From NCBI RefSeq assembly GCF_028858535.1, contig NZ_JAPMOU010000001.1, forward strand, positions 1-64,000: a stretch of 64,000 nt of DNA. Direction: 5' to 3'. The translations under genes and the position numbers were made by a program. Of this stretch, positions 1 to 64,000 are shown in pieces (position 1 is the stretch's first letter; each line of letters starts with the position of its first letter). The notes under the pieces were generated by a model. It did no database searches, was not told the DNA's origin, and was given only the letters and a program-made list of their open reading frames with translations. The DNA comes from Spartinivicinus poritis. Its GTDB lineage: Bacteria; Pseudomonadota; Gammaproteobacteria; Pseudomonadales; Zooshikellaceae.

Positions 1-455
1 TCAATTGTTTGACGCACATCATAAGCAAAAGCTGTATTCAATTTAAGGTCAATCAATGCGAGGAGTGAAGCTTCCAAGCCTTGTTGGGCTTGACTAACAG
101 AGCCATTATAAAACCAGCCTAAGCCTTCAGTCTTCTTTCCTGACTTGTTCATAAAACTGGCATCGATAGCCGCGATACGACTATTTTTAGGAAGAGCAAG
201 AGTTAATGTGCCCCTATTGAACTGGGCAAAATCAAACTGGCGCCTATACCAGCGGCTAAAACGTTTTTCACTCATTTGGCTATAACGGCTCATGTTTCTA
301 AAGGTCGCTTTGCCTTGAAAGACCACCAGCGTCGTCAATAAAGCAACAATAAATGTCTGTTGAGGTTTATTAACATTGGACATTGAGCGTAAAACCGTTT
401 CTACTATGCTTTCCAAAGATAGATTCCTGTGACAATTCGATTTCGACAACCGCAT
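1..455 (-). mobile_element. DDE transposase, N-terminal part, cut by window edge
   Basis: An open frame of 151 codons runs from an ATG at 455 to the left edge without a stop, so the 3' part lies outside the window. The product is basic and has a helix-rich start, a WYRRQFDF stretch and then IAAIDASFMNKSGKK followed by a GLGWFYNGS stretch. This looks like the first catalytic aspartate region of IS4-superfamily transposases. The exact IS family is not resolved and no terminal inverted repeat was recognised between 456 and 526. The reading frame is intact as far as it is visible. It borders the orphan Cse2-like gene region, which fits a rearranged locus. The call rests on overall pattern, not on an alignment. 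Confidence 0.62.
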
Positions 456-526
456 TCTCACAGTTTCTATTTTTGGTTCAATCCTACCAATTTAAGACCA
501 AAAACTGTCTACAGTATTGATTGGTT

Positions 527-1210
527 ATGATAGATGTAATTTTCAATCACTCAGATTTTGTTGTTATTAACAAGCCTGCTGGAGTGAGTGTACATAAAGA
601 TGATCAAGCAATAAGTTTTATTAACAAGTTACAACAACGATTAAATGAGCCGCAATTATATTTAGTCCATCGGCTTGATAAAATCACCTCAGGTTTATTG
701 ATTCTAGCCAAAAATACCACTGCTAATCGCGAGCTATCATCAGCCTTTCAACAACGCAAAGTGGAGAAGTATTATATTGCGTTAGCTGATAAACGTCCTA
801 GTAAAAAACAAGGATTGGTTAAAGGCGATATGACCAAGTCAAGACGTGGCTCTTGGAAACTGCTTCGTTCAACAGAAAACCCTGCTATCAGCCAGTTTTT
901 TAGCTTTGGCTGCGACAAGGGGTTACGCTTATTTTTGATCAAACCTTATACAGGAAAAACCCACCAAATTCGTGTAGCGCTAAAAAGCCTTGGCTCTCCT
1001 ATTATTGGCGACAGCCTGTATTACCCAAATCCTGAAGAAAATATTGACCGCGGCTATTTACATGCCTTCGCCTTACAGTTTCACTACCATAATCAACTTG
1101 TTCAACTGCATTGTATGCCCAACACTGGTCGCCTATTTACCCTGGAGGCTATACAGCAACAGTTAGCCAGTTTGTCTCAACCCTGGTTGTTGAATTGGCC
1201 GAAAATTTAA
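527..1210 (+). CDS. RluA-family RNA pseudouridine synthase
   Basis: The 227-residue product isomerises uridine to pseudouridine in rRNA or tRNA in the cytoplasm; the target base cannot be read from sequence. The diagnostic VHRLDKITSGLL motif lies near residues 48-59, with the catalytic aspartate at about residue 51. The opening stretch VINKPAGVSVH and the later KPYTGKTHQIR block are the other conserved RluA segments. There is no S4 domain, so it belongs to the short RluA-like group. A TTG at 521 is also in frame, but the ATG at 527 is preferred. The gene converges on the Cse2-like gene and ends 7 bases before its stop. Confidence 0.88.
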   Translation: MIDVIFNHSDFVVINKPAGVSVHKDDQAISFINKLQQRLNEPQLYLVHRLDKITSGLLILAKNTTANRELSSAFQQRKVEKYYIALADKRPSKKQGLVKGDMTKSRRGSWKLLRSTENPAISQFFSFGCDKGLRLFLIKPYTGKTHQIRVALKSLGSPIIGDSLYYPNPEENIDRGYLHAFALQFHYHNQLVQLHCMPNTGRLFTLEAIQQQLASLSQPWLLNWPKI

Positions 1211-1217
1211 GAGTATT

Positions 1218-1751
1218 TTATGCCACTTGATAACGACCATTATAAAACTGATCTGATGCTATTAGAGAAAAAGCATCTTTGGCATCCCATAAAAAACTTT
1301 TTTTATCTTGCCACTCTACTGCTCGGTGAAACACTAAGTGACAAAGATCTGCTGTAGTGTAGCTTGCTTTGATAATATTAAGATGCTTTACTGCCGACCG
1401 CATTGCAATAAAAAACGCATTCCAGCTTTTAGCTGAAATAATTTGTTGGAATCGAGACTCATCAAATTCCATTCCTGAGATAAGCGGTCTACCTAGACAG
1501 TTAAAAAAGCTACCATGCCCTTTAGAAGGCGCCGCCCTTGCCAACAAGCATAATAATACCTGTAGTCCCATGTGTTGTTTTTCTGGCCAGCGTATTTTTT
1601 GGGCGACTTTTGTATAAATTAACCACTCTTCGTTAAATTCAGCTAAGTCATGAATATACAACAAGTTTCGCTTTTCATTAAATGCCAACTTGCGGCGCCA
1701 ATTTAACACATAATATAAAGAAGGTAGATGCATGCTCTTAAAGGTTAACAT
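1218..1751 (-). CDS. Orphan Cse2/CasB-like protein (type I-E Cascade small subunit family)
   Basis: The 177-residue product has the layout of Cse2. A tryptophan-containing IRWPEKQHM stretch is followed by the hydrophobic helix LQVLLCLLARAAP, then a CLGRPL block, then SRFQQIISA and a helix ending in MRSAVKHL. By eye these match E. coli Cse2 segments around GWENPRHQ, MVFCLSAG, LGRALANSG, IFQLIRAD and LRRLLTHAEP in the same order. In type I-E systems Cse2 dimers bind crRNA and target DNA inside Cascade. Here no cas3, cse1, cas7, cas5, cas6, cas1 or cas2 gene and no repeat array is present nearby. The ATG at 1751 follows a strong GGGGGAGA ribosome site, so the frame looks expressed rather than decayed. 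An unrelated helical protein remains possible. Confidence 0.62.
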   Translation of the reverse strand: MLTFKSMHLPSLYYVLNWRRKLAFNEKRNLLYIHDLAEFNEEWLIYTKVAQKIRWPEKQHMGLQVLLCLLARAAPSKGHGSFFNCLGRPLISGMEFDESRFQQIISAKSWNAFFIAMRSAVKHLNIIKASYTTADLCHLVFHRAVEWQDKKSFLWDAKDAFSLIASDQFYNGRYQVA

Positions 1752-2014
1752 CCTGTCTCCCCCTTACTTCCACAATGAATGATTGAATATATAGTGTAGT
1801 AGTCAGCAAGCAGAAGTTTTTTAATTATCCACCAACAGAAGGTTTATTATTATTATTCATAATCAGCATGAAATATGCCTACTACGACATCATTATTTAG
1901 TATAAACCAGCTCTTCATACGAACTTTTTCTTCTAATAACTAAGTCATTTATTGACTGTTATTGCTTATACTTACTAACAAGGGCAACTCTGTAAGCTGT
2001 CGAGGTGCAAAATT

Positions 2015-2554
2015 ATGTCTGACAAGCTGCTTATTCTTGATCTTGATGAGACGCTAATTCATGCTGAGCTGATTCCTCTGGAATTACCCCATGCCTTTGT
2101 CGCATGTCCTTACTTTATATACACTCGTCCTTATCTTGATGAATTTCTAGCGTTTTGCCAGCAACACTTCAAGCTTGCAGTGTGGACTACAGGTAACCAG
2201 CTTTATGCAGATACTATAGTTGCTCACCTGTTTGGCTCAGCAGATCAGTTAGAGTTTGTCTGGGCCAGAGACCGCTGTATTAGCCACTACCATTCTGAGC
2301 TTGATTGCAATTACTACATTAAAGATCTGAAAAAAGTTAAACGGCATGGCTACGACCTAGAAGATGTATTAGTGATTGATGACTCGCCAGAAAAACTGGA
2401 AAGACAGTATAGCAACCTGATCCCTGTTGCCCCTTACTATGGTGAACCAACAGATAAAGAACTTAAACTGCTAATGAGTTACTTAGCTTCAATAGAAGAA
2501 GCCGACAATATTCGTTCAATAGATAAACGGGGCTGGCACCAACAAGTGGCCTAG
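2015..2554 (+). CDS. HAD-superfamily phosphatase of the FCP1/NIF (CTD phosphatase-like) type
   Basis: The 179-residue protein starts almost directly with ILDLDETLIH, giving the DxDxT catalytic motif at residues 9-13. A WTTG motif II follows near 57-60, lysines near 103-110, and VIDDSP near 120-125 as the metal-binding acidic pair. A TRPYLDEFL segment before motif II is typical of the NIF/FCP1 branch, better known for dephosphorylating phosphoserine proteins in eukaryotes. The bacterial substrate is unknown. There is no signal peptide, so it should be cytoplasmic. A GAGGTG ribosome site lies 8 bases before the ATG. Its stop shares the tetranucleotide CTAG with the converging phosphopantetheinyl transferase gene. 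Confidence 0.82.
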   Translation: MSDKLLILDLDETLIHAELIPLELPHAFVACPYFIYTRPYLDEFLAFCQQHFKLAVWTTGNQLYADTIVAHLFGSADQLEFVWARDRCISHYHSELDCNYYIKDLKKVKRHGYDLEDVLVIDDSPEKLERQYSNLIPVAPYYGEPTDKELKLLMSYLASIEEADNIRSIDKRGWHQQVA

Positions 2555-3279
2555 TCACAGTCACGCTTGATGTGCCATACTGGATCAGCACAATCCAGTA
2601 TGGCACATGCACACCAAGTGTCATGAAGAAAAAGACTATAAAGATCAATATGCTCATGTGGGAAATTGGCAGGGGGAATAAAACAGAGTTCCTCTGTATT
2701 AGTTAAACCAAACCCCAGACTACTCATCGGCCACTGACTATTTATCCCTACCCCCATCGCTTTTAGTACCGCTTCTTTATGCGCCCATAACTTGATGAAA
2801 TGACTGAATTGCAGCGCTTCCGGCAGCTGAGCTAAATCCCTTTGTTCTTGATCAGTACACACCCGCTTGGCCAATTTAGGCCAAGGCCTGGGTCGGTTAA
2901 GTGACTCAATATCAATACCAACTGGATTCTGCAAGGAAACCAGCAAAGCTAAACAATCACTGCTGTGGGAAAGATTAAAAGACAGTTGAGGATCTTCCGG
3001 CAAGCCACTCGCACACCAATCAATAACTGGTTTACCATATTTTCCTACAGCAAACTGCCACTGGTTAGGCTTTAGTGGTACATAATAACTAAGCGTTTTT
3101 TTTAAAAATACCCGAGCAGCTAAAAACTGTTGCTGTTTTACAACTGAGCGATAACGGGTTAATCGTGCTGACTCTTCATTATTTAACCACTCACCAGGAA
3201 CTACATGCGCTGTTTGTACTGACTGGCAAATCCAAATATCTACTCGACTTCGGTCAACTGTGTTAGCTGCTTTATTCAA
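2551..3279 (-). CDS. 4'-phosphopantetheinyl transferase, Sfp/Gsp type
   Basis: The 242-residue enzyme moves the phosphopantetheine arm of coenzyme A onto the conserved serine of carrier proteins. The Sfp hallmarks are visible: FNLSHS at residues 101-106, the magnesium site GIDIE at 121-125, and KLWAHKEAVLK at 163-173. The length is that of the two-domain pseudo-dimeric family. It lies about 8 kb downstream of the aryl polyene cluster on the same strand, and that cluster encodes two acyl carrier proteins, so it is a good candidate for loading them. No other secondary metabolism genes adjoin it. Its last 14 codons carry a perfect stem-loop and its stop overlaps that of the HAD gene. Confidence 0.9.
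   Translation of the reverse strand: MNKAANTVDRSRVDIWICQSVQTAHVVPGEWLNNEESARLTRYRSVVKQQQFLAARVFLKKTLSYYVPLKPNQWQFAVGKYGKPVIDWCASGLPEDPQLSFNLSHSSDCLALLVSLQNPVGIDIESLNRPRPWPKLAKRVCTDQEQRDLAQLPEALQFSHFIKLWAHKEAVLKAMGVGINSQWPMSSLGFGLTNTEELCFIPPANFPHEHIDLYSLFLHDTWCACAILDCADPVWHIKRDCD
2570..2608. repeat. Perfect 16-bp stem-loop inside the end of the phosphopantetheinyl transferase gene
   Basis: Bases 2570-2585 are exactly complementary to 2593-2608, with a 7-base loop. The whole structure lies within the last codons of the gene on the minus strand and 16 bases after the stop of the converging HAD gene. There is no T-run after it on either strand, so it does not look like a standard intrinsic terminator. 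It could block readthrough or protect transcript ends from the two convergent genes, which have no spacer. Confidence 0.8.
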
Positions 3280-3289
3280 AACGGCCTCA

Positions 3290-3326
3290 TCTAAACTATA
3301 CTCTTCGCGAATGATTTTTATACCCC
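3290..3326 (-). repeat. Dispersed intergenic repeat, copy 1
   Basis: Read on the minus strand this is GGGGTATAAAAATCATTCGC continuing GAAGAGTATAGTTTAGA. Two further copies occur at 6053-6080 and 8124-8160. This copy lies 10 bases upstream of the phosphopantetheinyl transferase start. Confidence 0.7.
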
Positions 3327-3434
3327 TAGGGCTTCATCTCTCGGTGGTCTCGCCTAAATAACCCTTCGCTTTGAGCATACAACACTGTAAAAAGCTAAAA
3401 TTATACGCTTTGCTAGCCACTGTTATCATTACAC

Positions 3435-4469
3435 TTAACCTTGGCAAGTAACCGCATAAAATAAGCAGTCACTTTTGGCTATGATTGGATTAGTCGTTAT
3501 CATAAAGGCTTTCACTGGCTGTTTGGGAAATAGTTGATTACCCTCCACTCGCAACAGCTCTTGAGAAATATCTTTACCCTCATGAGAAACTACTTGAAAG
3601 CAGTCTATTCCCCTCTCCCCTAACCAACCTAATTGAATATCAGTATCAACAACGCCAAAATTTAAATGCTCAATATTCAGTGGTAAGGTAATATCCACAC
3701 CCTCAACAGGCGCTATGTTATAAGCAATCGTTACATCTGGCTTCAACTCTACTCGAACAGGGTTGTAGAGTATTTCTAATTCTCGATCTGTAGCAGGATA
3801 TTGAAATACATCATCAAGCAACAAAAAACGATCAACAGACTCTATGGCCAATAAGTGTGCTTGTTCGTCTTGTGTTCCCCCACACTCAACCGTAATCGTC
3901 GGCACATCTTGTTCAGATAGCTCCATTAGTGAACCCAAGCGTAGATTAGTGACAATCAACCGGTCAACAAAATGAGAAACTAGTGCCTGATGAGCTAAGT
4001 CATTACAAATACTCACTGCAAAAGCAGGCCCAGAGCCTGATGTATTATGAATATCAATTAAGCACTCTGGCTGCTCTTCCTTTAAAAAGTCTAGAAATGA
4101 TTTTGCCACGAGCCCAGGATAGTCCTCAAAAGGCTCCTTAAAACAACGGTTCAAATCCCTCTCACTTGGTAAATGACGATAGAAAAATCTTGGATGCTCC
4201 AGTGCTGCCGCTACAGCCCCAATAAAAAATACAGTGTTTACAGCTGGCTGTTTCCCCGACTTGAGCCAGTTAAACACTGCATGTAAACCTGAAGGCTCAT
4301 TACCATGCAGTAGTGTGGATATAACTCTAGTACGGCTAGCATCCAATCCTGCTAATTGAATAATAGTTGGCTGCTTTAAACGTGAAAGAAACTCATCAAT
4401 GGAATGACCAATATCGTCAGGGCCAGGCTGAATCCATACATTTATTAATGATGACATGCTTTTATTCAT
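3435..4469 (-). CDS. Succinylglutamate desuccinylase/aspartoacylase-family zinc amidohydrolase
   Basis: The 344-residue product belongs to the AstE/ASPA branch of M14 metallopeptidases, which cut N-acyl or peptide-like amide bonds of amino acids. The zinc ligands are visible as HGNEPSG (His about 55, Glu about 58) and DIHNTSG (His about 141). ERDLNR carries the substrate-binding Asn-Arg pair, and TVECGG near residue 195 supplies the likely catalytic glutamate. The start at 4469 overlaps the stop of the upstream ligase gene as ATGA, with GGAG 12 bases upstream; an in-frame start at 4484 is less likely. It is not in an arginine catabolism context, so AstE itself is unlikely. The substrate is probably the product of the neighbouring ligase, which is inference. 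Confidence 0.82.
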   Translation of the reverse strand: MNKSMSSLINVWIQPGPDDIGHSIDEFLSRLKQPTIIQLAGLDASRTRVISTLLHGNEPSGLHAVFNWLKSGKQPAVNTVFFIGAVAAALEHPRFFYRHLPSERDLNRCFKEPFEDYPGLVAKSFLDFLKEEQPECLIDIHNTSGSGPAFAVSICNDLAHQALVSHFVDRLIVTNLRLGSLMELSEQDVPTITVECGGTQDEQAHLLAIESVDRFLLLDDVFQYPATDRELEILYNPVRVELKPDVTIAYNIAPVEGVDITLPLNIEHLNFGVVDTDIQLGWLGERGIDCFQVVSHEGKDISQELLRVEGNQLFPKQPVKAFMITTNPIIAKSDCLFYAVTCQG

Positions 4470-5953
4470 GGTGAAATACTCCATTCACAAACTGGCTTGC
4501 CACTCCGATAGCCTTGAATATAGCGAGTTAACATTTCCGCAAATGCTTCTTCTCTGTTGTTGGACTTTAATAAATGATTAGTCACTAATCGTTGCCATTT
4601 TGCACCACAAATGCGTTGTTCAATACGCCCTTGAATAACATTCATCAACCGCTTTATTTCAGTATGACATAGTTCAGTTGTCTCCAGTGCATGAAACGCT
4701 TTTGGTAGCAAGTGCTTGGCTATATGCAATACTGACTCTTCATGCAGATGAACCTGTGTTTTTGCAGGCCAAACCAAACGCGCATCCATGCCATATTTTG
4801 CTGCTCGATAAAAATTATGTTCAGCATAATTAAATGGTAAGACAGAAGTTAAATGTTTAATATCAGGTAAAACAGCCATAGCACAGCCTATGGCAAACAG
4901 TGCATTTGCACTCATATCTATTAACGTTGGTCCAGCTGGCAAAGAGCGCATTTCGATACGCAAATGCCCACCATCAACATCATCATATATTGCTCGATTC
5001 CACTGCCACGTTGTACCTTGATGAAGTCGTAACTCTTCTAATTTAGGTGTTTTCCCGGCAGCAAAACACGCATGAGGATTTTCATCACCTATCACTGGGA
5101 TAATTGGTGGGAATAATGCTGCTGATGCAGCAAATAATTCCCAAGCACTTTCTCTTACCCAACCATTACCAAAAAACACTCGCGGCGGATGACGCCAACT
5201 TTGTTCATGGGATGAACGACTATCGATAGACTGCTTAAACAAAGCAATACGCGTTTCAGCCCACAAATGATGGCCAAATAAACTAGGTGAGTTCGAAGAT
5301 AAAGCTAAAACAACAGGTGTTACTAACTGAACCGCATTAAAATAATCTGCATATTGACTTGTAGGTACCCGCCAGTGGATCTGAAAAGAAGTACTTGCTC
5401 CTTCTAACGTCACATCATTGGTCTCTAGTTCAAGAGGTTCCTTGCCATCAATTGCAATCTTAAAAGGACCACCACGCATTTTACACAAAGCATGGGAAAG
5501 TGCCCGATACCTTGGAATATCGGTCATTGTTTGATCATCAAAATCTTTTTTAGTTAATGTTGGCAGAATACCTATTGGTATAACTTGCCCCCTATGCAGT
5601 GTTGCCGCTTCGTCAATTTTCTTTATTGCAGTATTCAGCTCCTGTTCAATCGCCATAAAAGGAGCACCACAATAAGGCTGCGGGCTTAGGTTATACTCTA
5701 AATTAAAACGGTTAAGCTCTACCGTTAATTGCGGGTCTTGAAGTAAAGCATTAATTTCCATATTAATAGGCAAGAGCTTGTGTTGGTGATCAACAATATA
5801 AAACTCTACTTCTGCCCCCAATGATGCTTGACCTACCCCAAAATCAGGATCTGCTAGTAGCTTTTTAAGCACATCTAAGTCATCACGAACCTTTTGTTCA
5901 AAAAGCACAAAGTCTTGATTTGAAAAGGTGTCTGTTTCAATTGAAAGCCCCAT
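4466..5953 (-). CDS. GCS2-type glutamate-cysteine ligase-like amide ligase
   Basis: The 495-residue protein matches the GCS2 carboxylate-amine ligase family, enzymes that use ATP to join a glutamate-type carboxylate to an amine. Visible family features are SLGAEVEFYIVD near residues 45-55, with the metal-binding glutamates, an ASTSFQIHWRVP block near 185-196, and LRIEMRSLPAGP near 330-341. The gene is translationally coupled (ATGA) to a downstream AstE-like amidohydrolase. This suggests a make-and-break pair acting on one amide compound. It could be a true gamma-glutamylcysteine synthase or act on another amine; sequence alone does not decide. An AT-rich inverted repeat at 5967-6001 lies just upstream. 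Confidence 0.82.
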   Translation of the reverse strand: MGLSIETDTFSNQDFVLFEQKVRDDLDVLKKLLADPDFGVGQASLGAEVEFYIVDHQHKLLPINMEINALLQDPQLTVELNRFNLEYNLSPQPYCGAPFMAIEQELNTAIKKIDEAATLHRGQVIPIGILPTLTKKDFDDQTMTDIPRYRALSHALCKMRGGPFKIAIDGKEPLELETNDVTLEGASTSFQIHWRVPTSQYADYFNAVQLVTPVVLALSSNSPSLFGHHLWAETRIALFKQSIDSRSSHEQSWRHPPRVFFGNGWVRESAWELFAASAALFPPIIPVIGDENPHACFAAGKTPKLEELRLHQGTTWQWNRAIYDDVDGGHLRIEMRSLPAGPTLIDMSANALFAIGCAMAVLPDIKHLTSVLPFNYAEHNFYRAAKYGMDARLVWPAKTQVHLHEESVLHIAKHLLPKAFHALETTELCHTEIKRLMNVIQGRIEQRICGAKWQRLVTNHLLKSNNREEAFAEMLTRYIQGYRSGKPVCEWSISP

Positions 5954-5966
5954 CGTTATCCCTAAC

Positions 5967-6001
5967 TTATAATTATGTTAAAATTATTGTAACAATTATA
6001 A
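5967..6001. promoter_or_regulatory. AT-rich inverted repeat upstream of the GCS2-like gene
   Basis: TTATAATT at 5967-5974 is repeated inverted as AATTATAA at 5994-6001, and the spacer also contains partly matching AT-rich words. It lies 14-48 bases before the ligase start. It could be a regulator site, but AT-rich palindromes occur by chance in this genome. Confidence 0.25.
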
Positions 6002-6052
6002 CACCACAATAAATTTCCCTCATAATGAGTATATACCTATTAAACTAGTACT

Positions 6053-6080
6053 CTTATACTCTTCACAAATGATTTTTAGA
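6053..6080 (-). repeat. Dispersed intergenic repeat, copy 3 (diverged)
   Basis: On the minus strand it reads CTAAAAATCATTTGTGAAGA followed by GTATAAGA. It matches the core of the copies at 3290 and 8124 but lacks the GGGGTA start. It lies 22 bases after the stop of the MarC-family gene. Confidence 0.55.
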
Positions 6081-6102
6081 TTTTGTTACCAACTGTCACT
6101 CA

Positions 6103-6720
6103 CTATCCAAAAGCTTTTATTGCTCCAAAAGCTCCTATAATTAGCATTTGAGTACCTATTACAGACAAAATTAATCCCATTAGTCGTGTAACAATACTTA
6201 GACCACTTTCACCAATAAAATCGACTATTTTTTGACCAAAAATAAAGCTCAAAAAAGTAACCATGCAAAGTATGCCAAATGTTACAACCGTAATGATGAT
6301 TTCTATTAGTTGTCCTGTTGCTGAATAATTCATAGCTGTTGCAATGGTACCAGGGCCAGCTAAGATTGGTACAGCTAAGGGGGAAACTGATATATCACTA
6401 TCATGTGTTTCTTGGGGTTTATGCATACTAGAGCTTTTTCCATGCAGCATTTGGTAGCCCACGATAAAAACTAGCACCCCTCCTGCAATTCTCAGTGCTG
6501 GCAGTGAAATACCAAATAGATGAAAAATAGTTTTACCCAAAATAGCAAAGACGAGAATAATAAAAAATGAAATAATAAGCGCTCTTGTAGCAATTGTGAT
6601 CTGAAATGACCTGTCTTCTTTACCAGTTAAACTTACAAAAACAGCTGTGTTTGCAATAGGGTTCATAATGGCTAAAAAAGCTAAAAATACGCTTAGAGAG
6701 TGTTGAAATAATTCAAACAT
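6103..6720 (-). CDS. MarC-family integral membrane protein
   Basis: The 205-residue protein is strongly hydrophobic with about six membrane segments, and contains the MarC-family signature AIMNPIANTAVFVSLT near residues 17-32 and a second AVPILAGPGTIATAMN block near 116-131. These two related loops, each with Asn/Pro-Gly, are typical of the family, which includes E. coli YhgN and MarC. Transport function in the inner membrane is suspected for the family, but substrates are not established. The start at 6720 follows a GGGAA ribosome site. The gene stands alone. Confidence 0.88.
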   Translation of the reverse strand: MFELFQHSLSVFLAFLAIMNPIANTAVFVSLTGKEDRSFQITIATRALIISFFIILVFAILGKTIFHLFGISLPALRIAGGVLVFIVGYQMLHGKSSSMHKPQETHDSDISVSPLAVPILAGPGTIATAMNYSATGQLIEIIITVVTFGILCMVTFLSFIFGQKIVDFIGESGLSIVTRLMGLILSVIGTQMLIIGAFGAIKAFG

Positions 6721-7022
6721 TGTATTCCCTTCATGAAGTTACATATTAGGATGACTATCTTATTAGATTGCCTTTATAGGAACAATGCTGCTTTAAATAA
6801 TTTGTATCAAAAAATAAATCCCGTTAACTAATATCACCCTCATTAACCAATCCACCAAACTTGGTCCACTCAGCAAAGAAACACAAGCTCAATTAAAGTG
6901 GTATAACTGAGAGGTAGTTTTTGTACCTCAAATTTGTACCTTGAAGTTCATCTCGATTTTTGTGACAGTAGAATCTTTGGCTTACCTCTATATTGGAATT
7001 TATTAATATAGGATATAACCCT
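6721..7022. other. Intergenic region between divergent genes
   Basis: This stretch separates the MarC gene from the rightward gene at 7023 and should hold both promoters. A small hairpin, GAGGTA at 6911-6916 with TACCTC at 6924-6929, is visible. No ORF with a family resemblance, RNA gene or repeat copy was recognised. Confidence 0.5.
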
Positions 7023-7466
7023 ATGAAACTAAAAGCACTTTGCACCCTGCTTGCTTTTTCTGCTCTTTCTATCACCTCTGTTGAAGCACGTGATACAAGG
7101 GTAATGCATTCAATTCAAGAAGCATTAAGTAAGCCTGCTGCCAAAGAAAAATTACTACCTAACGTACCATTATACTTTGGTAATCAGCCTACCCCTAGAG
7201 TACTGAAAACTCTTGGGGAGTATATGTCGAATAAAAAAACCAATGCGTTTAATAAATCAGATAAAGAAGCCTGTCAGTGGGTGATTTTGTCAGCATTAAT
7301 TTCTCTGCAACAACGAGCTTTACAAGAAGGTGGTAATGCGGTTGTTAATATCAAGTCTTATTATAAGAAAAATGAAATCTCCAGCACGACTGAATTTGAG
7401 TGTGGCGCAGGCGCACTCATCGCAGGCGTTACTTTAAAAGGAACCGTGGTAAAACTTGCCAGATAA
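7023..7466 (+). CDS. Small exported protein of unknown function
   Basis: The 147-residue product begins with a clear signal peptide (MKLKALCTLLAFSALS, cleavage probably after SVEA). The mature part contains two cysteines, in KEACQWV and EFECGAG, that could form a disulfide. The C-terminal block QEGGNAVVNIKSYYKK and GAGALIAGVTLKGTVVKL resembles small periplasmic proteins that databases often mislabel as excinuclease ATPase subunit. The start at 7023 is preferred over one at 6993 because the signal peptide begins there and AGGA lies 9 bases upstream. No function is proposed. Confidence 0.72.
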   Translation: MKLKALCTLLAFSALSITSVEARDTRVMHSIQEALSKPAAKEKLLPNVPLYFGNQPTPRVLKTLGEYMSNKKTNAFNKSDKEACQWVILSALISLQQRALQEGGNAVVNIKSYYKKNEISSTTEFECGAGALIAGVTLKGTVVKLAR

Positions 7467-7478
7467 GAAAAATAAGCT

Positions 7479-7500
7479 GTCCACTCAGCTATGAGTGGAC
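7479..7500 (+). terminator. Hairpin after the exported-protein gene
   Basis: GTCCACTCA and TGAGTGGAC form a perfect 9-bp stem with a 4-base loop, starting 12 bases after the stop at 7466. The T-rich tail is weak (CTTTAATT) on the plus strand. On the minus strand a T-rich run follows, so it may act in both directions. Confidence 0.55.
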
Positions 7501-7576
7501 CTTTAATTCCTAGTAATCTATTAATACCCAGTAACCTATCCACTCATAATTGTTACACTACCAATAAAAATATACA

Positions 7577-7966
7577 TTAACTCTCCATCTTCAACTGCTG
7601 CGTAATCGTCGTATATAAATTATTTATCCGCCGATTATAATTTCGGTGAATTTTTCCATCAGAATACAGCAAATTTTGACTATCAACATAGGTTATATTG
7701 AGGTAGCGTTGATCATAGCTAATTTTGACTGTGGCTTCATGAGTCCCTCTAACCAGTATACTGGCTAAAACACTGCCATCGTCCTGTACCCGTGGCACCC
7801 AGCCTTTTAATTGACATGCTTTCATCACAGCCGCTTTTACCTCTCTCAATTCGTAAGCCTGACCATCTAACCGAGAAGGAAGTAACTGTTGTTCAATATT
7901 ATGAATGGCTGTTGTTCGACAAGCACTTAAACTAAGCACCATTAACAAGAGGAGTATTTTTTTCAT
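7577..7966 (-). CDS. Small lipoprotein of unknown function
   Basis: The 129-residue protein starts with MKKILLLLMVLSLSAC, a lipoprotein signal with the LSAC lipobox, so cysteine 16 should be lipidated. The mature part contains a KACQLKGWVPR segment and alternating strands such as EATVKISYDQRYLNITYVDS, suggesting a small beta-rich periplasmic domain. It stands alone, divergent in function from its neighbours. The residue after the lipid cysteine is Arg, not Asp, so outer-membrane sorting by Lol is expected. No named family was recognised with confidence. Confidence 0.72.
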   Translation of the reverse strand: MKKILLLLMVLSLSACRTTAIHNIEQQLLPSRLDGQAYELREVKAAVMKACQLKGWVPRVQDDGSVLASILVRGTHEATVKISYDQRYLNITYVDSQNLLYSDGKIHRNYNRRINNLYTTITQQLKMES

Positions 7967-8123
7967 AGTTTTCTTTATGTTGCCCGCTTGATTGAAAGTT
8001 GGTATTAACTATCCCTAATTACTACTCTTTTACTTACTTAAAAAGTAGATGAAATAGCCTTAGGCAACAAACTTGTCTGAATAGATATACCTATCATGGA
8101 TCATTTTTAGATGTAAAAATAAA

Positions 8124-8160
8124 GGGGTATAAAAATTATTCGTGAAGAGTATAGTTAGGA
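8124..8160 (+). repeat. Dispersed intergenic repeat, copy 2
   Basis: It reads GGGGTATAAAAATTATTCGT continuing GAAGAGTATAGTTAGGA on the plus strand. It differs from copy 1 at only a few positions over about 35 bases. It lies 4 bases beyond the stop of the LysR-type gene, in the opposite orientation to the other two copies. Confidence 0.7.
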
Positions 8161-8164
8161 GCAG

Positions 8165-9070
8165 TTACGACTCTTCACGTAAGTGCTTTGTCTTTTCTAC
8201 CATAAAGTCAATAAACGCCCTAAACTTTGGCAGCATCGCATTCTTCTTATCGTAAAATAAATACCCCTCCATTTTTTTAGTAAAAACATCCTCAAATAAA
8301 GCAATCAATCGCCCGGACTTTAAATAAGGTCTACATATTAACTCCGGACAGTCAATGATTCCCAGCCCTTGTAAACCAGCAGAAATAACAGCATCCACGG
8401 AGTTAAAGGTTATTTTTGCAGGAGGAATTATCGTTTCAATATCAGCAAAAAACTTTAGTGTCTGTTGTGGCGAGCGGGTTTTATGATAGATAAACTCGTG
8501 ATGCTTTAAGTCACCTAAAGACTCAGGTGTTCCAAACTTTTTCAGGTAAGTGGGGGATGCTGAAAACAAGGCAGAAACTGATAGTAATCGCCGACAATAT
8601 AAGTCACCAGGCAATTCTTTATAACGGTTGCTAAACCCGACTAATATATCCACTTCTTGGCGACTGAAATCTGGAATACGATCAGATATTTCTACATCAA
8701 GCTGTATCTTAGGATAGCGCTGATAAAACTCTGATAAGTGCTCAATTAAATAACGATGCCCAGTATAAATAGACGATACAACTCGCAGCTTACCTTCAGG
8801 CTCTTGATGGACTCGATCAGCAAATGACTCCGTAACGGCCAATAAAGCTTGCAGCTCTTTGCAGTGTTCATAGAACCGAGCCCCTTGCTCAGTCAATTTT
8901 AGTGTACGAGTAGATCGTTGCAGTAGTGAAAAGCCAAGCTCTTGTTCAAGCTTCTTCATCTGGATACTGACAGCGGCTGCGGATAGATCAAGCTTCCCAG
9001 CCGCACGACTGAAGCTTTGTTTTTCAACCACTTCGATAAAAGTCATCATGTATGGGATTGCAGTAACCAC
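8165..9070 (-). CDS. LysR-family transcriptional regulator
   Basis: The 301-residue protein has the LysR winged helix at the N-terminus (SFSRAAGKLDLSAAAVSIQM near residues 19-38, then LEQELGFSLLQRSTRTLKLT) and a substrate-binding domain from about residue 90. The GTG start at 9070 is supported by GAGAAGG 8 bases upstream; the next ATG would cut into the first helix. It is divergent from an MFS exporter gene with a 118-base gap, the usual layout for a LysR regulator controlling its neighbour. The effector is unknown. The N-terminal domain type resembles regulators of small efflux pumps, which is only an inference. Confidence 0.92.
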   Translation of the reverse strand: MVTAIPYMMTFIEVVEKQSFSRAAGKLDLSAAAVSIQMKKLEQELGFSLLQRSTRTLKLTEQGARFYEHCKELQALLAVTESFADRVHQEPEGKLRVVSSIYTGHRYLIEHLSEFYQRYPKIQLDVEISDRIPDFSRQEVDILVGFSNRYKELPGDLYCRRLLSVSALFSASPTYLKKFGTPESLGDLKHHEFIYHKTRSPQQTLKFFADIETIIPPAKITFNSVDAVISAGLQGLGIIDCPELICRPYLKSGRLIALFEDVFTKKMEGYLFYDKKNAMLPKFRAFIDFMVEKTKHLREES

Positions 9071-9188
9071 CGACTTGCCTTCTCAACTATTAAAAAATAT
9101 TTAACAATGACTTAAAAATAAACACATTTATTAAATTTAGTCAATCAATATACTTTAGCTTTTCCCCTTACAAAAGTTAGTTGAAGTC

Positions 9189-10391
9189 ATGAGCACTGCC
9201 GTACAGAGCGAAAAGCTATATTCCCCTCCCATCTATTTACTTATGTTACTCATGAGCTTTGCCTCTTTGGTAGCCATTGTTATTACCCCAGCATTACCAG
9301 AGATCAGTGAAGCCTTTCAAATTAAGCCAACTCAATCCACCTGGCTGGTAACAGCATTTTTACTGGGATATGCCATAGGGCAATTACCTTATGGAGTTTT
9401 GGCTAATCGGTATGGGCGTAAAAAGGCCGCACTAACAGGCTTAGTCATTGCGTTGATAGGCAGCTTAATTCAATTTATAGCCATTATGGAAAGCAGCTTT
9501 GCAGGGCTGGTAATTGCCCGGATAATCATTGCTTTTGGTGGTGCATGTGGGCCCGTTGTATCCCTGACCGTGTTATCAGACTGTTATGATGAGCAAAATG
9601 CCAGAAAAAAACTGTCTACCCTATTTCTTATTTTTGCTCTTATGCCTTGTGTTGCTATCGCTATTGGCGGCTTTTTAACGACACATTACGGTTGGCAAAG
9701 CACTATGCAAATTGCGAGTGTTTATATTGTTTTTATTGTAGTTGCTACTTACAGCCAGTTGAATGAAACACTGCCTGAAAGCCAGTATAAGCCAATTCAA
9801 ATATCAAGCAACATAAAAGGGATAGTAAACGCATTTAAAAGCCCTAACTATTTAGCTTTTACTTTATTAGCAACTGCGGGCACTGCAACTGTCTATATTT
9901 TTAATAGCCTTTCTCCCTTTTTATCTATTACTGTTATTAAAATGAGTCCGCAACATTTTGGACTACTCAGCATTATTACATCAGTAGGGCTACTCATCGG
10001 TTCTTATTTATCCGGCAAAGCCAGCCTTAAATATTGTGGTAGAAAAATTCTGATGCTTGGTATCATGATTCTACTTAGCAGCAGTATCATTTTATTTACT
10101 CTGTTTAAAGCAACTTTTATAAATACCTTCAGTTTATTTGTACCAGCATTTTTCTTATTTATAGGCGTAGCGCTAATCCTGCCTAATGCTACAACCCTTG
10201 CAATGACTTGTGTTGAGGATAAGGCCAATGGCGCAGGGTTGATGAATACAAATAATTTACTACTGACAGGCATCGGTGTTTCATTGAGCGGCCACTTTGC
10301 AAAAAGCAGCCTACTAACGCTGCCTATCGCGGTGTTAACCATTTCTGTTGTATGCATAGCTATTCTTATATTGATAACAAAAAGTAAATAA
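9189..10391 (+). CDS. MFS drug-efflux-type transporter (Bcr/CflA-like)
   Basis: The 400-residue protein has about twelve membrane segments. The first helix pair carries ITPALPEISEAF and the loop between helices 2 and 3 has YGVLANRYGRKKA, the MFS motif A. Motif C-like sequence follows helix 5, as in proton-driven 12-segment exporters. It should sit in the inner membrane and export a small molecule. It is divergent from the LysR gene, which probably regulates it. Substrate unknown. The end is followed by a GAGGCTGTCGCAAAAC word that resembles an insertion-sequence end. Confidence 0.88.
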   Translation: MSTAVQSEKLYSPPIYLLMLLMSFASLVAIVITPALPEISEAFQIKPTQSTWLVTAFLLGYAIGQLPYGVLANRYGRKKAALTGLVIALIGSLIQFIAIMESSFAGLVIARIIIAFGGACGPVVSLTVLSDCYDEQNARKKLSTLFLIFALMPCVAIAIGGFLTTHYGWQSTMQIASVYIVFIVVATYSQLNETLPESQYKPIQISSNIKGIVNAFKSPNYLAFTLLATAGTATVYIFNSLSPFLSITVIKMSPQHFGLLSIITSVGLLIGSYLSGKASLKYCGRKILMLGIMILLSSSIILFTLFKATFINTFSLFVPAFFLFIGVALILPNATTLAMTCVEDKANGAGLMNTNNLLLTGIGVSLSGHFAKSSLLTLPIAVLTISVVCIAILILITKSK

Positions 10392-10513
10392 CCCACCATC
10401 TTAAAGAGGCTGTCGCAAAACTTTGCAGATATGGAGTAACAAGATGTCCTGTAGCTAGGGCATGAGAGCCTTTGCTATGTAATAAATATTTGGCTTAACC
10501 TGTTTTCATAGAA

Positions 10514-10533
10514 AGTAGTTAGCTTTAACTACT
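10514..10533 (-). terminator. Hairpin overlapping the stop of the solute-binding protein gene
   Basis: AGTAGTTA at 10514-10521 pairs with TAACTACT at 10526-10533 around a 4-base loop. On the minus strand a short TTTC follows. The upstream arm includes the stop codon of the gene ending at 10525. Confidence 0.45.
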
Positions 10534-11265
10534 AAGATGATATTTTTTTAGTATTTTATTCCACTCATTATTTTCTTTAATATTCTTTGTTACATCTAAA
10601 ATAAATTGGTGTAACTTCTTAAGCTGTGGATTGGTAAATATACAATGCCCAAAGGTGTAGGGTGGTTTTTTAGATAAATAGATGTTAGGCACATTCATCT
10701 CTTTTAATAAGTACTTAGTTGATGCCATAGACATTATACCGATATCAGCTCTATTGGAGTTAACCATTTTAATTGCTGCCGGCCAGTTTGGCGCTTCGGC
10801 AATAACATTTATATCATAATATTTATAATCTTTATCTGAAAAAAAACGATGCCCAAGAATACCAATAATAGATACCCCCCTAAAAGACTCCATACTCTCA
10901 AACTCAAATGGCTTACTTTTATGCGATATAATAGCGTTTTCATCTGGTATAATGGGATCTGACCATAGGTATTTTATTTTTTCACCATCTCCAAACCATA
11001 ATGGATACGCAAAAATGACAATTTCATAGTTTCCTGTCATTAAGTGTTTATCCAAACGTTTTCTTGGAATATACCTTACTGAAAAGTGGTATTTGCCATG
11101 AGATAGTTTGCTTAATAGCGATGCAAAATCGTAGATTAGCCCTGTTTGCTGTTTAGTATCAATAACAAATGGCTGAAAATCATAGTAAGTATAAGCCGTT
11201 ACTTTTTCCTTAGCATATAGGAAATGACTAAGAAAAAGAGTAAACCAGAGCATTACTATTTTCAT
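10525..11265 (-). CDS. Solitary periplasmic solute-binding protein (SBP family 3)
   Basis: The 246-residue protein begins with a signal peptide (MKIVMLWFTLFLSHFLYA) and has the fold pattern of amino-acid-type binding proteins: AYTYYDFQPFVID near the mature start, then RYIPRKRLDKHL, a LWSDPIIPDENAIIS hinge segment and NRADIGIMSM. No ABC permease or ATPase gene lies beside it, so it may serve a distant transporter or another role such as sensing. The gene sits between an MFS exporter (convergent) and the end of the pigment cluster. Ligand unknown. Confidence 0.82.
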   Translation of the reverse strand: MKIVMLWFTLFLSHFLYAKEKVTAYTYYDFQPFVIDTKQQTGLIYDFASLLSKLSHGKYHFSVRYIPRKRLDKHLMTGNYEIVIFAYPLWFGDGEKIKYLWSDPIIPDENAIISHKSKPFEFESMESFRGVSIIGILGHRFFSDKDYKYYDINVIAEAPNWPAAIKMVNSNRADIGIMSMASTKYLLKEMNVPNIYLSKKPPYTFGHCIFTNPQLKKLHQFILDVTKNIKENNEWNKILKKYHLSS

Positions 11266-11419
11266 CTACATCTTAAGACCTGCTAACACTAACTATGAAT
11301 AATATAGAAGTACTGACATCACATAGCAACAATCTAAAATAGGATATAAACTAGCCCCTTTGCAAGAATCAGCTTTAGTAACCTTAAAAAAGCATTTGGC
11401 TTTCAATCAGACAAACCTT

Positions 11420-11456
11420 TCTGAGGTAAGCTTCCTCCAACTACTGTTACCTCAGA
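11420..11456 (-). terminator. Stem-loop downstream of the aryl polyene operon
   Basis: TCTGAGGTAA at 11420-11429 and TTACCTCAGA at 11447-11456 form a perfect 10-bp stem with a 17-base loop. It lies 61 bases after the last gene of the cluster. The T-run on the minus strand is poor, so factor-independent termination is uncertain. Confidence 0.5.
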
Positions 11457-11516
11457 GTATCCTTCGTTTTCAACAACCTGCTCTTAGTAAAAATAACTAA
11501 CTAGCGCTAAAAAGGT

Positions 11517-12743
11517 TTAATCCCAGCGCTTAAAAATTAACGAGGTATTTACTCCACCAAAAGCAAAATTATTGCTGGTGATATATTCACAGTTCAACTC
11601 GCGGCCTTCACCCATAATATAATCAAGCTCACCACACTGGTCGTCTACTTCGGTTAGATTAATGGTAGGGGCAAACCAGTTATTATTCATCATTTCAATG
11701 GATAACCAGGCTTCAATTGCTCCACAGGCCCCGAGAGTATGCCCCAAATAGCTTTTTTGAGAACTGATTGGCATGATATTGCCGTATACTTGCTCAGTTG
11801 CTTGGGTTTCTGCAATATCGCCACGATCAGTGGCAGTACCATGAGCACTGACATAACCAATGGCTTCGGGTGCTAACTCAGCATCTTTTAGCGCCAGCTC
11901 CATTGCAATAGCCATGGTTTCAGCATTCGGCTGGGTAACATGGGCACCATCAGTATTGGAGCCAAACCCGACAATTTCAGCATAGATAGGCGCCCCTCTA
12001 GCAATTGCATGTTCTAATTCTTCAAGAATTAGCGTGCCAGCTCCTTCACCAATGACCAATCCATCACGGGCTTTGTCGAACGGACGTGGGGTTAATTCCG
12101 GGGTATCATTTTTAGTGCTGGTAGCAAATAGTGTATCAAATACCATAGCTTCCGTTGGGCAAAGCTCTTCTGCTCCACCCGCTACCATCATATCTTGCAT
12201 ACCGTATTTAATGGCTTCATAGGCAAAACCGATAGCCTGGCTACCTGAGGTACATGCACTACTGGTAGGAATAAGCCGTCCGGTTAATCCAAAAAATAAA
12301 CCAATATTAACTGCTGCCGTATGACTCATCATTTGGATATAGCTGGTAGCCGTTACCCCTTTACAACTACCTTCCGTAATCATTGAACCAAACGCACCCA
12401 ATGGTTCAGTGCTCCCAACCGAAGAGCCGTAAGCAACGCCCATGGAACCTAGGCGAATTCTAGGATCATCTAATAAACCGGCATTTTCTAACGCCAACTC
12501 TGTGGCACGAGTAGCCATTAAACTCACTCGCCCCATACTGCGAATTTTTTTGCGCGAATAATGGGAAGGGGCAGAAAAGTCAGGTACTGGCCCCGCCAGT
12601 CGGGTATGCATACCTTCAAACCGCTCCCAGTCTTCCATTCGGGTAATGCTGCTTTGCTTGGCTTTTAAATTAGCCTGCACCTGCTCCCAGCTCTGGCCAA
12701 TTCCGGTAATACAGGACATGCCTGTCACTACCACACGACGCAT
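11517..12743 (-). CDS. apeR: Aryl polyene beta-ketoacyl-ACP synthase (ApeR-like)
   Basis: The 408-residue protein is a FabF-type condensing enzyme. The nucleophilic cysteine is in TSSACTSGS near residue 164, and the two catalytic histidines are in SAHGTATDRGD and YLGHTLGACGA, so the triad is complete. In aryl polyene pathways this ketosynthase is thought to perform early chain extension with malonyl units. The ATG at 12743 is chosen because GGAGG lies 9 bases upstream; a start at 12749 would place the ribosome site too close. It overlaps the stop of the ketoreductase gene as TAATG and is the last gene of the cluster. Confidence 0.9.
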   Translation of the reverse strand: MRRVVVTGMSCITGIGQSWEQVQANLKAKQSSITRMEDWERFEGMHTRLAGPVPDFSAPSHYSRKKIRSMGRVSLMATRATELALENAGLLDDPRIRLGSMGVAYGSSVGSTEPLGAFGSMITEGSCKGVTATSYIQMMSHTAAVNIGLFFGLTGRLIPTSSACTSGSQAIGFAYEAIKYGMQDMMVAGGAEELCPTEAMVFDTLFATSTKNDTPELTPRPFDKARDGLVIGEGAGTLILEELEHAIARGAPIYAEIVGFGSNTDGAHVTQPNAETMAIAMELALKDAELAPEAIGYVSAHGTATDRGDIAETQATEQVYGNIMPISSQKSYLGHTLGACGAIEAWLSIEMMNNNWFAPTINLTEVDDQCGELDYIMGEGRELNCEYITSNNFAFGGVNTSLIFKRWD

Positions 12744-13477
12744 TAGCATAACCCTCCATTAACAGAAATCACTTGTCGGGTAATATAGGCCGCATCTTCT
12801 GACATTAAATAATTCACCAATGACGCCACCTCTTCAGGTTTACCCACCCGGCGAGCAGGAATTTGCTTAACAATTTCAGTAACAGGCAAATCATCTGTCA
12901 TATCAGTATCAATTAAACCAGGCGCTACACAATTAACCGTAATTTTTCGCTTAGCTAATTCAATAGCCAATGCTTTAGTGGCACCTATAATACCCGCTTT
13001 TGCTGCACTATAATTCACCTGCCCTCGATTACCAATTAATCCTGAAACTGAAGCCATGGTGACAATGCGTCCAGGCTTTCTGTTCTGAACCATCGGCATG
13101 GTTAAGGGTTTCAGTACATTATAAAAGCCATCAAGATTGGTATGGATAACCTGATCCCAATCACTGTCTGTCATGGCAGGAAAGGCATTATCTGCCGTTA
13201 AACCGGCGTTACACACCACGCCATAATAAACCCCATGCAGGCTAATATCTTCGGTTAATACCGCTTCACACTGATCCCGGTCGCTAATATCAAACTGAAG
13301 CAATGTTGCACTTAGTCCAGCTTCAGTTAATTGGCTGACGACAGATTCTGCCTGTTGCTGCCCCTGACGATAATGCACCACAACTTGATAGCCTGACTCA
13401 GCCAAACGCAGCGCAATTGCTTTACCAATACCACGGCTGGAGCCAGTAATTAAAATTCGTTTATTGCTATTATTCAT
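12743..13477 (-). CDS. apeQ: Aryl polyene 3-ketoacyl-ACP reductase (ApeQ-like)
   Basis: The 244-residue protein is a FabG-type short-chain dehydrogenase that reduces the 3-keto group of the growing chain with NADPH. The cofactor motif TGSSRGIGKAIA lies near residues 11-22, VCNAGLTADN near 88-97, and the catalytic YSAAKAG near 155-161 with the upstream serine in MASVSGL. The C-terminal VISVNGGLC is typical of FabG. It overlaps both neighbours by a few bases, showing tight translational coupling within the cluster. Confidence 0.93.
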   Translation of the reverse strand: MNNSNKRILITGSSRGIGKAIALRLAESGYQVVVHYRQGQQQAESVVSQLTEAGLSATLLQFDISDRDQCEAVLTEDISLHGVYYGVVCNAGLTADNAFPAMTDSDWDQVIHTNLDGFYNVLKPLTMPMVQNRKPGRIVTMASVSGLIGNRGQVNYSAAKAGIIGATKALAIELAKRKITVNCVAPGLIDTDMTDDLPVTEIVKQIPARRVGKPEEVASLVNYLMSEDAAYITRQVISVNGGLC

Positions 13478-13932
13478 AATTGTTTAAAAAATTCTGCAGA
13501 GTCATTTGGCTGAAATACATTTATACTGGCTTCAGCAACTAATTCCGGGTGATAAATAGCACAATCAAAAACGCTTAACCCTTCATCTTCATATTTTTTG
13601 CTTGCTCTCACCTGATAAGTATGACTCATTAATAATGCATCAGCCAAACACGTATAGCGTCGTGTACCTAATAGAAACCCTATTTTTACTGGCTCATTAG
13701 CTAGTTTATGCTGAATACCTGCAAATAAACCGATCGTTTGAGCCATATATTCTAAACCAAACCAAATAGGTATTAGCTGTTGCTGATGGTTTAAAAAATA
13801 AGATTGTTTATTAACAGTAAAGCTTGCTGCAACAAAATCAGCACCATAATCTTCCACCCGACCCAATAAAATCATGGGATGATCATGGGGTAATAACTCC
13901 TCTGGCTGCCAATTGGGTTGTGCATTACTCAT
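13474..13932 (-). CDS. apeP: Aryl polyene dehydratase, hotdog fold (ApeP-like)
   Basis: The 152-residue protein has the opening LLPHDHPMILLGRV, which resembles the FabA/FabZ-type hotdog start, and the long central helix IWFGLEYMAQTIGLFAG. In characterised aryl polyene systems ApeP acts with ApeI to dehydrate 3-hydroxyacyl-ACP to the conjugated enoyl chain. The glutamate of the central helix (GLEYMAQ) is a likely catalytic acid. It overlaps the ketoreductase start by four bases and ends its 5' side next to the ApeO-like ketosynthase. Confidence 0.85.
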   Translation of the reverse strand: MSNAQPNWQPEELLPHDHPMILLGRVEDYGADFVAASFTVNKQSYFLNHQQQLIPIWFGLEYMAQTIGLFAGIQHKLANEPVKIGFLLGTRRYTCLADALLMSHTYQVRASKKYEDEGLSVFDCAIYHPELVAEASINVFQPNDSAEFFKQL

Positions 13933-13933
13933 A

Positions 13934-15175
13934 CTATTTATCTACCACATTATCTATCACGCCATCTACCGCCTTGCCAATCACCACACTGATATTATTA
14001 CCGCCAAATGCAAAAGAATTACTCATTAAATTGCAACTGTCCTTAGCAGCTGTAGAGACTGTTTGGGAAAACTGTTGCCCTAGCTTAACTAACGCTAAAG
14101 CAGGCAAATCGTTATCATAACAGTTATCCCACACTTGTGGTGGTAGCTGATGCCATTGATTGTGATCAGTTAATAATAACCAACAAAAACCTATTTCCAA
14201 AGCACCAGCTACACCTAAGCCATGACCAGTCAGTGGTTTTGTTGAGCTACAAGGGGTTTGACTGCCACATACCCGATTAACGGCTTGCGCTTCCATCGCA
14301 TCATTTTGCTTAGTGGCTGTACCATGTAAATTAATATAAGCAATGGCCTCAGAAGATAACTCTGCATCCACTAGTGCCTGTTGCATTGCCTGCTCAGCAC
14401 CCTGACCTGTTGGGTGTGGAGCAGACATATGATAAGCATCGGAGGACTCACCAATACCCAATAGTTGTATTCCACCGGGTTCCCGAGTAACCACAAACAA
14501 GGCAGCTCCTTCACCAATATTAATGCCATTGCGGTTAGCACTAAATGGATTACAAATGCTATCAGATACGGATTCCAGTGAGTCAAACCCATTTAAGGTT
14601 AATCGACACAAGGTATCGACCCCGCCCGCAATAACAACATCACAGATATCTGCTTGTAATAGCTGACGAGCCGATGCCAAGGCTTTGGCACTGGATGAAC
14701 AAGCAGTGGAAATAGTGTAAGCCACGCCCTCCAAGCCTAAATAATTGGCTAAAAACTCCGTACTGCCACCAATTTCCTGCTGCAGGTAATGATAACTTTC
14801 CGGAAACTGCTGATGCTCCAACTTATGACGTGCAGCCAGCTCTCCCTCATCAATTCCAGAGGTGCTGGTTCCCAGTACCAAACCAATCCGCTCTTTGCCA
14901 TATTGTTTGATGTATGTTTCTACTTGATCAGCAATTTGTTGGTAAGCAGCCAATAACAACTGGTTATTCCGGCATTGATAACGCTGCCACTCTTTACCCA
15001 GCTCAGGTAAAGTATCTTGAACCACACCAACAATAACAGGCTTTTCGGGAATAAAATCATTCCGAGACTGCATTCCTTGTTGTGAGCCTGTAACTAACCC
15101 CTGTAAAATGGTTTGCGGGTCACTGCCTAGCGGACAAACCATCCCAAGCGCTGAAAGTTGAACGGGTATTTTCAT
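13934..15175 (-). CDS. apeO: Aryl polyene beta-ketoacyl-ACP synthase (ApeO-like)
   Basis: The 413-residue condensing enzyme carries a complete Cys-His-His triad: STACSSSAKA (Cys 159), NLHGTATKQND (His 284) and LTGHGLG (His 318). In the Xenorhabdus aryl polyene system ApeO pairs with the chain-length factor ApeC to extend the polyene. Here the ApeC-like gene is the first of the cluster. The protein is only distantly like the second ketosynthase at 11517. It is followed after one base by the dehydratase gene. Confidence 0.9.
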   Translation of the reverse strand: MKIPVQLSALGMVCPLGSDPQTILQGLVTGSQQGMQSRNDFIPEKPVIVGVVQDTLPELGKEWQRYQCRNNQLLLAAYQQIADQVETYIKQYGKERIGLVLGTSTSGIDEGELAARHKLEHQQFPESYHYLQQEIGGSTEFLANYLGLEGVAYTISTACSSSAKALASARQLLQADICDVVIAGGVDTLCRLTLNGFDSLESVSDSICNPFSANRNGINIGEGAALFVVTREPGGIQLLGIGESSDAYHMSAPHPTGQGAEQAMQQALVDAELSSEAIAYINLHGTATKQNDAMEAQAVNRVCGSQTPCSSTKPLTGHGLGVAGALEIGFCWLLLTDHNQWHQLPPQVWDNCYDNDLPALALVKLGQQFSQTVSTAAKDSCNLMSNSFAFGGNNISVVIGKAVDGVIDNVVDK

Positions 15176-15200
15176 AACGACCTATTTAAATGACTTCCTT

Positions 15201-15824
15201 TCATAATAACTGCTTTTCAATAGTCTTAATCTGTAGGCTATAACCATAAATCAGGTGCTTAAGTTGTACTGTAGCGCGCCAGGGGTCTGCATGGTCATAC
15301 TTAATTTCAATAATAGGTTTGGATTTATTATAAATAATTCTTGTGTGGATATCGCCTTGAATAGTTTCAGTTATTCGATAAGCAGTATCGTTAAAAGCTG
15401 ACTCGATAGCCTTAACATTGGCAAATGCTAATAAAAAGTCGCTTAATAAATAGGAGGCTTTTAGCTGCTTAGGTAATAATGGGCTTAATTCTGCACTTAG
15501 CTTTTCTTGTTGGTATTCTAAGGTTATCAGCCGATGGCCTATATTGGTTAAACCTACCATAACCAATTTAGCGCCATCAGACTCCAACTGAAATAACAAC
15601 TGGTTTTCCTTGCCTTGAAAATTACCAACCAATTCCTGAGTAGCAGAAAAACCTTTCCCTAGTGCTTGCACCTTGGGTAACGGTATTGCAGATGAATGAA
15701 CAGACTCGCCATTCACTGTCTGATCAATGGTGCGAAAGCCACAACCAGCCAACAAACAGCTACACCCGATAATAACCAGGAATGTTTTTAACCACACTTG
15801 TTTTTTCAAAATCGCCTGGATCAA
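15201..15824 (-). CDS. apeN: DUF3261-type lipoprotein of the aryl polyene cluster (ApeN-like)
   Basis: The 207-residue protein has a lipoprotein signal ending in LLAGC near residue 28. The mature part contains LEYQQEKLSAELSPLLPKQL and a DFLLAFANVKAI segment, the pattern of the DUF3261 lipoproteins found in aryl polyene clusters next to the exporter genes. A role in moving or anchoring the pigment at the outer membrane is inferred from that context. The start is TTG at 15824, overlapping the TGA of the upstream flavoprotein gene, with an AAGGAG ribosome site at proper distance. Confidence 0.75.
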   Translation of the reverse strand: MIQAILKKQVWLKTFLVIIGCSCLLAGCGFRTIDQTVNGESVHSSAIPLPKVQALGKGFSATQELVGNFQGKENQLLFQLESDGAKLVMVGLTNIGHRLITLEYQQEKLSAELSPLLPKQLKASYLLSDFLLAFANVKAIESAFNDTAYRITETIQGDIHTRIIYNKSKPIIEIKYDHADPWRATVQLKHLIYGYSLQIKTIEKQLL

Positions 15825-17050
15825 CTACACAGCTCCTTTAATACATTAAGCCGTCGATTGCAATCTGCTACATAAGGGTTGGTTTCATCCCAGGCATAAC
15901 CAGCTAAAATCGAACAAATCATGCGCTCCACCCCTTGCTCTTTTTGCTCAAAGAATAAAATATTCTGCAACGAACCATCGTACCAGGATTCAACAAAACA
16001 ACGAAAAGTATCAATCCCCTGCATTAAGGGTTGATGATAGCTCGTTTGCCAATCAACCGCTTCACCCGCTACTTGTTTAACAATCAACCCTGCTGCTAAA
16101 TGAGCCGACTTTAATGCAATGGTGACTCCAGACGAAAATACCGGATCTAAAAACTCTGCTGCATTACCCAATAAGACAAACCGATCTCCCCACAGTTTGG
16201 AGACATTTGCAGAATAACCAACAATTTTTTGAGCTGGATTTATAAACTCGGCATTGGCTGTCAGCTGGGCTAACTCTGTCGCTTCACTGATAAACTGTTG
16301 CAATTGACGGGTATTATCCTCATCGTCATTCACTAACCTTGGTGGTACTACCACACCAATAGATGAGGTACCGTCTGAAAAAGGAATTAACCAATACCAC
16401 ACATCCTGATGCTCAGGATGAATAGTGATGAGGATTTTATTACGATCAAAATTCTCATCGACAATATTATCCTTAATATGGGTAAACAGTGATTGCCTAA
16501 CGGGGAAACAAGAAGGGGTTTCTAAATCAAGCAAACGCGGCAATACCCGACCAAACCCGCTGGCATCTGCTAAAAACTGGCTATAAAAGCGGTAAGCATT
16601 ACCTTGCTCATCAACACAGCACACCTCTACTGCTTCTGCTAAAAAGTTAACTGCAGTTACCGTATAACCATATTTAATCTGCACTCCTTGTTGCTCAGCC
16701 GCATCGGCTAATACCTTATCAAAGGCTGCTCGTTTAACTTGGTAGGTGGTCCCCCATCCAGAAGAAAACTTTTCCCTAAAGTCAAAGTGAGTACACCGAC
16801 TAGCACGACGAAATACAGCACCATTTTTATATTGAAAACCAGCCTCAACCACTGGTTGCAATAAATTGGCCGCTTCCAGATAAGTCATGGCTTGAGGTAA
16901 CAGGCTTTCACCAATGCTAAACCGAGGAAAAAGCGCTTTCTCAACCACCAGTACTGATAACCCCTGCTGGTTTAATATTGAGCTCACGACCGCCCCTGAA
17001 GGCCCCGCCCCTATAACGATGACATCAAAAACATGTTGCTGATTTTTCAT
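15821..17050 (-). CDS. FAD-dependent oxidoreductase with flavin-halogenase signature
   Basis: The 409-residue protein has an N-terminal FAD-binding GAGPSG near residues 14-19 and PRFSIGESLLP near 42-52. Near residues 217-223 it has VWYWLIP, which fits the WxWxIP motif used to recognise flavin-dependent halogenases. A lysine near residue 75 in QYKNGAVFR sits where phenol-type halogenases keep their catalytic lysine. Related proteins also include hydroxylases and reductases, so halogenation is not proven. Set in an aryl polyene cluster, it may halogenate the aryl head group or oxidise the chain. It is not in the basic E. coli ape set. Its stop overlaps the next gene start. Confidence 0.78.
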   Translation of the reverse strand: MKNQQHVFDVIVIGAGPSGAVVSSILNQQGLSVLVVEKALFPRFSIGESLLPQAMTYLEAANLLQPVVEAGFQYKNGAVFRRASRCTHFDFREKFSSGWGTTYQVKRAAFDKVLADAAEQQGVQIKYGYTVTAVNFLAEAVEVCCVDEQGNAYRFYSQFLADASGFGRVLPRLLDLETPSCFPVRQSLFTHIKDNIVDENFDRNKILITIHPEHQDVWYWLIPFSDGTSSIGVVVPPRLVNDDEDNTRQLQQFISEATELAQLTANAEFINPAQKIVGYSANVSKLWGDRFVLLGNAAEFLDPVFSSGVTIALKSAHLAAGLIVKQVAGEAVDWQTSYHQPLMQGIDTFRCFVESWYDGSLQNILFFEQKEQGVERMICSILAGYAWDETNPYVADCNRRLNVLKELCS

Positions 17051-17067
17051 ATAGCTTGTACCGCTAA

Positions 17068-19461
17068 CTATTTAGAAACTTGTTTGGCTGCCAAAGGCGC
17101 CAAAATAAAAGCACAACCAATACCGACACTAATGGTCAAGCCAAAACTAAATACAACAGGAATATCACTTAACGCCAGCAAACCAAATGACAATAAAGTG
17201 GTACATGCCGATAAAGCAACAGCAGTAAAGGTGGCGCTTAGTGAGTGGCTATCAGATTCTTTTATAAATAAGGTGTAATCAATGCCAATACTCAACACCA
17301 AGATAAGAGCCAGACAATTAAATAAATTATAATAGCCCACCACTTGAGCAATACTGGTTATTGCCAATAAAGCTGCAATTAAAGGTGGCATTAAAATAAA
17401 TAATGCATCTTTCCAGCCATAACGGAACCATAAAAATACTGCAATCAATAAATAAGCAATAGCCACGAGCTTGACTAGCTGCATACGATAACTGGCAAAC
17501 GTGGTTGATACGGTTCTAGCTTGATCAATTAACGCTACCCCCGCCTGCTGCTCAGCAACCAGGTTAACTAATGTTTGATAATCTGTAATGTGATTAAAGC
17601 GAATAACCGATGCTACTTGTTTATTGCTTGATGGCTGGTCCTGACTTTCACCCAGCCAAAGGGCTTTAACCCACTGATTAGGAAATGCTGCAAACCAGTC
17701 ATTAAAATTTAATGCATATCCTTTGGCTGCTAATAATTCCTGTTGATATTGTTCGACTACTGGCGTTTGATAGCCTAATTCCGTTAGCTTTCGCCAGATA
17801 CTATTAGAAGCATTTTCCCCTACTTCAACCAAACGGGCTAATAACTGATAATGTTGCTGCTGGATAGCCATAGCTGGAATATAGTCAGATAACGCAATAA
17901 ACTCGCCCACAACCGACTGATTGGCTTGACGTAGCTGCTTGACGAACTGTTGCTCTCTCAATAATAGCTGCTCTGTATTATTAGCAAAAATAATGACATA
18001 GGGACCAACATCAGCAAACCCAGTGATAGCTTGGATTTTTTGTTGCTCTTGAAGTAACTGTTCAGACAATGCCTGTAATTTTTTTACATCATCATCGGCG
18101 GTTAGCTGGGTTACACCGGCTAAAGCTATCAATAACAGCCCCAAAGTAATTGTTGCCTTTAATCCTGTATTTTGCTGCTGCCACTTAACTAAATAATTAT
18201 TGAGCCATTGACCTAACACTCCCAAACCAGGTCGATAAAAGCCTTTTGCTGATAAAACAGGATAAGCCACTACCACGGTTATAAAAGCCACTGTTAATCC
18301 AACAATACTGAACACACCCATTTGTTGCAGACCAGGAAATGGCGCTGTCACCATTGGGATATAACCCACCACACTGGTAAACAACCCCAACCCTAAGCCT
18401 GGTAAAATAGCTCGAATACACTTAGCCGGATGCCAGTTGTCACTTGCTGTATACTGTTTGGCCAGGTAATGAAACGCATAGTCAATCGAAATACCAATTA
18501 AACTGGCTCCAAAAACCAAAGCAATAATATGCAGTTCACCAAAAATTAACAGGGTGACTGTAAAGGCAACTAAAACACCTGTAGCAATCGTAAATAAAGT
18601 GAGTAACAGCGGCTTTATGCTTCTGAATAACACCAGCACTAGCAAGATAATACCCAGCATGGAACCAATGCTGATCAGAGAAATATCTGCTTTGGCTGAC
18701 TGTTCTCCGTAAGCTTTATGAAAGGCAACACCTGCTTTCAATAAGGTCAAATCAGGGGATTTGGCTTGTAACTGCTGCTCAACCTGTTGTATATCATTAA
18801 CAAAACTCAACTGCTGTTTATATTCGTCGGTCAGCACCAGTGTCATTAATACATAGGTTTGGCTATCCGCTTGGGCAAGCAAATAACCCTCTTCCAGTTG
18901 CAGGTTACTATTAACCGCAGGTAGCTGAGTTAAAAAATCATAAAATAGAAACAGTGGGTCGTTTTGGATAAGCTTCGAATTTGCTGCTGATAACGGGCTA
19001 TACAACTGTTGTTGAGCATTAGCCACTAGCTTATCTATATCGCGGCTTTCTAGCTGACTTACTGTCTTCTCAGCCAATAAGCCAAATCGATAGGGAAAGT
19101 AAAGCTTGGCGATTGACTGCAAGTTATCTTGATCAAGCTGGAAAAAACTATCTGTCACAGCCGCATGCTGTGTTAGTGTTTGATGCAACTGTCTCGCCTG
19201 ACTCAACGCCGTTTGCTTATCTGAGTGGCCGACCAATAGGAGAACTTTATTAGCCACTGCTTTTACAGATCGGTCAATAAAAACCTGTGATGGTCTTTGT
19301 TGTTTAGAGGCCTCTGGTTGTTCAACTTGCGGTAACAGCTCAAGAATATCCATTTTTAGTGGTATACCCTGCTGAAGCTGAGTAAACAACAGAATAAGGC
19401 TACCCACAATTAACAGCAGCCAAGCAGTAAACAAGCCTTTAGGTTTGTTAATAGCAGCCAT
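17068..19461 (-). CDS. apeM: MMPL/RND-type exporter of the aryl polyene cluster (ApeM-like)
   Basis: The 797-residue inner-membrane protein has one N-terminal segment, a large periplasmic domain, a bundle of segments around residues 260-405, a second periplasmic domain and a second bundle at about 655-795. This duplicated layout is that of the MMPL/RND family. SLIGISIDYAFHYLA and LSIGIDYTLFIKES are the paired segment motifs. It probably moves the acylated pigment or its lipid carrier across the envelope, helped by the LolA-like protein upstream. The start at 19461 is preferred; an in-frame GTG at 19494 adds eleven polar residues and overlaps the previous gene more. Confidence 0.87.
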   Translation of the reverse strand: MAAINKPKGLFTAWLLLIVGSLILLFTQLQQGIPLKMDILELLPQVEQPEASKQQRPSQVFIDRSVKAVANKVLLLVGHSDKQTALSQARQLHQTLTQHAAVTDSFFQLDQDNLQSIAKLYFPYRFGLLAEKTVSQLESRDIDKLVANAQQQLYSPLSAANSKLIQNDPLFLFYDFLTQLPAVNSNLQLEEGYLLAQADSQTYVLMTLVLTDEYKQQLSFVNDIQQVEQQLQAKSPDLTLLKAGVAFHKAYGEQSAKADISLISIGSMLGIILLVLVLFRSIKPLLLTLFTIATGVLVAFTVTLLIFGELHIIALVFGASLIGISIDYAFHYLAKQYTASDNWHPAKCIRAILPGLGLGLFTSVVGYIPMVTAPFPGLQQMGVFSIVGLTVAFITVVVAYPVLSAKGFYRPGLGVLGQWLNNYLVKWQQQNTGLKATITLGLLLIALAGVTQLTADDDVKKLQALSEQLLQEQQKIQAITGFADVGPYVIIFANNTEQLLLREQQFVKQLRQANQSVVGEFIALSDYIPAMAIQQQHYQLLARLVEVGENASNSIWRKLTELGYQTPVVEQYQQELLAAKGYALNFNDWFAAFPNQWVKALWLGESQDQPSSNKQVASVIRFNHITDYQTLVNLVAEQQAGVALIDQARTVSTTFASYRMQLVKLVAIAYLLIAVFLWFRYGWKDALFILMPPLIAALLAITSIAQVVGYYNLFNCLALILVLSIGIDYTLFIKESDSHSLSATFTAVALSACTTLLSFGLLALSDIPVVFSFGLTISVGIGCAFILAPLAAKQVSK

Positions 19462-19465
19462 TCTG

Positions 19466-20143
19466 TTATTTCGTGTTGTCGTCAGCAGGGGCACCGCTGC
19501 TTAAAGGGGCAATACTTGAGAGGCCAATTTGACTAAAGTCGCCAGACTGCTCTCGAATTTGAATCATATTCACTCTGTCACTGCCAACCACTTTAATCCA
19601 GCTAATTAACTTAGCTAGCTGACTGCTCTGCTTTGGCTTTAAACCCAGCTGCCAATTATTTGGGGTATGCTGCCAATATAAGTCAAACTCTTGCTGTAAT
19701 TGTTTGATATCTGCATTTAGTAATGCTTGAAAGCTTTTTGCGTAGCGGGAAAAGCCTGCTGATTGGCTCTCTGGCTTGATTTGCCATTGCCCTTGATTGA
19801 AGTCACTGCCACTGCTCTTCCATTCGTATAGCCCGATTGAATTCACTTTAATTCGATTTTTAGTAGGCTGTTGAGTATTCCAAATCAGTCCTTGTTGCTC
19901 ACTCAAGTTAAACTTTCCGGACGACTTCAATGGTCGGCTTAATACTTTAATATGCTTTTCCTGGTTAAATTCTCCTTTAATATTATTTTTTAATACCAGT
20001 TTTTTATTTAAAAATTCAATAGCTGGTACTGGCTGTTGTAATTTTTCAGCCATAGAAAAGTCAGGTATTTCTGTTGCGCCATTAGCAACCCCAACCAGTA
20101 ATAGGGTTGTTAACAACAAAGTCTTTAGCAATAATTTAATCAT
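19466..20143 (-). CDS. apeL: LolA-like outer membrane lipoprotein carrier (ApeL-like)
   Basis: The 225-residue protein has a signal peptide (MIKLLLKTLLLTTLLLVGVANG) and a beta-rich mature domain with FNQEKHIKVLSRPLKSSGKF, which fits the LolA pattern of a strand followed by G-x-F. Such proteins bind lipids in an incomplete barrel and carry them through the periplasm. In this cluster it likely hands the aryl polyene lipid from the MMPL exporter toward the outer membrane. The ATG at 20143 overlaps the end of the thioesterase gene and has GAGG just upstream. Confidence 0.82.
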   Translation of the reverse strand: MIKLLLKTLLLTTLLLVGVANGATEIPDFSMAEKLQQPVPAIEFLNKKLVLKNNIKGEFNQEKHIKVLSRPLKSSGKFNLSEQQGLIWNTQQPTKNRIKVNSIGLYEWKSSGSDFNQGQWQIKPESQSAGFSRYAKSFQALLNADIKQLQQEFDLYWQHTPNNWQLGLKPKQSSQLAKLISWIKVVGSDRVNMIQIREQSGDFSQIGLSSIAPLSSGAPADDNTK

Positions 20144-20570
20144 CCTCAACCTCTACGCCTAATTTTTCAAACAATACTGCTGGAGAACGAAAACAGGTTT
20201 CGTGATTACTCAATTTAACCGCCATTTGTACTGTATGGCCTTTAGTCAGGGTTTCACCCGTTTGCTTATCTTTAATCCAATAAGTAATTTTTAATCGGTT
20301 TTCATATTCAACCAACGTGGCTGTTATCTGGATTGTGGCCTGAAATTTTGCTGGACGAATGTATTTAATTCGAAAATCAACAATCGGCCACATATAACCT
20401 GACTCTTCCATTTGCCGATAGTTATAAGCAAAAGAGTCCAATAATTGACAGCGGGCAATTTCAAAATATTTAGCGTAGTGACCATGCCAGGCAATTTGCA
20501 TCATATCCACATCATGAAACGGCACAGTTATTTCGACTGTCTGACTAAACTCCATTGTTATTGCATCCAC
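20136..20570 (-). CDS. apeK: Acyl-CoA/ACP thioesterase, 4HBT type (ApeK-like)
   Basis: The 144-residue hotdog protein begins with EITVPFHDVDMMQIAWHGHYAKYFE, cut here to its key parts: the HDVD aspartate near residues 19-22 and the GHYAKYFE helix, both typical of 4-hydroxybenzoyl-CoA-type thioesterases. It may release the finished chain or edit misprimed carrier proteins. It lies just after the GC-rich hairpin element that separates it from the ammonia-lyase gene, so it could be expressed at a lower level than the genes upstream. Confidence 0.87.
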   Translation of the reverse strand: MDAITMEFSQTVEITVPFHDVDMMQIAWHGHYAKYFEIARCQLLDSFAYNYRQMEESGYMWPIVDFRIKYIRPAKFQATIQITATLVEYENRLKITYWIKDKQTGETLTKGHTVQMAVKLSNHETCFRSPAVLFEKLGVEVEDD

Positions 20571-20603
20571 CTTTGATCAAGACTTTTCACTTACTTCCCC
20601 TTT

Positions 20604-20775
20604 TAACTCCCTCTCCCTCCGGGAGAGGGTTGGGGTGAGGGTGTAATTACTTAAAAATTACCTCTACAGGAATAAGCCAGCACTTTTATTTCAATTAAAG
20701 TTGCTGTCACTAGTCTTGCATTAGCAGACTAGCCCCCTCATCCTAACCTTCTCCCCCATAAGGGAGAAGGGACTT
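20604..20775. repeat. REP/BIME-like pair of GC-rich hairpins inside the pigment operon
   Basis: The left unit has CCCTCTCCC at 20609-20617 and GGGAGAGGG at 20621-20629 followed by TTGGGGTGAGGG. The right unit, in the opposite orientation, has CCCCCTCATCCTAA, then CCTTCTCCC at 20747-20755 and GGGAGAAGG at 20762-20770. The two units are inverted copies about 90 bases apart. Between them CTAGTCT at 20710-20716 pairs with AGACTAG at 20726-20732. Such CCCTCACCCTAACCCTCTCCC units are widespread extragenic repeats in proteobacteria. Confidence 0.82.
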
Positions 20776-20819
20776 GGTTCTGAGTCCTTCCGCGACAATT
20801 TTCGTTTAGAGGGACCATA

Positions 20820-22382
20820 TCAACTATATAATTCCCACCTTTGTTGCTTAATATATTCAACTGTCTGCCGCAATACCTGCTCTAAAGGCCGATCTTCTTC
20901 CACCAGTTCAAAATAACTGAATATATCCTTATACATCGCCTGCAGTGGTTCACTTAATGACGACAGTTGCAATTCACCTTTCCGCTCTCGCAATGCTAAT
21001 GCTTGGTGAATAGCTAAAACAGCGGCCGCGACGACTTGTTCTGTCAGCTCTAATACGCGTAAACAATCCCGCGCAGCGATGGTTCCCATACTGACTTTAT
21101 CTTGGTTATGGCACTCCGTAGAACGGGAAAACACACTGGCTGGCATGGTGAGTTTTAACGCTTCAGCTGTCCAGGCGGAAACACCAATTTGCACAGCTTT
21201 AAAACCGTGATTCACCATCAACCGTTCTTGGGTAGCACCAGTTAAATTCGCTGGCAAACCGTTATTAAATTTGGTGTCCATAATCAGTGCCAACTGCCGA
21301 TCAACTAAATCCGCTAAATTGGCCACCGTGTTTTTCATAGAGTCCATCGCAAAGGCGATGTGGCCACCATAAAAATGCCCACCATGAAGTACATGCTCAC
21401 CCTCTGCATCAATAATTGGATTATCGTTAGCACTGTTAATTTCATTTTCAATAAAGGTTCTAAACGTGGGCAGTGCATCTTGTAACACTCCAATCACATG
21501 AGGCGCACACCGAATCGAATAACGATCTTGTAACCGGTCTGACTGTTTAGGCGATTCAATGTGCTGTAAATCAGTGCGTATCCATTTAGCTACTTCCATT
21601 TGCCCTGGATGAGGCTTCACTGCAAACAGTTTTTCATCAAAATGGTAAGCATTCCCCTGTAAGGCAATGCTGGCTAATGCCGTTAAACGGGATGTTAACT
21701 TCCCTAAGTAAGCTGACCGCTGGTAAGCGTTACAAGCCAATGCTGTCATCACTGCGGTGCCATTCATTATGGCCAGCCCTTCTTTTGGACGTAATTTTAT
21801 TGGCTGAATATTTTCTTCCGCAAAAACCTGTTTGGCTGACAACTGTTGTCCTTGATAAATCACATCCCTTTCCCCCATTAATACCGCAGCAACATAAGAA
21901 AGTGGGGTTAAATCGCCACTGGCCCCAACGGAACCTTCCTGAGGAATAACAGGTGCTATTTTTTGGTTAATCAACGTGGTTAATAACTGCAGCAAATCCA
22001 AACTGACCCCAGAAACCCCTTTGGTTAATGAGGTTAAACGTACTGCTAATACGGCAATGGCTTGATCAACAGTTAAGTATTCACCTAAACCACAACCATG
22101 AAATCGGGTTAAGTGCACGGGTAATTGTTCGACAAGCTCAAGCGGCACGGATACAGTACAGGAGTCACCATATCCTGTGGTTACTCCATAAATAACACCT
22201 TCTTCATGGAGCAGTTTATCGAGAAACTCACACCCCTGTTTGATTTTATCAATAAAAGATTGATCAGAAGACAGTACAACCTGCTGATAGCCGGCAGCAA
22301 TACTATTGATATCTTCAATGGAGACCCAGCTTTGGTCTGAAATGGCAACGGCTTTTTCAGCATTTACAGCAGATTGAACCAT
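20820..22382 (-). CDS. MIO-type aromatic amino acid ammonia-lyase
   Basis: The 520-residue protein belongs to the histidine/phenylalanine/tyrosine ammonia-lyase family. The self-made MIO cofactor comes from Ala154-Ser155-Gly156 in GSVGASGDLTPLSYV. The catalytic tyrosine lies in VIYGVTTGYG near residues 63-72. The selectivity pair reads Phe-His (residues 94-95, RFHGCG), unlike the usual pairs of histidine or tyrosine enzymes as aligned by eye. In pigment clusters this enzyme is expected to deaminate tyrosine to 4-hydroxycinnamate, a possible aryl starter for the AMP ligase. It is not in a histidine utilisation context, so HutH is unlikely. Sixteen bases separate it from the glycosyltransferase gene upstream. 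Confidence 0.85.
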   Translation of the reverse strand: MVQSAVNAEKAVAISDQSWVSIEDINSIAAGYQQVVLSSDQSFIDKIKQGCEFLDKLLHEEGVIYGVTTGYGDSCTVSVPLELVEQLPVHLTRFHGCGLGEYLTVDQAIAVLAVRLTSLTKGVSGVSLDLLQLLTTLINQKIAPVIPQEGSVGASGDLTPLSYVAAVLMGERDVIYQGQQLSAKQVFAEENIQPIKLRPKEGLAIMNGTAVMTALACNAYQRSAYLGKLTSRLTALASIALQGNAYHFDEKLFAVKPHPGQMEVAKWIRTDLQHIESPKQSDRLQDRYSIRCAPHVIGVLQDALPTFRTFIENEINSANDNPIIDAEGEHVLHGGHFYGGHIAFAMDSMKNTVANLADLVDRQLALIMDTKFNNGLPANLTGATQERLMVNHGFKAVQIGVSAWTAEALKLTMPASVFSRSTECHNQDKVSMGTIAARDCLRVLELTEQVVAAAVLAIHQALALRERKGELQLSSLSEPLQAMYKDIFSYFELVEEDRPLEQVLRQTVEYIKQQRWELYS

Positions 22383-22398
22383 GGATAATACACCCCAA

Positions 22399-24132
22399 TT
22401 ACTTTACAACTTTTTTCACAGCATAGGTTTGCGACTTTACAACTTTGTCTTGCTGCCAAAAATTAAAAAAATTAAACCACTGAAGTGGTTGTTTTAAACA
22501 AAATCTTTCTAAATAACTGACATAAATTTGTGCAGTTTTGATAATTTCTTGTTCTCTGACTTTTTTACCAAAGGGTATTTTCTCAGTGATTTTTTCAAAA
22601 TGTACTCGATAGCGACTCTGTGCTTGATAACACAGCAACAAATATACTGGGCATTTAAGTAAACCAGCCAAAACAAATGGGCCTTTGGGAAACGGTGCCT
22701 GATATCCTAAAAAGTCCAGGTAACAACAATTAGCAGGATCATTTACTGAAGTACGATCCCCAACAATAACAATAAACTCGCCTTGCTCAATTTTTTCACT
22801 GAGCATAATCGCCGTATCGGGGCCTATGTCCGTTACTTCTATTAAGCTCAATTGTGCTTCTGGATTAATTTCTCTGATAATTTTATTAAATGCGACTGCA
22901 TGCTTGGTATGCACCAATACATTGACTTTTTGCCCATATTTGGCATAAGCAAGTGCTCGACAGATTTCACTATTACCAAAGTGCGCAGTAATAAATACTG
23001 CACCTTGTTTATTCTCTAACAAGTTATCAAATAGCTCACCATTAATAATATCGACATCTTTTACTGTGATTTTATTCGCCCATACCGCACACTTATCCAG
23101 CGCCGCTTGACCAAACTGCATAAAATGTTTAAAACTGTCTTGGCTGCTGACTAACGCATCTGGGGGAATTTGCTCAGATAAGTGCTGAACTGTTTTATTA
23201 TGTTGTACTTGCTGTTCCGCTACACGAGATAAATAAGTCTTTGATGCCTGTTGCGCTGCCTTATTGGTCAAATAAAAATAACCGATGATTGGGTAAAGCA
23301 ACGGGCGAACTAATTTGTCGCCGCCCAATCGAAACATCCACAATAAAAACGTTAATCCCCAAATACTGCCTCGCTCTCTGATCGATGCCCAATGGGTAGT
23401 TTGCTGGTTAAATAACTTGCGCTTAATTAAATTTGGCAACCTTAACAACATGCCACACATCAACCGGGTATGCATTTTGCTGATCAGCCAGTTGTCATGC
23501 CACAAATTAAAATGGGATATGCCATTCTCAGGGTAAATCACCCGGGTTGGATAAACTTCCACTGGAATCTCATGCCAGATCATTTTAACCAGCACTTCGA
23601 TATCGAAATCCATCCGCTCACCCACCACCTGATCCAGCACAGTGACTGTACTAGCCAGCGGATAGACGCGAAAACCAATCATGGAATCAGTCAGTGATAA
23701 GGTTTCTAGCCACACCCAAAAATGAGTAAATAAACGCCCATACTGTCGTGACTTAGGGATTGAGTCGTCATACAAGGGCTGCCCTGTCACCAATGCTTCA
23801 GGGTGCTGTCTGGCTTTTGCCAAAAGCTGAGGAATATCTTGCAAATCATGCTGACCATCAGCATCTACCTGCAATGCATGGGAATATCCATGCAACCAGG
23901 CCGTAGCCAGCCCTTGTTTAACAGCAGCGCCTTTTCCCTGGTTTTTCGCCAGCGTCACAAGTGTTAAACCAGAGCTATCCTGCTGGAGCTGGTTTAATAC
24001 TTGTTTGGTAGATTCATTACTCCCATCATCCACCACAATACAAGGCAGGTTAAGCGCATTTATGCCATCAATAACCCCAGCAATGGTTTCGCTGTGATTA
24101 TAAATAGGGATCACCACACACGGGTTAAACAC
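22399..24132 (-). CDS. apeJ: Glycosyltransferase family 2 fused to LpxL-type acyltransferase (ApeJ-like)
   Basis: The roughly 577-residue protein has two domains. Residues 1-230 are a GT-A glycosyltransferase (VVIPIYNHSE, then VVDDGSNES and QVDADGQHD as metal-binding acidic motifs). Residues 290-560 resemble lysophospholipid acyltransferases of the lipid A type, with TAHFGNSE as the H-x4-E motif and VGDRTS downstream. Such fusions are typical of aryl polyene clusters and are thought to attach the polyene to a lipid or sugar. A GTG at 24132 has GGGGGA 10 bases upstream and is taken as start; GTG 24150 and TTG 24138 are alternatives. It overlaps the dehydratase gene slightly or abuts it. Confidence 0.85.
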   Translation of the reverse strand: MFNPCVVIPIYNHSETIAGVIDGINALNLPCIVVDDGSNESTKQVLNQLQQDSSGLTLVTLAKNQGKGAAVKQGLATAWLHGYSHALQVDADGQHDLQDIPQLLAKARQHPEALVTGQPLYDDSIPKSRQYGRLFTHFWVWLETLSLTDSMIGFRVYPLASTVTVLDQVVGERMDFDIEVLVKMIWHEIPVEVYPTRVIYPENGISHFNLWHDNWLISKMHTRLMCGMLLRLPNLIKRKLFNQQTTHWASIRERGSIWGLTFLLWMFRLGGDKLVRPLLYPIIGYFYLTNKAAQQASKTYLSRVAEQQVQHNKTVQHLSEQIPPDALVSSQDSFKHFMQFGQAALDKCAVWANKITVKDVDIINGELFDNLLENKQGAVFITAHFGNSEICRALAYAKYGQKVNVLVHTKHAVAFNKIIREINPEAQLSLIEVTDIGPDTAIMLSEKIEQGEFIVIVGDRTSVNDPANCCYLDFLGYQAPFPKGPFVLAGLLKCPVYLLLCYQAQSRYRVHFEKITEKIPFGKKVREQEIIKTAQIYVSYLERFCLKQPLQWFNFFNFWQQDKVVKSQTYAVKKVVK

Positions 24133-24134
24133 GC

Positions 24135-24476
24135 TCAAGGATTCCCCCACACGATCCGGCCGGAAGAAAATACATGTTCTTTATTGGTAAAACTGAATTT
24201 TGTTTTACCACTGGCCAAGCATTCCAAGCTCAACGACAAAGTGGTAGGCGGTATGACTAGCTGCTGAAATTTTATGACTTCCAACTGCTTAACCGATGGC
24301 TGGCCTAACCCCAGCTGCTGGGCAAAATGAATAGCCCAATCGACCTGCACCACACCAGGCAACACTGGTTGATTAGGAAAATGTCCTGCAAAATGTGGCA
24401 ACGATTCGGTAATCGTCAATACAACTGTCGCCTGTTGATCCGTTTGCTGATCAATTGAGTAGTCTGGTAATTCCAT
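24135..24476 (-). CDS. apeI: Aryl polyene dehydratase, hotdog fold (ApeI-like)
   Basis: The 113-residue protein is a short hotdog-fold enzyme. FAGHFPNQPVLPGVVQVDWA near residues 29-48 is the FabZ-like active loop and central helix, with the catalytic histidine in GHFP. It probably works with the ApeP-like dehydratase to form the conjugated double bonds on the carrier protein. It lies between the AMP ligase and the glycosyltransferase fusion genes as in other ape clusters. Confidence 0.85.
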   Translation of the reverse strand: MELPDYSIDQQTDQQATVVLTITESLPHFAGHFPNQPVLPGVVQVDWAIHFAQQLGLGQPSVKQLEVIKFQQLVIPPTTLSLSLECLASGKTKFSFTNKEHVFSSGRIVWGNP

Positions 24477-24540
24477 CGTTCACATACCCTTCACAAATTG
24501 CTGTGAGCATATACCGCTTTAGCTTTACATTTTAAAAAGA

Positions 24541-25989
24541 TCATTTTTTCTCAAATAACGCAGCTAAGGCACTCACAGACACTTTACCTTGGCTATTTTC
24601 GGGTAGTTGATTCACATAACGCCATTTTTTGGGTAGCAATGTGCGTTCAAAGTGGTTGCTTAATCGTTGAGTAAAGTGCAAATTCAGCGACCTTTTACCC
24701 AACTTGTGTAGCATTTCTTGCCCTGCTGTCGTTAATACAATCGCCACTCCCACTTTAGCTCTCGCTCCTGTCAGTAAGCCAACCGCTGCCACTTGGCTAA
24801 CTTCTTTACACTGTTGCAACACTGCTTCTAGTTGGGTCAGCGAAAGTCGCTTTTCTTCAATTTTTACAATTCGGTCAGCTCGCTCTTTTAAATAAAACTG
24901 CCCATCTTTTTGTAACTCAATAATATCACCCATCACAAAGTGGGAATGATCTGAACTAATAAAAGGAGAACTGACTTGTAAACAACCTGTTTCAACATCC
25001 TTGCTCACGGTACACCGAGGTAAAGGAGTCCAAGCAGAGTTTTCCTGATATTGCTGACGCCAGGCTACTCCTCCAGTCTCAGTGCTCCCAAGCACCTCAA
25101 CAGGCAGCTGTTGTAGTTTATCAGCCACTTGCCTGGCAATGTGGTACTCCAGTTTTCCGCCTGAAGATACCATCATAGCCAACGATTCTACTGGGCCATC
25201 AATTGCATCTGGCAATCGTTTTAACAAGGCAGGGCTAGCTATCCAAACCACTTTGGCAAACTGGCAGGAAATTGCTAACAGCTCTTCTGGATAGCTAACT
25301 AACGGGCTAAAAATAGGGCTGCCAGTGGTGAGAGGCCATAAGATTTTAAATAAAAAACCATATATATGCTGATGGCTGACTGTTGATATAAAAACCGCTT
25401 GCGCTGTGTTTTCTCGCCATAAACCATTAAGTACAGCAACTTCATCAATCAGCTGGCCAAATTGCTTGGCTATCAGTTTGGGCTCACCAGTCGTACCTGA
25501 GGTATAAAAAAACAACGGTTGCTGACGGCTCACCGAAAACAGTAATTCCTCATTCAGGTCAGATACATTTTGAGAGTGGGTCAACTCATCGAAAGTTATA
25601 GAAATATAGTGTTTATTGCTACCGGCTAATGAAACATCAGTTAATAATGTATAATTTTGCGCAATTAAGTCGTTAAAAGTAGCTGGCTGTTTATTGGGAA
25701 TAATCACTATCGATAAACGGGTTTTAAGTGCTGCTAATAATGCAATAATAAAATGAATAGCATCTTCACAATAAATAGCCCAGCCCTCAGAACCAGCGCT
25801 ATCAGCTAGCTTCTCAGCATAATCTGCAACCGCATTTAATAAGGTAGCCGTTGTCACCATTTGGCCATCAGCCAAGTAGCCCACGGGTTGTTGGTACAAC
25901 TCAACTTTGTTTACTTTTTCTATTTGATTAAAACAAGCTGGCTGCCATGCGCTATCAGGAATCAGGCCTACTGTACTACGACTTAGCAT
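24541..25989 (-). CDS. apeH: AMP-dependent acyl/aryl ligase (ApeH-like)
   Basis: The 482-residue enzyme is of the ANL adenylating superfamily. FFYTSGTTGEPKLIAK near residues 160-175 is the AMP-binding P-loop (A3), LGSTETGGVAWR near 300-311 is the A5 region, and GDIIELQKDGQFYLKERADR near 355-375 is A7-A8 with the hinge. It probably activates an aromatic acid such as 4-hydroxycinnamate or 4-hydroxybenzoate and loads it on a carrier protein to prime polyene synthesis. ATG 25989 has AAGGAA 6 bases upstream and is chosen over the longer frame from 26028. Confidence 0.88.
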   Translation of the reverse strand: MLSRSTVGLIPDSAWQPACFNQIEKVNKVELYQQPVGYLADGQMVTTATLLNAVADYAEKLADSAGSEGWAIYCEDAIHFIIALLAALKTRLSIVIIPNKQPATFNDLIAQNYTLLTDVSLAGSNKHYISITFDELTHSQNVSDLNEELLFSVSRQQPLFFYTSGTTGEPKLIAKQFGQLIDEVAVLNGLWRENTAQAVFISTVSHQHIYGFLFKILWPLTTGSPIFSPLVSYPEELLAISCQFAKVVWIASPALLKRLPDAIDGPVESLAMMVSSGGKLEYHIARQVADKLQQLPVEVLGSTETGGVAWRQQYQENSAWTPLPRCTVSKDVETGCLQVSSPFISSDHSHFVMGDIIELQKDGQFYLKERADRIVKIEEKRLSLTQLEAVLQQCKEVSQVAAVGLLTGARAKVGVAIVLTTAGQEMLHKLGKRSLNLHFTQRLSNHFERTLLPKKWRYVNQLPENSQGKVSVSALAALFEKK

Positions 25990-26555
25990 TGTTGATTCCT
26001 TTTCTTTACCTGCTGTCGGATACACCATTCACCCGCAAATAGCAGCCCCATTAATAAATAAGCAATAAAGCCGTTATACCAAACCCAGGTTGTAAAAGAA
26101 CAATAAATGGCGGTAATAGCAGCAATAACCCCATTCATCGCAAAAAAGAATACCCACACTATTGTTACTTTTTTGGTATAGGTAATTGCTTCGTCAGGTA
26201 AATTGGGCTCCTGCAATCTGGCTAAACGCTCAATCATGGAGGGCGGTGACTTCAGCGTAATGCCAAAAGTAACCAACATAATAATATTCATTACCACTGG
26301 GTATAGCTTTAACGGCATCTCATGATTAAATACCATTGTTCCCAGTGCTAATAAAAATATTGCTACCCCTCCCCATAATGCCGGCTTGAGCAACTGAAGA
26401 TTATTACGAACAACACGGCTGAGTGTCAGCCGTGCCACGACCAGGATAAAAAGTAGCAACCCTATCCAACGAGGCTCTAAATACTTTAACCCCATCAGTA
26501 CAATAACTGGATAAAGTACCCCTAATACAGCAATAAGCCCATTCAACCAGCGCAT
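25983..26555 (-). CDS. apeG: COG4648-like membrane protein of the aryl polyene cluster (ApeG-like)
   Basis: The 190-residue protein is hydrophobic with about six membrane segments and no signal peptide cleavage site. The motif AFFFAMNGVIAAITAIY-type segment near residues 135-155 and FNHEMPLKLYPVVMN near 75-90 match the small membrane proteins found between carrier protein and ligase genes in aryl polyene clusters. A function has not been assigned to the family; an envelope transfer role is only inferred. It overlaps the ligase gene by seven bases. Confidence 0.78.
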   Translation of the reverse strand: MRWLNGLIAVLGVLYPVIVLMGLKYLEPRWIGLLLFILVVARLTLSRVVRNNLQLLKPALWGGVAIFLLALGTMVFNHEMPLKLYPVVMNIIMLVTFGITLKSPPSMIERLARLQEPNLPDEAITYTKKVTIVWVFFFAMNGVIAAITAIYCSFTTWVWYNGFIAYLLMGLLFAGEWCIRQQVKKRNQQC

Positions 26556-26659
26556 CAGCAGTCCTTGTTGATCTTTGGTTTGAATGATGCAGCGTTCATA
26601 CCTGGTGATAAATTCATAGATTGGCTGTTATGTAATACACGCTATTTAATTAGTTGTTG

Positions 26660-26905
26660 TTATTTAACTAACTGCTCTACGGCACTGACTACATCATCAA
26701 CAGTTCTTACTGCTTTAAACTCTTCAGGTTTAATTTTTTTATTGGTCAGCTCTTGCAGCATAATGACTAAGTCAACCGCGTCGATACTATCGAGATCTAG
26801 CTCTTCATAGAGGTTTGCTTCAGGAACAATATCCGCTTCATCAATTTCAAACTTTTCAACCAATATTTCAGTAAGTGCAGCTAAAATATCCTGACGAGAT
26901 TGCAT
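26660..26905 (-). CDS. apeF: Acyl carrier protein (ApeF-like)
   Basis: The 81-residue acidic protein is a stand-alone acyl carrier protein. LDLDSIDAVDLV contains the attachment serine at residue 40 for the phosphopantetheine arm. Helical periodicity and length are those of type II synthase carriers. It follows the second carrier gene by 15 bases. Aryl polyene pathways use two carriers with different tasks, which this pair matches. The transferase at 2551 could activate both. Confidence 0.92.
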   Translation of the reverse strand: MQSRQDILAALTEILVEKFEIDEADIVPEANLYEELDLDSIDAVDLVIMLQELTNKKIKPEEFKAVRTVDDVVSAVEQLVK

Positions 26906-26920
26906 GGTTTACTTCCTCTC

Positions 26921-27175
26921 TTACTTATTTGCTTCAATAAAGGCAGCAAGGCTATTAATGGATGCAAAATGCTGCTTATTATCTTCAGCATTGGCTTCGA
27001 TTTTAATGTTGTAGCGCTTTTTCAACGCCAAACCGAGTTCCAGTGCATCTATTGAATCCAGCCCTAATCCCTCTACAAATAATGGTTCGTCATCGACAAT
27101 ATCTGCAGGCTCCACATCTTCTAAATCCAACACGTCAACTATTAACGCTTTCAACTCTTCCTTTAAGCTAGACAT
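26921..27175 (-). CDS. apeE: Acyl carrier protein (ApeE-like)
   Basis: The 84-residue acidic protein is the first of two tandem acyl carriers. The attachment serine is residue 41 in LGLDSIDALELG. The N-terminal helix LKEELKALIVDVLDLEDV and the long acidic loop before the serine are carrier-typical. In characterised systems ApeE is the main carrier of the growing polyene. The gene sits 11 bases after the acyltransferase gene. Confidence 0.92.
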   Translation of the reverse strand: MSSLKEELKALIVDVLDLEDVEPADIVDDEPLFVEGLGLDSIDALELGLALKKRYNIKIEANAEDNKQHFASINSLAAFIEANK

Positions 27176-27186
27176 AACTACTACCC

Positions 27187-27939
27187 TTATGTGTACTGGC
27201 TTTCTAAATACCGGGTTAATTGCCTAGTGGCCCGTGGCAGTTCATCTGCATCGGCAAGGAACGGTTTAATTTCCACTAAGTGTTTAACCTCAACTAAAAA
27301 CGTCACTTTTCGATCAGCAACCTGATACCATTTTTCCTGCTTGGTTAAGGTGGTTGGCTGACAGTTAATTTCAACCAAGCGAATATCCGCTTGTGCTCTT
27401 AATGCAATATTAGCTGCCCCCCGCTGAAATCGGATAGTCTGACCAGGTGTGGTTCGAGTACCTTCCGGAAACAAAATTAAGCAGCCACCTTGGTTTAATG
27501 AAGCTCGACACTGGCTAATCAAAATTTCTGGATCTTGATTACTAATATAGCCAGCCGCCTTCACAACCCCTTTTAACAACGGGTTACGCCACAGTGCTTG
27601 TTTTACGACACAGTCCACTTGCGGCAAAGCAGCGATTAGTAGCACAACATCCAACAACGAAGGATGGTTTGCGATAATAACACGCCCCCTGTCAGTCCTC
27701 AGGGTTTCTAGCCCTTTAATCTCGTAACTCATGACGCCTAAATGGTCCAAAAGCTTGAGATAAAAGCGAAAGCTTAAACTGATTAACTGCTGAGAGCGAT
27801 AGCGCCGCTGCCACCGGTCACGCCAAATCAAATTAATCAGCGGAAAAATCAATAACGCTAGTAAAAAACCACCGAGACCAAACAATAAAAAACTAAAGCC
27901 AGTGGCCAGCACTCGCCAAATTAAATAGAGCTTTTTCAT
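27187..27939 (-). CDS. apeD: PlsC-type acyltransferase (ApeD-like)
   Basis: The 250-residue membrane-associated protein begins with a hydrophobic anchor (residues 1-40) and has the PlsC motifs: ANHPSLLDVVLL near 83-94 (the H-x4-D catalytic pair) and LFPEGTRTTPG near 152-162. It likely transfers an acyl group in building the lipid form of the pigment. The ATG at 27939 overlaps the stop of the chain-length factor gene as TGATG; a longer frame from 27960 is less likely. Confidence 0.88.
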   Translation of the reverse strand: MKKLYLIWRVLATGFSFLLFGLGGFLLALLIFPLINLIWRDRWQRRYRSQQLISLSFRFYLKLLDHLGVMSYEIKGLETLRTDRGRVIIANHPSLLDVVLLIAALPQVDCVVKQALWRNPLLKGVVKAAGYISNQDPEILISQCRASLNQGGCLILFPEGTRTTPGQTIRFQRGAANIALRAQADIRLVEINCQPTTLTKQEKWYQVADRKVTFLVEVKHLVEIKPFLADADELPRATRQLTRYLESQYT

Positions 27940-28673
27940 CACAACTGCTCGTACTGCCACACCATTCGATCAGTAGATACTTGTATGCGCTGCTGACCTA
28001 ATAACAAGAATCGCATAAACGATAACGCAGGTGACATTTGCTGGACTTGGTCAGCAGCTGCCTTTTTATAGCTCAGTCGAACAGGTTTATCGCCTTGCAG
28101 GGATAGCATGATTCCCACACTAAAACAGGGAGTAGGTTCATCCTGAAAAGCCTGATAAAAATCAGGTAATGGCATATGAGTGAATATCAACAAGACTCTA
28201 TCTACCCCAACAATAGATAGTTGTGATACAGCCTCAATTAAACCACTTGGAAAAGTGTCTTTGCCTGCCGCTATAGCGGTTGTGGCAGCGTTATCCTTGA
28301 ATAACACACCATACCAGCCTGCGGTGCTGTTATGAACTGATAAGCCAAACTCGGTAGGTGATAACGGCTCATCTAGCGCCAGTTGTTGCAGCATATGTTG
28401 CATCCGCTGGGCTTCACCGTGACGGCTGGCGAATATTGTACGGACTGAATCAGTTTCAGTTTTTTCCAGACACTGTTGCGCAACAGTTAAGGCCATTTTA
28501 GCCTGCAAGCTCAATCTGCGTCGTTGCCTCGCGGGTAGCCAGGCTAATGCCGGCTGTTCTTCAGTTGCAGGCATATCGGCTTTACTCTCAGCCCACTCCT
28601 GCCAAGCTGCTTGACTATTCAGGCCTGGAGCCCAAGCACACCAATTTTCAATTGAAAAAGTTAACTGCTGCAT
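27939..28673 (-). CDS. apeC: Ketosynthase chain-length factor (ApeC-like)
   Basis: The 244-residue protein resembles the N-terminal half of a ketosynthase and lacks the active cysteine. FASRHGEAQRMQHML near residues 98-112 and FGLSVHNSTAGWYGVLF near 127-143 are the recognisable PF13723-type stretches. In the Xenorhabdus system ApeC is the partner of ApeO that sets chain length. It is the first gene of the 18-gene run, 220 bases from recX, so the main promoter should lie in that gap. Confidence 0.85.
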   Translation of the reverse strand: MQQLTFSIENWCAWAPGLNSQAAWQEWAESKADMPATEEQPALAWLPARQRRRLSLQAKMALTVAQQCLEKTETDSVRTIFASRHGEAQRMQHMLQQLALDEPLSPTEFGLSVHNSTAGWYGVLFKDNAATTAIAAGKDTFPSGLIEAVSQLSIVGVDRVLLIFTHMPLPDFYQAFQDEPTPCFSVGIMLSLQGDKPVRLSYKKAAADQVQQMSPALSFMRFLLLGQQRIQVSTDRMVWQYEQL

Positions 28674-28702
28674 AATAATTGAGACTAGCGTTATCTCCCA
28701 AT

Positions 28703-28765
28703 TTAAGTGAGCTTAAGTGGACAGTACAGCCACCTATAACGATCCCCGCTTATGCTTTATAGGTG
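28703..28765 (-). promoter_or_regulatory. Repeats in the leader of the aryl polyene operon
   Basis: CACCTATAA at 28731-28739 is inverted as TTATAGGTG at 28757-28765 with a 17-base spacer. TTAAGTG occurs twice in the same direction at 28703-28709 and 28713-28719. Both lie 30-92 bases upstream of the first gene, where an operator or leader hairpin would be expected. A TATAGT box at about 28831-28836 (minus strand) is a weak promoter candidate. Confidence 0.4.
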
Positions 28766-28893
28766 TTACAGGGTGACCATACACTGCATGATAGTCAATT
28801 TTAAAGCAGACCAACAAAAAGCGGGCACTATATCATATCCCCTGTTTTTTTGTGAGTCTCGCCAAAAAATTGCTACTTAAGGCCGAATAGAGA

Positions 28894-29358
28894 TTAGGAT
28901 TCAGGATGGGCTGCAAGCGCTTGCTGGATTACTTCAAAATCAAAACCACGCTGAATTAAATAGCGCTGTTTTTTCGCCATTAATGGAAGGTCATTTGCCG
29001 CTGGTTCTGGATTAAATTTTTTTGCCAGCGCTATACTAGCTAATTGAAGCCAGTCAATATCCTGATTAGCTTGTAACACCTGCTCAACCAGTGATTGATC
29101 AATACCTTTTTGCTGCATTTCTAGCTGAATGCGCTTAGGTCCTAATTTTTTTTCGATACAGCGTCGAAAAATCATTTCCGCAGCTCGCTGGTCAGACAAA
29201 TAGTCTGCCTCCCTTAGCTCTTCCAGTACAAGCTCTACTTGTTCACCAGCAAAAGTGCGTGACTTCAATTTTTGTTTTAATTCTTGAGCAGAATGCTCAC
29301 GACGAGCAAGCAGCCGTAAAGCTGCTTGTCGTATTTTTTGAGGTGAGACGTTATTCAT
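28894..29358 (-). CDS. recX: Recombination regulatory protein RecX
   Basis: The 154-residue protein has the repeated three-helix layout of RecX, with ALRLLARREHSAQELKQKL near residues 12-30, YLSDQRAAEMIFRRCIEKKL near 54-73 and a third repeat RYLIQRGFDFEVIQQAL near the end. RecX binds RecA filaments and limits their growth. It follows recA on the same strand with a 77-base gap that holds a short AT hairpin (29391-29412), which may reduce readthrough from recA. Here it is followed by the pigment cluster, not by alaS as often seen. Confidence 0.92.
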   Translation of the reverse strand: MNNVSPQKIRQAALRLLARREHSAQELKQKLKSRTFAGEQVELVLEELREADYLSDQRAAEMIFRRCIEKKLGPKRIQLEMQQKGIDQSLVEQVLQANQDIDWLQLASIALAKKFNPEPAANDLPLMAKKQRYLIQRGFDFEVIQQALAAHPES

Positions 29359-29390
29359 CTATAAAATTATCAAAACACTAACCCAATACT

Positions 29391-29412
29391 GTTAATAGCA
29401 ATACCTATTAAC
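29391..29412 (-). terminator. Short hairpin between recA and recX
   Basis: GTTAATAG at 29391-29398 pairs with CTATTAAC at 29405-29412 around a 6-base loop. It is weak and AT-rich. A recA-recX attenuator is known in E. coli; whether this one works the same way is inference. Confidence 0.35.
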
Positions 29413-29435
29413 GACAAGACTTATTGCCCTAGCAA

Positions 29436-30458
29436 TTATACTTCTTCAGCAACAGCTTCGTTTGGCAGCATTTCAATACCAAAGTGCTGGCGAATTTTCT
29501 GCTCAATTTCCGTCGCTATCTCTGGGTTATCTTCTAAAAACTGAGCAGAATTTGCCTTACCCTGACCAATTTTATCGCCATTATAGGAGTACCAGGCACC
29601 CGCTTTATCTACAACGCCTTGTTTAACCCCTAAGTCAATCACTTCGCCCATATGGTAAATACCTTTACCATAAAGAATCTGGAATTCAGCCTGTTTGAAC
29701 GGCGGTGACACTTTATTTTTGACAACTTTTACCCGAGTCTCGTTACCAACGACTTCATCACCCTGCTTAACGGAGCCAGTACGACGAATATCCAACCGGA
29801 CCGATGCATAGAATTTCAATGCATTACCACCCGTTGTTGTTTCAGGACTACCAAACATAACACCAATTTTCATCCGGATTTGGTTAATAAAAACAACCAG
29901 ACAGTTCGCTTGTTTGATATTACCAGTGATCTTACGTAATGCTTGAGACATTAAACGAGCTTGCAAACCAACATGGGCATCACCCATATCGCCTTCAATT
30001 TCTGCTTTAGGTGTTAATGCCGCTACCGAGTCAACAATGATCACATCCACCGCACCTGAGCGCACCAGCATGTCAGTGATTTCCAATGCCTGCTCACCTG
30101 TATCAGGTTGAGAGACATACAAATCATCAACGTTTACTCCCAGTTTTTCTGCGTAATCAGGGTCTAATGCATGCTCGGCATCAACAAACGCACAGGTGGC
30201 ACCTTTGCGTTGTGCTTCTGCAATCACTTGCAGGGTTAGCGTCGTTTTACCTGAAGACTCAGGGCCAAAAATTTCGACAATACGACCTTTTGGCAGACCC
30301 CCAATGCCCAAAGCAATATCCAATGACAATGAACCAGTAGATATGGCAGGAATCGCTTCACGCTCATGATCACCCATGCGCATGATGGCACCTTTACCAA
30401 ATTGTCGTTCAATTTGACTTAGCGCTGCATTAAGCGCTTTCTTTTTGTTATCATCCAT
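29436..30458 (-). CDS. recA: Recombinase RecA
   Basis: The 340-residue ATPase forms filaments on single-stranded DNA, drives homologous pairing and triggers LexA self-cleavage. The P-loop [10 protein letters not shown] lies near residues 65-74, the catalytic glutamate in FVDAEHALD near 91-99, and loop L2 in [19 protein letters not shown] near 199-217. The acidic C-terminus is present. The upstream gap carries a perfect LexA box, showing SOS control. Confidence 0.98.
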
Positions 30459-30554
30459 TAACTCACCTCATAAGTTATAGATTCAATTTAACAGCAGATT
30501 TGATTTAACAACCTGGCGATTCAATTCAGCAATTTGGATAAGCATCCACTCAAA

Positions 30555-30574
30555 TACTGTATATTTAAACAGTA
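30555..30574 (-). promoter_or_regulatory. LexA (SOS) box upstream of recA
   Basis: CTGTATATTTAAACAG at 30557-30572 has the CTG-N10-CAG form, flanked symmetrically by TA on both sides. It lies about 100 bases before the recA start. A TTGTAT and TATACA pair on the minus strand overlaps it, so LexA binding would cover the likely promoter. Confidence 0.9.
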
Positions 30575-30645
30575 TTATTTCATACAACTTTATACTCAGC
30601 CAGTAAAATTTGCAAAAAAGTTAATCAATATTTTTAGGGACGGTA

Positions 30646-31134
30646 TTAATTATTAAAGTGTTCCAAAATACCTTTTAAAGCTTCAACCACTGCCTGCTTT
30701 CTGACTTGCTCTCGATCACCCGAAAAATGAAAGCAACAACTGATTGCAGGTTGCTCATGAAGTTGCCAGGCAATCCATACAGTGCCAACCGGTTTTTCGG
30801 CACTCCCACCATCAGGGCCTGCAATTCCACTGATAGCAATTGCAAGATCCGCTTCACTATGAGCAAGCGCCCCATCAGTCATTTCCATGACCACAGTTTT
30901 ACTGACAGCACCAAATTGAACCAGCGATTGCGGAGACACCTCCAACATTGACCGTTTGGCCTCATTTGAATAGGTAACAAAGGCTCCTTCGAACCAGCTT
31001 GAGCTACCAGCAATGGCAGTAACAGCTTGAGCCACCCAGCCACCGGTACAAGACTCTGCAGTAATTAACTTCAGTTGCTGGCTTATTAAAAATGCCCCGA
31101 CTTGCTCAGCAAGTGTTTTTATTGCATCACTCAT
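30646..31134 (-). CDS. pncC: Nicotinamide-nucleotide amidase PncC (CinA C-terminal family)
   Basis: The 162-residue protein deamidates nicotinamide mononucleotide in the pyridine nucleotide cycle. TAESCTGGWVAQAVT near residues 23-37, GAFVTYSNEAKRSML near 49-63 and AISGIAGPDGGS near 99-110 are the family blocks. It lacks the N-terminal MoaB-like domain of full CinA. It lies upstream of recA on the same strand and divergent from mutS. ATG 31134 is preferred to the GTG one codon earlier. Confidence 0.93.
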   Translation of the reverse strand: MSDAIKTLAEQVGAFLISQQLKLITAESCTGGWVAQAVTAIAGSSSWFEGAFVTYSNEAKRSMLEVSPQSLVQFGAVSKTVVMEMTDGALAHSEADLAIAISGIAGPDGGSAEKPVGTVWIAWQLHEQPAISCCFHFSGDREQVRKQAVVEALKGILEHFNN

Positions 31135-31321
31135 CACATTTCACTTTTGTATTAAAAGGTTAGCTGTAGACTATTCAACCAGTGAAGCGTATATATACAA
31201 CAATTGTTTTCACAAACCTATCTTATCAATAATTAAGTTACGTCTAAGTCTTAATCTAGCGCCATTAATTGCGTAGAATTACCGCCCTATTTCTTGTCAC
31301 CAACTGAGCAATTAGTATCCA

Positions 31322-33940
31322 ATGGCAAAAGTAACAACCCAAGCTTCAAAACATACACCGATGATGCAGCAATATTTGCGGATCAAACAGCAACATCGTA
31401 ATGAGTTAGTGTTTTATCGAATGGGTGATTTTTACGAGCTTTTTTATGATGATGCCAAAAAGGCCTCTCAACTATTGGATATTACTCTCACGGCGCGCGG
31501 TAATTCTGGTGGCGAACCAATCCCAATGGCTGGTATCCCTTTCCACTCTGCTGATAATTATTTAGCCAAGTTGGTCAAGCTGGGTGAGTCAGTCGCCATC
31601 TGCGAACAAATCGGTGATCCAGCTACCAGCAAAGGTCCAGTAGAGCGAAAAGTCGTCAGGATTATCACCCCTGGTACTGTCAGTGATGAAAGCCTGCTGG
31701 AAGAGCGCAAAGATAACCTGCTAACTGCATTCCACCAGCACAATGACAATTATGGTATTGCAACCTTAGACATCAGTAGTGGTCGATTTCAGGTAGCCGA
31801 AGTATCAGGTGAAGAAGCGTTTTTAGCAGAGCTAGAGCGACTGAACCCTGCTGAAATCCTAGTCAGTGAAGAAAGTCCTTTACTGGAAAAGCTCAAACAC
31901 CGTTCTGGTGTTCGCCGCCGACCGGCTTGGGATTTTGATTTTGAAACAGCCATAAAAATGCTAACCCAGCAGTTTCAAACCAATGACCTGGCAGGCTATG
32001 GTTGCGACCAATTAACCATTGCTATTGATGCCGCAGGCTGCTTACTGCAATACGCCAAAGAAACCCAGCGGACTGCCTTACCGCATATCCGTGGGCTCAG
32101 TATTGAGCGCCACGAAGACAGCGTTATTTTAGACGCTGCTAGCCGTCGAAATTTAGAGCTAGTTACCAATTTATCAGGGGGTAAAGAAAATACACTGGCA
32201 GCGGTATTTGATAAAACCGCCACCGCAATGGGTAGCCGACTGCTGTGCCGTTGGATTAACCGCCCACTAAGAAATCAGGTGGAATTAAAGCAACGTCAGA
32301 AAGCCGTTAGTGCTTTATTGGCTGACTACAGCTATGAGCCTCTCCATCAAGCACTCAAGCAAATTGGCGACATTGAGCGGGTATTAGCTCGGATAGCACT
32401 GCGCTCAGCTAAGCCTCGTGATCTCGCAAAGCTAAGGGATGCGCTGCTGCAGCTACCTGAGCTGCAAACCCAACTGGCCAATATCCAATCACCACTCATT
32501 CAACAGCTTGGCCAGATTATCAGTGAATACCCTGCGCTTACAGAGTTACTGCAAAGAGCTCTTGTTGATAACCCACCGGTGGTGATTCGAGATGGTGGTG
32601 TCATTGCTGAAGGCTACGATGCTGAGTTGGATGACTTACGCAATATCAGCGAAAATGCCAGCGAATTCTTACTCAAACTCGAAGCACAAGAACGGGAAAC
32701 CACTGGGCTTTCAACACTAAAAGTAGGGTATAACCGAGTTCATGGCTATTTCATTGAAATCAGCCGCCAACAAGCAGAGCAAGCGCCAACACACTACATT
32801 CGTCGTCAAACCCTAAAAAATGCTGAGCGCTTTATCACCCCCGAATTAAAAGAGTTTGAAGATAAGGCACTGAGCAGTAAAAGTCGCGCCTTGGCAAGAG
32901 AAAAAGCCCTCTATGAAGGCTTGTTAGAGATGCTACTAGAGCATTTAGCTCCTTTACAGGATACCGCCGCAGCCATTGCTAAGTTAGATGTTTTACAAAA
33001 CCTGGCAGAACGAGCTGACAGCTTAAATTTATCCAAACCTACTCTATCAGCCAAACCCGGCATTAACATCATTGAAGGCCGCCATCCCGTGGTCGAGCAG
33101 GTATTAACTGAGCCTTTTGTTGCCAACGATTTACAGTTAAACAGCCAGCGTCGCATGCTAATTATCACTGGCCCCAATATGGGGGGTAAATCCACCTATA
33201 TGCGGCAAGCAGCGTTGATTACCTTATTAGCCCATATTGGTAGTTTTGTACCTGCAACAAAAGCTACCATTGGTATTGTTGATCGGATATTCACCCGGAT
33301 TGGCTCGTCAGATGATTTAGCTGGAGGTCGCTCTACTTTTATGGTGGAAATGACTGAAACGGCCAATATTCTGCATAACGCCACCGAGCACAGCTTGGTA
33401 TTAATGGATGAAGTCGGCCGGGGCACCAGCACCTTTGATGGCCTTTCTTTAGCCTGGGCCTGTGCTGAATACCTAGCTACTCAAGTGAACGCCTTTACTC
33501 TATTTGCCACCCATTATTTTGAGTTAACCGCTTTACCTGAGCATGTCACAAACGTTGCCAATGTTCACTTAAATGCAACAGAACACGAAGATCGTATAGT
33601 CTTCCTTCACGCAGTTCATGATGGACCAGCCAGCCAGAGTTATGGCTTACAGGTTGCCCAGCTAGCAGGTGTTCCCCATCCAGTTATTACTCAAGCCAAA
33701 CAAAAGCTGGCTCAACTGGAATCTACTAGTGCTCAAACTACGTTTGAAGCAGCTGTAGAGAGCACTCCGCCCCCACAGCAAAAACCTGCGAAGACAACTA
33801 AGCCAGCTGCTCCCTTGCAATCGGATTTATTCGCAATGGCAACCCATCCAGTTGTAGAACAATTACAACAAGCTAATATTGACGATCTCACTCCCCGGCA
33901 AGCACTTGAATTGCTATATCAACTCAGGCAGCAAATATAA
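31322..33940 (+). CDS. mutS: DNA mismatch repair protein MutS
   Basis: The 872-residue protein recognises mismatches and recruits MutL. The mismatch-reading [11 protein letters not shown] lies near residue 35 with the Phe-x-Glu of GDFYELF. The Walker [12 protein letters not shown] lies near 617-627, and Walker B with [13 protein letters not shown] near 693-705. The C-terminal tetramerisation region is present. It is one of the few rightward core genes here, followed by fdxA. Confidence 0.98.
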
Positions 33941-33949
33941 AACGTAAGC

Positions 33950-33986
33950 GCGCAGTGTTTATAAAAAAGGCACTGCGTTTGTTTTC
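33950..33986 (+). terminator. Intrinsic terminator after mutS
   Basis: CGCAGTG at 33951-33957 pairs with CACTGCG at 33971-33977, followed by TTTGTTTTC. It starts 10 bases after the mutS stop. Confidence 0.75.
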
Positions 33987-34232
33987 TCTAATCACCAATC
34001 GATCTAACCATAGGGAAAATTTTTCTAGACTGCCAACGCTTATAAGCTGGAATTATCTATTAAGCTGTTTTAATAACTGATAGACTAACCCACCTTTGAA
34101 ACCCAAGTATTTTTATTATGACAGATAGCCAAAATAGAGTTATCTGCAGGACAGCTAAACAAGAGCAACTATGCTTGTTTACAGTTTCCACAATAATTTG
34201 ATGAGCCTGATTTAAAAATGGAGTAACCCACC

Positions 34233-34556
34233 ATGACATTCGTTGTTGGTGAAAACTGCATAAAGTGCAAATACACAGACTGTGTAGAAGTATGCCCTGT
34301 TGACTGCTTTTATGAAGGTCCCAACTTTTTGGTCATTCACCCTGATGAGTGCATTGACTGCGCCTTGTGTGAGCCGGAATGTCCAGCCAATGCAATTTTT
34401 TCCGAAGATGAAGTACCTGAAGACCAGCAAGAATTTATTGAGTTAAACGCACAGCTTGCAGAAGTATGGGATAATATTACCGAGAAAAAAGATGCGCCTG
34501 GTGACGCTGATGAGTGGAATGGCGTAGAAGGAAAACTGCAACATCTAGAGAAATAA
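34233..34556 (+). CDS. fdxA: 7Fe ferredoxin FdxA
   Basis: The 107-residue acidic protein carries electrons on a [3Fe-4S] and a [4Fe-4S] cluster. The first site reads [17 protein letters not shown] and the second [12 protein letters not shown], the pattern of Azotobacter-type 7Fe ferredoxins. The C-terminal extension of about 45 residues is also family-typical. It lies between mutS and convergent rpoS as in pseudomonads. Confidence 0.96.
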
Positions 34557-34609
34557 ACAGCTCACCTTCTACCGCTTCAGACTGAACAATAAACTATGTT
34601 TAGCCTATC

Positions 34610-34656
34610 TCTGAGGGCCAACAGCCTAGCTGATGCTGTTACTTCAGGCTCTCAGA
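34610..34656. terminator. Bidirectional hairpin between fdxA and rpoS
   Basis: TCTGAGGGCC at 34610-34619 pairs with GGCTCTCAGA at 34647-34656 with a single G-T pair. AACAGC at 34620-34625 pairs with GCTGTT at 34635-34640 inside it. It lies between two convergent genes and can serve both. Confidence 0.75.
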
Positions 34657-34671
34657 ATAAGCTTTTAACGG

Positions 34672-35706
34672 TTAACTAAATAGCGATTCACTGGAAAGAC
34701 CTTGTTTTTCCAGAATTACCCGTAACCGTTTTAACGCTTCTACTTGTATTTGCCTGACTCGCTCCCGAGTTAGACCAATTTCTCGGCCCACTTCTTCCAA
34801 CGTACTAGTTTCATAACCCCTTAAGCCAAAACGTCGAGCAACAACTTCACGTTGTTTTTCAGAAAGCTCAGATAGCCACTTATCAATACTACTGTTGAGG
34901 TCTGACTCTTGTAAAAGCTCAGCTGGATCAGAATCATGTTCATCAGAGATAGTATCTAAAATTGATTTATCTGAGTCTGGCCCCAACGGCGTATCGACCG
35001 ATGTAACCCGCTCATTGAGTCCTAGCATCCGTTTTACATCATCCACTGGTTTATCCAGCAAATCAGCTATTTCTTCCGGTGAAGGCTCATGATCCAGTTT
35101 TTGAGTTAGCTCTCGAGCGGCGCGTAAATAAACATTCAATTCTTTCACCACATGAATCGGCAGTCGAATGGTTCGCGTTTGATTCATGATGGCGCGTTCA
35201 ATTGTTTGCCTAATCCACCAGGTGGCGTAGGTTGAAAAACGAAACCCTCGCTCTGGGTCAAATTTTTCAACAGCCCTAATTAGACCTAAATTGCCTTCCT
35301 CAATTAAATCCAGTAATGACAACCCTCTGTTGACATAGCGGCGAGAGATTTTCACCACGAGTCGTAGGTTGCTTTCAATCATTCGCCTTCTACCTCCATC
35401 ATCTCCCTTTAAGGCCAAGCGTGCAAAATGCACTTCCTCTTCTGGGGTAAGGAGTGGTGAATAACCAATTTCATTGAGGTAAAGCTGAGTGGCATCAAGG
35501 CTTTTATAAAAACTCTCTTCATCTTCTTTATTTTTATTTGAAGAACTATTTGAAGAGCGGCTTCGTGAGGATTTCTCAGAAAACCCTGAGTCGTTTTCTA
35601 TACTCTCGTCATCTCCACGATCGTCATTATTATTATTGAAATGAGAATCTTCAATGTCCTCATGGAGATAGTTTTCAAAGTCAACTTGTTCCCTTTTCAG
35701 TGCCAT
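34672..35706 (-). CDS. rpoS: Stationary-phase sigma factor RpoS
   Basis: The 344-residue sigma-70 family protein directs RNA polymerase to stress and stationary-phase promoters. A serine- and acid-rich N-terminus (residues 1-65) is followed by [20 protein letters not shown] (region 1.2), then [19 protein letters not shown] and [13 protein letters not shown] (region 2), and [20 protein letters not shown] (region 4). It sits downstream of nlpD, whose coding region holds the rpoS promoter in related bacteria. Confidence 0.97.
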
Positions 35707-35805
35707 AGTCAGTGATCCTGCGTTGTAGTTGAATTAATTATTGTTTTTTTAGCCATGACAGCTACTAAAGACCCACTGTTCATGATTTAACGCCAGGTTT
35801 TATTA

Positions 35806-36600
35806 TTATCTGGGCAGAAACTTCAAGGGATTAACAGGTGTGCCATTTTGCCTAATTTCGAAATGTAATTTCGCCATTGTGGTACCTGTTGCTCCTATTT
35901 CGGCAATCTTTTGCCCAGCCTGAACCTTATCACCTTCCTTGACAAGCAGTTTTCTATTGTGGGCGTAAGCACTGAGAAATTGATAGTTATGCTTGATAAT
36001 CACCAGCTTCCCATAACCCAATAGACCACTACCTGCATACACTACTTTTCCATCCGCGGCTGCATTAACAGGCTGACCTAATTTCCCACCAATATCAATA
36101 CCCTTATTAACCTTACCTTTTGTAGTAAAATTTTCAATTACTCTACCTTTTACTGGCCAGATCCAAGTTATTTTGCCTGATTTTGATGTCCGCTTTTTTA
36201 CACTTTTTTCTGTCGGCTTTTTGACTTTTGTTACACTACCTGAGGTTTTTGGTTGCTTTTTTGTTATTTTCTGCGATCTTTTTTTTGGATGCTTTTTGGT
36301 CGGACTAGTGTTTGATAACTTAATTCTTTGTTGCGGGTGAATTAAGTAGGGAGACCGAATATTGTTAACACTTGCTAACTTTCTATAATCCCACCCATAA
36401 CGCCAAGCAATGGAGTAAAGGGTTTCTCCAGGTTTGACAATATGCTCTCCTTGAGTCACTTTAGGACGTTGCGTACGGTCTGTAACAGGTGCATATGTCT
36501 TTGTTGTGACACAGCCAGGAACAAAAACGAAACTAATAACCAGACAGGCTAGGCAAATAAAATGTGCAATATTTTGACTTTTAGACACAAACAAAATCAC
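35806..36600 (-). CDS. nlpD: Amidase activator lipoprotein NlpD
   Basis: The 264-residue protein has a lipoprotein signal ending FVFVPGC near residue 30, a LysM peptidoglycan-binding domain (HIVKPGETLYSIAWRYGW near 53-70), a lysine-rich linker and a C-terminal M23 domain. The M23 part keeps LHFEIRQNGTPV but reads KGIDIGG where active enzymes have a full zinc ligand set, fitting the degenerate NlpD type that activates AmiC during division. Its 3' region precedes rpoS. The GTG start at 36600 is tentative. Confidence 0.93.
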   Translation of the reverse strand: MILFVSKSQNIAHFICLACLVISFVFVPGCVTTKTYAPVTDRTQRPKVTQGEHIVKPGETLYSIAWRYGWDYRKLASVNNIRSPYLIHPQQRIKLSNTSPTKKHPKKRSQKITKKQPKTSGSVTKVKKPTEKSVKKRTSKSGKITWIWPVKGRVIENFTTKGKVNKGIDIGGKLGQPVNAAADGKVVYAGSGLLGYGKLVIIKHNYQFLSAYAHNRKLLVKEGDKVQAGQKIAEIGATGTTMAKLHFEIRQNGTPVNPLKFLPR

Positions 36601-36673
36601 AATTTTTTCAAACTTTTTCCAATCAATTAAACCGCTTTGTTATGTCTTTCTAGAATAAAACTATACTGATGTA

Positions 36674-36704
36674 CTAAAAAAAAATCTAAAAACTATCAAG
36701 TTTT
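36674..36704 (-). terminator. Terminator after the DUF368 gene
   Basis: On the minus strand AAAACT and AGTTTT form a short stem with a 4-base loop, followed by TAGATTTTTTTTT. It lies about 86 bases downstream of the DUF368 stop. Confidence 0.5.
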
Positions 36705-36789
36705 ATTTTTAATCAAACGGTTAATTAAACTGCTTTAAATTGCGTTATTTTTGCCACTCTCTTCATTTCTAGAGACAGCAACAATAGCT

Positions 36790-37728
36790 TTAAGAACGTG
36801 TTTTTAAGAGTTTTTGCCCTTTATCAATAGCAATAACCAGTACAATCGCCATCAGCATTATAGTAATTGCCACTAATAACTGATCTGATTGGCCAGTCGA
36901 TGCCTGAAATTGCCAGGGAAGAACATTATGCTGAATAAGTGGTACTTGTTCTCCATGACTATTCAATCGAAATGAAATCGTTTGCTTCCACGGCCACACT
37001 TTACTGAGAGAACCCACCATTAAACCCGTTAAAAAAGCCAGCGTTATTTCTCTTTTATGCTTTAATAACCAATGCAAAAGATTTGAAAAAAGCATTAAGC
37101 CTGCCAAGCAGCCTGCTGCCAAAACAGCTAACACCACAAGATCAAAGTCTTTAATGGCTAGCATCACATGACCATATAAACCAAATAACAATAAAATAAA
37201 ACTACCCGAAATACCCGGTAATATCATGGCACATATAGCAACCATGCCTCCCAAAAAAAACATGGGATAACTGGCAGTAATTTCCGCAGGTGTAGCCGTC
37301 GAGACAGCAATCGCTAAAACTCCACCTACTACACCACTAATAATGCAACCGATTCCCCAACGACTAACTTCCTTGCCAACATAAAAGGAGGAAATAACGA
37401 TCAAACCAAAGAAAAATGACCATAACAAAATAGGGTAGGTTGCTAATAAATAACTAATAACTCTAGCTAAGGTTAAGATGCTGAAGACAATACCGAATAG
37501 CAGAGTAAAGAGAAAGTTGCCGTCTATATATTCCCAAGCAGCCTTAAAGCCCTTGGTAAACAAGAAGCGAATGGCACGATAATTAATGTGGCTAACAGAC
37601 TGAAGTAAACGGTCATAAATACCTACAATAAATGCAATGGTTCCGCCCGAAACACCAGGCACCACATCAGCTGCTCCCATCGCAGCCCCTTTAGCAAATA
37701 GCGCAGCAAACTCCAGTTTTTGATTCAT
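36790..37728 (-). CDS. DUF368 membrane protein, likely undecaprenyl phosphate translocase
   Basis: The 312-residue protein has about eight to nine membrane segments and the DUF368 signature GAADVVPGVSGGTIAFIVGIY near residues 18-37, repeated in weaker form as MILPGISGSFILLLFGLY near 167-184. Members of this family (PopT) have been shown to recycle undecaprenyl phosphate across the inner membrane for cell wall synthesis. It lies between pcm and nlpD, an uncommon position within the surE-pcm-nlpD-rpoS group. Confidence 0.88.
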   Translation of the reverse strand: MNQKLEFAALFAKGAAMGAADVVPGVSGGTIAFIVGIYDRLLQSVSHINYRAIRFLFTKGFKAAWEYIDGNFLFTLLFGIVFSILTLARVISYLLATYPILLWSFFFGLIVISSFYVGKEVSRWGIGCIISGVVGGVLAIAVSTATPAEITASYPMFFLGGMVAICAMILPGISGSFILLLFGLYGHVMLAIKDFDLVVLAVLAAGCLAGLMLFSNLLHWLLKHKREITLAFLTGLMVGSLSKVWPWKQTISFRLNSHGEQVPLIQHNVLPWQFQASTGQSDQLLVAITIMLMAIVLVIAIDKGQKLLKTRS

Positions 37729-37940
37729 GCAATAAACCTTGTTTTGACAAATTCAAAGTGGAAAGACCACCTATCTGTTATCTCTTCAATTTGAATAAAT
37801 ATTTCTACTGGAGCTGCTTTGTTAGCTTAACTCTATTAAGGCAGCTCATCTCAATCTTTCAATTTAGCTGGTTGTCACATAGACCCAATCTGTAGTGTTA
37901 ATTCAGTTTACCGTTCACTCTAACCAACCCAACAACTCAG

Positions 37941-38603
37941 CTAGTCCAAGCCCGCTAATAAAGGCACAAAACGCACCTTTTCAATTTCTCGTATTTGTTC
38001 ACCAGCTGCTGTTTTGGTAACGAGATACAATATTTGTTCCTCATCATTACCGACTGGAACAATCATTCGCCCCCCCACAGCTAACTGATCAATCAATAAT
38101 TGGGGTAATTGAGCTGGCGCAGCAGTCACCATAATGCCATCAAATGGTGCTTGTTGCTCCCATCCCATATGACCATCAGCCACTTTTAAGCAAATATTGT
38201 GAAGCCCTAATAAATTCAGTCGTTTAGCCGCTTTTTTTTGCAATGCTCTAATCCGCTCAACACTAAAAACCTCATCAGCCAGTTGAGCTAGCACGGCAGT
38301 TTGATAGCCTGAACCTGTACCCACCTCTAACACTCGCTGCAACGGTCCACCAGCAATCAATAGCTCGGTCATCCGCGCCACAATATAAGGCTGCGATAAA
38401 GTTTGACTAAAACCAATCGGAAGGGCGGTATCCTCATAGGCTCGATGGGAAAGGGCCTCATCTACAAAAATATGGCGGGGGGTTTGCTGAATAGTATCCA
38501 ACACCTTGCTAGAGGTTATTCCCTCTTTTTGTAAGCGGCTAACCAAGCGTTCACGGGTCCGCTTTGAGGTCATGCCTATTCCATTAAGCATCAACTCATT
38601 CAT
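37941..38603 (-). CDS. pcm: Protein-L-isoaspartate O-methyltransferase
   Basis: The 220-residue enzyme methylates isoaspartyl residues in aged proteins with S-adenosylmethionine. [19 protein letters not shown] near residues 91-109 is the SAM-binding loop, with the preceding [18 protein letters not shown] the family motif. The GTG/ATG overlap with surE at 38600-38603 indicates coupling. It belongs to the stationary-phase survival group with surE, nlpD and rpoS. Confidence 0.96.
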
Positions 38604-39349
38604 AACAGAGCCTCCAACCAGGGTTCAACATGGGCAAATGCCTGATAATGGGTTTTATCGACTTGTAGCGGTGTAATAGATACATAACCTTGCTCAATGG
38701 CAAAAAAGTCAGTCCCCTCTCCAGCATCTTCCCCCGCACCAACAGTCGCAATAAAATAGCCTTCTTTACCTCTTGGGTCAGTTAGCTTTGCAGGTTTAGC
38801 AGGTCTGGTTCGATGCCCCAATCGAGTTAATAGAGCACCTTTAAGGCTAGCCAATGGTAAGTCAGGAATATTGACATTAAGAACACTGCGTTTAGGTAAT
38901 TGTAATTCGCCTATGCCTTCTACCAGCTGCCGAATAACATGAGCAGCTGTCAGCAAGTGAGCTGAGGAGCGAGAACAAAGGGAAACAGCAAGTGCCGGAT
39001 GACTCAGAAACCGCCCTTCAAAAGCAGCTGCCACCGTACCTGAATAAAGCACATCATCGCCTAAGTTGGCTCCTAAATTGATGCCAGAAATGACCATTTC
39101 TGGCACAGGGTCAAGCATTCCATTCACTGCCAAGTGGACACAGTCGGTAGGAGTACCATTAATACTAATAAAACCATTAGCGTGTGTTTCTGGACGTAAT
39201 AACTGGTCTAACGTCAAAGAGCTACTGGCACCGCTACGATCCCGATCAGGTGCTACAACCTGGCAGTCAAAGTGACTACTGAGAGCATCATAGGATGCAG
39301 CCAGCCCTGGAGCAAACACGCCATCATCATTTGAAAGTAATAATTTCAT
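38600..39349 (-). CDS. surE: 5'/3'-nucleotidase SurE
   Basis: The 249-residue metal-dependent phosphatase hydrolyses nucleoside monophosphates and short polyphosphate. [12 protein letters not shown] at residues 3-14 holds the paired aspartates, [10 protein letters not shown] near 36-45 the serine of the site, and [20 protein letters not shown] near 89-108 the metal-binding asparagine. It overlaps pcm by four bases and follows truD. Confidence 0.97.
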
Positions 39350-39369
39350 TTTTTACCAATATTACCTGT

Positions 39370-40392
39370 TTACCAGTCAACCAGCTCACGAACGACAGCT
39401 GTAGCATAAGCCCCTTTCGGTAAATAAAACGAAACTTCAATACTATCTTGTTCTTGCTGCCAAGCAAGCTGTTGAGGATAAACCACCAATGACCGTCTGG
39501 CCATGGCTACACCTCCAGATACTATTCCTTCAGTTAACAGTTGTTCTTCCGCAGCCAGCTTTGTTTCAATTTCTGCCGTTTGCATCTCGCTTAACAAGCG
39601 GCCTTTTCCCCACAAAGGGCCAGTGGTAATGAGTTCAGCTTGCTGCCATTTTTTCTTTGCAGCGTCATCAATTTTATCTGGCAAAATAAGCGTATTACTA
39701 TCGTTAAACTGCAGCACATCACCGGCTATTAATTCAGCCCATAAATTATTTTCGACACGAAAGTTCAATACCTTATTAAAAACATAAGCCCTGGCTGCAG
39801 ACCAATAAATATCTTGTTGATTTCTTTTCGGTCGCCATTCGCCAGCAAACCATTGATTAGCTCTGGTTAAATTATTATTGTCATGACCAAACCGCTGAGT
39901 ACCAAAGTAATTAGGTACCCCTTGTGTTTGAATACGGCTCATCCGTTCAACCAGTTGATTTTCATCAACCTGACATTCTCTTAAACGAATCACAAAGCGG
40001 TTACCAGCATGACAGCCCCTGGCTAGCTTTCGTTGATGACGAACAACTTGCTTTATATTAATCCCATCAAGATTCAACTGTTGCCAGTCTGGTCCTTGCT
40101 TACCAGGTAAATGCAAGCTATACCATTGGCGGGTCACTGCTTGACGATCTTTAAGGCCACAATAACTCACTTGTCGCTGAGATATCCCCGCATAAGCTGC
40201 CAGCTGTTTGGCTACCCAAGCCGTATTTTGCCCAGTTTTTTCCACCCAAAGCAGCTCATGCTCCCCTTCTTCCGTTGGGGTAATGCCTAACACTTCTTCA
40301 ACCACAAAGTCTTCACAATAAGCTTTAAAAACGGCTTTAGTTAGGGCATCGCCATGGGCTTTTGCTAATTCAGTAAAATCTAACCAACTCAC
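39370..40392 (-). CDS. truD: tRNA pseudouridine(13) synthase TruD
   Basis: The 340-residue enzyme modifies U13 of tRNA-Glu. The catalytic block [19 protein letters not shown] near residues 75-93 contains the catalytic aspartate (LKDR), and [15 protein letters not shown] near 160-174 is the second TruD signature. It overlaps ispF at 40389-40392. Confidence 0.96.
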
Positions 40393-40865
40393 TGGCTTGC
40401 CTCCAGTAACACCACTGCATGGGCAGCAATTCCTTCTTTACGACCGGTATAGCCTAATTTTTCAGTAGTAGTTGCCTTAATATTGAGCTGAGTGTCACTA
40501 ACAGACAACAACTGCTGTAAGCAGCCTTTCATTTGAGAAATAAAAGGTGACATTTTGGGTGCCTGAGCAATAATTGTCATATCAGCATTCACGAGTTGCC
40601 AACCTTGCTGGCTCACTAGCTGATAAACATGGCTTAGCAACTGTCGGCTATCAGCATTTTCAAATTGTGGGTCGGTATCAGGAAAGTGCTGCCCGATATC
40701 CCCTAAAGCAACTGCACCTAATAAAGCATCACACAGCGCATGAATTAATACATCACCATCCGAATGTGCCACCAGCCCCTGGCTATAAGGAATTTTTACT
40801 CCTCCAATGGTAATAGCATCACCGGGACCAAATTTATGTACATCAAAGCCATGACCAATTCTCAT
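40389..40865 (-). CDS. ispF: 2-C-methyl-D-erythritol 2,4-cyclodiphosphate synthase
   Basis: The 158-residue enzyme forms the cyclic diphosphate of the MEP isoprenoid pathway. [13 protein letters not shown] at the start holds the zinc ligands Asp-x-His, [17 protein letters not shown] near 35-51 is the substrate block, and [14 protein letters not shown] near 132-145 the C-terminal signature. It lies next to ispD, the enzyme two steps earlier, and overlaps truD. Confidence 0.97.
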
Positions 40866-40920
40866 GCTGCTCTCTCTATTGACTGCTCTAAATTAACCTA
40901 CTCAAAATTGCCTTGAACTT

Positions 40921-41631
40921 TTACCCATCGCCTGTCTGATTCTCTAGACAAAAAGCGGCTAATGGTAAGTCTACAGGTCGCGTCACTTTTAAATTATCAT
41001 CACGCCCCTCTACCATTAATGGTGAATAGCCCAGCTGCTCGATAGCAGAAGCCTCATCAGTTACCACACTGTTTTTCATCAGTGCCTCTGCTAATGCTTG
41101 TCTCAATAATCCAAACCGAAACATTTGCGGCGTTTGTGCTTGCCAGAGGTTTTCTCGCGGAACCGTTTGCTCCACTTCCCCCTGATCACCAACAGCTTTT
41201 AAAGTATCTTTAACAGGCACCCCCAGCAAACCACCGACAGGATGTTCAGCCAACTGCTGATAGAGCTTGTTAATTTCTGCTAATCGAATGCAGGGCCTCG
41301 CGGCATCATGAACCATCACCCAGTCACTCTCCGCTGCAAAGCCAGCTAACCAGCTCAGGCCATTTGCGACGGATTGATAACGCTCTGCCCCCCCCTCTAC
41401 TTTTATAACTCGAGAGTCCTGAGTAATGGGTAACTGATCAAACCATGGATCATCAGTGGCGACCGCCACGATAATTTTCTGAAAAGGAAATTGCAGCAAT
41501 TGAGTTAAGGTATGGCTCAGTATAGGTCGCCCATTCAAATCAAGGTATTGTTTTGGTTTTTTCTGTTGCATCCTGCTGCCAATACCAGCGGCAGGAACAA
41601 TGGCCCAGCAAGGGTTTTGATTGGCTGTCAT
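40921..41631 (-). CDS. ispD: 2-C-methyl-D-erythritol 4-phosphate cytidylyltransferase
   Basis: The 236-residue enzyme adds CMP to methylerythritol phosphate. AIVPAAGIGSRMQQKKPKQY near residues 9-28 is the nucleotide-binding loop with its lysine, VMVHDAARPC near 104-113 the metal and substrate site, and VTDEASAIEQLG near 190-201 the C-terminal signature. It follows ftsB in the usual ftsB-ispD-ispF order. Confidence 0.97.
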   Translation of the reverse strand: MTANQNPCWAIVPAAGIGSRMQQKKPKQYLDLNGRPILSHTLTQLLQFPFQKIIVAVATDDPWFDQLPITQDSRVIKVEGGAERYQSVANGLSWLAGFAAESDWVMVHDAARPCIRLAEINKLYQQLAEHPVGGLLGVPVKDTLKAVGDQGEVEQTVPRENLWQAQTPQMFRFGLLRQALAEALMKNSVVTDEASAIEQLGYSPLMVEGRDDNLKVTRPVDLPLAAFCLENQTGDG

Positions 41632-41655
41632 AAAACTACTGTTTTCTGGCTCTCT

Positions 41656-41925
41656 CTAATCCGCAAGTAAAAAAAATTGTTCACCTTGTTTAATCATGCC
41701 TAGCTGACTTCGCGCTAACTCTTCAATGGTATCTAAACCGTTTTGCAACTCTACAACCTCTGCTTCTAAGACCCGGTTACGCTGATAAAGGCCCTGATTT
41801 TCACGCTGTTGCGAGGTAATTTGCTGTTGCGTTTGCCATAGTCGTACAACACCTGTATCACTAAACCACAATCGATACTGCAGCAGAGTCAATAACAAAA
41901 TTAATAATCCAGTTAGCCATTTCAT
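41656..41925 (-). CDS. ftsB: Cell division protein FtsB
   Basis: The 89-residue bitopic protein has one N-terminal membrane segment (residues 3-20) followed by a coiled coil (about 28-65). LARSQLGMIKQGEQFFLLAD near the end is the conserved C-terminal block. FtsB works with FtsL and FtsQ to activate septal wall synthesis. It is separated from eno by a strong terminator. Confidence 0.93.
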   Translation of the reverse strand: MKWLTGLLILLLTLLQYRLWFSDTGVVRLWQTQQQITSQQRENQGLYQRNRVLEAEVVELQNGLDTIEELARSQLGMIKQGEQFFLLAD

Positions 41926-42031
41926 AAGGTGTTAAGCCCAAAATTTGCTGATTATATTTTCATTTTAACTCATCAGCGCCTAGTGGTGCATACGCAAAAT
42001 ACGGTAAGCGCTTTACATATACTACTAGCCC

Positions 42032-42070
42032 TAAAACAAATTAGGGGGCAATGCCCCCTAATTTGTTTTA
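42032..42070 (-). terminator. Strong intrinsic terminator after eno
   Basis: A 19-bp perfect inverted repeat, 42032-42050 against 42052-42070, has a GGGGGCA/TGCCCCC core and flanking A- and T-rich arms (AAAACAAATT and AATTTGTTTT). It works in either direction by sequence. It lies 22 bases after the eno stop. Confidence 0.9.
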
Positions 42071-42091
42071 TAGTCATTCGCAAATGGTAAA

Positions 42092-43387
<1,296 letters not shown>

Positions 43388-43413
43388 TTAACTCCAAAAC
43401 TTTTCTAAGCAAA

Positions 43414-44262
<849 letters not shown>

Positions 44263-44297
44263 TTATCTCAACTGTTTTAGAGTCTGTGCGCTTAGCT

Positions 44298-46028
<1,731 letters not shown>

Positions 46029-46131
46029 CTACAACCTCAATTTATCGTTTTTTAGCCGAAGCTGTTCGAAGGTGCCACAAAAGCTTGAGGACAGGGAGTC
46101 GCTCATTGCTTTATAGTTTCTTTAGATTGCA

Positions 46132-47526
46132 CTATCTAACTAATGGTGAAAAAAGCTCCCATTGAAAAGACAGACTCAACTCCCCGTCTTCACAAGCAAA
46201 GGCTTGATTAACCAGCAGGCCCGGAATCGCCACTAACTCACTACCGACAACCAATAATGGCCAGCGCTCTCGCAACCAAGGGGGAATTTGATACTCCTGA
46301 AACCAACGCTTTAACGTTTTACGCCCTTGGCGACCCGGTATAGCAAACTTATCTATATTTAACTGCTCACGATAGGCGACTTTCAGGGTTTTACCCTTCA
46401 ACTTAGCTGCACTGACTTCACCCCCTGACTGATAGCAAAACAGCTGGCCATTTCCCACTAAATCAATGGTTTCATGCTTCTGCCAACCCCACTCCACCTG
46501 TTGGGTGGTGGGTAACCATCTAGCCAAGCTCTCAGGCAAGAAAAATAAGCCGTCTTGAAAACACCTCAATGCTCCAAAACCGTCACCACTACCAACGACA
46601 ATTGTTGGCATTGCATCCTCTGCTGCCATTAGCAAAGAGTTTTCAACCTCCAATAGCAGCGGCCGGGTGATATTAATATCTACACGTTTTAGCCAGTAGC
46701 GGATTAAGTTATGCCGCCTGGGTGAAGATAACTGTAGTAGCTGTTGGCAGCTGAGCGGCTGAACCAATAATCCCTTACTCCAGTGTGCAGGTGGGCTAAC
46801 CTGTGCAGCCTGATAATCTAGCTGGGCCATATCCTCAAGAATACTGGCTGCATCCTGACAATGCTCTTTAGTGCCGATTAACTGACGATATAAATTCGGC
46901 CAGTGACATTCCAGTTTAGGTAAAATCTCATGACGCAAAAAGTTACGACTAAAATCCAATGTCTTATTAGACTCATCTTCCACCCAGATTAATTGATGCT
47001 GCTCGGCGTAATGCAGTAAGTCAGTTTTGGTATATTCTAACAAAGGCCGGAATAGGCGGGCTTTACCAATCATACGACTGTTGGGCATCCCAGCTAAACC
47101 TGAAACACCAGAGCTACGACAAAAGCGGAATAACAATGTTTCCAGCTGATCTTGCAGATGATGACCTAACAACAATACATCAGTTGCCTCTAAAAACACT
47201 TCAAAAGCCTGATATCTCTTCGCCCTTGCAGCTTCCTCAACACCTTTACCTGTAGATTTAACCTCAACTTGTTTTGCAACAAAATCACAGCCCAATTGAA
47301 TAGCTAGCCTTTGGCAATGGTTCTGCCACTGCTTGGCATTAGGGCTTAAATTATGATTAATGTGAAATGCTATCACTGGTAATTGATGCTGCGCAGCGTA
47401 CTGACAGGTTAAATCCAGTAACACTGTCGAGTCCAACCCACCACTGAACGCTACTACTAGTCGTGTGGGAGTATAGTCAGCTAATAATCGTTCCAAGTTT
47501 TGGCAGTATAGCTGTGGCAGGTCCAT
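46132..47526 (-). CDS. tilS: tRNA(Ile) lysidine synthetase TilS
   Basis: The 464-residue enzyme attaches lysine to C34 of the minor isoleucine tRNA, changing its decoding. VAFSGGLDSTVLLDL near residues 24-38 is the PP-loop, and HHLQDQLETLLFRFCRSSG near 141-159 is the second conserved block. TilS-specific domains follow to residue 464. It is separated from accA by a terminator and from pyrG by a 205-base gap. Confidence 0.95.
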   Translation of the reverse strand: MDLPQLYCQNLERLLADYTPTRLVVAFSGGLDSTVLLDLTCQYAAQHQLPVIAFHINHNLSPNAKQWQNHCQRLAIQLGCDFVAKQVEVKSTGKGVEEAARAKRYQAFEVFLEATDVLLLGHHLQDQLETLLFRFCRSSGVSGLAGMPNSRMIGKARLFRPLLEYTKTDLLHYAEQHQLIWVEDESNKTLDFSRNFLRHEILPKLECHWPNLYRQLIGTKEHCQDAASILEDMAQLDYQAAQVSPPAHWSKGLLVQPLSCQQLLQLSSPRRHNLIRYWLKRVDINITRPLLLEVENSLLMAAEDAMPTIVVGSGDGFGALRCFQDGLFFLPESLARWLPTTQQVEWGWQKHETIDLVGNGQLFCYQSGGEVSAAKLKGKTLKVAYREQLNIDKFAIPGRQGRKTLKRWFQEYQIPPWLRERWPLLVVGSELVAIPGLLVNQAFACEDGELSLSFQWELFSPLVR

Positions 47527-47566
47527 GAAAGGTTATACGCTATCAGTTCAACAAAAGGACAATACT

Positions 47567-47594
47567 AAAAAGCCGACTAAATAGTCGGCTTTTT
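47567..47594 (-). terminator. Intrinsic terminator after accA
   Basis: AAAAAGCCGACTA at 47567-47579 and TAGTCGGCTTTTT at 47582-47594 form a near loopless 12-13 bp stem with T-tracts on both strands. It lies 31 bases after the accA stop, between accA and tilS. Confidence 0.92.
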
Positions 47595-47624
47595 GTTAGA
47601 AAACGGGTTCAGCTTTAATATCAA

Positions 47625-48587
47625 TTACTGGCCAAACGAACCATACGACATCAAGCGCTTGTACCGTAAATCCAACAGTTCATCAGTTGAGTGACGCTTT
47701 AGTACGTCCAGCTCTTTAATCAGTGATTCTTTAATACTGGCGGCCATCTGTACAGGATCCCGGTGGGCACCGCCTAACGGTTCTGGAATCAGCCGATCAA
47801 CAAAACCAAGTTCTAGTAAACGGTCAGCGGTAATCCCCATTGCCTCTGCAGCATCAGCGGCTTTTTCAGCACTTTTCCATAAAATAGACGCACAGCCTTC
47901 TGGAGATATCACCGAATAAGTAGAGTATTGCAGCATCATGAGATGATCACATACACCAACTGCCAATGCACCACCTGAGCCCCCTTCTCCGATCACTGTG
48001 GAAATAATAGGTGCTTTCAAACGGGACATGACCGCCAGGTTATAAGCAATTGCTTCACTTTGACCACGCTCTTCCGCATCAATACCAGGGTATGCGCCTG
48101 GCGTATCGATAAACGTCAATACAGGTATTTTAAACCGCTCAGCTAACTCCATTAGCCGGCAAGCTTTTCGATAGCCTTCTGGTTTAGGCATACCAAAATT
48201 GCGGCGAACTTTTTCTTTAACATCACGGCCTTTTTGATGACCAATAATCATCACTGGCTGATTTTCCAGTTTACCAATACCACCTACTATCGACTGGTCA
48301 TCTGCAAACTTACGATCGCCATGTAATTCGTCAAAGTCATTAAAAATATGCTCAACATAATCAAAAGTATATGGCCGCTGAGGGTGACGAGCGATTTGTG
48401 CTCGCTGCCAAGCGGTTAGCTTGCTGAAAACCTGCTGAGTTAGCGACTTACTTTTAGTCTTAAGCTTTTCTATTTCCTCAGCAATATCAATATCATAACT
48501 GCTGTTCTGCTCAGTTGAACTGAGACTTTCTATTTTGGCTTCCAGCTCTGCAATCGGCTGCTCAAAATCTAGGTATTGGGGGTTCAT
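47625..48587 (-). CDS. accA: Acetyl-CoA carboxylase carboxyltransferase alpha subunit
   Basis: The 320-residue subunit joins AccD to transfer the carboxyl group from biotin to acetyl-CoA, making malonyl-CoA for fatty acids and for the pigment synthase. [20 protein letters not shown] near residues 88-107, [16 protein letters not shown] near 166-181 and [12 protein letters not shown] near 201-212 are family blocks. It follows dnaE as in most gammaproteobacteria. Confidence 0.97.
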
Positions 48588-48721
48588 AGTCGTAATTCTT
48601 GCCTTACTATTACGGTGGCTGCTAACGGATTATGCCCAACTAAAAAGGAGCATAAGATACGTGATTGTGACTACTTAGTCGAGTGCAGTGACACAATAGA
48701 CCTGTTTTATCATTTAACAAA

Positions 48722-51700
48722 TTATCTATACTGCAACTCAACTGAATTTTTTCCATACTGTTTCTTCAACGCTTGAATAAGCTCATCAGTTGGGGCTACA
48801 CGCCATTGATCAGCCAATATCAATTTAGCCTTAGCATCATGTTTTTGGTATTCAATGGTAACAGGTAGCTGCCCCTTATACTCTGCCAGTAGGGTAGCTA
48901 AGTTTTCTACAAAGTCTCGCTTAAAAGTTTGCTCCGGAATTACTAACTGAAGCTGTCGTGCATATTTACTGCGTGCTTCCGTTAAATTAGCTAATGACTT
49001 AGCGCGCACTTTCAAGTTATTAGTGTAGTCATCATGACTTACCTCACCCTCCACAATAACCAGTGCATCTTTTTCCAGCTGTTGCTGATACTGTTCAAAT
49101 TGATCTGAAAATACAGAAACTTCAATTCTTGCAGTACGATCATCCAAAGTGATAAAAGCCATTTTCTGGCCACGCTTGTTACGCATGACTCGCAAAGCAA
49201 CAATTAATCCTGCGATGTATTGGCTTTCTCGGGCCGGCCGTAAATCAACAATGCGGTTTCTAATAATGTGCTTAATTTCAGACTCATACTGATCTATGGG
49301 GTGGCCAGTTAAATACAGCCCAAGCGTTTCTTTTTCTCCTACCAAACGCTGGTTATCAGGCCACTCATAGGCGTTATAGTAATATTCATAACAGTCTTGC
49401 TCCGTTTCAGCCATCAGCTCCCCAAACAAGTCACCATGACCACTATCTTGGCTTTTTGCCTCTTGATCAGCTGCTTTTAACGCATCTTCCATAGCAGCAA
49501 ACAAGACCGCTCGATTCTTACCAAGAAATGCCATTTTCTGATATTGAGCTGGGCCCAGCCGGTCTAAAGCCCCTGAGCGTACCAGGGCTTCCATCACCCG
49601 TTTATTAATTTTTTTACCATCTATGCGTTTACAAAAATCAAATAAATCCTTAAAAGCACCCCCCTCTTTTCGCGCTTCAACGATGGCTTCAATCGGGCCT
49701 TCTCCAACCCCTTTAATCGCACCTAAGCCGTAGACGATGTCGTCCTGATCACTCACGGTAAATTTATATTCACTGATATTCACATTGGGTGGTGTAATAT
49801 TCAGCTTCATCGAGCGGCATTCTTCAATCAGAATCACTACTTTATCAGTGTTATGAATATCTGAAGACAACACCGCAGCCATAAACTCTGCTGGGAAATA
49901 GGCTTTCAGCCAGGCTGTTTGATAAGAAACTAGCGCGTAAGCAGCTGAATGAGACTTGTTAAATCCATAGCCTGCAAATTTTTCCATCAAGTCAAAAATA
50001 TAAGTCGCTTGTTCTGCAGGAATGCTATTGTCTGAAGCACCTTTATTAAATATTTCCCGCTGCTTGGCCATTTCTTCAGGCTTTTTCTTACCCATGGCTC
50101 GACGGAGCATGTCAGCCTGACCTAAGGTGTAATTAGCCAGTACCTGAGCAATCTGCATAACCTGTTCCTGATACAGAATGACTCCATAAGTGTTGGATAG
50201 TACTGGCTCCAAATCAGGGTGCGGGTATTCTACGGTGGCACGACCATGCTTACGATTAATAAAGTCATCTACCATCCCTGACTGAAGTGGTCCTGGCCGG
50301 AATAATGCCACCAACGCAATAATATCTTCAAAACAACTGGGCAGTAGGCGCTTAATCAACTCCTTCATTCCACGGGATTCAAGCTGAAACACGGCAGTTG
50401 TCTCTGCTCGCTGCAATAGCTTAAAAACTAATTCATCTGCTAAGTTTATCTGGCTAATATCAATAGGCGCTTCACTTTTAATCGCTCGACGCTTATTAAT
50501 GGTTTCTAATGCCCAATCAATAATCGTTAGAGTTCTTAGCCCCAAAAAGTCAAACTTAACCAACCCAGCCTGTTCAACATCATCTTTATCAAACTGGGTA
50601 ACTAAGCCATGGCCTTCCTCATCACAATAAAGGGGGGCAAAGTCTGTGAGCTTAGTTGGCGCTATTACAACTCCACCCGCATGCTTCCCTACATTTCGAG
50701 TGGTCCCTTCCAGCTTAAGCGCCATCTCCCAAATTTCTTGGGCAGCTTCATCGCTAGCTAAAAACTCACGAATGGTTTCTTCTTGCTCATAGGCTTTGGA
50801 TAAAGTCATCCCTACTTCAAAGGGAATCATTTTAGACAGCTTGTCAGCCAATCCATATGACTTGCCCTGCACCCTCGCAACATCTCGCACAACCGCTTTT
50901 GCAGCCATAGTACCGAAGGTAATAATTTGGGAAACGGCATCCCGACCATAGTTCTGCGCAACATAATCAATGACCCGGTCCCGGCCATCCATACAGAAGT
51001 CAACATCAAAGTCAGGCATGGACACCCGCTCTGGATTCAAAAACCGCTCAAATAGCAAATCATATTCTAACGGGTCAAGGTCAGTAATTTTTTGGGCATA
51101 GGCTACCAGCGAGCCTGCACCCGACCCCCTGCCTGGCCCTACCGGAACACCGTTATTTTTCGCCCATTGGATAAAGTCCATCACGATTAGGAAATAACCG
51201 GGAAACCCCATCTGTAGGATAATATCCAATTCAAAATTCAGTCGATCAATATACTGCTGGTGCAGGTTTTCATAGTCTGGTGTAGCTGGGTCTAAGGTAA
51301 TAGCCAACCTTTCTTCAAGCCCTTGATGGGAAAACTCACGGAAAAACTGATCCATGGTTTTCCCTTCTGGCACCGGATATTCTGGCAAAAAATATTTGCC
51401 TAGCTGTACCTCAATCGTACAACGTTTGGCAATTTCTACTGTATTGGCCAGTGCTTCTGGAATATCGGCAAATAGCTCTACCATTTCCTCTGGAGAGCGC
51501 AAATACTGTTGTTCACTGTACCTTCGTGGACGACGAGGGTCGTCTAATACTCGGCCCTCACCAATACACACCCTTGCTTCATGAGCATCGAAGTCTTCTT
51601 GATGTAAAAAACGGACATCATTGGTTGCAACAACAGGACAACAACAAGCTTCAGCAAGCGCCACTGCAGCATGTAAATATTCTTCATCATTTTCACGCCC

Positions 51701-52225
51701 AGTCCGCTGTAACTCTAAATAAAAACGATCAGGAAAAATCGCCTGCCACTCTTTAACTAATGACTCAGCTTGCTGCTGATGACCAGCCAATAGTGCACAA
51801 CCAATTTCACTTAGTTTTCCCCCAGAAATGGCTATTAGCCCTGCTGACTTTTGCTTAAGCCAATCCTTTTTGATTATGGCTTTTTCATGATGTTGATTGA
51901 TTTGATAAGCCTGTGAAATAAGCTCCGTTAAATTACGATAGCCTTCTTTATTTTGTATTAATAATAACATCGGCAATGGAGAAGCACTGGCTTCATCATT
52001 TTCCAGCCAAAGATCTGCACCACAGATAGGTTTAATCCCTGAAGCCAGTGCTGCTTTGTAAAACTTAACTAAAGCATATAAATTCATTTGGTCAGTCACA
52101 GCAACAGCAGGCATTCCTTTAGCTACTGTTTCAGCAATCAAAGGCTTGATTTTTACAATACCATCAATCAGTGAATATTCTGTATGTAATCGCAGATGAA
52201 CAAAATTTGGCGCGTTATTAGACAT
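48722..52225 (-). CDS. dnaE: DNA polymerase III alpha subunit
   Basis: The 1167-residue replicative polymerase subunit has an N-terminal PHP domain ([15 protein letters not shown] near residues 8-22), the palm acidic motif [19 protein letters not shown] near 398-416, a fingers region with KKKPEEMAK, helix-hairpin-helix and C-terminal OB domain ([18 protein letters not shown] near 990-1007). Length and layout are those of Pol III class DnaE1. The right side is a 316-base gap to a divergent gene. Confidence 0.98.
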
Positions 52226-52541
52226 GGAGTCCTCTAAAGCCTAAATGACTAAACATAAAATCTTTTGCGGCTATAATAAGTTTGGCTATGCCAGTTTAAT
52301 TAATGACCTAGGAGTCACCTGAATACCGTATTTTCACAACATCACAGTTCAGCTATTTTATAAAACCCAAATTTATTTACTAGCCCGAATATTTCTTCTG
52401 CTCTCAATGAACCTGTAAGCTCTATCAAAACAGCCCACTTATTGGTTTATTTGCAAAAGACTCGCACCTAACAAAAAAGTGTGTTTTCATTACTAGTCAC
52501 GTGAAATACAACAAAATTGAAAACCATGTAGAGTCACACCA
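52226..52541. other. Intergenic region between divergent dnaE and a binding-protein gene
   Basis: This gap should hold promoters for both genes. A CTATAAT word at 52271-52277 is a candidate -10 site, but no good -35 box lies at the right distance. No RNA gene, strong hairpin or repeat copy was recognised. Confidence 0.4.
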
Positions 52542-53381
52542 ATGCTTTGCCCTAGTCCACAACAAATACTACAACACCGACTAGTTTGCCTGATTGTTGT
52601 GCTGACTTTAATAAGTATTTCCAGTCAAGCTGCTGCTAACTGTTCCCGAATTAAAATATCAGGCAACCCAGAATACCCACCATTATTATGGCGAGACAGA
52701 ACTAATCCTAAGCAGCTAACAGGGGTTAGCATTGCTTTGCTAAAGCGGGCCGTAGAAAGTTTAGATATAACCGTTGATGCCATTTACGTTGGCCCTTGGT
52801 CCCGCGCCCAGGCAAAAATTAAAGCTAATGAGCTGGATATGTTGGCAGGTGCTTTTTTAACCGTCGAACGTACTACTTATATGGAGTATGTTAAGCCCGC
52901 TTATACACAGGTTGCCAATGTTGTATTTGTTGCCAATGGTAAAGGCTTTAAATTTAAACGCTGGAGCGACCTTAAAAATAAACGTGGTGCAACTCTCATA
53001 AACAACAGCTTTGGGCAAAAGTTCGACCAATATGCTCAGGATCACTTAGCCCTTTATGGTGTTCGATCCTTAGAAATTGCTTTTAAGCTCTTACTTGCAA
53101 AACGAGCAGACTATGTAGTCTATGAACTTTATCCTGGGCTTGCCTACGCAAAAGCAATGGGAGTTAACCAAGAGATACGTCACTTCACTAATTATATTAA
53201 CTCCGAGCCTTTATATTATACCTTTGCCTTAAAGTCTCCCTGCCTTGAAAAAAACCTTACCAAGCACTTGAGCGACTTTATTCACAGCCAAAAAAATACT
53301 CGTTTAGAAAAAGAACTATTAGAAGAGTACTTACAGCTTTGGCAAAATCAGGCCCACTTAGCCCTGGATGCGCCACCTTGA
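52542..53381 (+). CDS. Solitary periplasmic solute-binding protein (SBP family 3)
   Basis: The 279-residue protein has a signal peptide ending near SSQAAA (residue 31). The mature start IKISGNPEYPPLLWRD and the segments LTGVSIALLKRAVE, AIYVGPWSRAQAKI, and LAKRADYVVYELYPG follow the amino-acid binding protein fold. No transporter genes adjoin it. It sits, in reverse orientation, between dnaE and rnhB, which are normally neighbours, so it looks like an insertion into a conserved locus. Ligand unknown. It is only distantly like the other solitary binding protein at 10525. Confidence 0.82.
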   Translation: MLCPSPQQILQHRLVCLIVVLTLISISSQAAANCSRIKISGNPEYPPLLWRDRTNPKQLTGVSIALLKRAVESLDITVDAIYVGPWSRAQAKIKANELDMLAGAFLTVERTTYMEYVKPAYTQVANVVFVANGKGFKFKRWSDLKNKRGATLINNSFGQKFDQYAQDHLALYGVRSLEIAFKLLLAKRADYVVYELYPGLAYAKAMGVNQEIRHFTNYINSEPLYYTFALKSPCLEKNLTKHLSDFIHSQKNTRLEKELLEEYLQLWQNQAHLALDAPP

Positions 53382-53438
53382 TCCGCCACAAAAATAACCT
53401 CAACTTGTAGCAGGATATAAGCCATTCAAGATGCTAAA

Positions 53439-54041
53439 TTAGCTTTCTAGCAGCCTCTGGACAGGCTTAAATGAACGCCGATAAATAGGGGCTACCCCCT
53501 GTTTTTCAAGAGCCGCTAAGTGCGCTTTGGTAGGATAGCCTTTATGCTTGGCTAAACCATAACCAGGATACTGCTGATCCAACACATGCATTTCCCTGTC
53601 CCGAGTCACTTTAGCCAAAATAGATGCTGCAGCAATTGCCTGCACTTGAGAATCACCTTTAACCACAGCCTGACTAGGATAAGGAAGTTCTGGACAACGA
53701 TTACCATCAATAAGCACAAGCTCTGGCTTAACTGATAAACCTAACACTGCTCGCTGCATTGCCAGCATGGTGGCATGCAAAATATTGAGCTGGTCAATTT
53801 CCTCAACCTCGGCCCGGCCGATATGCCATGCTAAGGCTCGTTGCTGAATAACGTCAAAGAGTTGCTCACGCTTTTTATCAGTCAGTTTTTTTGAGTCATT
53901 TAAACCTTCAATAGGCTGGTTAGGATCTAAAATCACTGCAGCAGTCACTACAGCTCCACACAGCGGACCTCTACCTACCTCATCAACACCTGCAACTAAC
54001 TGATGCTGAGCAATTTCCCAGTTTATTTCAGACTGACTCAT
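53439..54041 (-). CDS. rnhB: Ribonuclease HII
   Basis: The 200-residue enzyme removes ribonucleotides from [23 protein letters not shown] near residues 17-36 holds the Asp-Glu pair, [13 protein letters not shown] near 46-58 and [13 protein letters not shown] near 138-150 complete the site. It overlaps lpxB by four bases in the usual lpxB-rnhB order. Confidence 0.97.
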
Positions 54042-55228
54042 TTTATAAATTGATCCGCTACTAGTTGACTAACAACTTGAGCAGCTTTATCGCTGGCTTG
54101 ACAGCGTAGCTGCTGATGTAACTCTAAAAATAATGCTTCAGTTTGCGCCCAGCTATTATTGCCTGCCAAGTTTGCCAGTGAAGCTGTTGTTAAATTATCG
54201 ACAGTTGCAGCAGACTGAATAAACTCCGGCACTAACTGCCGCTCTGCAAGCAAGTTAGGCAGAGCAACATAAGGTGTTTTTACCAACCAACGCAAAATCT
54301 GATATGTGATAGGAGCAAGTCGATAAGCCATAACCATCGGCCTTTTCAGCAGCATACATTGCAAAGTGGCTGTACCAGAGGCTACTAGTACAGTATCTGC
54401 GGCGACCATTGCCTGATCCGCTTGTTCATCAATCAATTTTACTCGATTTTTAACCGCTGCATTTTCTGGCAAACTAAGCAGTGCTTCGAGCTGTTTTCTT
54501 CTGACACTATTAGCACAAGGCAACACAGCATTCGCATTTGGATACTGCTCTAAACACCGCTGAAAAGTAGCTAAAAACAGCTGTCCCAACTGTTTTATTT
54601 CAGAGCCTCGACTGCCTGGCAGCAACGCAATTACCGGCGCATTGACTGGTAATTGCAACTGCTGTCTAGCCGCAGCTTGGTCACTTTGAAGTGGAATTTC
54701 ATCAGCCAGAGGGTGGCCCACAAAGGTAACAGGTACTTGGTGTTGCTGGTAAAAAACGGCTTCAAATGGTAACAAGGTCAGCATATGATCCACTGACCGA
54801 GCAATTTTCTTCACTCGACTCTGCCGCCAAGCCCACACTGAAGGGCTGACATAGTGAACAGTAGTAATACCAGCCTGCTTGAGCTTACATTCAAGCTCAA
54901 GATTAAAATCAGGCGCATCTATACCTATAAATATATGGGGTGGTGTTTCTGTAAAATAATTAAAAAGCTGCTTACGAATGCTTAACAATTCCTTTAAGCG
55001 CCCCAATACTTCTACCAAACCCATAACAGAAAGGCGCTCCATAGGCACATGACTATGAAAACCTTCCGCTTCCATAAGTGGCCCGCCAATTCCTTCAAAC
55101 ACAGCCGTTGGGAAGCGCTTTTTTAATGACTTAATTAAACCCGCCCCCAAAATATCACCAGAGGCTTCACCTGCCACAATACCTACTCGTAAAGGGCCTT
55201 GATAAAATGGGTAACTCAAGTTTGTCAT
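54038..55228 (-). CDS. lpxB: Lipid-A-disaccharide synthase
   Basis: The 396-residue glycosyltransferase joins UDP-2,3-diacylglucosamine to lipid X in lipid A synthesis. [16 protein letters not shown] near residues 16-31, [19 protein letters not shown] near 122-140, and [12 protein letters not shown] near 205-216 are the family blocks. It lies three bases after lpxA. Confidence 0.97.
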
Positions 55229-55231
55229 GAT

Positions 55232-56002
55232 CTATCGGGTAATTCCCCGAGTTGAAGCCTCGAGTGACTTTATGAATACAGAAACTTCAGCATAGCCTTT
55301 TTCCAGTACTGATAGTTTCGCTAAGGCTTCCTCTAAAGTGAGTCCTTGTCGATAAACAACTTTATAAGCTTGTCGAAGTATTTTAATCAGCTCTGGTGAA
55401 TACTGTCGGCGTCGCATACCCTCAAAATTCATTCCATGGGCTTCAGCCGGATTACCACTGACCATCACAAAAGCAGGTATATCTTTAAATACGGCAGTAT
55501 GGGCAGCAGACATGCTATAAGCACCTACCATACAAAACTGGTGCACTGTGGTATAACCGCCCAGGATTGCCCCACGCCCTACTTTGACATGACCAGCAAT
55601 TGCCGCGTTATTTGCGAAAATGCAGTCATCTTCGATAATGCTATCATGGCCCACATGAACATAAGCCATGAATAAATTGTTGTTACCAATGATGGTGGCA
55701 CTATTATCCTGAACAGTACCTCTATGAATAGTACAGCCCTCTCGAATAATATTATTATCACCAATTTCCAGGCGAGTAGGCTCGCCTTGATATTTTTTAT
55801 CCTGACAGTCTTCACCAACTGAGGCAAATTGAAAGATTCGGTTATTCTTGCCAATCTGGGTGGGTCCTTTAATAACAACATGGGAGTGAATAACTGAACC
55901 AGGTCCAATTTCAACTTCCGGCCCGATGTAACTCCAGGGCCCAACCTCAACTCCCTCGGCCACTTTCGCTTTGGGGTCAATGACAGCTCGTGAATCAATC
56001 AA
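55232..56002 (-). CDS. lpxA: UDP-N-acetylglucosamine acyltransferase LpxA
   Basis: The 256-residue enzyme adds the first hydroxyacyl chain in lipid A synthesis, on the cytoplasmic side. Hexapeptide repeats (for example IGPEVEIGPGSVIHSHVVI) form the left-handed beta helix, and VGHDSIIEDD near residues 118-127 carries the catalytic histidine. The start is TTG at 56002, two bases after the fabZ stop, with AAGGA nine bases upstream. The longer frame from 56026 overlaps fabZ and lacks family support. Confidence 0.94.
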   Translation of the reverse strand: MIDSRAVIDPKAKVAEGVEVGPWSYIGPEVEIGPGSVIHSHVVIKGPTQIGKNNRIFQFASVGEDCQDKKYQGEPTRLEIGDNNIIREGCTIHRGTVQDNSATIIGNNNLFMAYVHVGHDSIIEDDCIFANNAAIAGHVKVGRGAILGGYTTVHQFCMVGAYSMSAAHTAVFKDIPAFVMVSGNPAEAHGMNFEGMRRRQYSPELIKILRQAYKVVYRQGLTLEEALAKLSVLEKGYAEVSVFIKSLEASTRGITR

Positions 56003-56004
56003 AA

Positions 56005-56445
56005 CTAGAGTTCCTTTTTGGCACAAGTTATTTCAGCGGAACTCACCATTTTTCCATCAACTACAGCTTCACAATAAAATTTCCATATACCACGCTTTTC
56101 TGTTTTATAAGTAGCGTTTAATACTAACTGATCACCAGGTACAACAGGCTGCTTGAATCTAACTTTATCAGCGCCAGCAAAATAATACACATGATTATCT
56201 TCGCGCTGCTTACCACTCATTTTAAAACCTAAAATACCTGCCGCTTGAGCCATTGCCTCAACGATAAGTACACCTGGCATAATAGGATGCTGCGGAAAGT
56301 GACCATTGAAGAAATCTTCATTTACTGAAACATTTTTGTAGCACTTAATAGTTTTAGCATCCAGATCTAGATCAACCACCCGGTCAACCAACAAAAACGG
56401 ATACCTTTGAGGCAAAAACTCTTTAATTTCTTCAACGCGCATCAT
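56005..56445 (-). CDS. fabZ: 3-hydroxyacyl-ACP dehydratase FabZ
   Basis: The 146-residue hotdog enzyme dehydrates 3-hydroxyacyl-ACP in fatty acid synthesis. [14 protein letters not shown] near residues 11-24, [20 protein letters not shown] near 45-64 with the catalytic histidine and glutamate, are diagnostic. It lies between lpxD and lpxA as in other gammaproteobacteria. ATG 56445 is taken; TTG 56451 and ATG 56442 are possible. Confidence 0.96.
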
Positions 56446-56490
56446 TTTCAACGTTAACCTAACTTGATTTTCAGCTGGATGGTAATTGGG

Positions 56491-57528
56491 TTAAGCGCCA
56501 GCGCTTAGCTGTTGCTCTAGTGTTTTAATTCGCTTGGCCAACTTATCCAGCTGACGATAGCGAACCACAAGCTTTTTCCATTCTGCGGTAGGCATTGAAC
56601 TACCCGCCCCAGAAGAGTATGAGCCTGGCTCACGAATTGATTTGGTGACTAGTGCCATTGCGGTGATATGAACATTATCTGCAATAGTCAAGTGGCCAGC
56701 TAAACCCGAGCCGCCGGCTATTGTACAGTTTTTTCCGACTTTTGTACTGCCAGAAATACCAACACAGCCTGCAACTGCAGTATTATCCCCAATGACAACA
56801 TTGTGGGCAATCTGAATCAGGTTATCTAACTTAACGCCACAGCCTATCACTGTATTATCCAATGCGCCTCGATCGATAGTCGTATTAGCCCCTATTTCTG
56901 CATCACTGCCAATAACGACACCACCTAATTGAGCAATTTTATGCCATTCATTGTTATAGTGAGCAAAGCCAAAACCATCAGCACCAATAACAGCACCACT
57001 ATGGATGGTCACTCGCTCACCAACCAAAACACCATGACAAACTGTCACATTGGCGGCAAGATAACTATCAGCTCCAATTTCAGAGGTGTGACCAATAACT
57101 GTGCCCGCTCCAACAACAACATTTTCACCAATAATGGCATCTGCTTCTACAACTGCATTAGCACCAATAGATGCTGTTTTTGCAATTTTTGCAGTTTTAG
57201 CAATGGCCGCGCTGGGATGAACATAACCTGCTGGCTGTGCTTGCACACTAAACCAGTGAGAAATTTTAGCATAGCCTAAATAAGGGTTATTCAGGACTAA
57301 GGCATTACCTTCAAAATCATCCGCTTCATCAGGTGCAAGCAATATTGCACCTGCCTGGCTATCTGGCAGATATTTCTTGTAAGTGGGGTTTGCTAGAAAA
57401 GACAAATCTCTTGACGTTGCCTGCTGTAAAGTAGCAATTCCTGAGATTAAATAGCTAGGATCACCTTGAAGCTCTGCCTCAAGGTGATCTGCAATAACTT
57501 GCAAGGAAAAAGTACGCTCTGATGCCAT
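56491..57528 (-). CDS. lpxD: UDP-3-O-(3-hydroxyacyl)glucosamine N-acyltransferase LpxD
   Basis: The 345-residue enzyme adds the second acyl chain in lipid A synthesis. An N-terminal uridine-binding domain (residues 1-100, with [13 protein letters not shown]) is followed by many hexapeptide repeats, the block [20 protein letters not shown] near 178-197 and the catalytic histidine in [13 protein letters not shown]-terminal helix ([20 protein letters not shown]) ends the chain. It lies between skp and fabZ. Confidence 0.97.
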
Positions 57529-57541
57529 ATAAAGAGAGGTA

Positions 57542-58054
57542 TTAACGGTAGGTATTAAGTTTCTGGATTACTTTGAGAGTTATATCATGTTTTGGGTTAA
57601 TATAGAATGCTGTCGCACGATTTAAAACAAGATCATAGCCATTTGCTTTTGCCACTTCTGTAATTGCTTTGTCCAACTTTGGCTTTAGCTTTTTAAACTG
57701 CTCACGATCCGCTTTATTTTTTTCAGCCTGAAACTCTTTAGTCTGAATCTGATAGTCTTCAGCTTTCCGCTTTAGCTCAAGCTGTAATTTGCCACGCTCA
57801 GTATTACTCATAGCAGCAGCATCTTTCTTCAGTTTGGTGTTAATGCGTTTAGCATCAGCCTCCAGCCTTTTCAAGTTGTTAACTTTACCACTAAACTTAC
57901 TTTCCAGTTGTTTTAAGTATTTTTTAGCAGCATCTGACTGATTAAGTGCTTTTTGATAGTCAACCACAGCTACTTTAACTTCAGCCATAGTAACAGGTGC
58001 TAATGAAGCAAATACAAACCCGGCAAACACCATTCCGATTAGTTTTTTGACCAA
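57542..58054 (-). CDS. skp: Periplasmic chaperone Skp/OmpH
   Basis: The 170-residue chaperone binds outer membrane proteins on the way to the Bam complex. A signal peptide (residues 1-24, ending VTMA) precedes a strand and a long lysine-rich coiled coil. The TTG at 58054 is chosen because GGAG lies 8 bases upstream and the signal peptide starts there; the frame open from 58081 would add nine residues. It lies between bamA and lpxD as usual. Confidence 0.93.
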
Positions 58055-58154
58055 AACTTTTTCTCCTACGTTGTAAACCAAATAGCCTAACCTGAATATT
58101 TTGTAGCTATTTACCCTCTCTGGATAATCAAGCTCACTGATGGTTTACCAGCTT

Positions 58155-58225
58155 CTTTGGTAGTAATTTTTTGCAACCTGCTGTCTGATGCACTTACCTA
58201 AAGTGGTTGCAAAATATTACCAAAG
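58155..58225. repeat. Large imperfect stem-loop between bamA and skp
   Basis: CTTTGGTAGTAATTTTTTGC continuing AACC (58155-58178) is matched, with two unpaired bases, by GGTTGCAAAATATTACCAAA continuing G (58205-58225). The loop is about 26 bases. It could terminate or process the bamA transcript before skp, or be a local repeat. Confidence 0.6.
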
Positions 58226-58268
58226 AGGCCAATAAAACCTCTAGTGTCTAAGTTAAGTCGCTTTCAGG

Positions 58269-60584
58269 TTAAAATGACTGTCCCAGCGCAAATTGAAAGA
58301 CTTCGGTTTCATCACTTGAATCGGCATTCAGGCCTTTTGCCAAGCTAAATGTCAAAGGTCCCAAGCCTGTTATCCAGGTGACACCAAAGCCTACTGAATA
58401 ACGTAATTCACCAAAGTCTGCATTACTGCAGTTCTTTTCGTCATCACCGCAGTCACTATCGAAGACATTACCGGCATCCAGAAATACAGCACTACGCACA
58501 GAACGTTGATCTTTTATAAATGGCATAGGGAAGATAACTTCTGCAGTTCCTTCAACCAAAATATTGCCACCTATTGGATCATCGTCATTATTATCCTTGC
58601 GCACAGCTCTGGGGCCAAGTGTATTGTTCTTGAAACCGCGCACAGAACCAAAACCACCCGCATAATAATTCTCATAAAATGGCAGCTCGGAAGTACCGCC
58701 AAAGCTATCGCCATAACCTAAATTGGTTTTTAAGTGTAGTGTCAGCTTTTCACTGATTGGCGTAAAGATTTGACCAGTATAGTTGAGCTTATAAAACTTC
58801 AAGTCACTCCCTGGTAATGCCAGCTCTAACCCTATAGATTGAGAATGACCATCTGTTGCTAAAATCCCGCGGTTTAAGGTAGATTCATTCCAACCAATAT
58901 TAAACTTGTAGTTTAAAAAGCTGTCACCTTCCTTATCTATAAAATCAACAATTTGTTGCGCAGTATTTGAGCCTGTACTGACATCAGTATTATCCAAACC
59001 GAAGCCAAAGCTTAGCCGCTCAGTTTCTGAAATTGGATAGCCAAAGGTTACATCGCCACCCCACACATCTGTTGAATAATTGGAAATATCGGCTTCTTCA
59101 AAGTCAGTAGTCCGATAGAAAACATTAAAGCCACGGCTTACGCCATCAACCGTATAGTAGGGATCAATAAAACCAAAGCGGTAAAGCGTACGCACCTTAC
59201 TGGTATTTAAGCCAAGGTTGACCTTATTTCCCGTTCCCAGAAAGTTACTTTGACTGATATTACCACCCAAAATTAAGCCACTACCTTGAGAAAAACCTAA
59301 TGTAGCCTGAACACTACCAGAAGGCTGCTCTTCAACTGCATAATTAACATCTATTTGATCCGTGGTACCTGGCACAGCAGGGGTTTCAACATTCACTTGC
59401 TTAAAGTAACCCAACCGCTCTAAACGAGTACGAGATTGCTCGATTTTGTCAGTTGATGCCCAAGCACCCTCCATTTGCCGCATTTCTCGACGCAGCACTT
59501 CATCCTCTGTTTTAGTATTACCAACAAAGTTAATTCTACGCACATAGGTACGCTTACCAGGGTCAACAAAAAACGTAATCGATACTGTATTATTGTCATG
59601 GGGCTGTGGAATAGTATTCACATTGGCAAAGGTATAACCCTCATTACCAAGCCTTTGCAAAATTTGCTCTTCTGTTTTAGTAAGCTCTTTACGAGAAAAA
59701 GTTTGTCCTTCCTTAACACCTACCAAAGCTTTCATTTCTGTTTCAGGTACAACTAGGTCACCTGCCAGCTTGACATCTTTGATAGTAAACTTATTTCCTT
59801 CATTAACATTAACAGTAATGTAAACCTTCTCTTTATCAGGTGAAATAGAAACCTGAGTTGAGGCAATATTAAAGTTTACATACCCCCTATCAAAATAGTA
59901 TGAGCGCAATCGCTCTAAGTCACCTGATAGTTTTTCACGGGAGTATTTATCATCATTACTGTAAAACGAGAACATACCTGAAGGCTGAAGTTCAAATAGT
60001 TCCAACAGATCACCAGTAGGAAAGACTTTATTCCCAACAATATTAATATGCTTAATTTTAGCAACAGCGCCTTCTTTAATATTGATCTTCAAAGCAACCC
60101 TATTACGTGGTAAAGGCTCAACGTCAGTATTAACCTTCACACCATAACGGCCTTGACCAACATACTGTCGCTCTAGCTCTAGCCTGACCGCTTCCAGGGT
60201 AGCTTTTTGAAAAATCTCACCTTGTGACAACCCAGCTTGTTTCAAGCCTTCAAGCAGCTTCTTAGTTTCAATGGCTTTGTTTCCATCAATATCAATTGAA
60301 CTAATAGCCGGTCGCTCAACAACACTGATCACTAAAATATTACCATCTCGGGATAAGCGGATATCCTGAAAATAGCCTGTTTTAAATAGTGCTCGCGTCG
60401 TTTCAACAACGGTTTGATCATCAACCTCATCACCAGCACCTACTGGTATTGAGTTAAATACGGTACCTGCAGAAACCCTCTGCAGGCCGTTTATTCTTAT
60501 ATCAGATACAACAAAAGTATCTGCAAGGGCGACATAGGGTATTGCTGCACACCCAACTAACAAAGACAACAAATAACGTTTCAT
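58269..60584 (-). CDS. bamA: Outer membrane protein assembly factor BamA
   Basis: The 771-residue protein inserts beta-barrel proteins in the outer membrane. A signal peptide (MKRYLLSLLVGCAAIPYVALA) is followed by five POTRA domains (about residues 22-420, beginning FVVSDIRINGLQRVS) and a 16-strand barrel with GGFGSVRGFKNNTLGPRA near 640-657, the conserved RGF loop. It ends in phenylalanine (LGQSF), the usual barrel signature. ATG 60584 is chosen; the longer frame from 60665 adds 27 residues without a signal. Confidence 0.97.
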   Translation of the reverse strand: MKRYLLSLLVGCAAIPYVALADTFVVSDIRINGLQRVSAGTVFNSIPVGAGDEVDDQTVVETTRALFKTGYFQDIRLSRDGNILVISVVERPAISSIDIDGNKAIETKKLLEGLKQAGLSQGEIFQKATLEAVRLELERQYVGQGRYGVKVNTDVEPLPRNRVALKINIKEGAVAKIKHINIVGNKVFPTGDLLELFELQPSGMFSFYSNDDKYSREKLSGDLERLRSYYFDRGYVNFNIASTQVSISPDKEKVYITVNVNEGNKFTIKDVKLAGDLVVPETEMKALVGVKEGQTFSRKELTKTEEQILQRLGNEGYTFANVNTIPQPHDNNTVSITFFVDPGKRTYVRRINFVGNTKTEDEVLRREMRQMEGAWASTDKIEQSRTRLERLGYFKQVNVETPAVPGTTDQIDVNYAVEEQPSGSVQATLGFSQGSGLILGGNISQSNFLGTGNKVNLGLNTSKVRTLYRFGFIDPYYTVDGVSRGFNVFYRTTDFEEADISNYSTDVWGGDVTFGYPISETERLSFGFGLDNTDVSTGSNTAQQIVDFIDKEGDSFLNYKFNIGWNESTLNRGILATDGHSQSIGLELALPGSDLKFYKLNYTGQIFTPISEKLTLHLKTNLGYGDSFGGTSELPFYENYYAGGFGSVRGFKNNTLGPRAVRKDNNDDDPIGGNILVEGTAEVIFPMPFIKDQRSVRSAVFLDAGNVFDSDCGDDEKNCSNADFGELRYSVGFGVTWITGLGPLTFSLAKGLNADSSDETEVFQFALGQSF

Positions 60585-60667
60585 GAAATCAGTTCTTCCA
60601 GGGTCGGCAAGACATTGAAAGAAAATAGAAGCTTTTTCCAACAAGTGAAAAAAAGATTCCCCCAAAC

Positions 60668-62035
60668 TTACAGACGGCTTAAGTCATTATAAAAAGCTAA
60701 AAACATCATAGCGATAACCAGGCTGAGTCCTATCTGTAATCCAATTACTTGTGCTTTTTCTGAGACAGGACTTCCTTTTACCCATTCGACAAAATAAAAC
60801 AACAAATGTCCACCATCAAGCACAGGAACAGGCAACAAGTTAATTACACCCAAACTGATGCTAACAAGCGCTAAAAAGTTCAAAAAACTTTCCAGGCCTA
60901 ATTTTGCCGAATTGCTCGCCACTTTAGCAATGGTTATTGGACCACTCAAGTTTTTAACTGAGACATCGCCCAGCACCATCTTTTTGATGGACGTCACAGT
61001 CAAGGTTATCATTGACCACGTTTTATCCAGCCCACCAAAAAAGGCTTTAACTGGTGAGTATTTAACTGTTCTAATTAAACTAGTTGCAGTATTTATAAGC
61101 TGAGGACTTATACCAGCAAAACCTATTTTTTCATCACCTTGTTGCTTAAACTCGGGACGTAAATTAATAATTTGTGTTTCGTCTTTTCTTAAAACACGTA
61201 GTGCAATATTTTTCTCTGGATTATTTTTTATTTGCTCTACCAGCTCTCGCCAATCATTAATTTGTTGATCGTTAACGGCTAGAATTTTATCGCCTGATTG
61301 CAAACCTGCTTTTTCTGCTCGCCCCCCCGGCACTAGTTGGTCTACAACTGCTGGTATAGGCTGTGCGTAGGGTGTTATTCCCAGGCTAGAAACAGGGTTT
61401 GGCTGCTCTTGACCTGACAACCAGTCTGTAATTGAAATCGTCTTAGTAATACTGGCTGACGACTGGGTGCCAGACACCTCATGCTGTTTCAACTGAATGT
61501 TAAGCTCAGTGGTATCTCCAATATAACGTAATAGCTCGATATTGAAGTCATACCAAGTTGGAGTAGGCTCATTATTAACACTAACAACCTCGTAGCCACT
61601 CTCAATACCTGCCAGCTGAGCTGGGCTGTTATCAGTAATTTTTCCAGTAACAGGAACCAGGCTTTGAAAGCCCAGCATTAACATAATCCAAAAAGCAACA
61701 ACCGCTAATAAAAAGTTAGCTAATGGTCCAGCTAGAATAATTGCTATTCGCTGGCTAACAGGTTTACGGTTAAACGCATACTGGAGCTGATCAGGAGGGA
61801 CTGGACCTTCCTTTTCATCCAGCATCTTGACATAGCCTCCCAAAGGAAAGGCCGCAATAGCAAACTCCGTCCCATGGCGGTCATACCATGAAATGAGCGG
61901 TTTTCCAAAACCAAACGAAAATCGATGGACCTTTACTCCACAGCGTCTTGCTACCCAGAAATGACCATACTCATGAAAAGTAACTAAAATTCCTAGAGTG
62001 ACAATAAAAGCTAATACTGACTGTAAAAACTCCAT
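60668..62035 (-). CDS. rseP: Site-2 intramembrane protease RseP
   Basis: The 455-residue zinc protease cuts anti-sigma factor RseA within the membrane and clears signal peptides. TFHEYGHFWVARR near residues 19-31 holds the HExxH site in the first membrane segment, two PDZ domains lie near 115-190 and 215-300, and PVPVLDGGHLLFY near 392-404 supplies the third ligand. It lies between dxr and bamA as usual. Confidence 0.97.
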   Translation of the reverse strand: MEFLQSVLAFIVTLGILVTFHEYGHFWVARRCGVKVHRFSFGFGKPLISWYDRHGTEFAIAAFPLGGYVKMLDEKEGPVPPDQLQYAFNRKPVSQRIAIILAGPLANFLLAVVAFWIMLMLGFQSLVPVTGKITDNSPAQLAGIESGYEVVSVNNEPTPTWYDFNIELLRYIGDTTELNIQLKQHEVSGTQSSASITKTISITDWLSGQEQPNPVSSLGITPYAQPIPAVVDQLVPGGRAEKAGLQSGDKILAVNDQQINDWRELVEQIKNNPEKNIALRVLRKDETQIINLRPEFKQQGDEKIGFAGISPQLINTATSLIRTVKYSPVKAFFGGLDKTWSMITLTVTSIKKMVLGDVSVKNLSGPITIAKVASNSAKLGLESFLNFLALVSISLGVINLLPVPVLDGGHLLFYFVEWVKGSPVSEKAQVIGLQIGLSLVIAMMFLAFYNDLSRL

Positions 62036-62036
62036 T

Positions 62037-63215
62037 TTATAAACCCACTTGATTTATCAATGTCATGGCTAGTTCACGCGCTTTGCCATCAGCAACCAAA
62101 ACATTTTCGAGTTCAAATGAAGGCTGCACTTCTAACCGAGTAAGCACTGTCTCATTAATAAGTGGAATGTCGATAAAGCGAATAGTTCCAGCCAAAAACG
62201 CAGCCACAGCCACTTCATTAGCGGCATTTAAGATAGCTGGCGCTGTTCCACCCGCCTCTGCCGCCTCACGAGCCAGCTTCAAACAAGGAAATCGCTGCTC
62301 ATCTGGAGGGTAAAAATCAAGCTGGGCTATATCAGCTAAATTGAGAGGCTTAACCTCCGTTGACATTCGAGCTGGCCAGGCAAGGGCATGGGCAATGGGG
62401 GTACACATGTCAGGATTACCCATTTGAGCTAATACTGAGCCATCAATGTAGTCAACCATTGAGTGAATAATACTTTGTGGGTGGATTACCACATCAACCC
62501 ACTCAGGCTTGATAGCAAATAAGTGACAGGCCTCTATTAACTCCAAGCCTTTATTCATCATCGAAGCTGAATCAACAGAGATTTTCTGTCCCATTGACCA
62601 GTTGGGGTGAGCACAAGCTTGCTCAGGGGTCACTTCTGTTAATTGAGCTTGGCTAAACTTTCGGAAAGGCCCACCTGAAGCTGTTAAAACAACTCTCCTA
62701 ACACCTGCGTCTGGTAGCGACTGAAAGCAGTGGGGGAGACACTGAAAAATAGCATTATGCTCACTATCAATAGGCAACAAAGTAGCTTTATGTACTTTAA
62801 CTGCATTCATAAATAGCTCACCAGCCATTACGAGGCTTTCTTTATTGGCCAGTAAGACTTTCTTCCCCGTCTTAACTGCTGCTAAGGTAGGCAATAAGCC
62901 AGCGGCACCCATAATAGCTGCCATCACCACATCAACCTGCGGGTCCTCTGCCACTGCTGCCAAAGCAGCCTTGCCAGCTAGTACTTCTGTCGAGGAACCT
63001 GCTGATCTGAGCCGCTCAGCTAATTGATCTGCAGCAGCCTCATTAACCAGTACTGCATACTTTGGTGCAAACTGCATGCATTGTTGAAACAGCTTTTCAA
63101 CTTGCTGATTAGCTGCTAGTGCAAATACCTGGTATTTATCAGAATGCGCTTTAATAACAGCTAACGTGCTACAACCGATGGAACCGGTACTGCCTAAAAT
63201 GGTGATTTGCTGCAC
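62037..63215 (-). CDS. dxr: 1-deoxy-D-xylulose 5-phosphate reductoisomerase
   Basis: The 392-residue enzyme makes methylerythritol phosphate, the first committed step of the MEP pathway. [16 protein letters not shown] near residues 6-21 is the NADPH loop, [12 protein letters not shown] near 120-131 and [13 protein letters not shown] near 148-160 with the metal aspartate and glutamate follow, and [12 protein letters not shown] near 219-230 is the substrate block. The stop abuts the rseP start. Confidence 0.97.
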
Positions 63216-63233
63216 TATTTTACCACCCTGTTA

Positions 63234-64000
63234 TCAAAGCCCTGTTACCAATAGCGAAATACAAAAAACCGGGATGGCTGCAGTTAAACTATCAATACGA
63301 TCCATTACCCCACCATGCCCAGGCAGCAAATTACTGCTATCTTTAACGCCTCGCTCACGCTTAAACATACTTTCCAGTAAGTCACCCAGCACTGACACAG
63401 TAACAATTAACCATGCAAATAACACCATTACCATTAATTGAGCGAAGCTTTTCTGCTGTACCACCCCAGCACCAATAGCCACCAAAGTCGTCACTGCTAT
63501 CGCTCCATATACTCCTTCCCAACTTTTACCAGGACTCACTTTTGCTGCTAGCTTATGCTTGCCAAATCGCTTACCAAAGAAGTAAGCACCAATGTCAGCC
63601 CCCCAAATCAAAGCAAACAGATAAACAATTAGCCATGAACTATTTTCTGCTTCTTTCAGCCACACCAAACAGTTCCAGGCAGGCACCAGCACCATCAACC
63701 CCACAATCAGCTTAAGGCTTCTATGCCGCCAGAAAATAGCTGACCCTGGATAAGTTAACACCAGCATCAATGCTGCCAACCATATTAAAACAGCTAAGAC
63801 TAATATCATTTGGAGAGGCAAATACTGCGAGCCGAACAACGCTAACACAAGACCTGCAACATAAGCCAAGCGAGCAGGTGGTTGGGTTAATCCTGCTAAA
63901 TTTGCCCATTCCCAGCCAGCTAACAGCACAATACCACCAACAAATAAGCTAAAGAAAAAAGGCGAAAGGGCAAATACTCCCAGCAGTGCAAGTGGTATCA
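63234..64000 (-). CDS. cdsA: Phosphatidate cytidylyltransferase, 5' end beyond the window
   Basis: The frame is open from the stop at 63234 to the right edge, so the start lies outside. The visible 255 residues form about seven membrane segments and end with the family signature SMFKRERGVKDSSNLLPGHG and DRIDSL, which bind metal and CTP. The enzyme makes CDP-diacylglycerol for phospholipids in the inner membrane. The stop is 18 bases before dxr. Confidence 0.95.
   Translation of the reverse strand, partial: IPLALLGVFALSPFFFSLFVGGIVLLAGWEWANLAGLTQPPARLAYVAGLVLALFGSQYLPLQMILVLAVLIWLAALMLVLTYPGSAIFWRHRSLKLIVGLMVLVPAWNCLVWLKEAENSSWLIVYLFALIWGADIGAYFFGKRFGKHKLAAKVSPGKSWEGVYGAIAVTTLVAIGAGVVQQKSFAQLMVMVLFAWLIVTVSVLGDLLESMFKRERGVKDSSNLLPGHGGVMDRIDSLTAAIPVFCISLLVTGL

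Follow-up and report, generated by a model that had tools for sequence, protein, structure and literature searches.

A conserved solo relative of the type I-E Cascade small subunit Cse2/CasB (Cas11e) in three species of Spartinivicinus

A 177-residue protein encoded near a contig edge of Spartinivicinus poritis is a homologue of Cse2/CasB (Cas11e). Its gene lies at the same locus in three species of the genus, is under strong purifying selection and stands in genomes from which the rest of Cascade is absent. Co-option of Cas11e in some form is very probable in our judgement, and the leading reading, to which we give a probability of roughly 0.6, is co-option with a nucleic-acid-binding mechanism. 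According to this reading, a type I-E Cascade small subunit would have lost its Cascade and stayed as a stand-alone chromosomal gene. The protein would keep the two-bundle helical fold of Cse2 and, with K58, R100 and K108, some of the basic surface by which the displaced DNA strand is held in Cascade, would bind single-stranded DNA or RNA without crRNA, perhaps as a head-to-tail oligomer, and would serve some housekeeping or regulatory task. Binding of single strands or RNA is suggested by the role of the ancestor in Cascade together with the basic positions that were kept. We also put forward, tentatively, a more specific picture of a solo, domesticated Cas11, in which a free-standing, strongly conserved chromosomal protein, needing no guide RNA, would act on single-stranded nucleic acid or R-loops as part of cell maintenance.

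The window, which is the whole stretch of 64,000 nucleotides that was analysed, begins where its contig begins. A sequence-only reading of this DNA had described the frame as intact, with a standard start and a strong ribosome site, and this description holds: the frame consists of 177 codons opening with ATG, and the minus strand at its 5' side reads GGGGGAG-ACAGG-ATG (Table 1; G001 and G002 denote the genomes of the two other species). The gene is convergent with a gene for an RluA-type pseudouridine synthase and divergent from one for a NIF-family HAD phosphatase. When the intergenic region between the divergent genes was scanned, two promoter-like sites were obtained against 3.3 expected, and thus no promoter motif above chance was found in that region.

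Table 1. Coordinates of the orphan gene and of neighbouring features in the window
Feature	Position	Strand	Basis
Orphan Cse2/CasB (Cas11e) homologue, 177 aa	1218-1751	(-)	profile matches, reciprocal profile search, hhalign and shuffles, BLASTP, dN/dS
Ribosome-binding site region (GGGGGAG, 5 nt before ATG)	1752-1768	(-)	sequence reading; intact in G001, G-rich in G002
Divergent intergenic region common to the orphan and the NIF-family phosphatase gene; presumed promoter(s)	1752-2014		three-species alignment
RluA-type pseudouridine synthase gene	521-1210		
NIF/FCP-like HAD phosphatase gene	2015-2554	(+)	
DDE_5-like transposase fragment at the contig edge	3-461	(-)	
AstE/AspA-like deacylase and GCS2-like ligase genes	3435-5953	(-)	

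The product had been called Cse2-like from its sequence, and a check against PF09485 had been proposed. A match to this profile was present (20.1 bits, E = 9.6e-4) but did not reach the curated cut-off of 24.6 bits, and TIGR02548 likewise matched the window protein (19.6 bits, E = 7.4e-4) below its curated cut-off of 28.5 bits. The PADLOC matches were all to Cas11e models, with E = 2.3e-4 for the window protein and values down to 4.7e-6 for an ortholog. Considering that the PF09485 search also gave chance-looking matches with E values of 0.001-0.01 in other genomes, the Pfam and TIGR results alone would not be conclusive, and we therefore searched in the reverse direction, scanning 391 genomes from the order and 369 from the class with a profile built from the three orphans only. 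Beyond the genus, this profile gave six matches at E <= 0.01, comprising four intact frames, all of which were genuine casB genes between cse1 and cas7, and two broken frames, which look like noise. Using hhalign, the orphan profile was aligned with 28 Cse2 proteins at a score of 46.9, whereas none of 400 column shuffles scored above 22.4 and the reversed profile scored 12.9; the local alignment spanned 60-161 and the global one 2-177, so that the proteins are homologous over most of their length. In BLASTP, the G002 ortholog was 32% identical to one casB product over 114 aa (E = 1e-7). While Pfam and TIGR scores under the cut-offs are what a chance or convergent likeness of an unrelated small helical protein might give, the reciprocal searches, the shuffles and the BLASTP value of 1e-7 make this account extremely improbable, and chance similarity as such was ruled out by the reciprocal search and the shuffles. 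On these profile and alignment comparisons, we regard the homology as secure and the orphan as a genuine though strongly diverged member of the wider Cse2/CasB (Cas11e) kinship.

The similarity is strongest over residues 55-160, and the first 45 residues align poorly. The orphan resembles the small subunit of type I-E Cascade (PF09485, TIGR02548) in size and helical layout, is 20-32% identical to the nearest members, and carries a conserved core made of the RFQQ block, an L-x-G block and a W-x-A-x-D motif near the C-terminus. It differs from the family in that it stands alone in a genome without Cascade, scores under the family cut-offs, has lost the tryptophan of the 'hW' motif, and shows no recognisable LRR motif and hence no assignable R27 for docking to Cas7.

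Within the genus, both other species have an ortholog at the same locus (97% and 84% identity), with no stops. The dN/dS ratio was 0.033 between the window gene and G001 and 0.040 between G001 and G002, and in the latter, more distant pair the synonymous sites are near or past saturation. The constraint on the orphan is stricter than that on the neighbouring genes for RluA, a phosphopantetheinyl transferase, and the deacylase-like and GCS2-like proteins, and is matched or exceeded only by that on the phosphatase gene. In the tree, whose root and exact sister group of the orphans are not fixed, the stem leading to the orphans has 5.1 changes per site against at most 0.17 inside the genus. A long stem followed by constraint suggests either a long change of character or a long separation, and is the pattern expected of a gene with a new task; the near-unchanged state of the protein in three species probably reflects a new job. 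A gene left over from a lost type I-E locus and now decaying without function would agree with the long stem branch and with the lack of other cas genes, but this account is rejected by dN/dS values of 0.03-0.04 and by frames that are intact in three species although synonymous sites in the distant pair are saturated or close to it, and we assign it a next to negligible probability.

The sequence-only reading had offered two origins for the gene. A survivor of a lost locus helped by the nearby transposase is not supported, given the strong purifying selection and the same locus in both other species, where that transposase does not adjoin it. The other proposal, a Cse2-like protein with another role, is supported as far as a retained, Cascade-independent function is concerned, and this role may be nucleic-acid binding. 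The DDE_5-like fragment at the contig edge does not adjoin the orphan locus in G001 or G002, and capture by an IS was ruled out, given that the locus is common to three species and that IS is not beside it in the relatives.

The orphan status of the gene, also noted earlier from the window alone, extends to all three genomes of the genus that were searched. In the window, neither cas remnants nor CRISPR-sized direct repeats were found and Rfam gave no match, and cas remnants were likewise not found within the 19 kb around each of the G001 and G002 orthologs. Whole-genome family searches found no Cse1, Cas7e or Cas5 in any of the three genus genomes, and in the window genome no Cse2 over the cut-off and no Cas1; a search with the Cas3 core mostly picked up generic helicases and was uninformative. 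A full cas operon directly left of the window edge, which had been feared, was not found: in G001 and G002 this side holds rluA, a phosphatase/response regulator, alaS and lysC. A hidden cas operon beyond the contig edge was thus ruled out by the whole-genome family searches and by the G001 and G002 contigs of over 6 Mb. When the neighbours of homologs were surveyed, as had been suggested, Cse1 and/or Cas7 lay within 1.5 kb at all ordinary Cse2 loci (30/30) versus none of the orphan loci (0/3). The gene is a true orphan in these three genomes, and their gene content argues against its being part of a crRNA-guided Cascade.

Among the three genomes, Cas1 was found only in G001, inside two type I-F CRISPR-Cas sets on the same 176-kb contig (L043, G001:C2:120000-139900, at 4616-13662; L042, G001:C2:42000-61900, at 10330-13633). 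One of them is apparently intact with an array, the cas2-3 frame of the other ends at an IS6-like transposase, and neither is type I-E. These sets show that CRISPR on a separate replicon occurs in the genus, which would suit an orphan acting in trans as accessory subunit for plasmid CRISPR effectors that come and go, for example a type I-E Cascade without its small subunit. However, the sets are type I-F, and type I-F systems are not known to have a separate Cas11 gene. Type I-E parts occur in 0/3 genus genomes, the R27 docking motif is not recognisable, and the constraint on the orphan exceeds what would be expected for occasional use. We consider this service in trans improbable.

AlphaFold gave no usable model from the orphans alone. 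With 31 sequences (the orphans and 28 Cse2 proteins), a model was obtained with a pLDDT of 70, falling below 50 at the C-terminus. Its nine best PDB matches were all Cse2/CasB chains, with TM scores of 0.43-0.58 and Foldseek E values all above 0.1. As the input alignment was mostly Cse2, the fold matches are a weak test and not independent evidence, and the predicted structure agrees with a Cse2 fold to this extent.

Docking of E. coli Cse2 to Cas7 involves R27 and R101, and the displaced strand is guided by R53, R110, R142 and R143 (PMC5965380). Residue correspondences were taken from the HMMER alignment and by eye, and the MAFFT placement of E. coli CasB, which was visibly wrong, was set aside. 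R100 of the orphan is the equivalent of the Cas7-docking R101, K58 in the conserved WPEKQ block falls at about R53, and K108 lies beside the position of R110. Part of the basic DNA-contact surface of Cse2 thus seems to be kept. The (L/I)RR motif with R27 varies little or not at all in Cse2 (96% for the second R), whereas all orphans read H-D-L with a leucine in the R27 column, in an N-terminal region of uncertain alignment. Because K27-R28 nearby could replace the LRR motif, loss of Cas7 docking is likely, not proven, and the unrecognisable motif is consistent with release from Cascade.

The same residues bear on whether the co-opted protein might bind no nucleic acid and act by protein-protein contacts only, for instance by scaffolding a helical partner. 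The lack of a recognisable LRR motif, the conservation that runs along the whole protein and the net charge of only +1 in the G002 ortholog would be compatible with such a role, and a charge this low speaks only weakly for nucleic-acid binding. Basic residues are nevertheless kept near the positions of E. coli R53, R101 and R110, and we regard a role by contacts only as unlikely, preferring co-option with nucleic-acid binding.

The orphan gene is absent from the sister genus; the neighbourhood there is not syntenic, and so no empty site and no remnant can be seen. No close relatives were found in plasmids, phages or viral contigs by tblastn and degenerate pattern scans at the sensitivity of those tools, nor in a species-level genome collection at the sensitivity of protein and alignment scans, and a viral fold search returned nothing useful. 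This bears on a further account, in which the protein is a host-borne decoy, a Cse2-derived CRISPR inhibitor that poisons incoming type I-E Cascades and shields the cell's own plasmids. Since R100, one of the two Cas7 anchors, is kept and the second cannot be recognised, the protein could conceivably assemble and block. Yet relatives were not found in phages, plasmids or viral contigs in those scans, and conservation is housekeeping-like on a chromosome without a type I-E system, which makes a decoy very improbable. Under the co-option that we favour, the best reading is that Cascade was lost before the genus diversified and that the genus ancestor had already co-opted the small subunit.

Full-text literature searches, which many subscription papers lay outside, returned no description of a solo Cse2/Cas11e, and the closest precedents are solo Cas4 and the reviews of CRISPR exaptation (PMC5704561, PMC8730458). 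Like the orphan, solo Cas4 and certain other cas genes are single cas-derived genes that persist with no CRISPR locus (PMC5704561), although Cas4 is a nuclease belonging to the adaptation module and the orphan a non-enzymatic effector subunit. Cas11 filaments of type IV-B bind heterogeneous small RNAs without classic crRNA-guided immunity (PMC8730458), but type IV-B still has Cas7-like partners, of which none was found for the orphan. Cas11e is not catalytic, and in E. coli no role of its own has been firmly assigned to it; according to a recent study, neither silencing nor plasmid interference requires it there (PMC12235044). A lineage in which this subunit alone was kept, under housekeeping-like constraint, offers a natural test of the abilities of the fold by itself. 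In the latest CRISPR classification, profile matches outside cas islands were counted as false positives during profile tuning (PMC12669027), and solo cas genes could therefore be systematically missed.

Among the neighbouring genes, the phosphatase gene is as conserved within the genus as the orphan, was not found in the sister genus or in four other tested genomes of the order, and is a possible functional neighbour. In G001 only, a gene for a TctC-like solute-binding protein (L006, 7940-8908) lies between rluA and the orphan. The deacylase and GCS2-like ligase genes are adjacent, with slightly overlapping frames, and are conserved in all three species.
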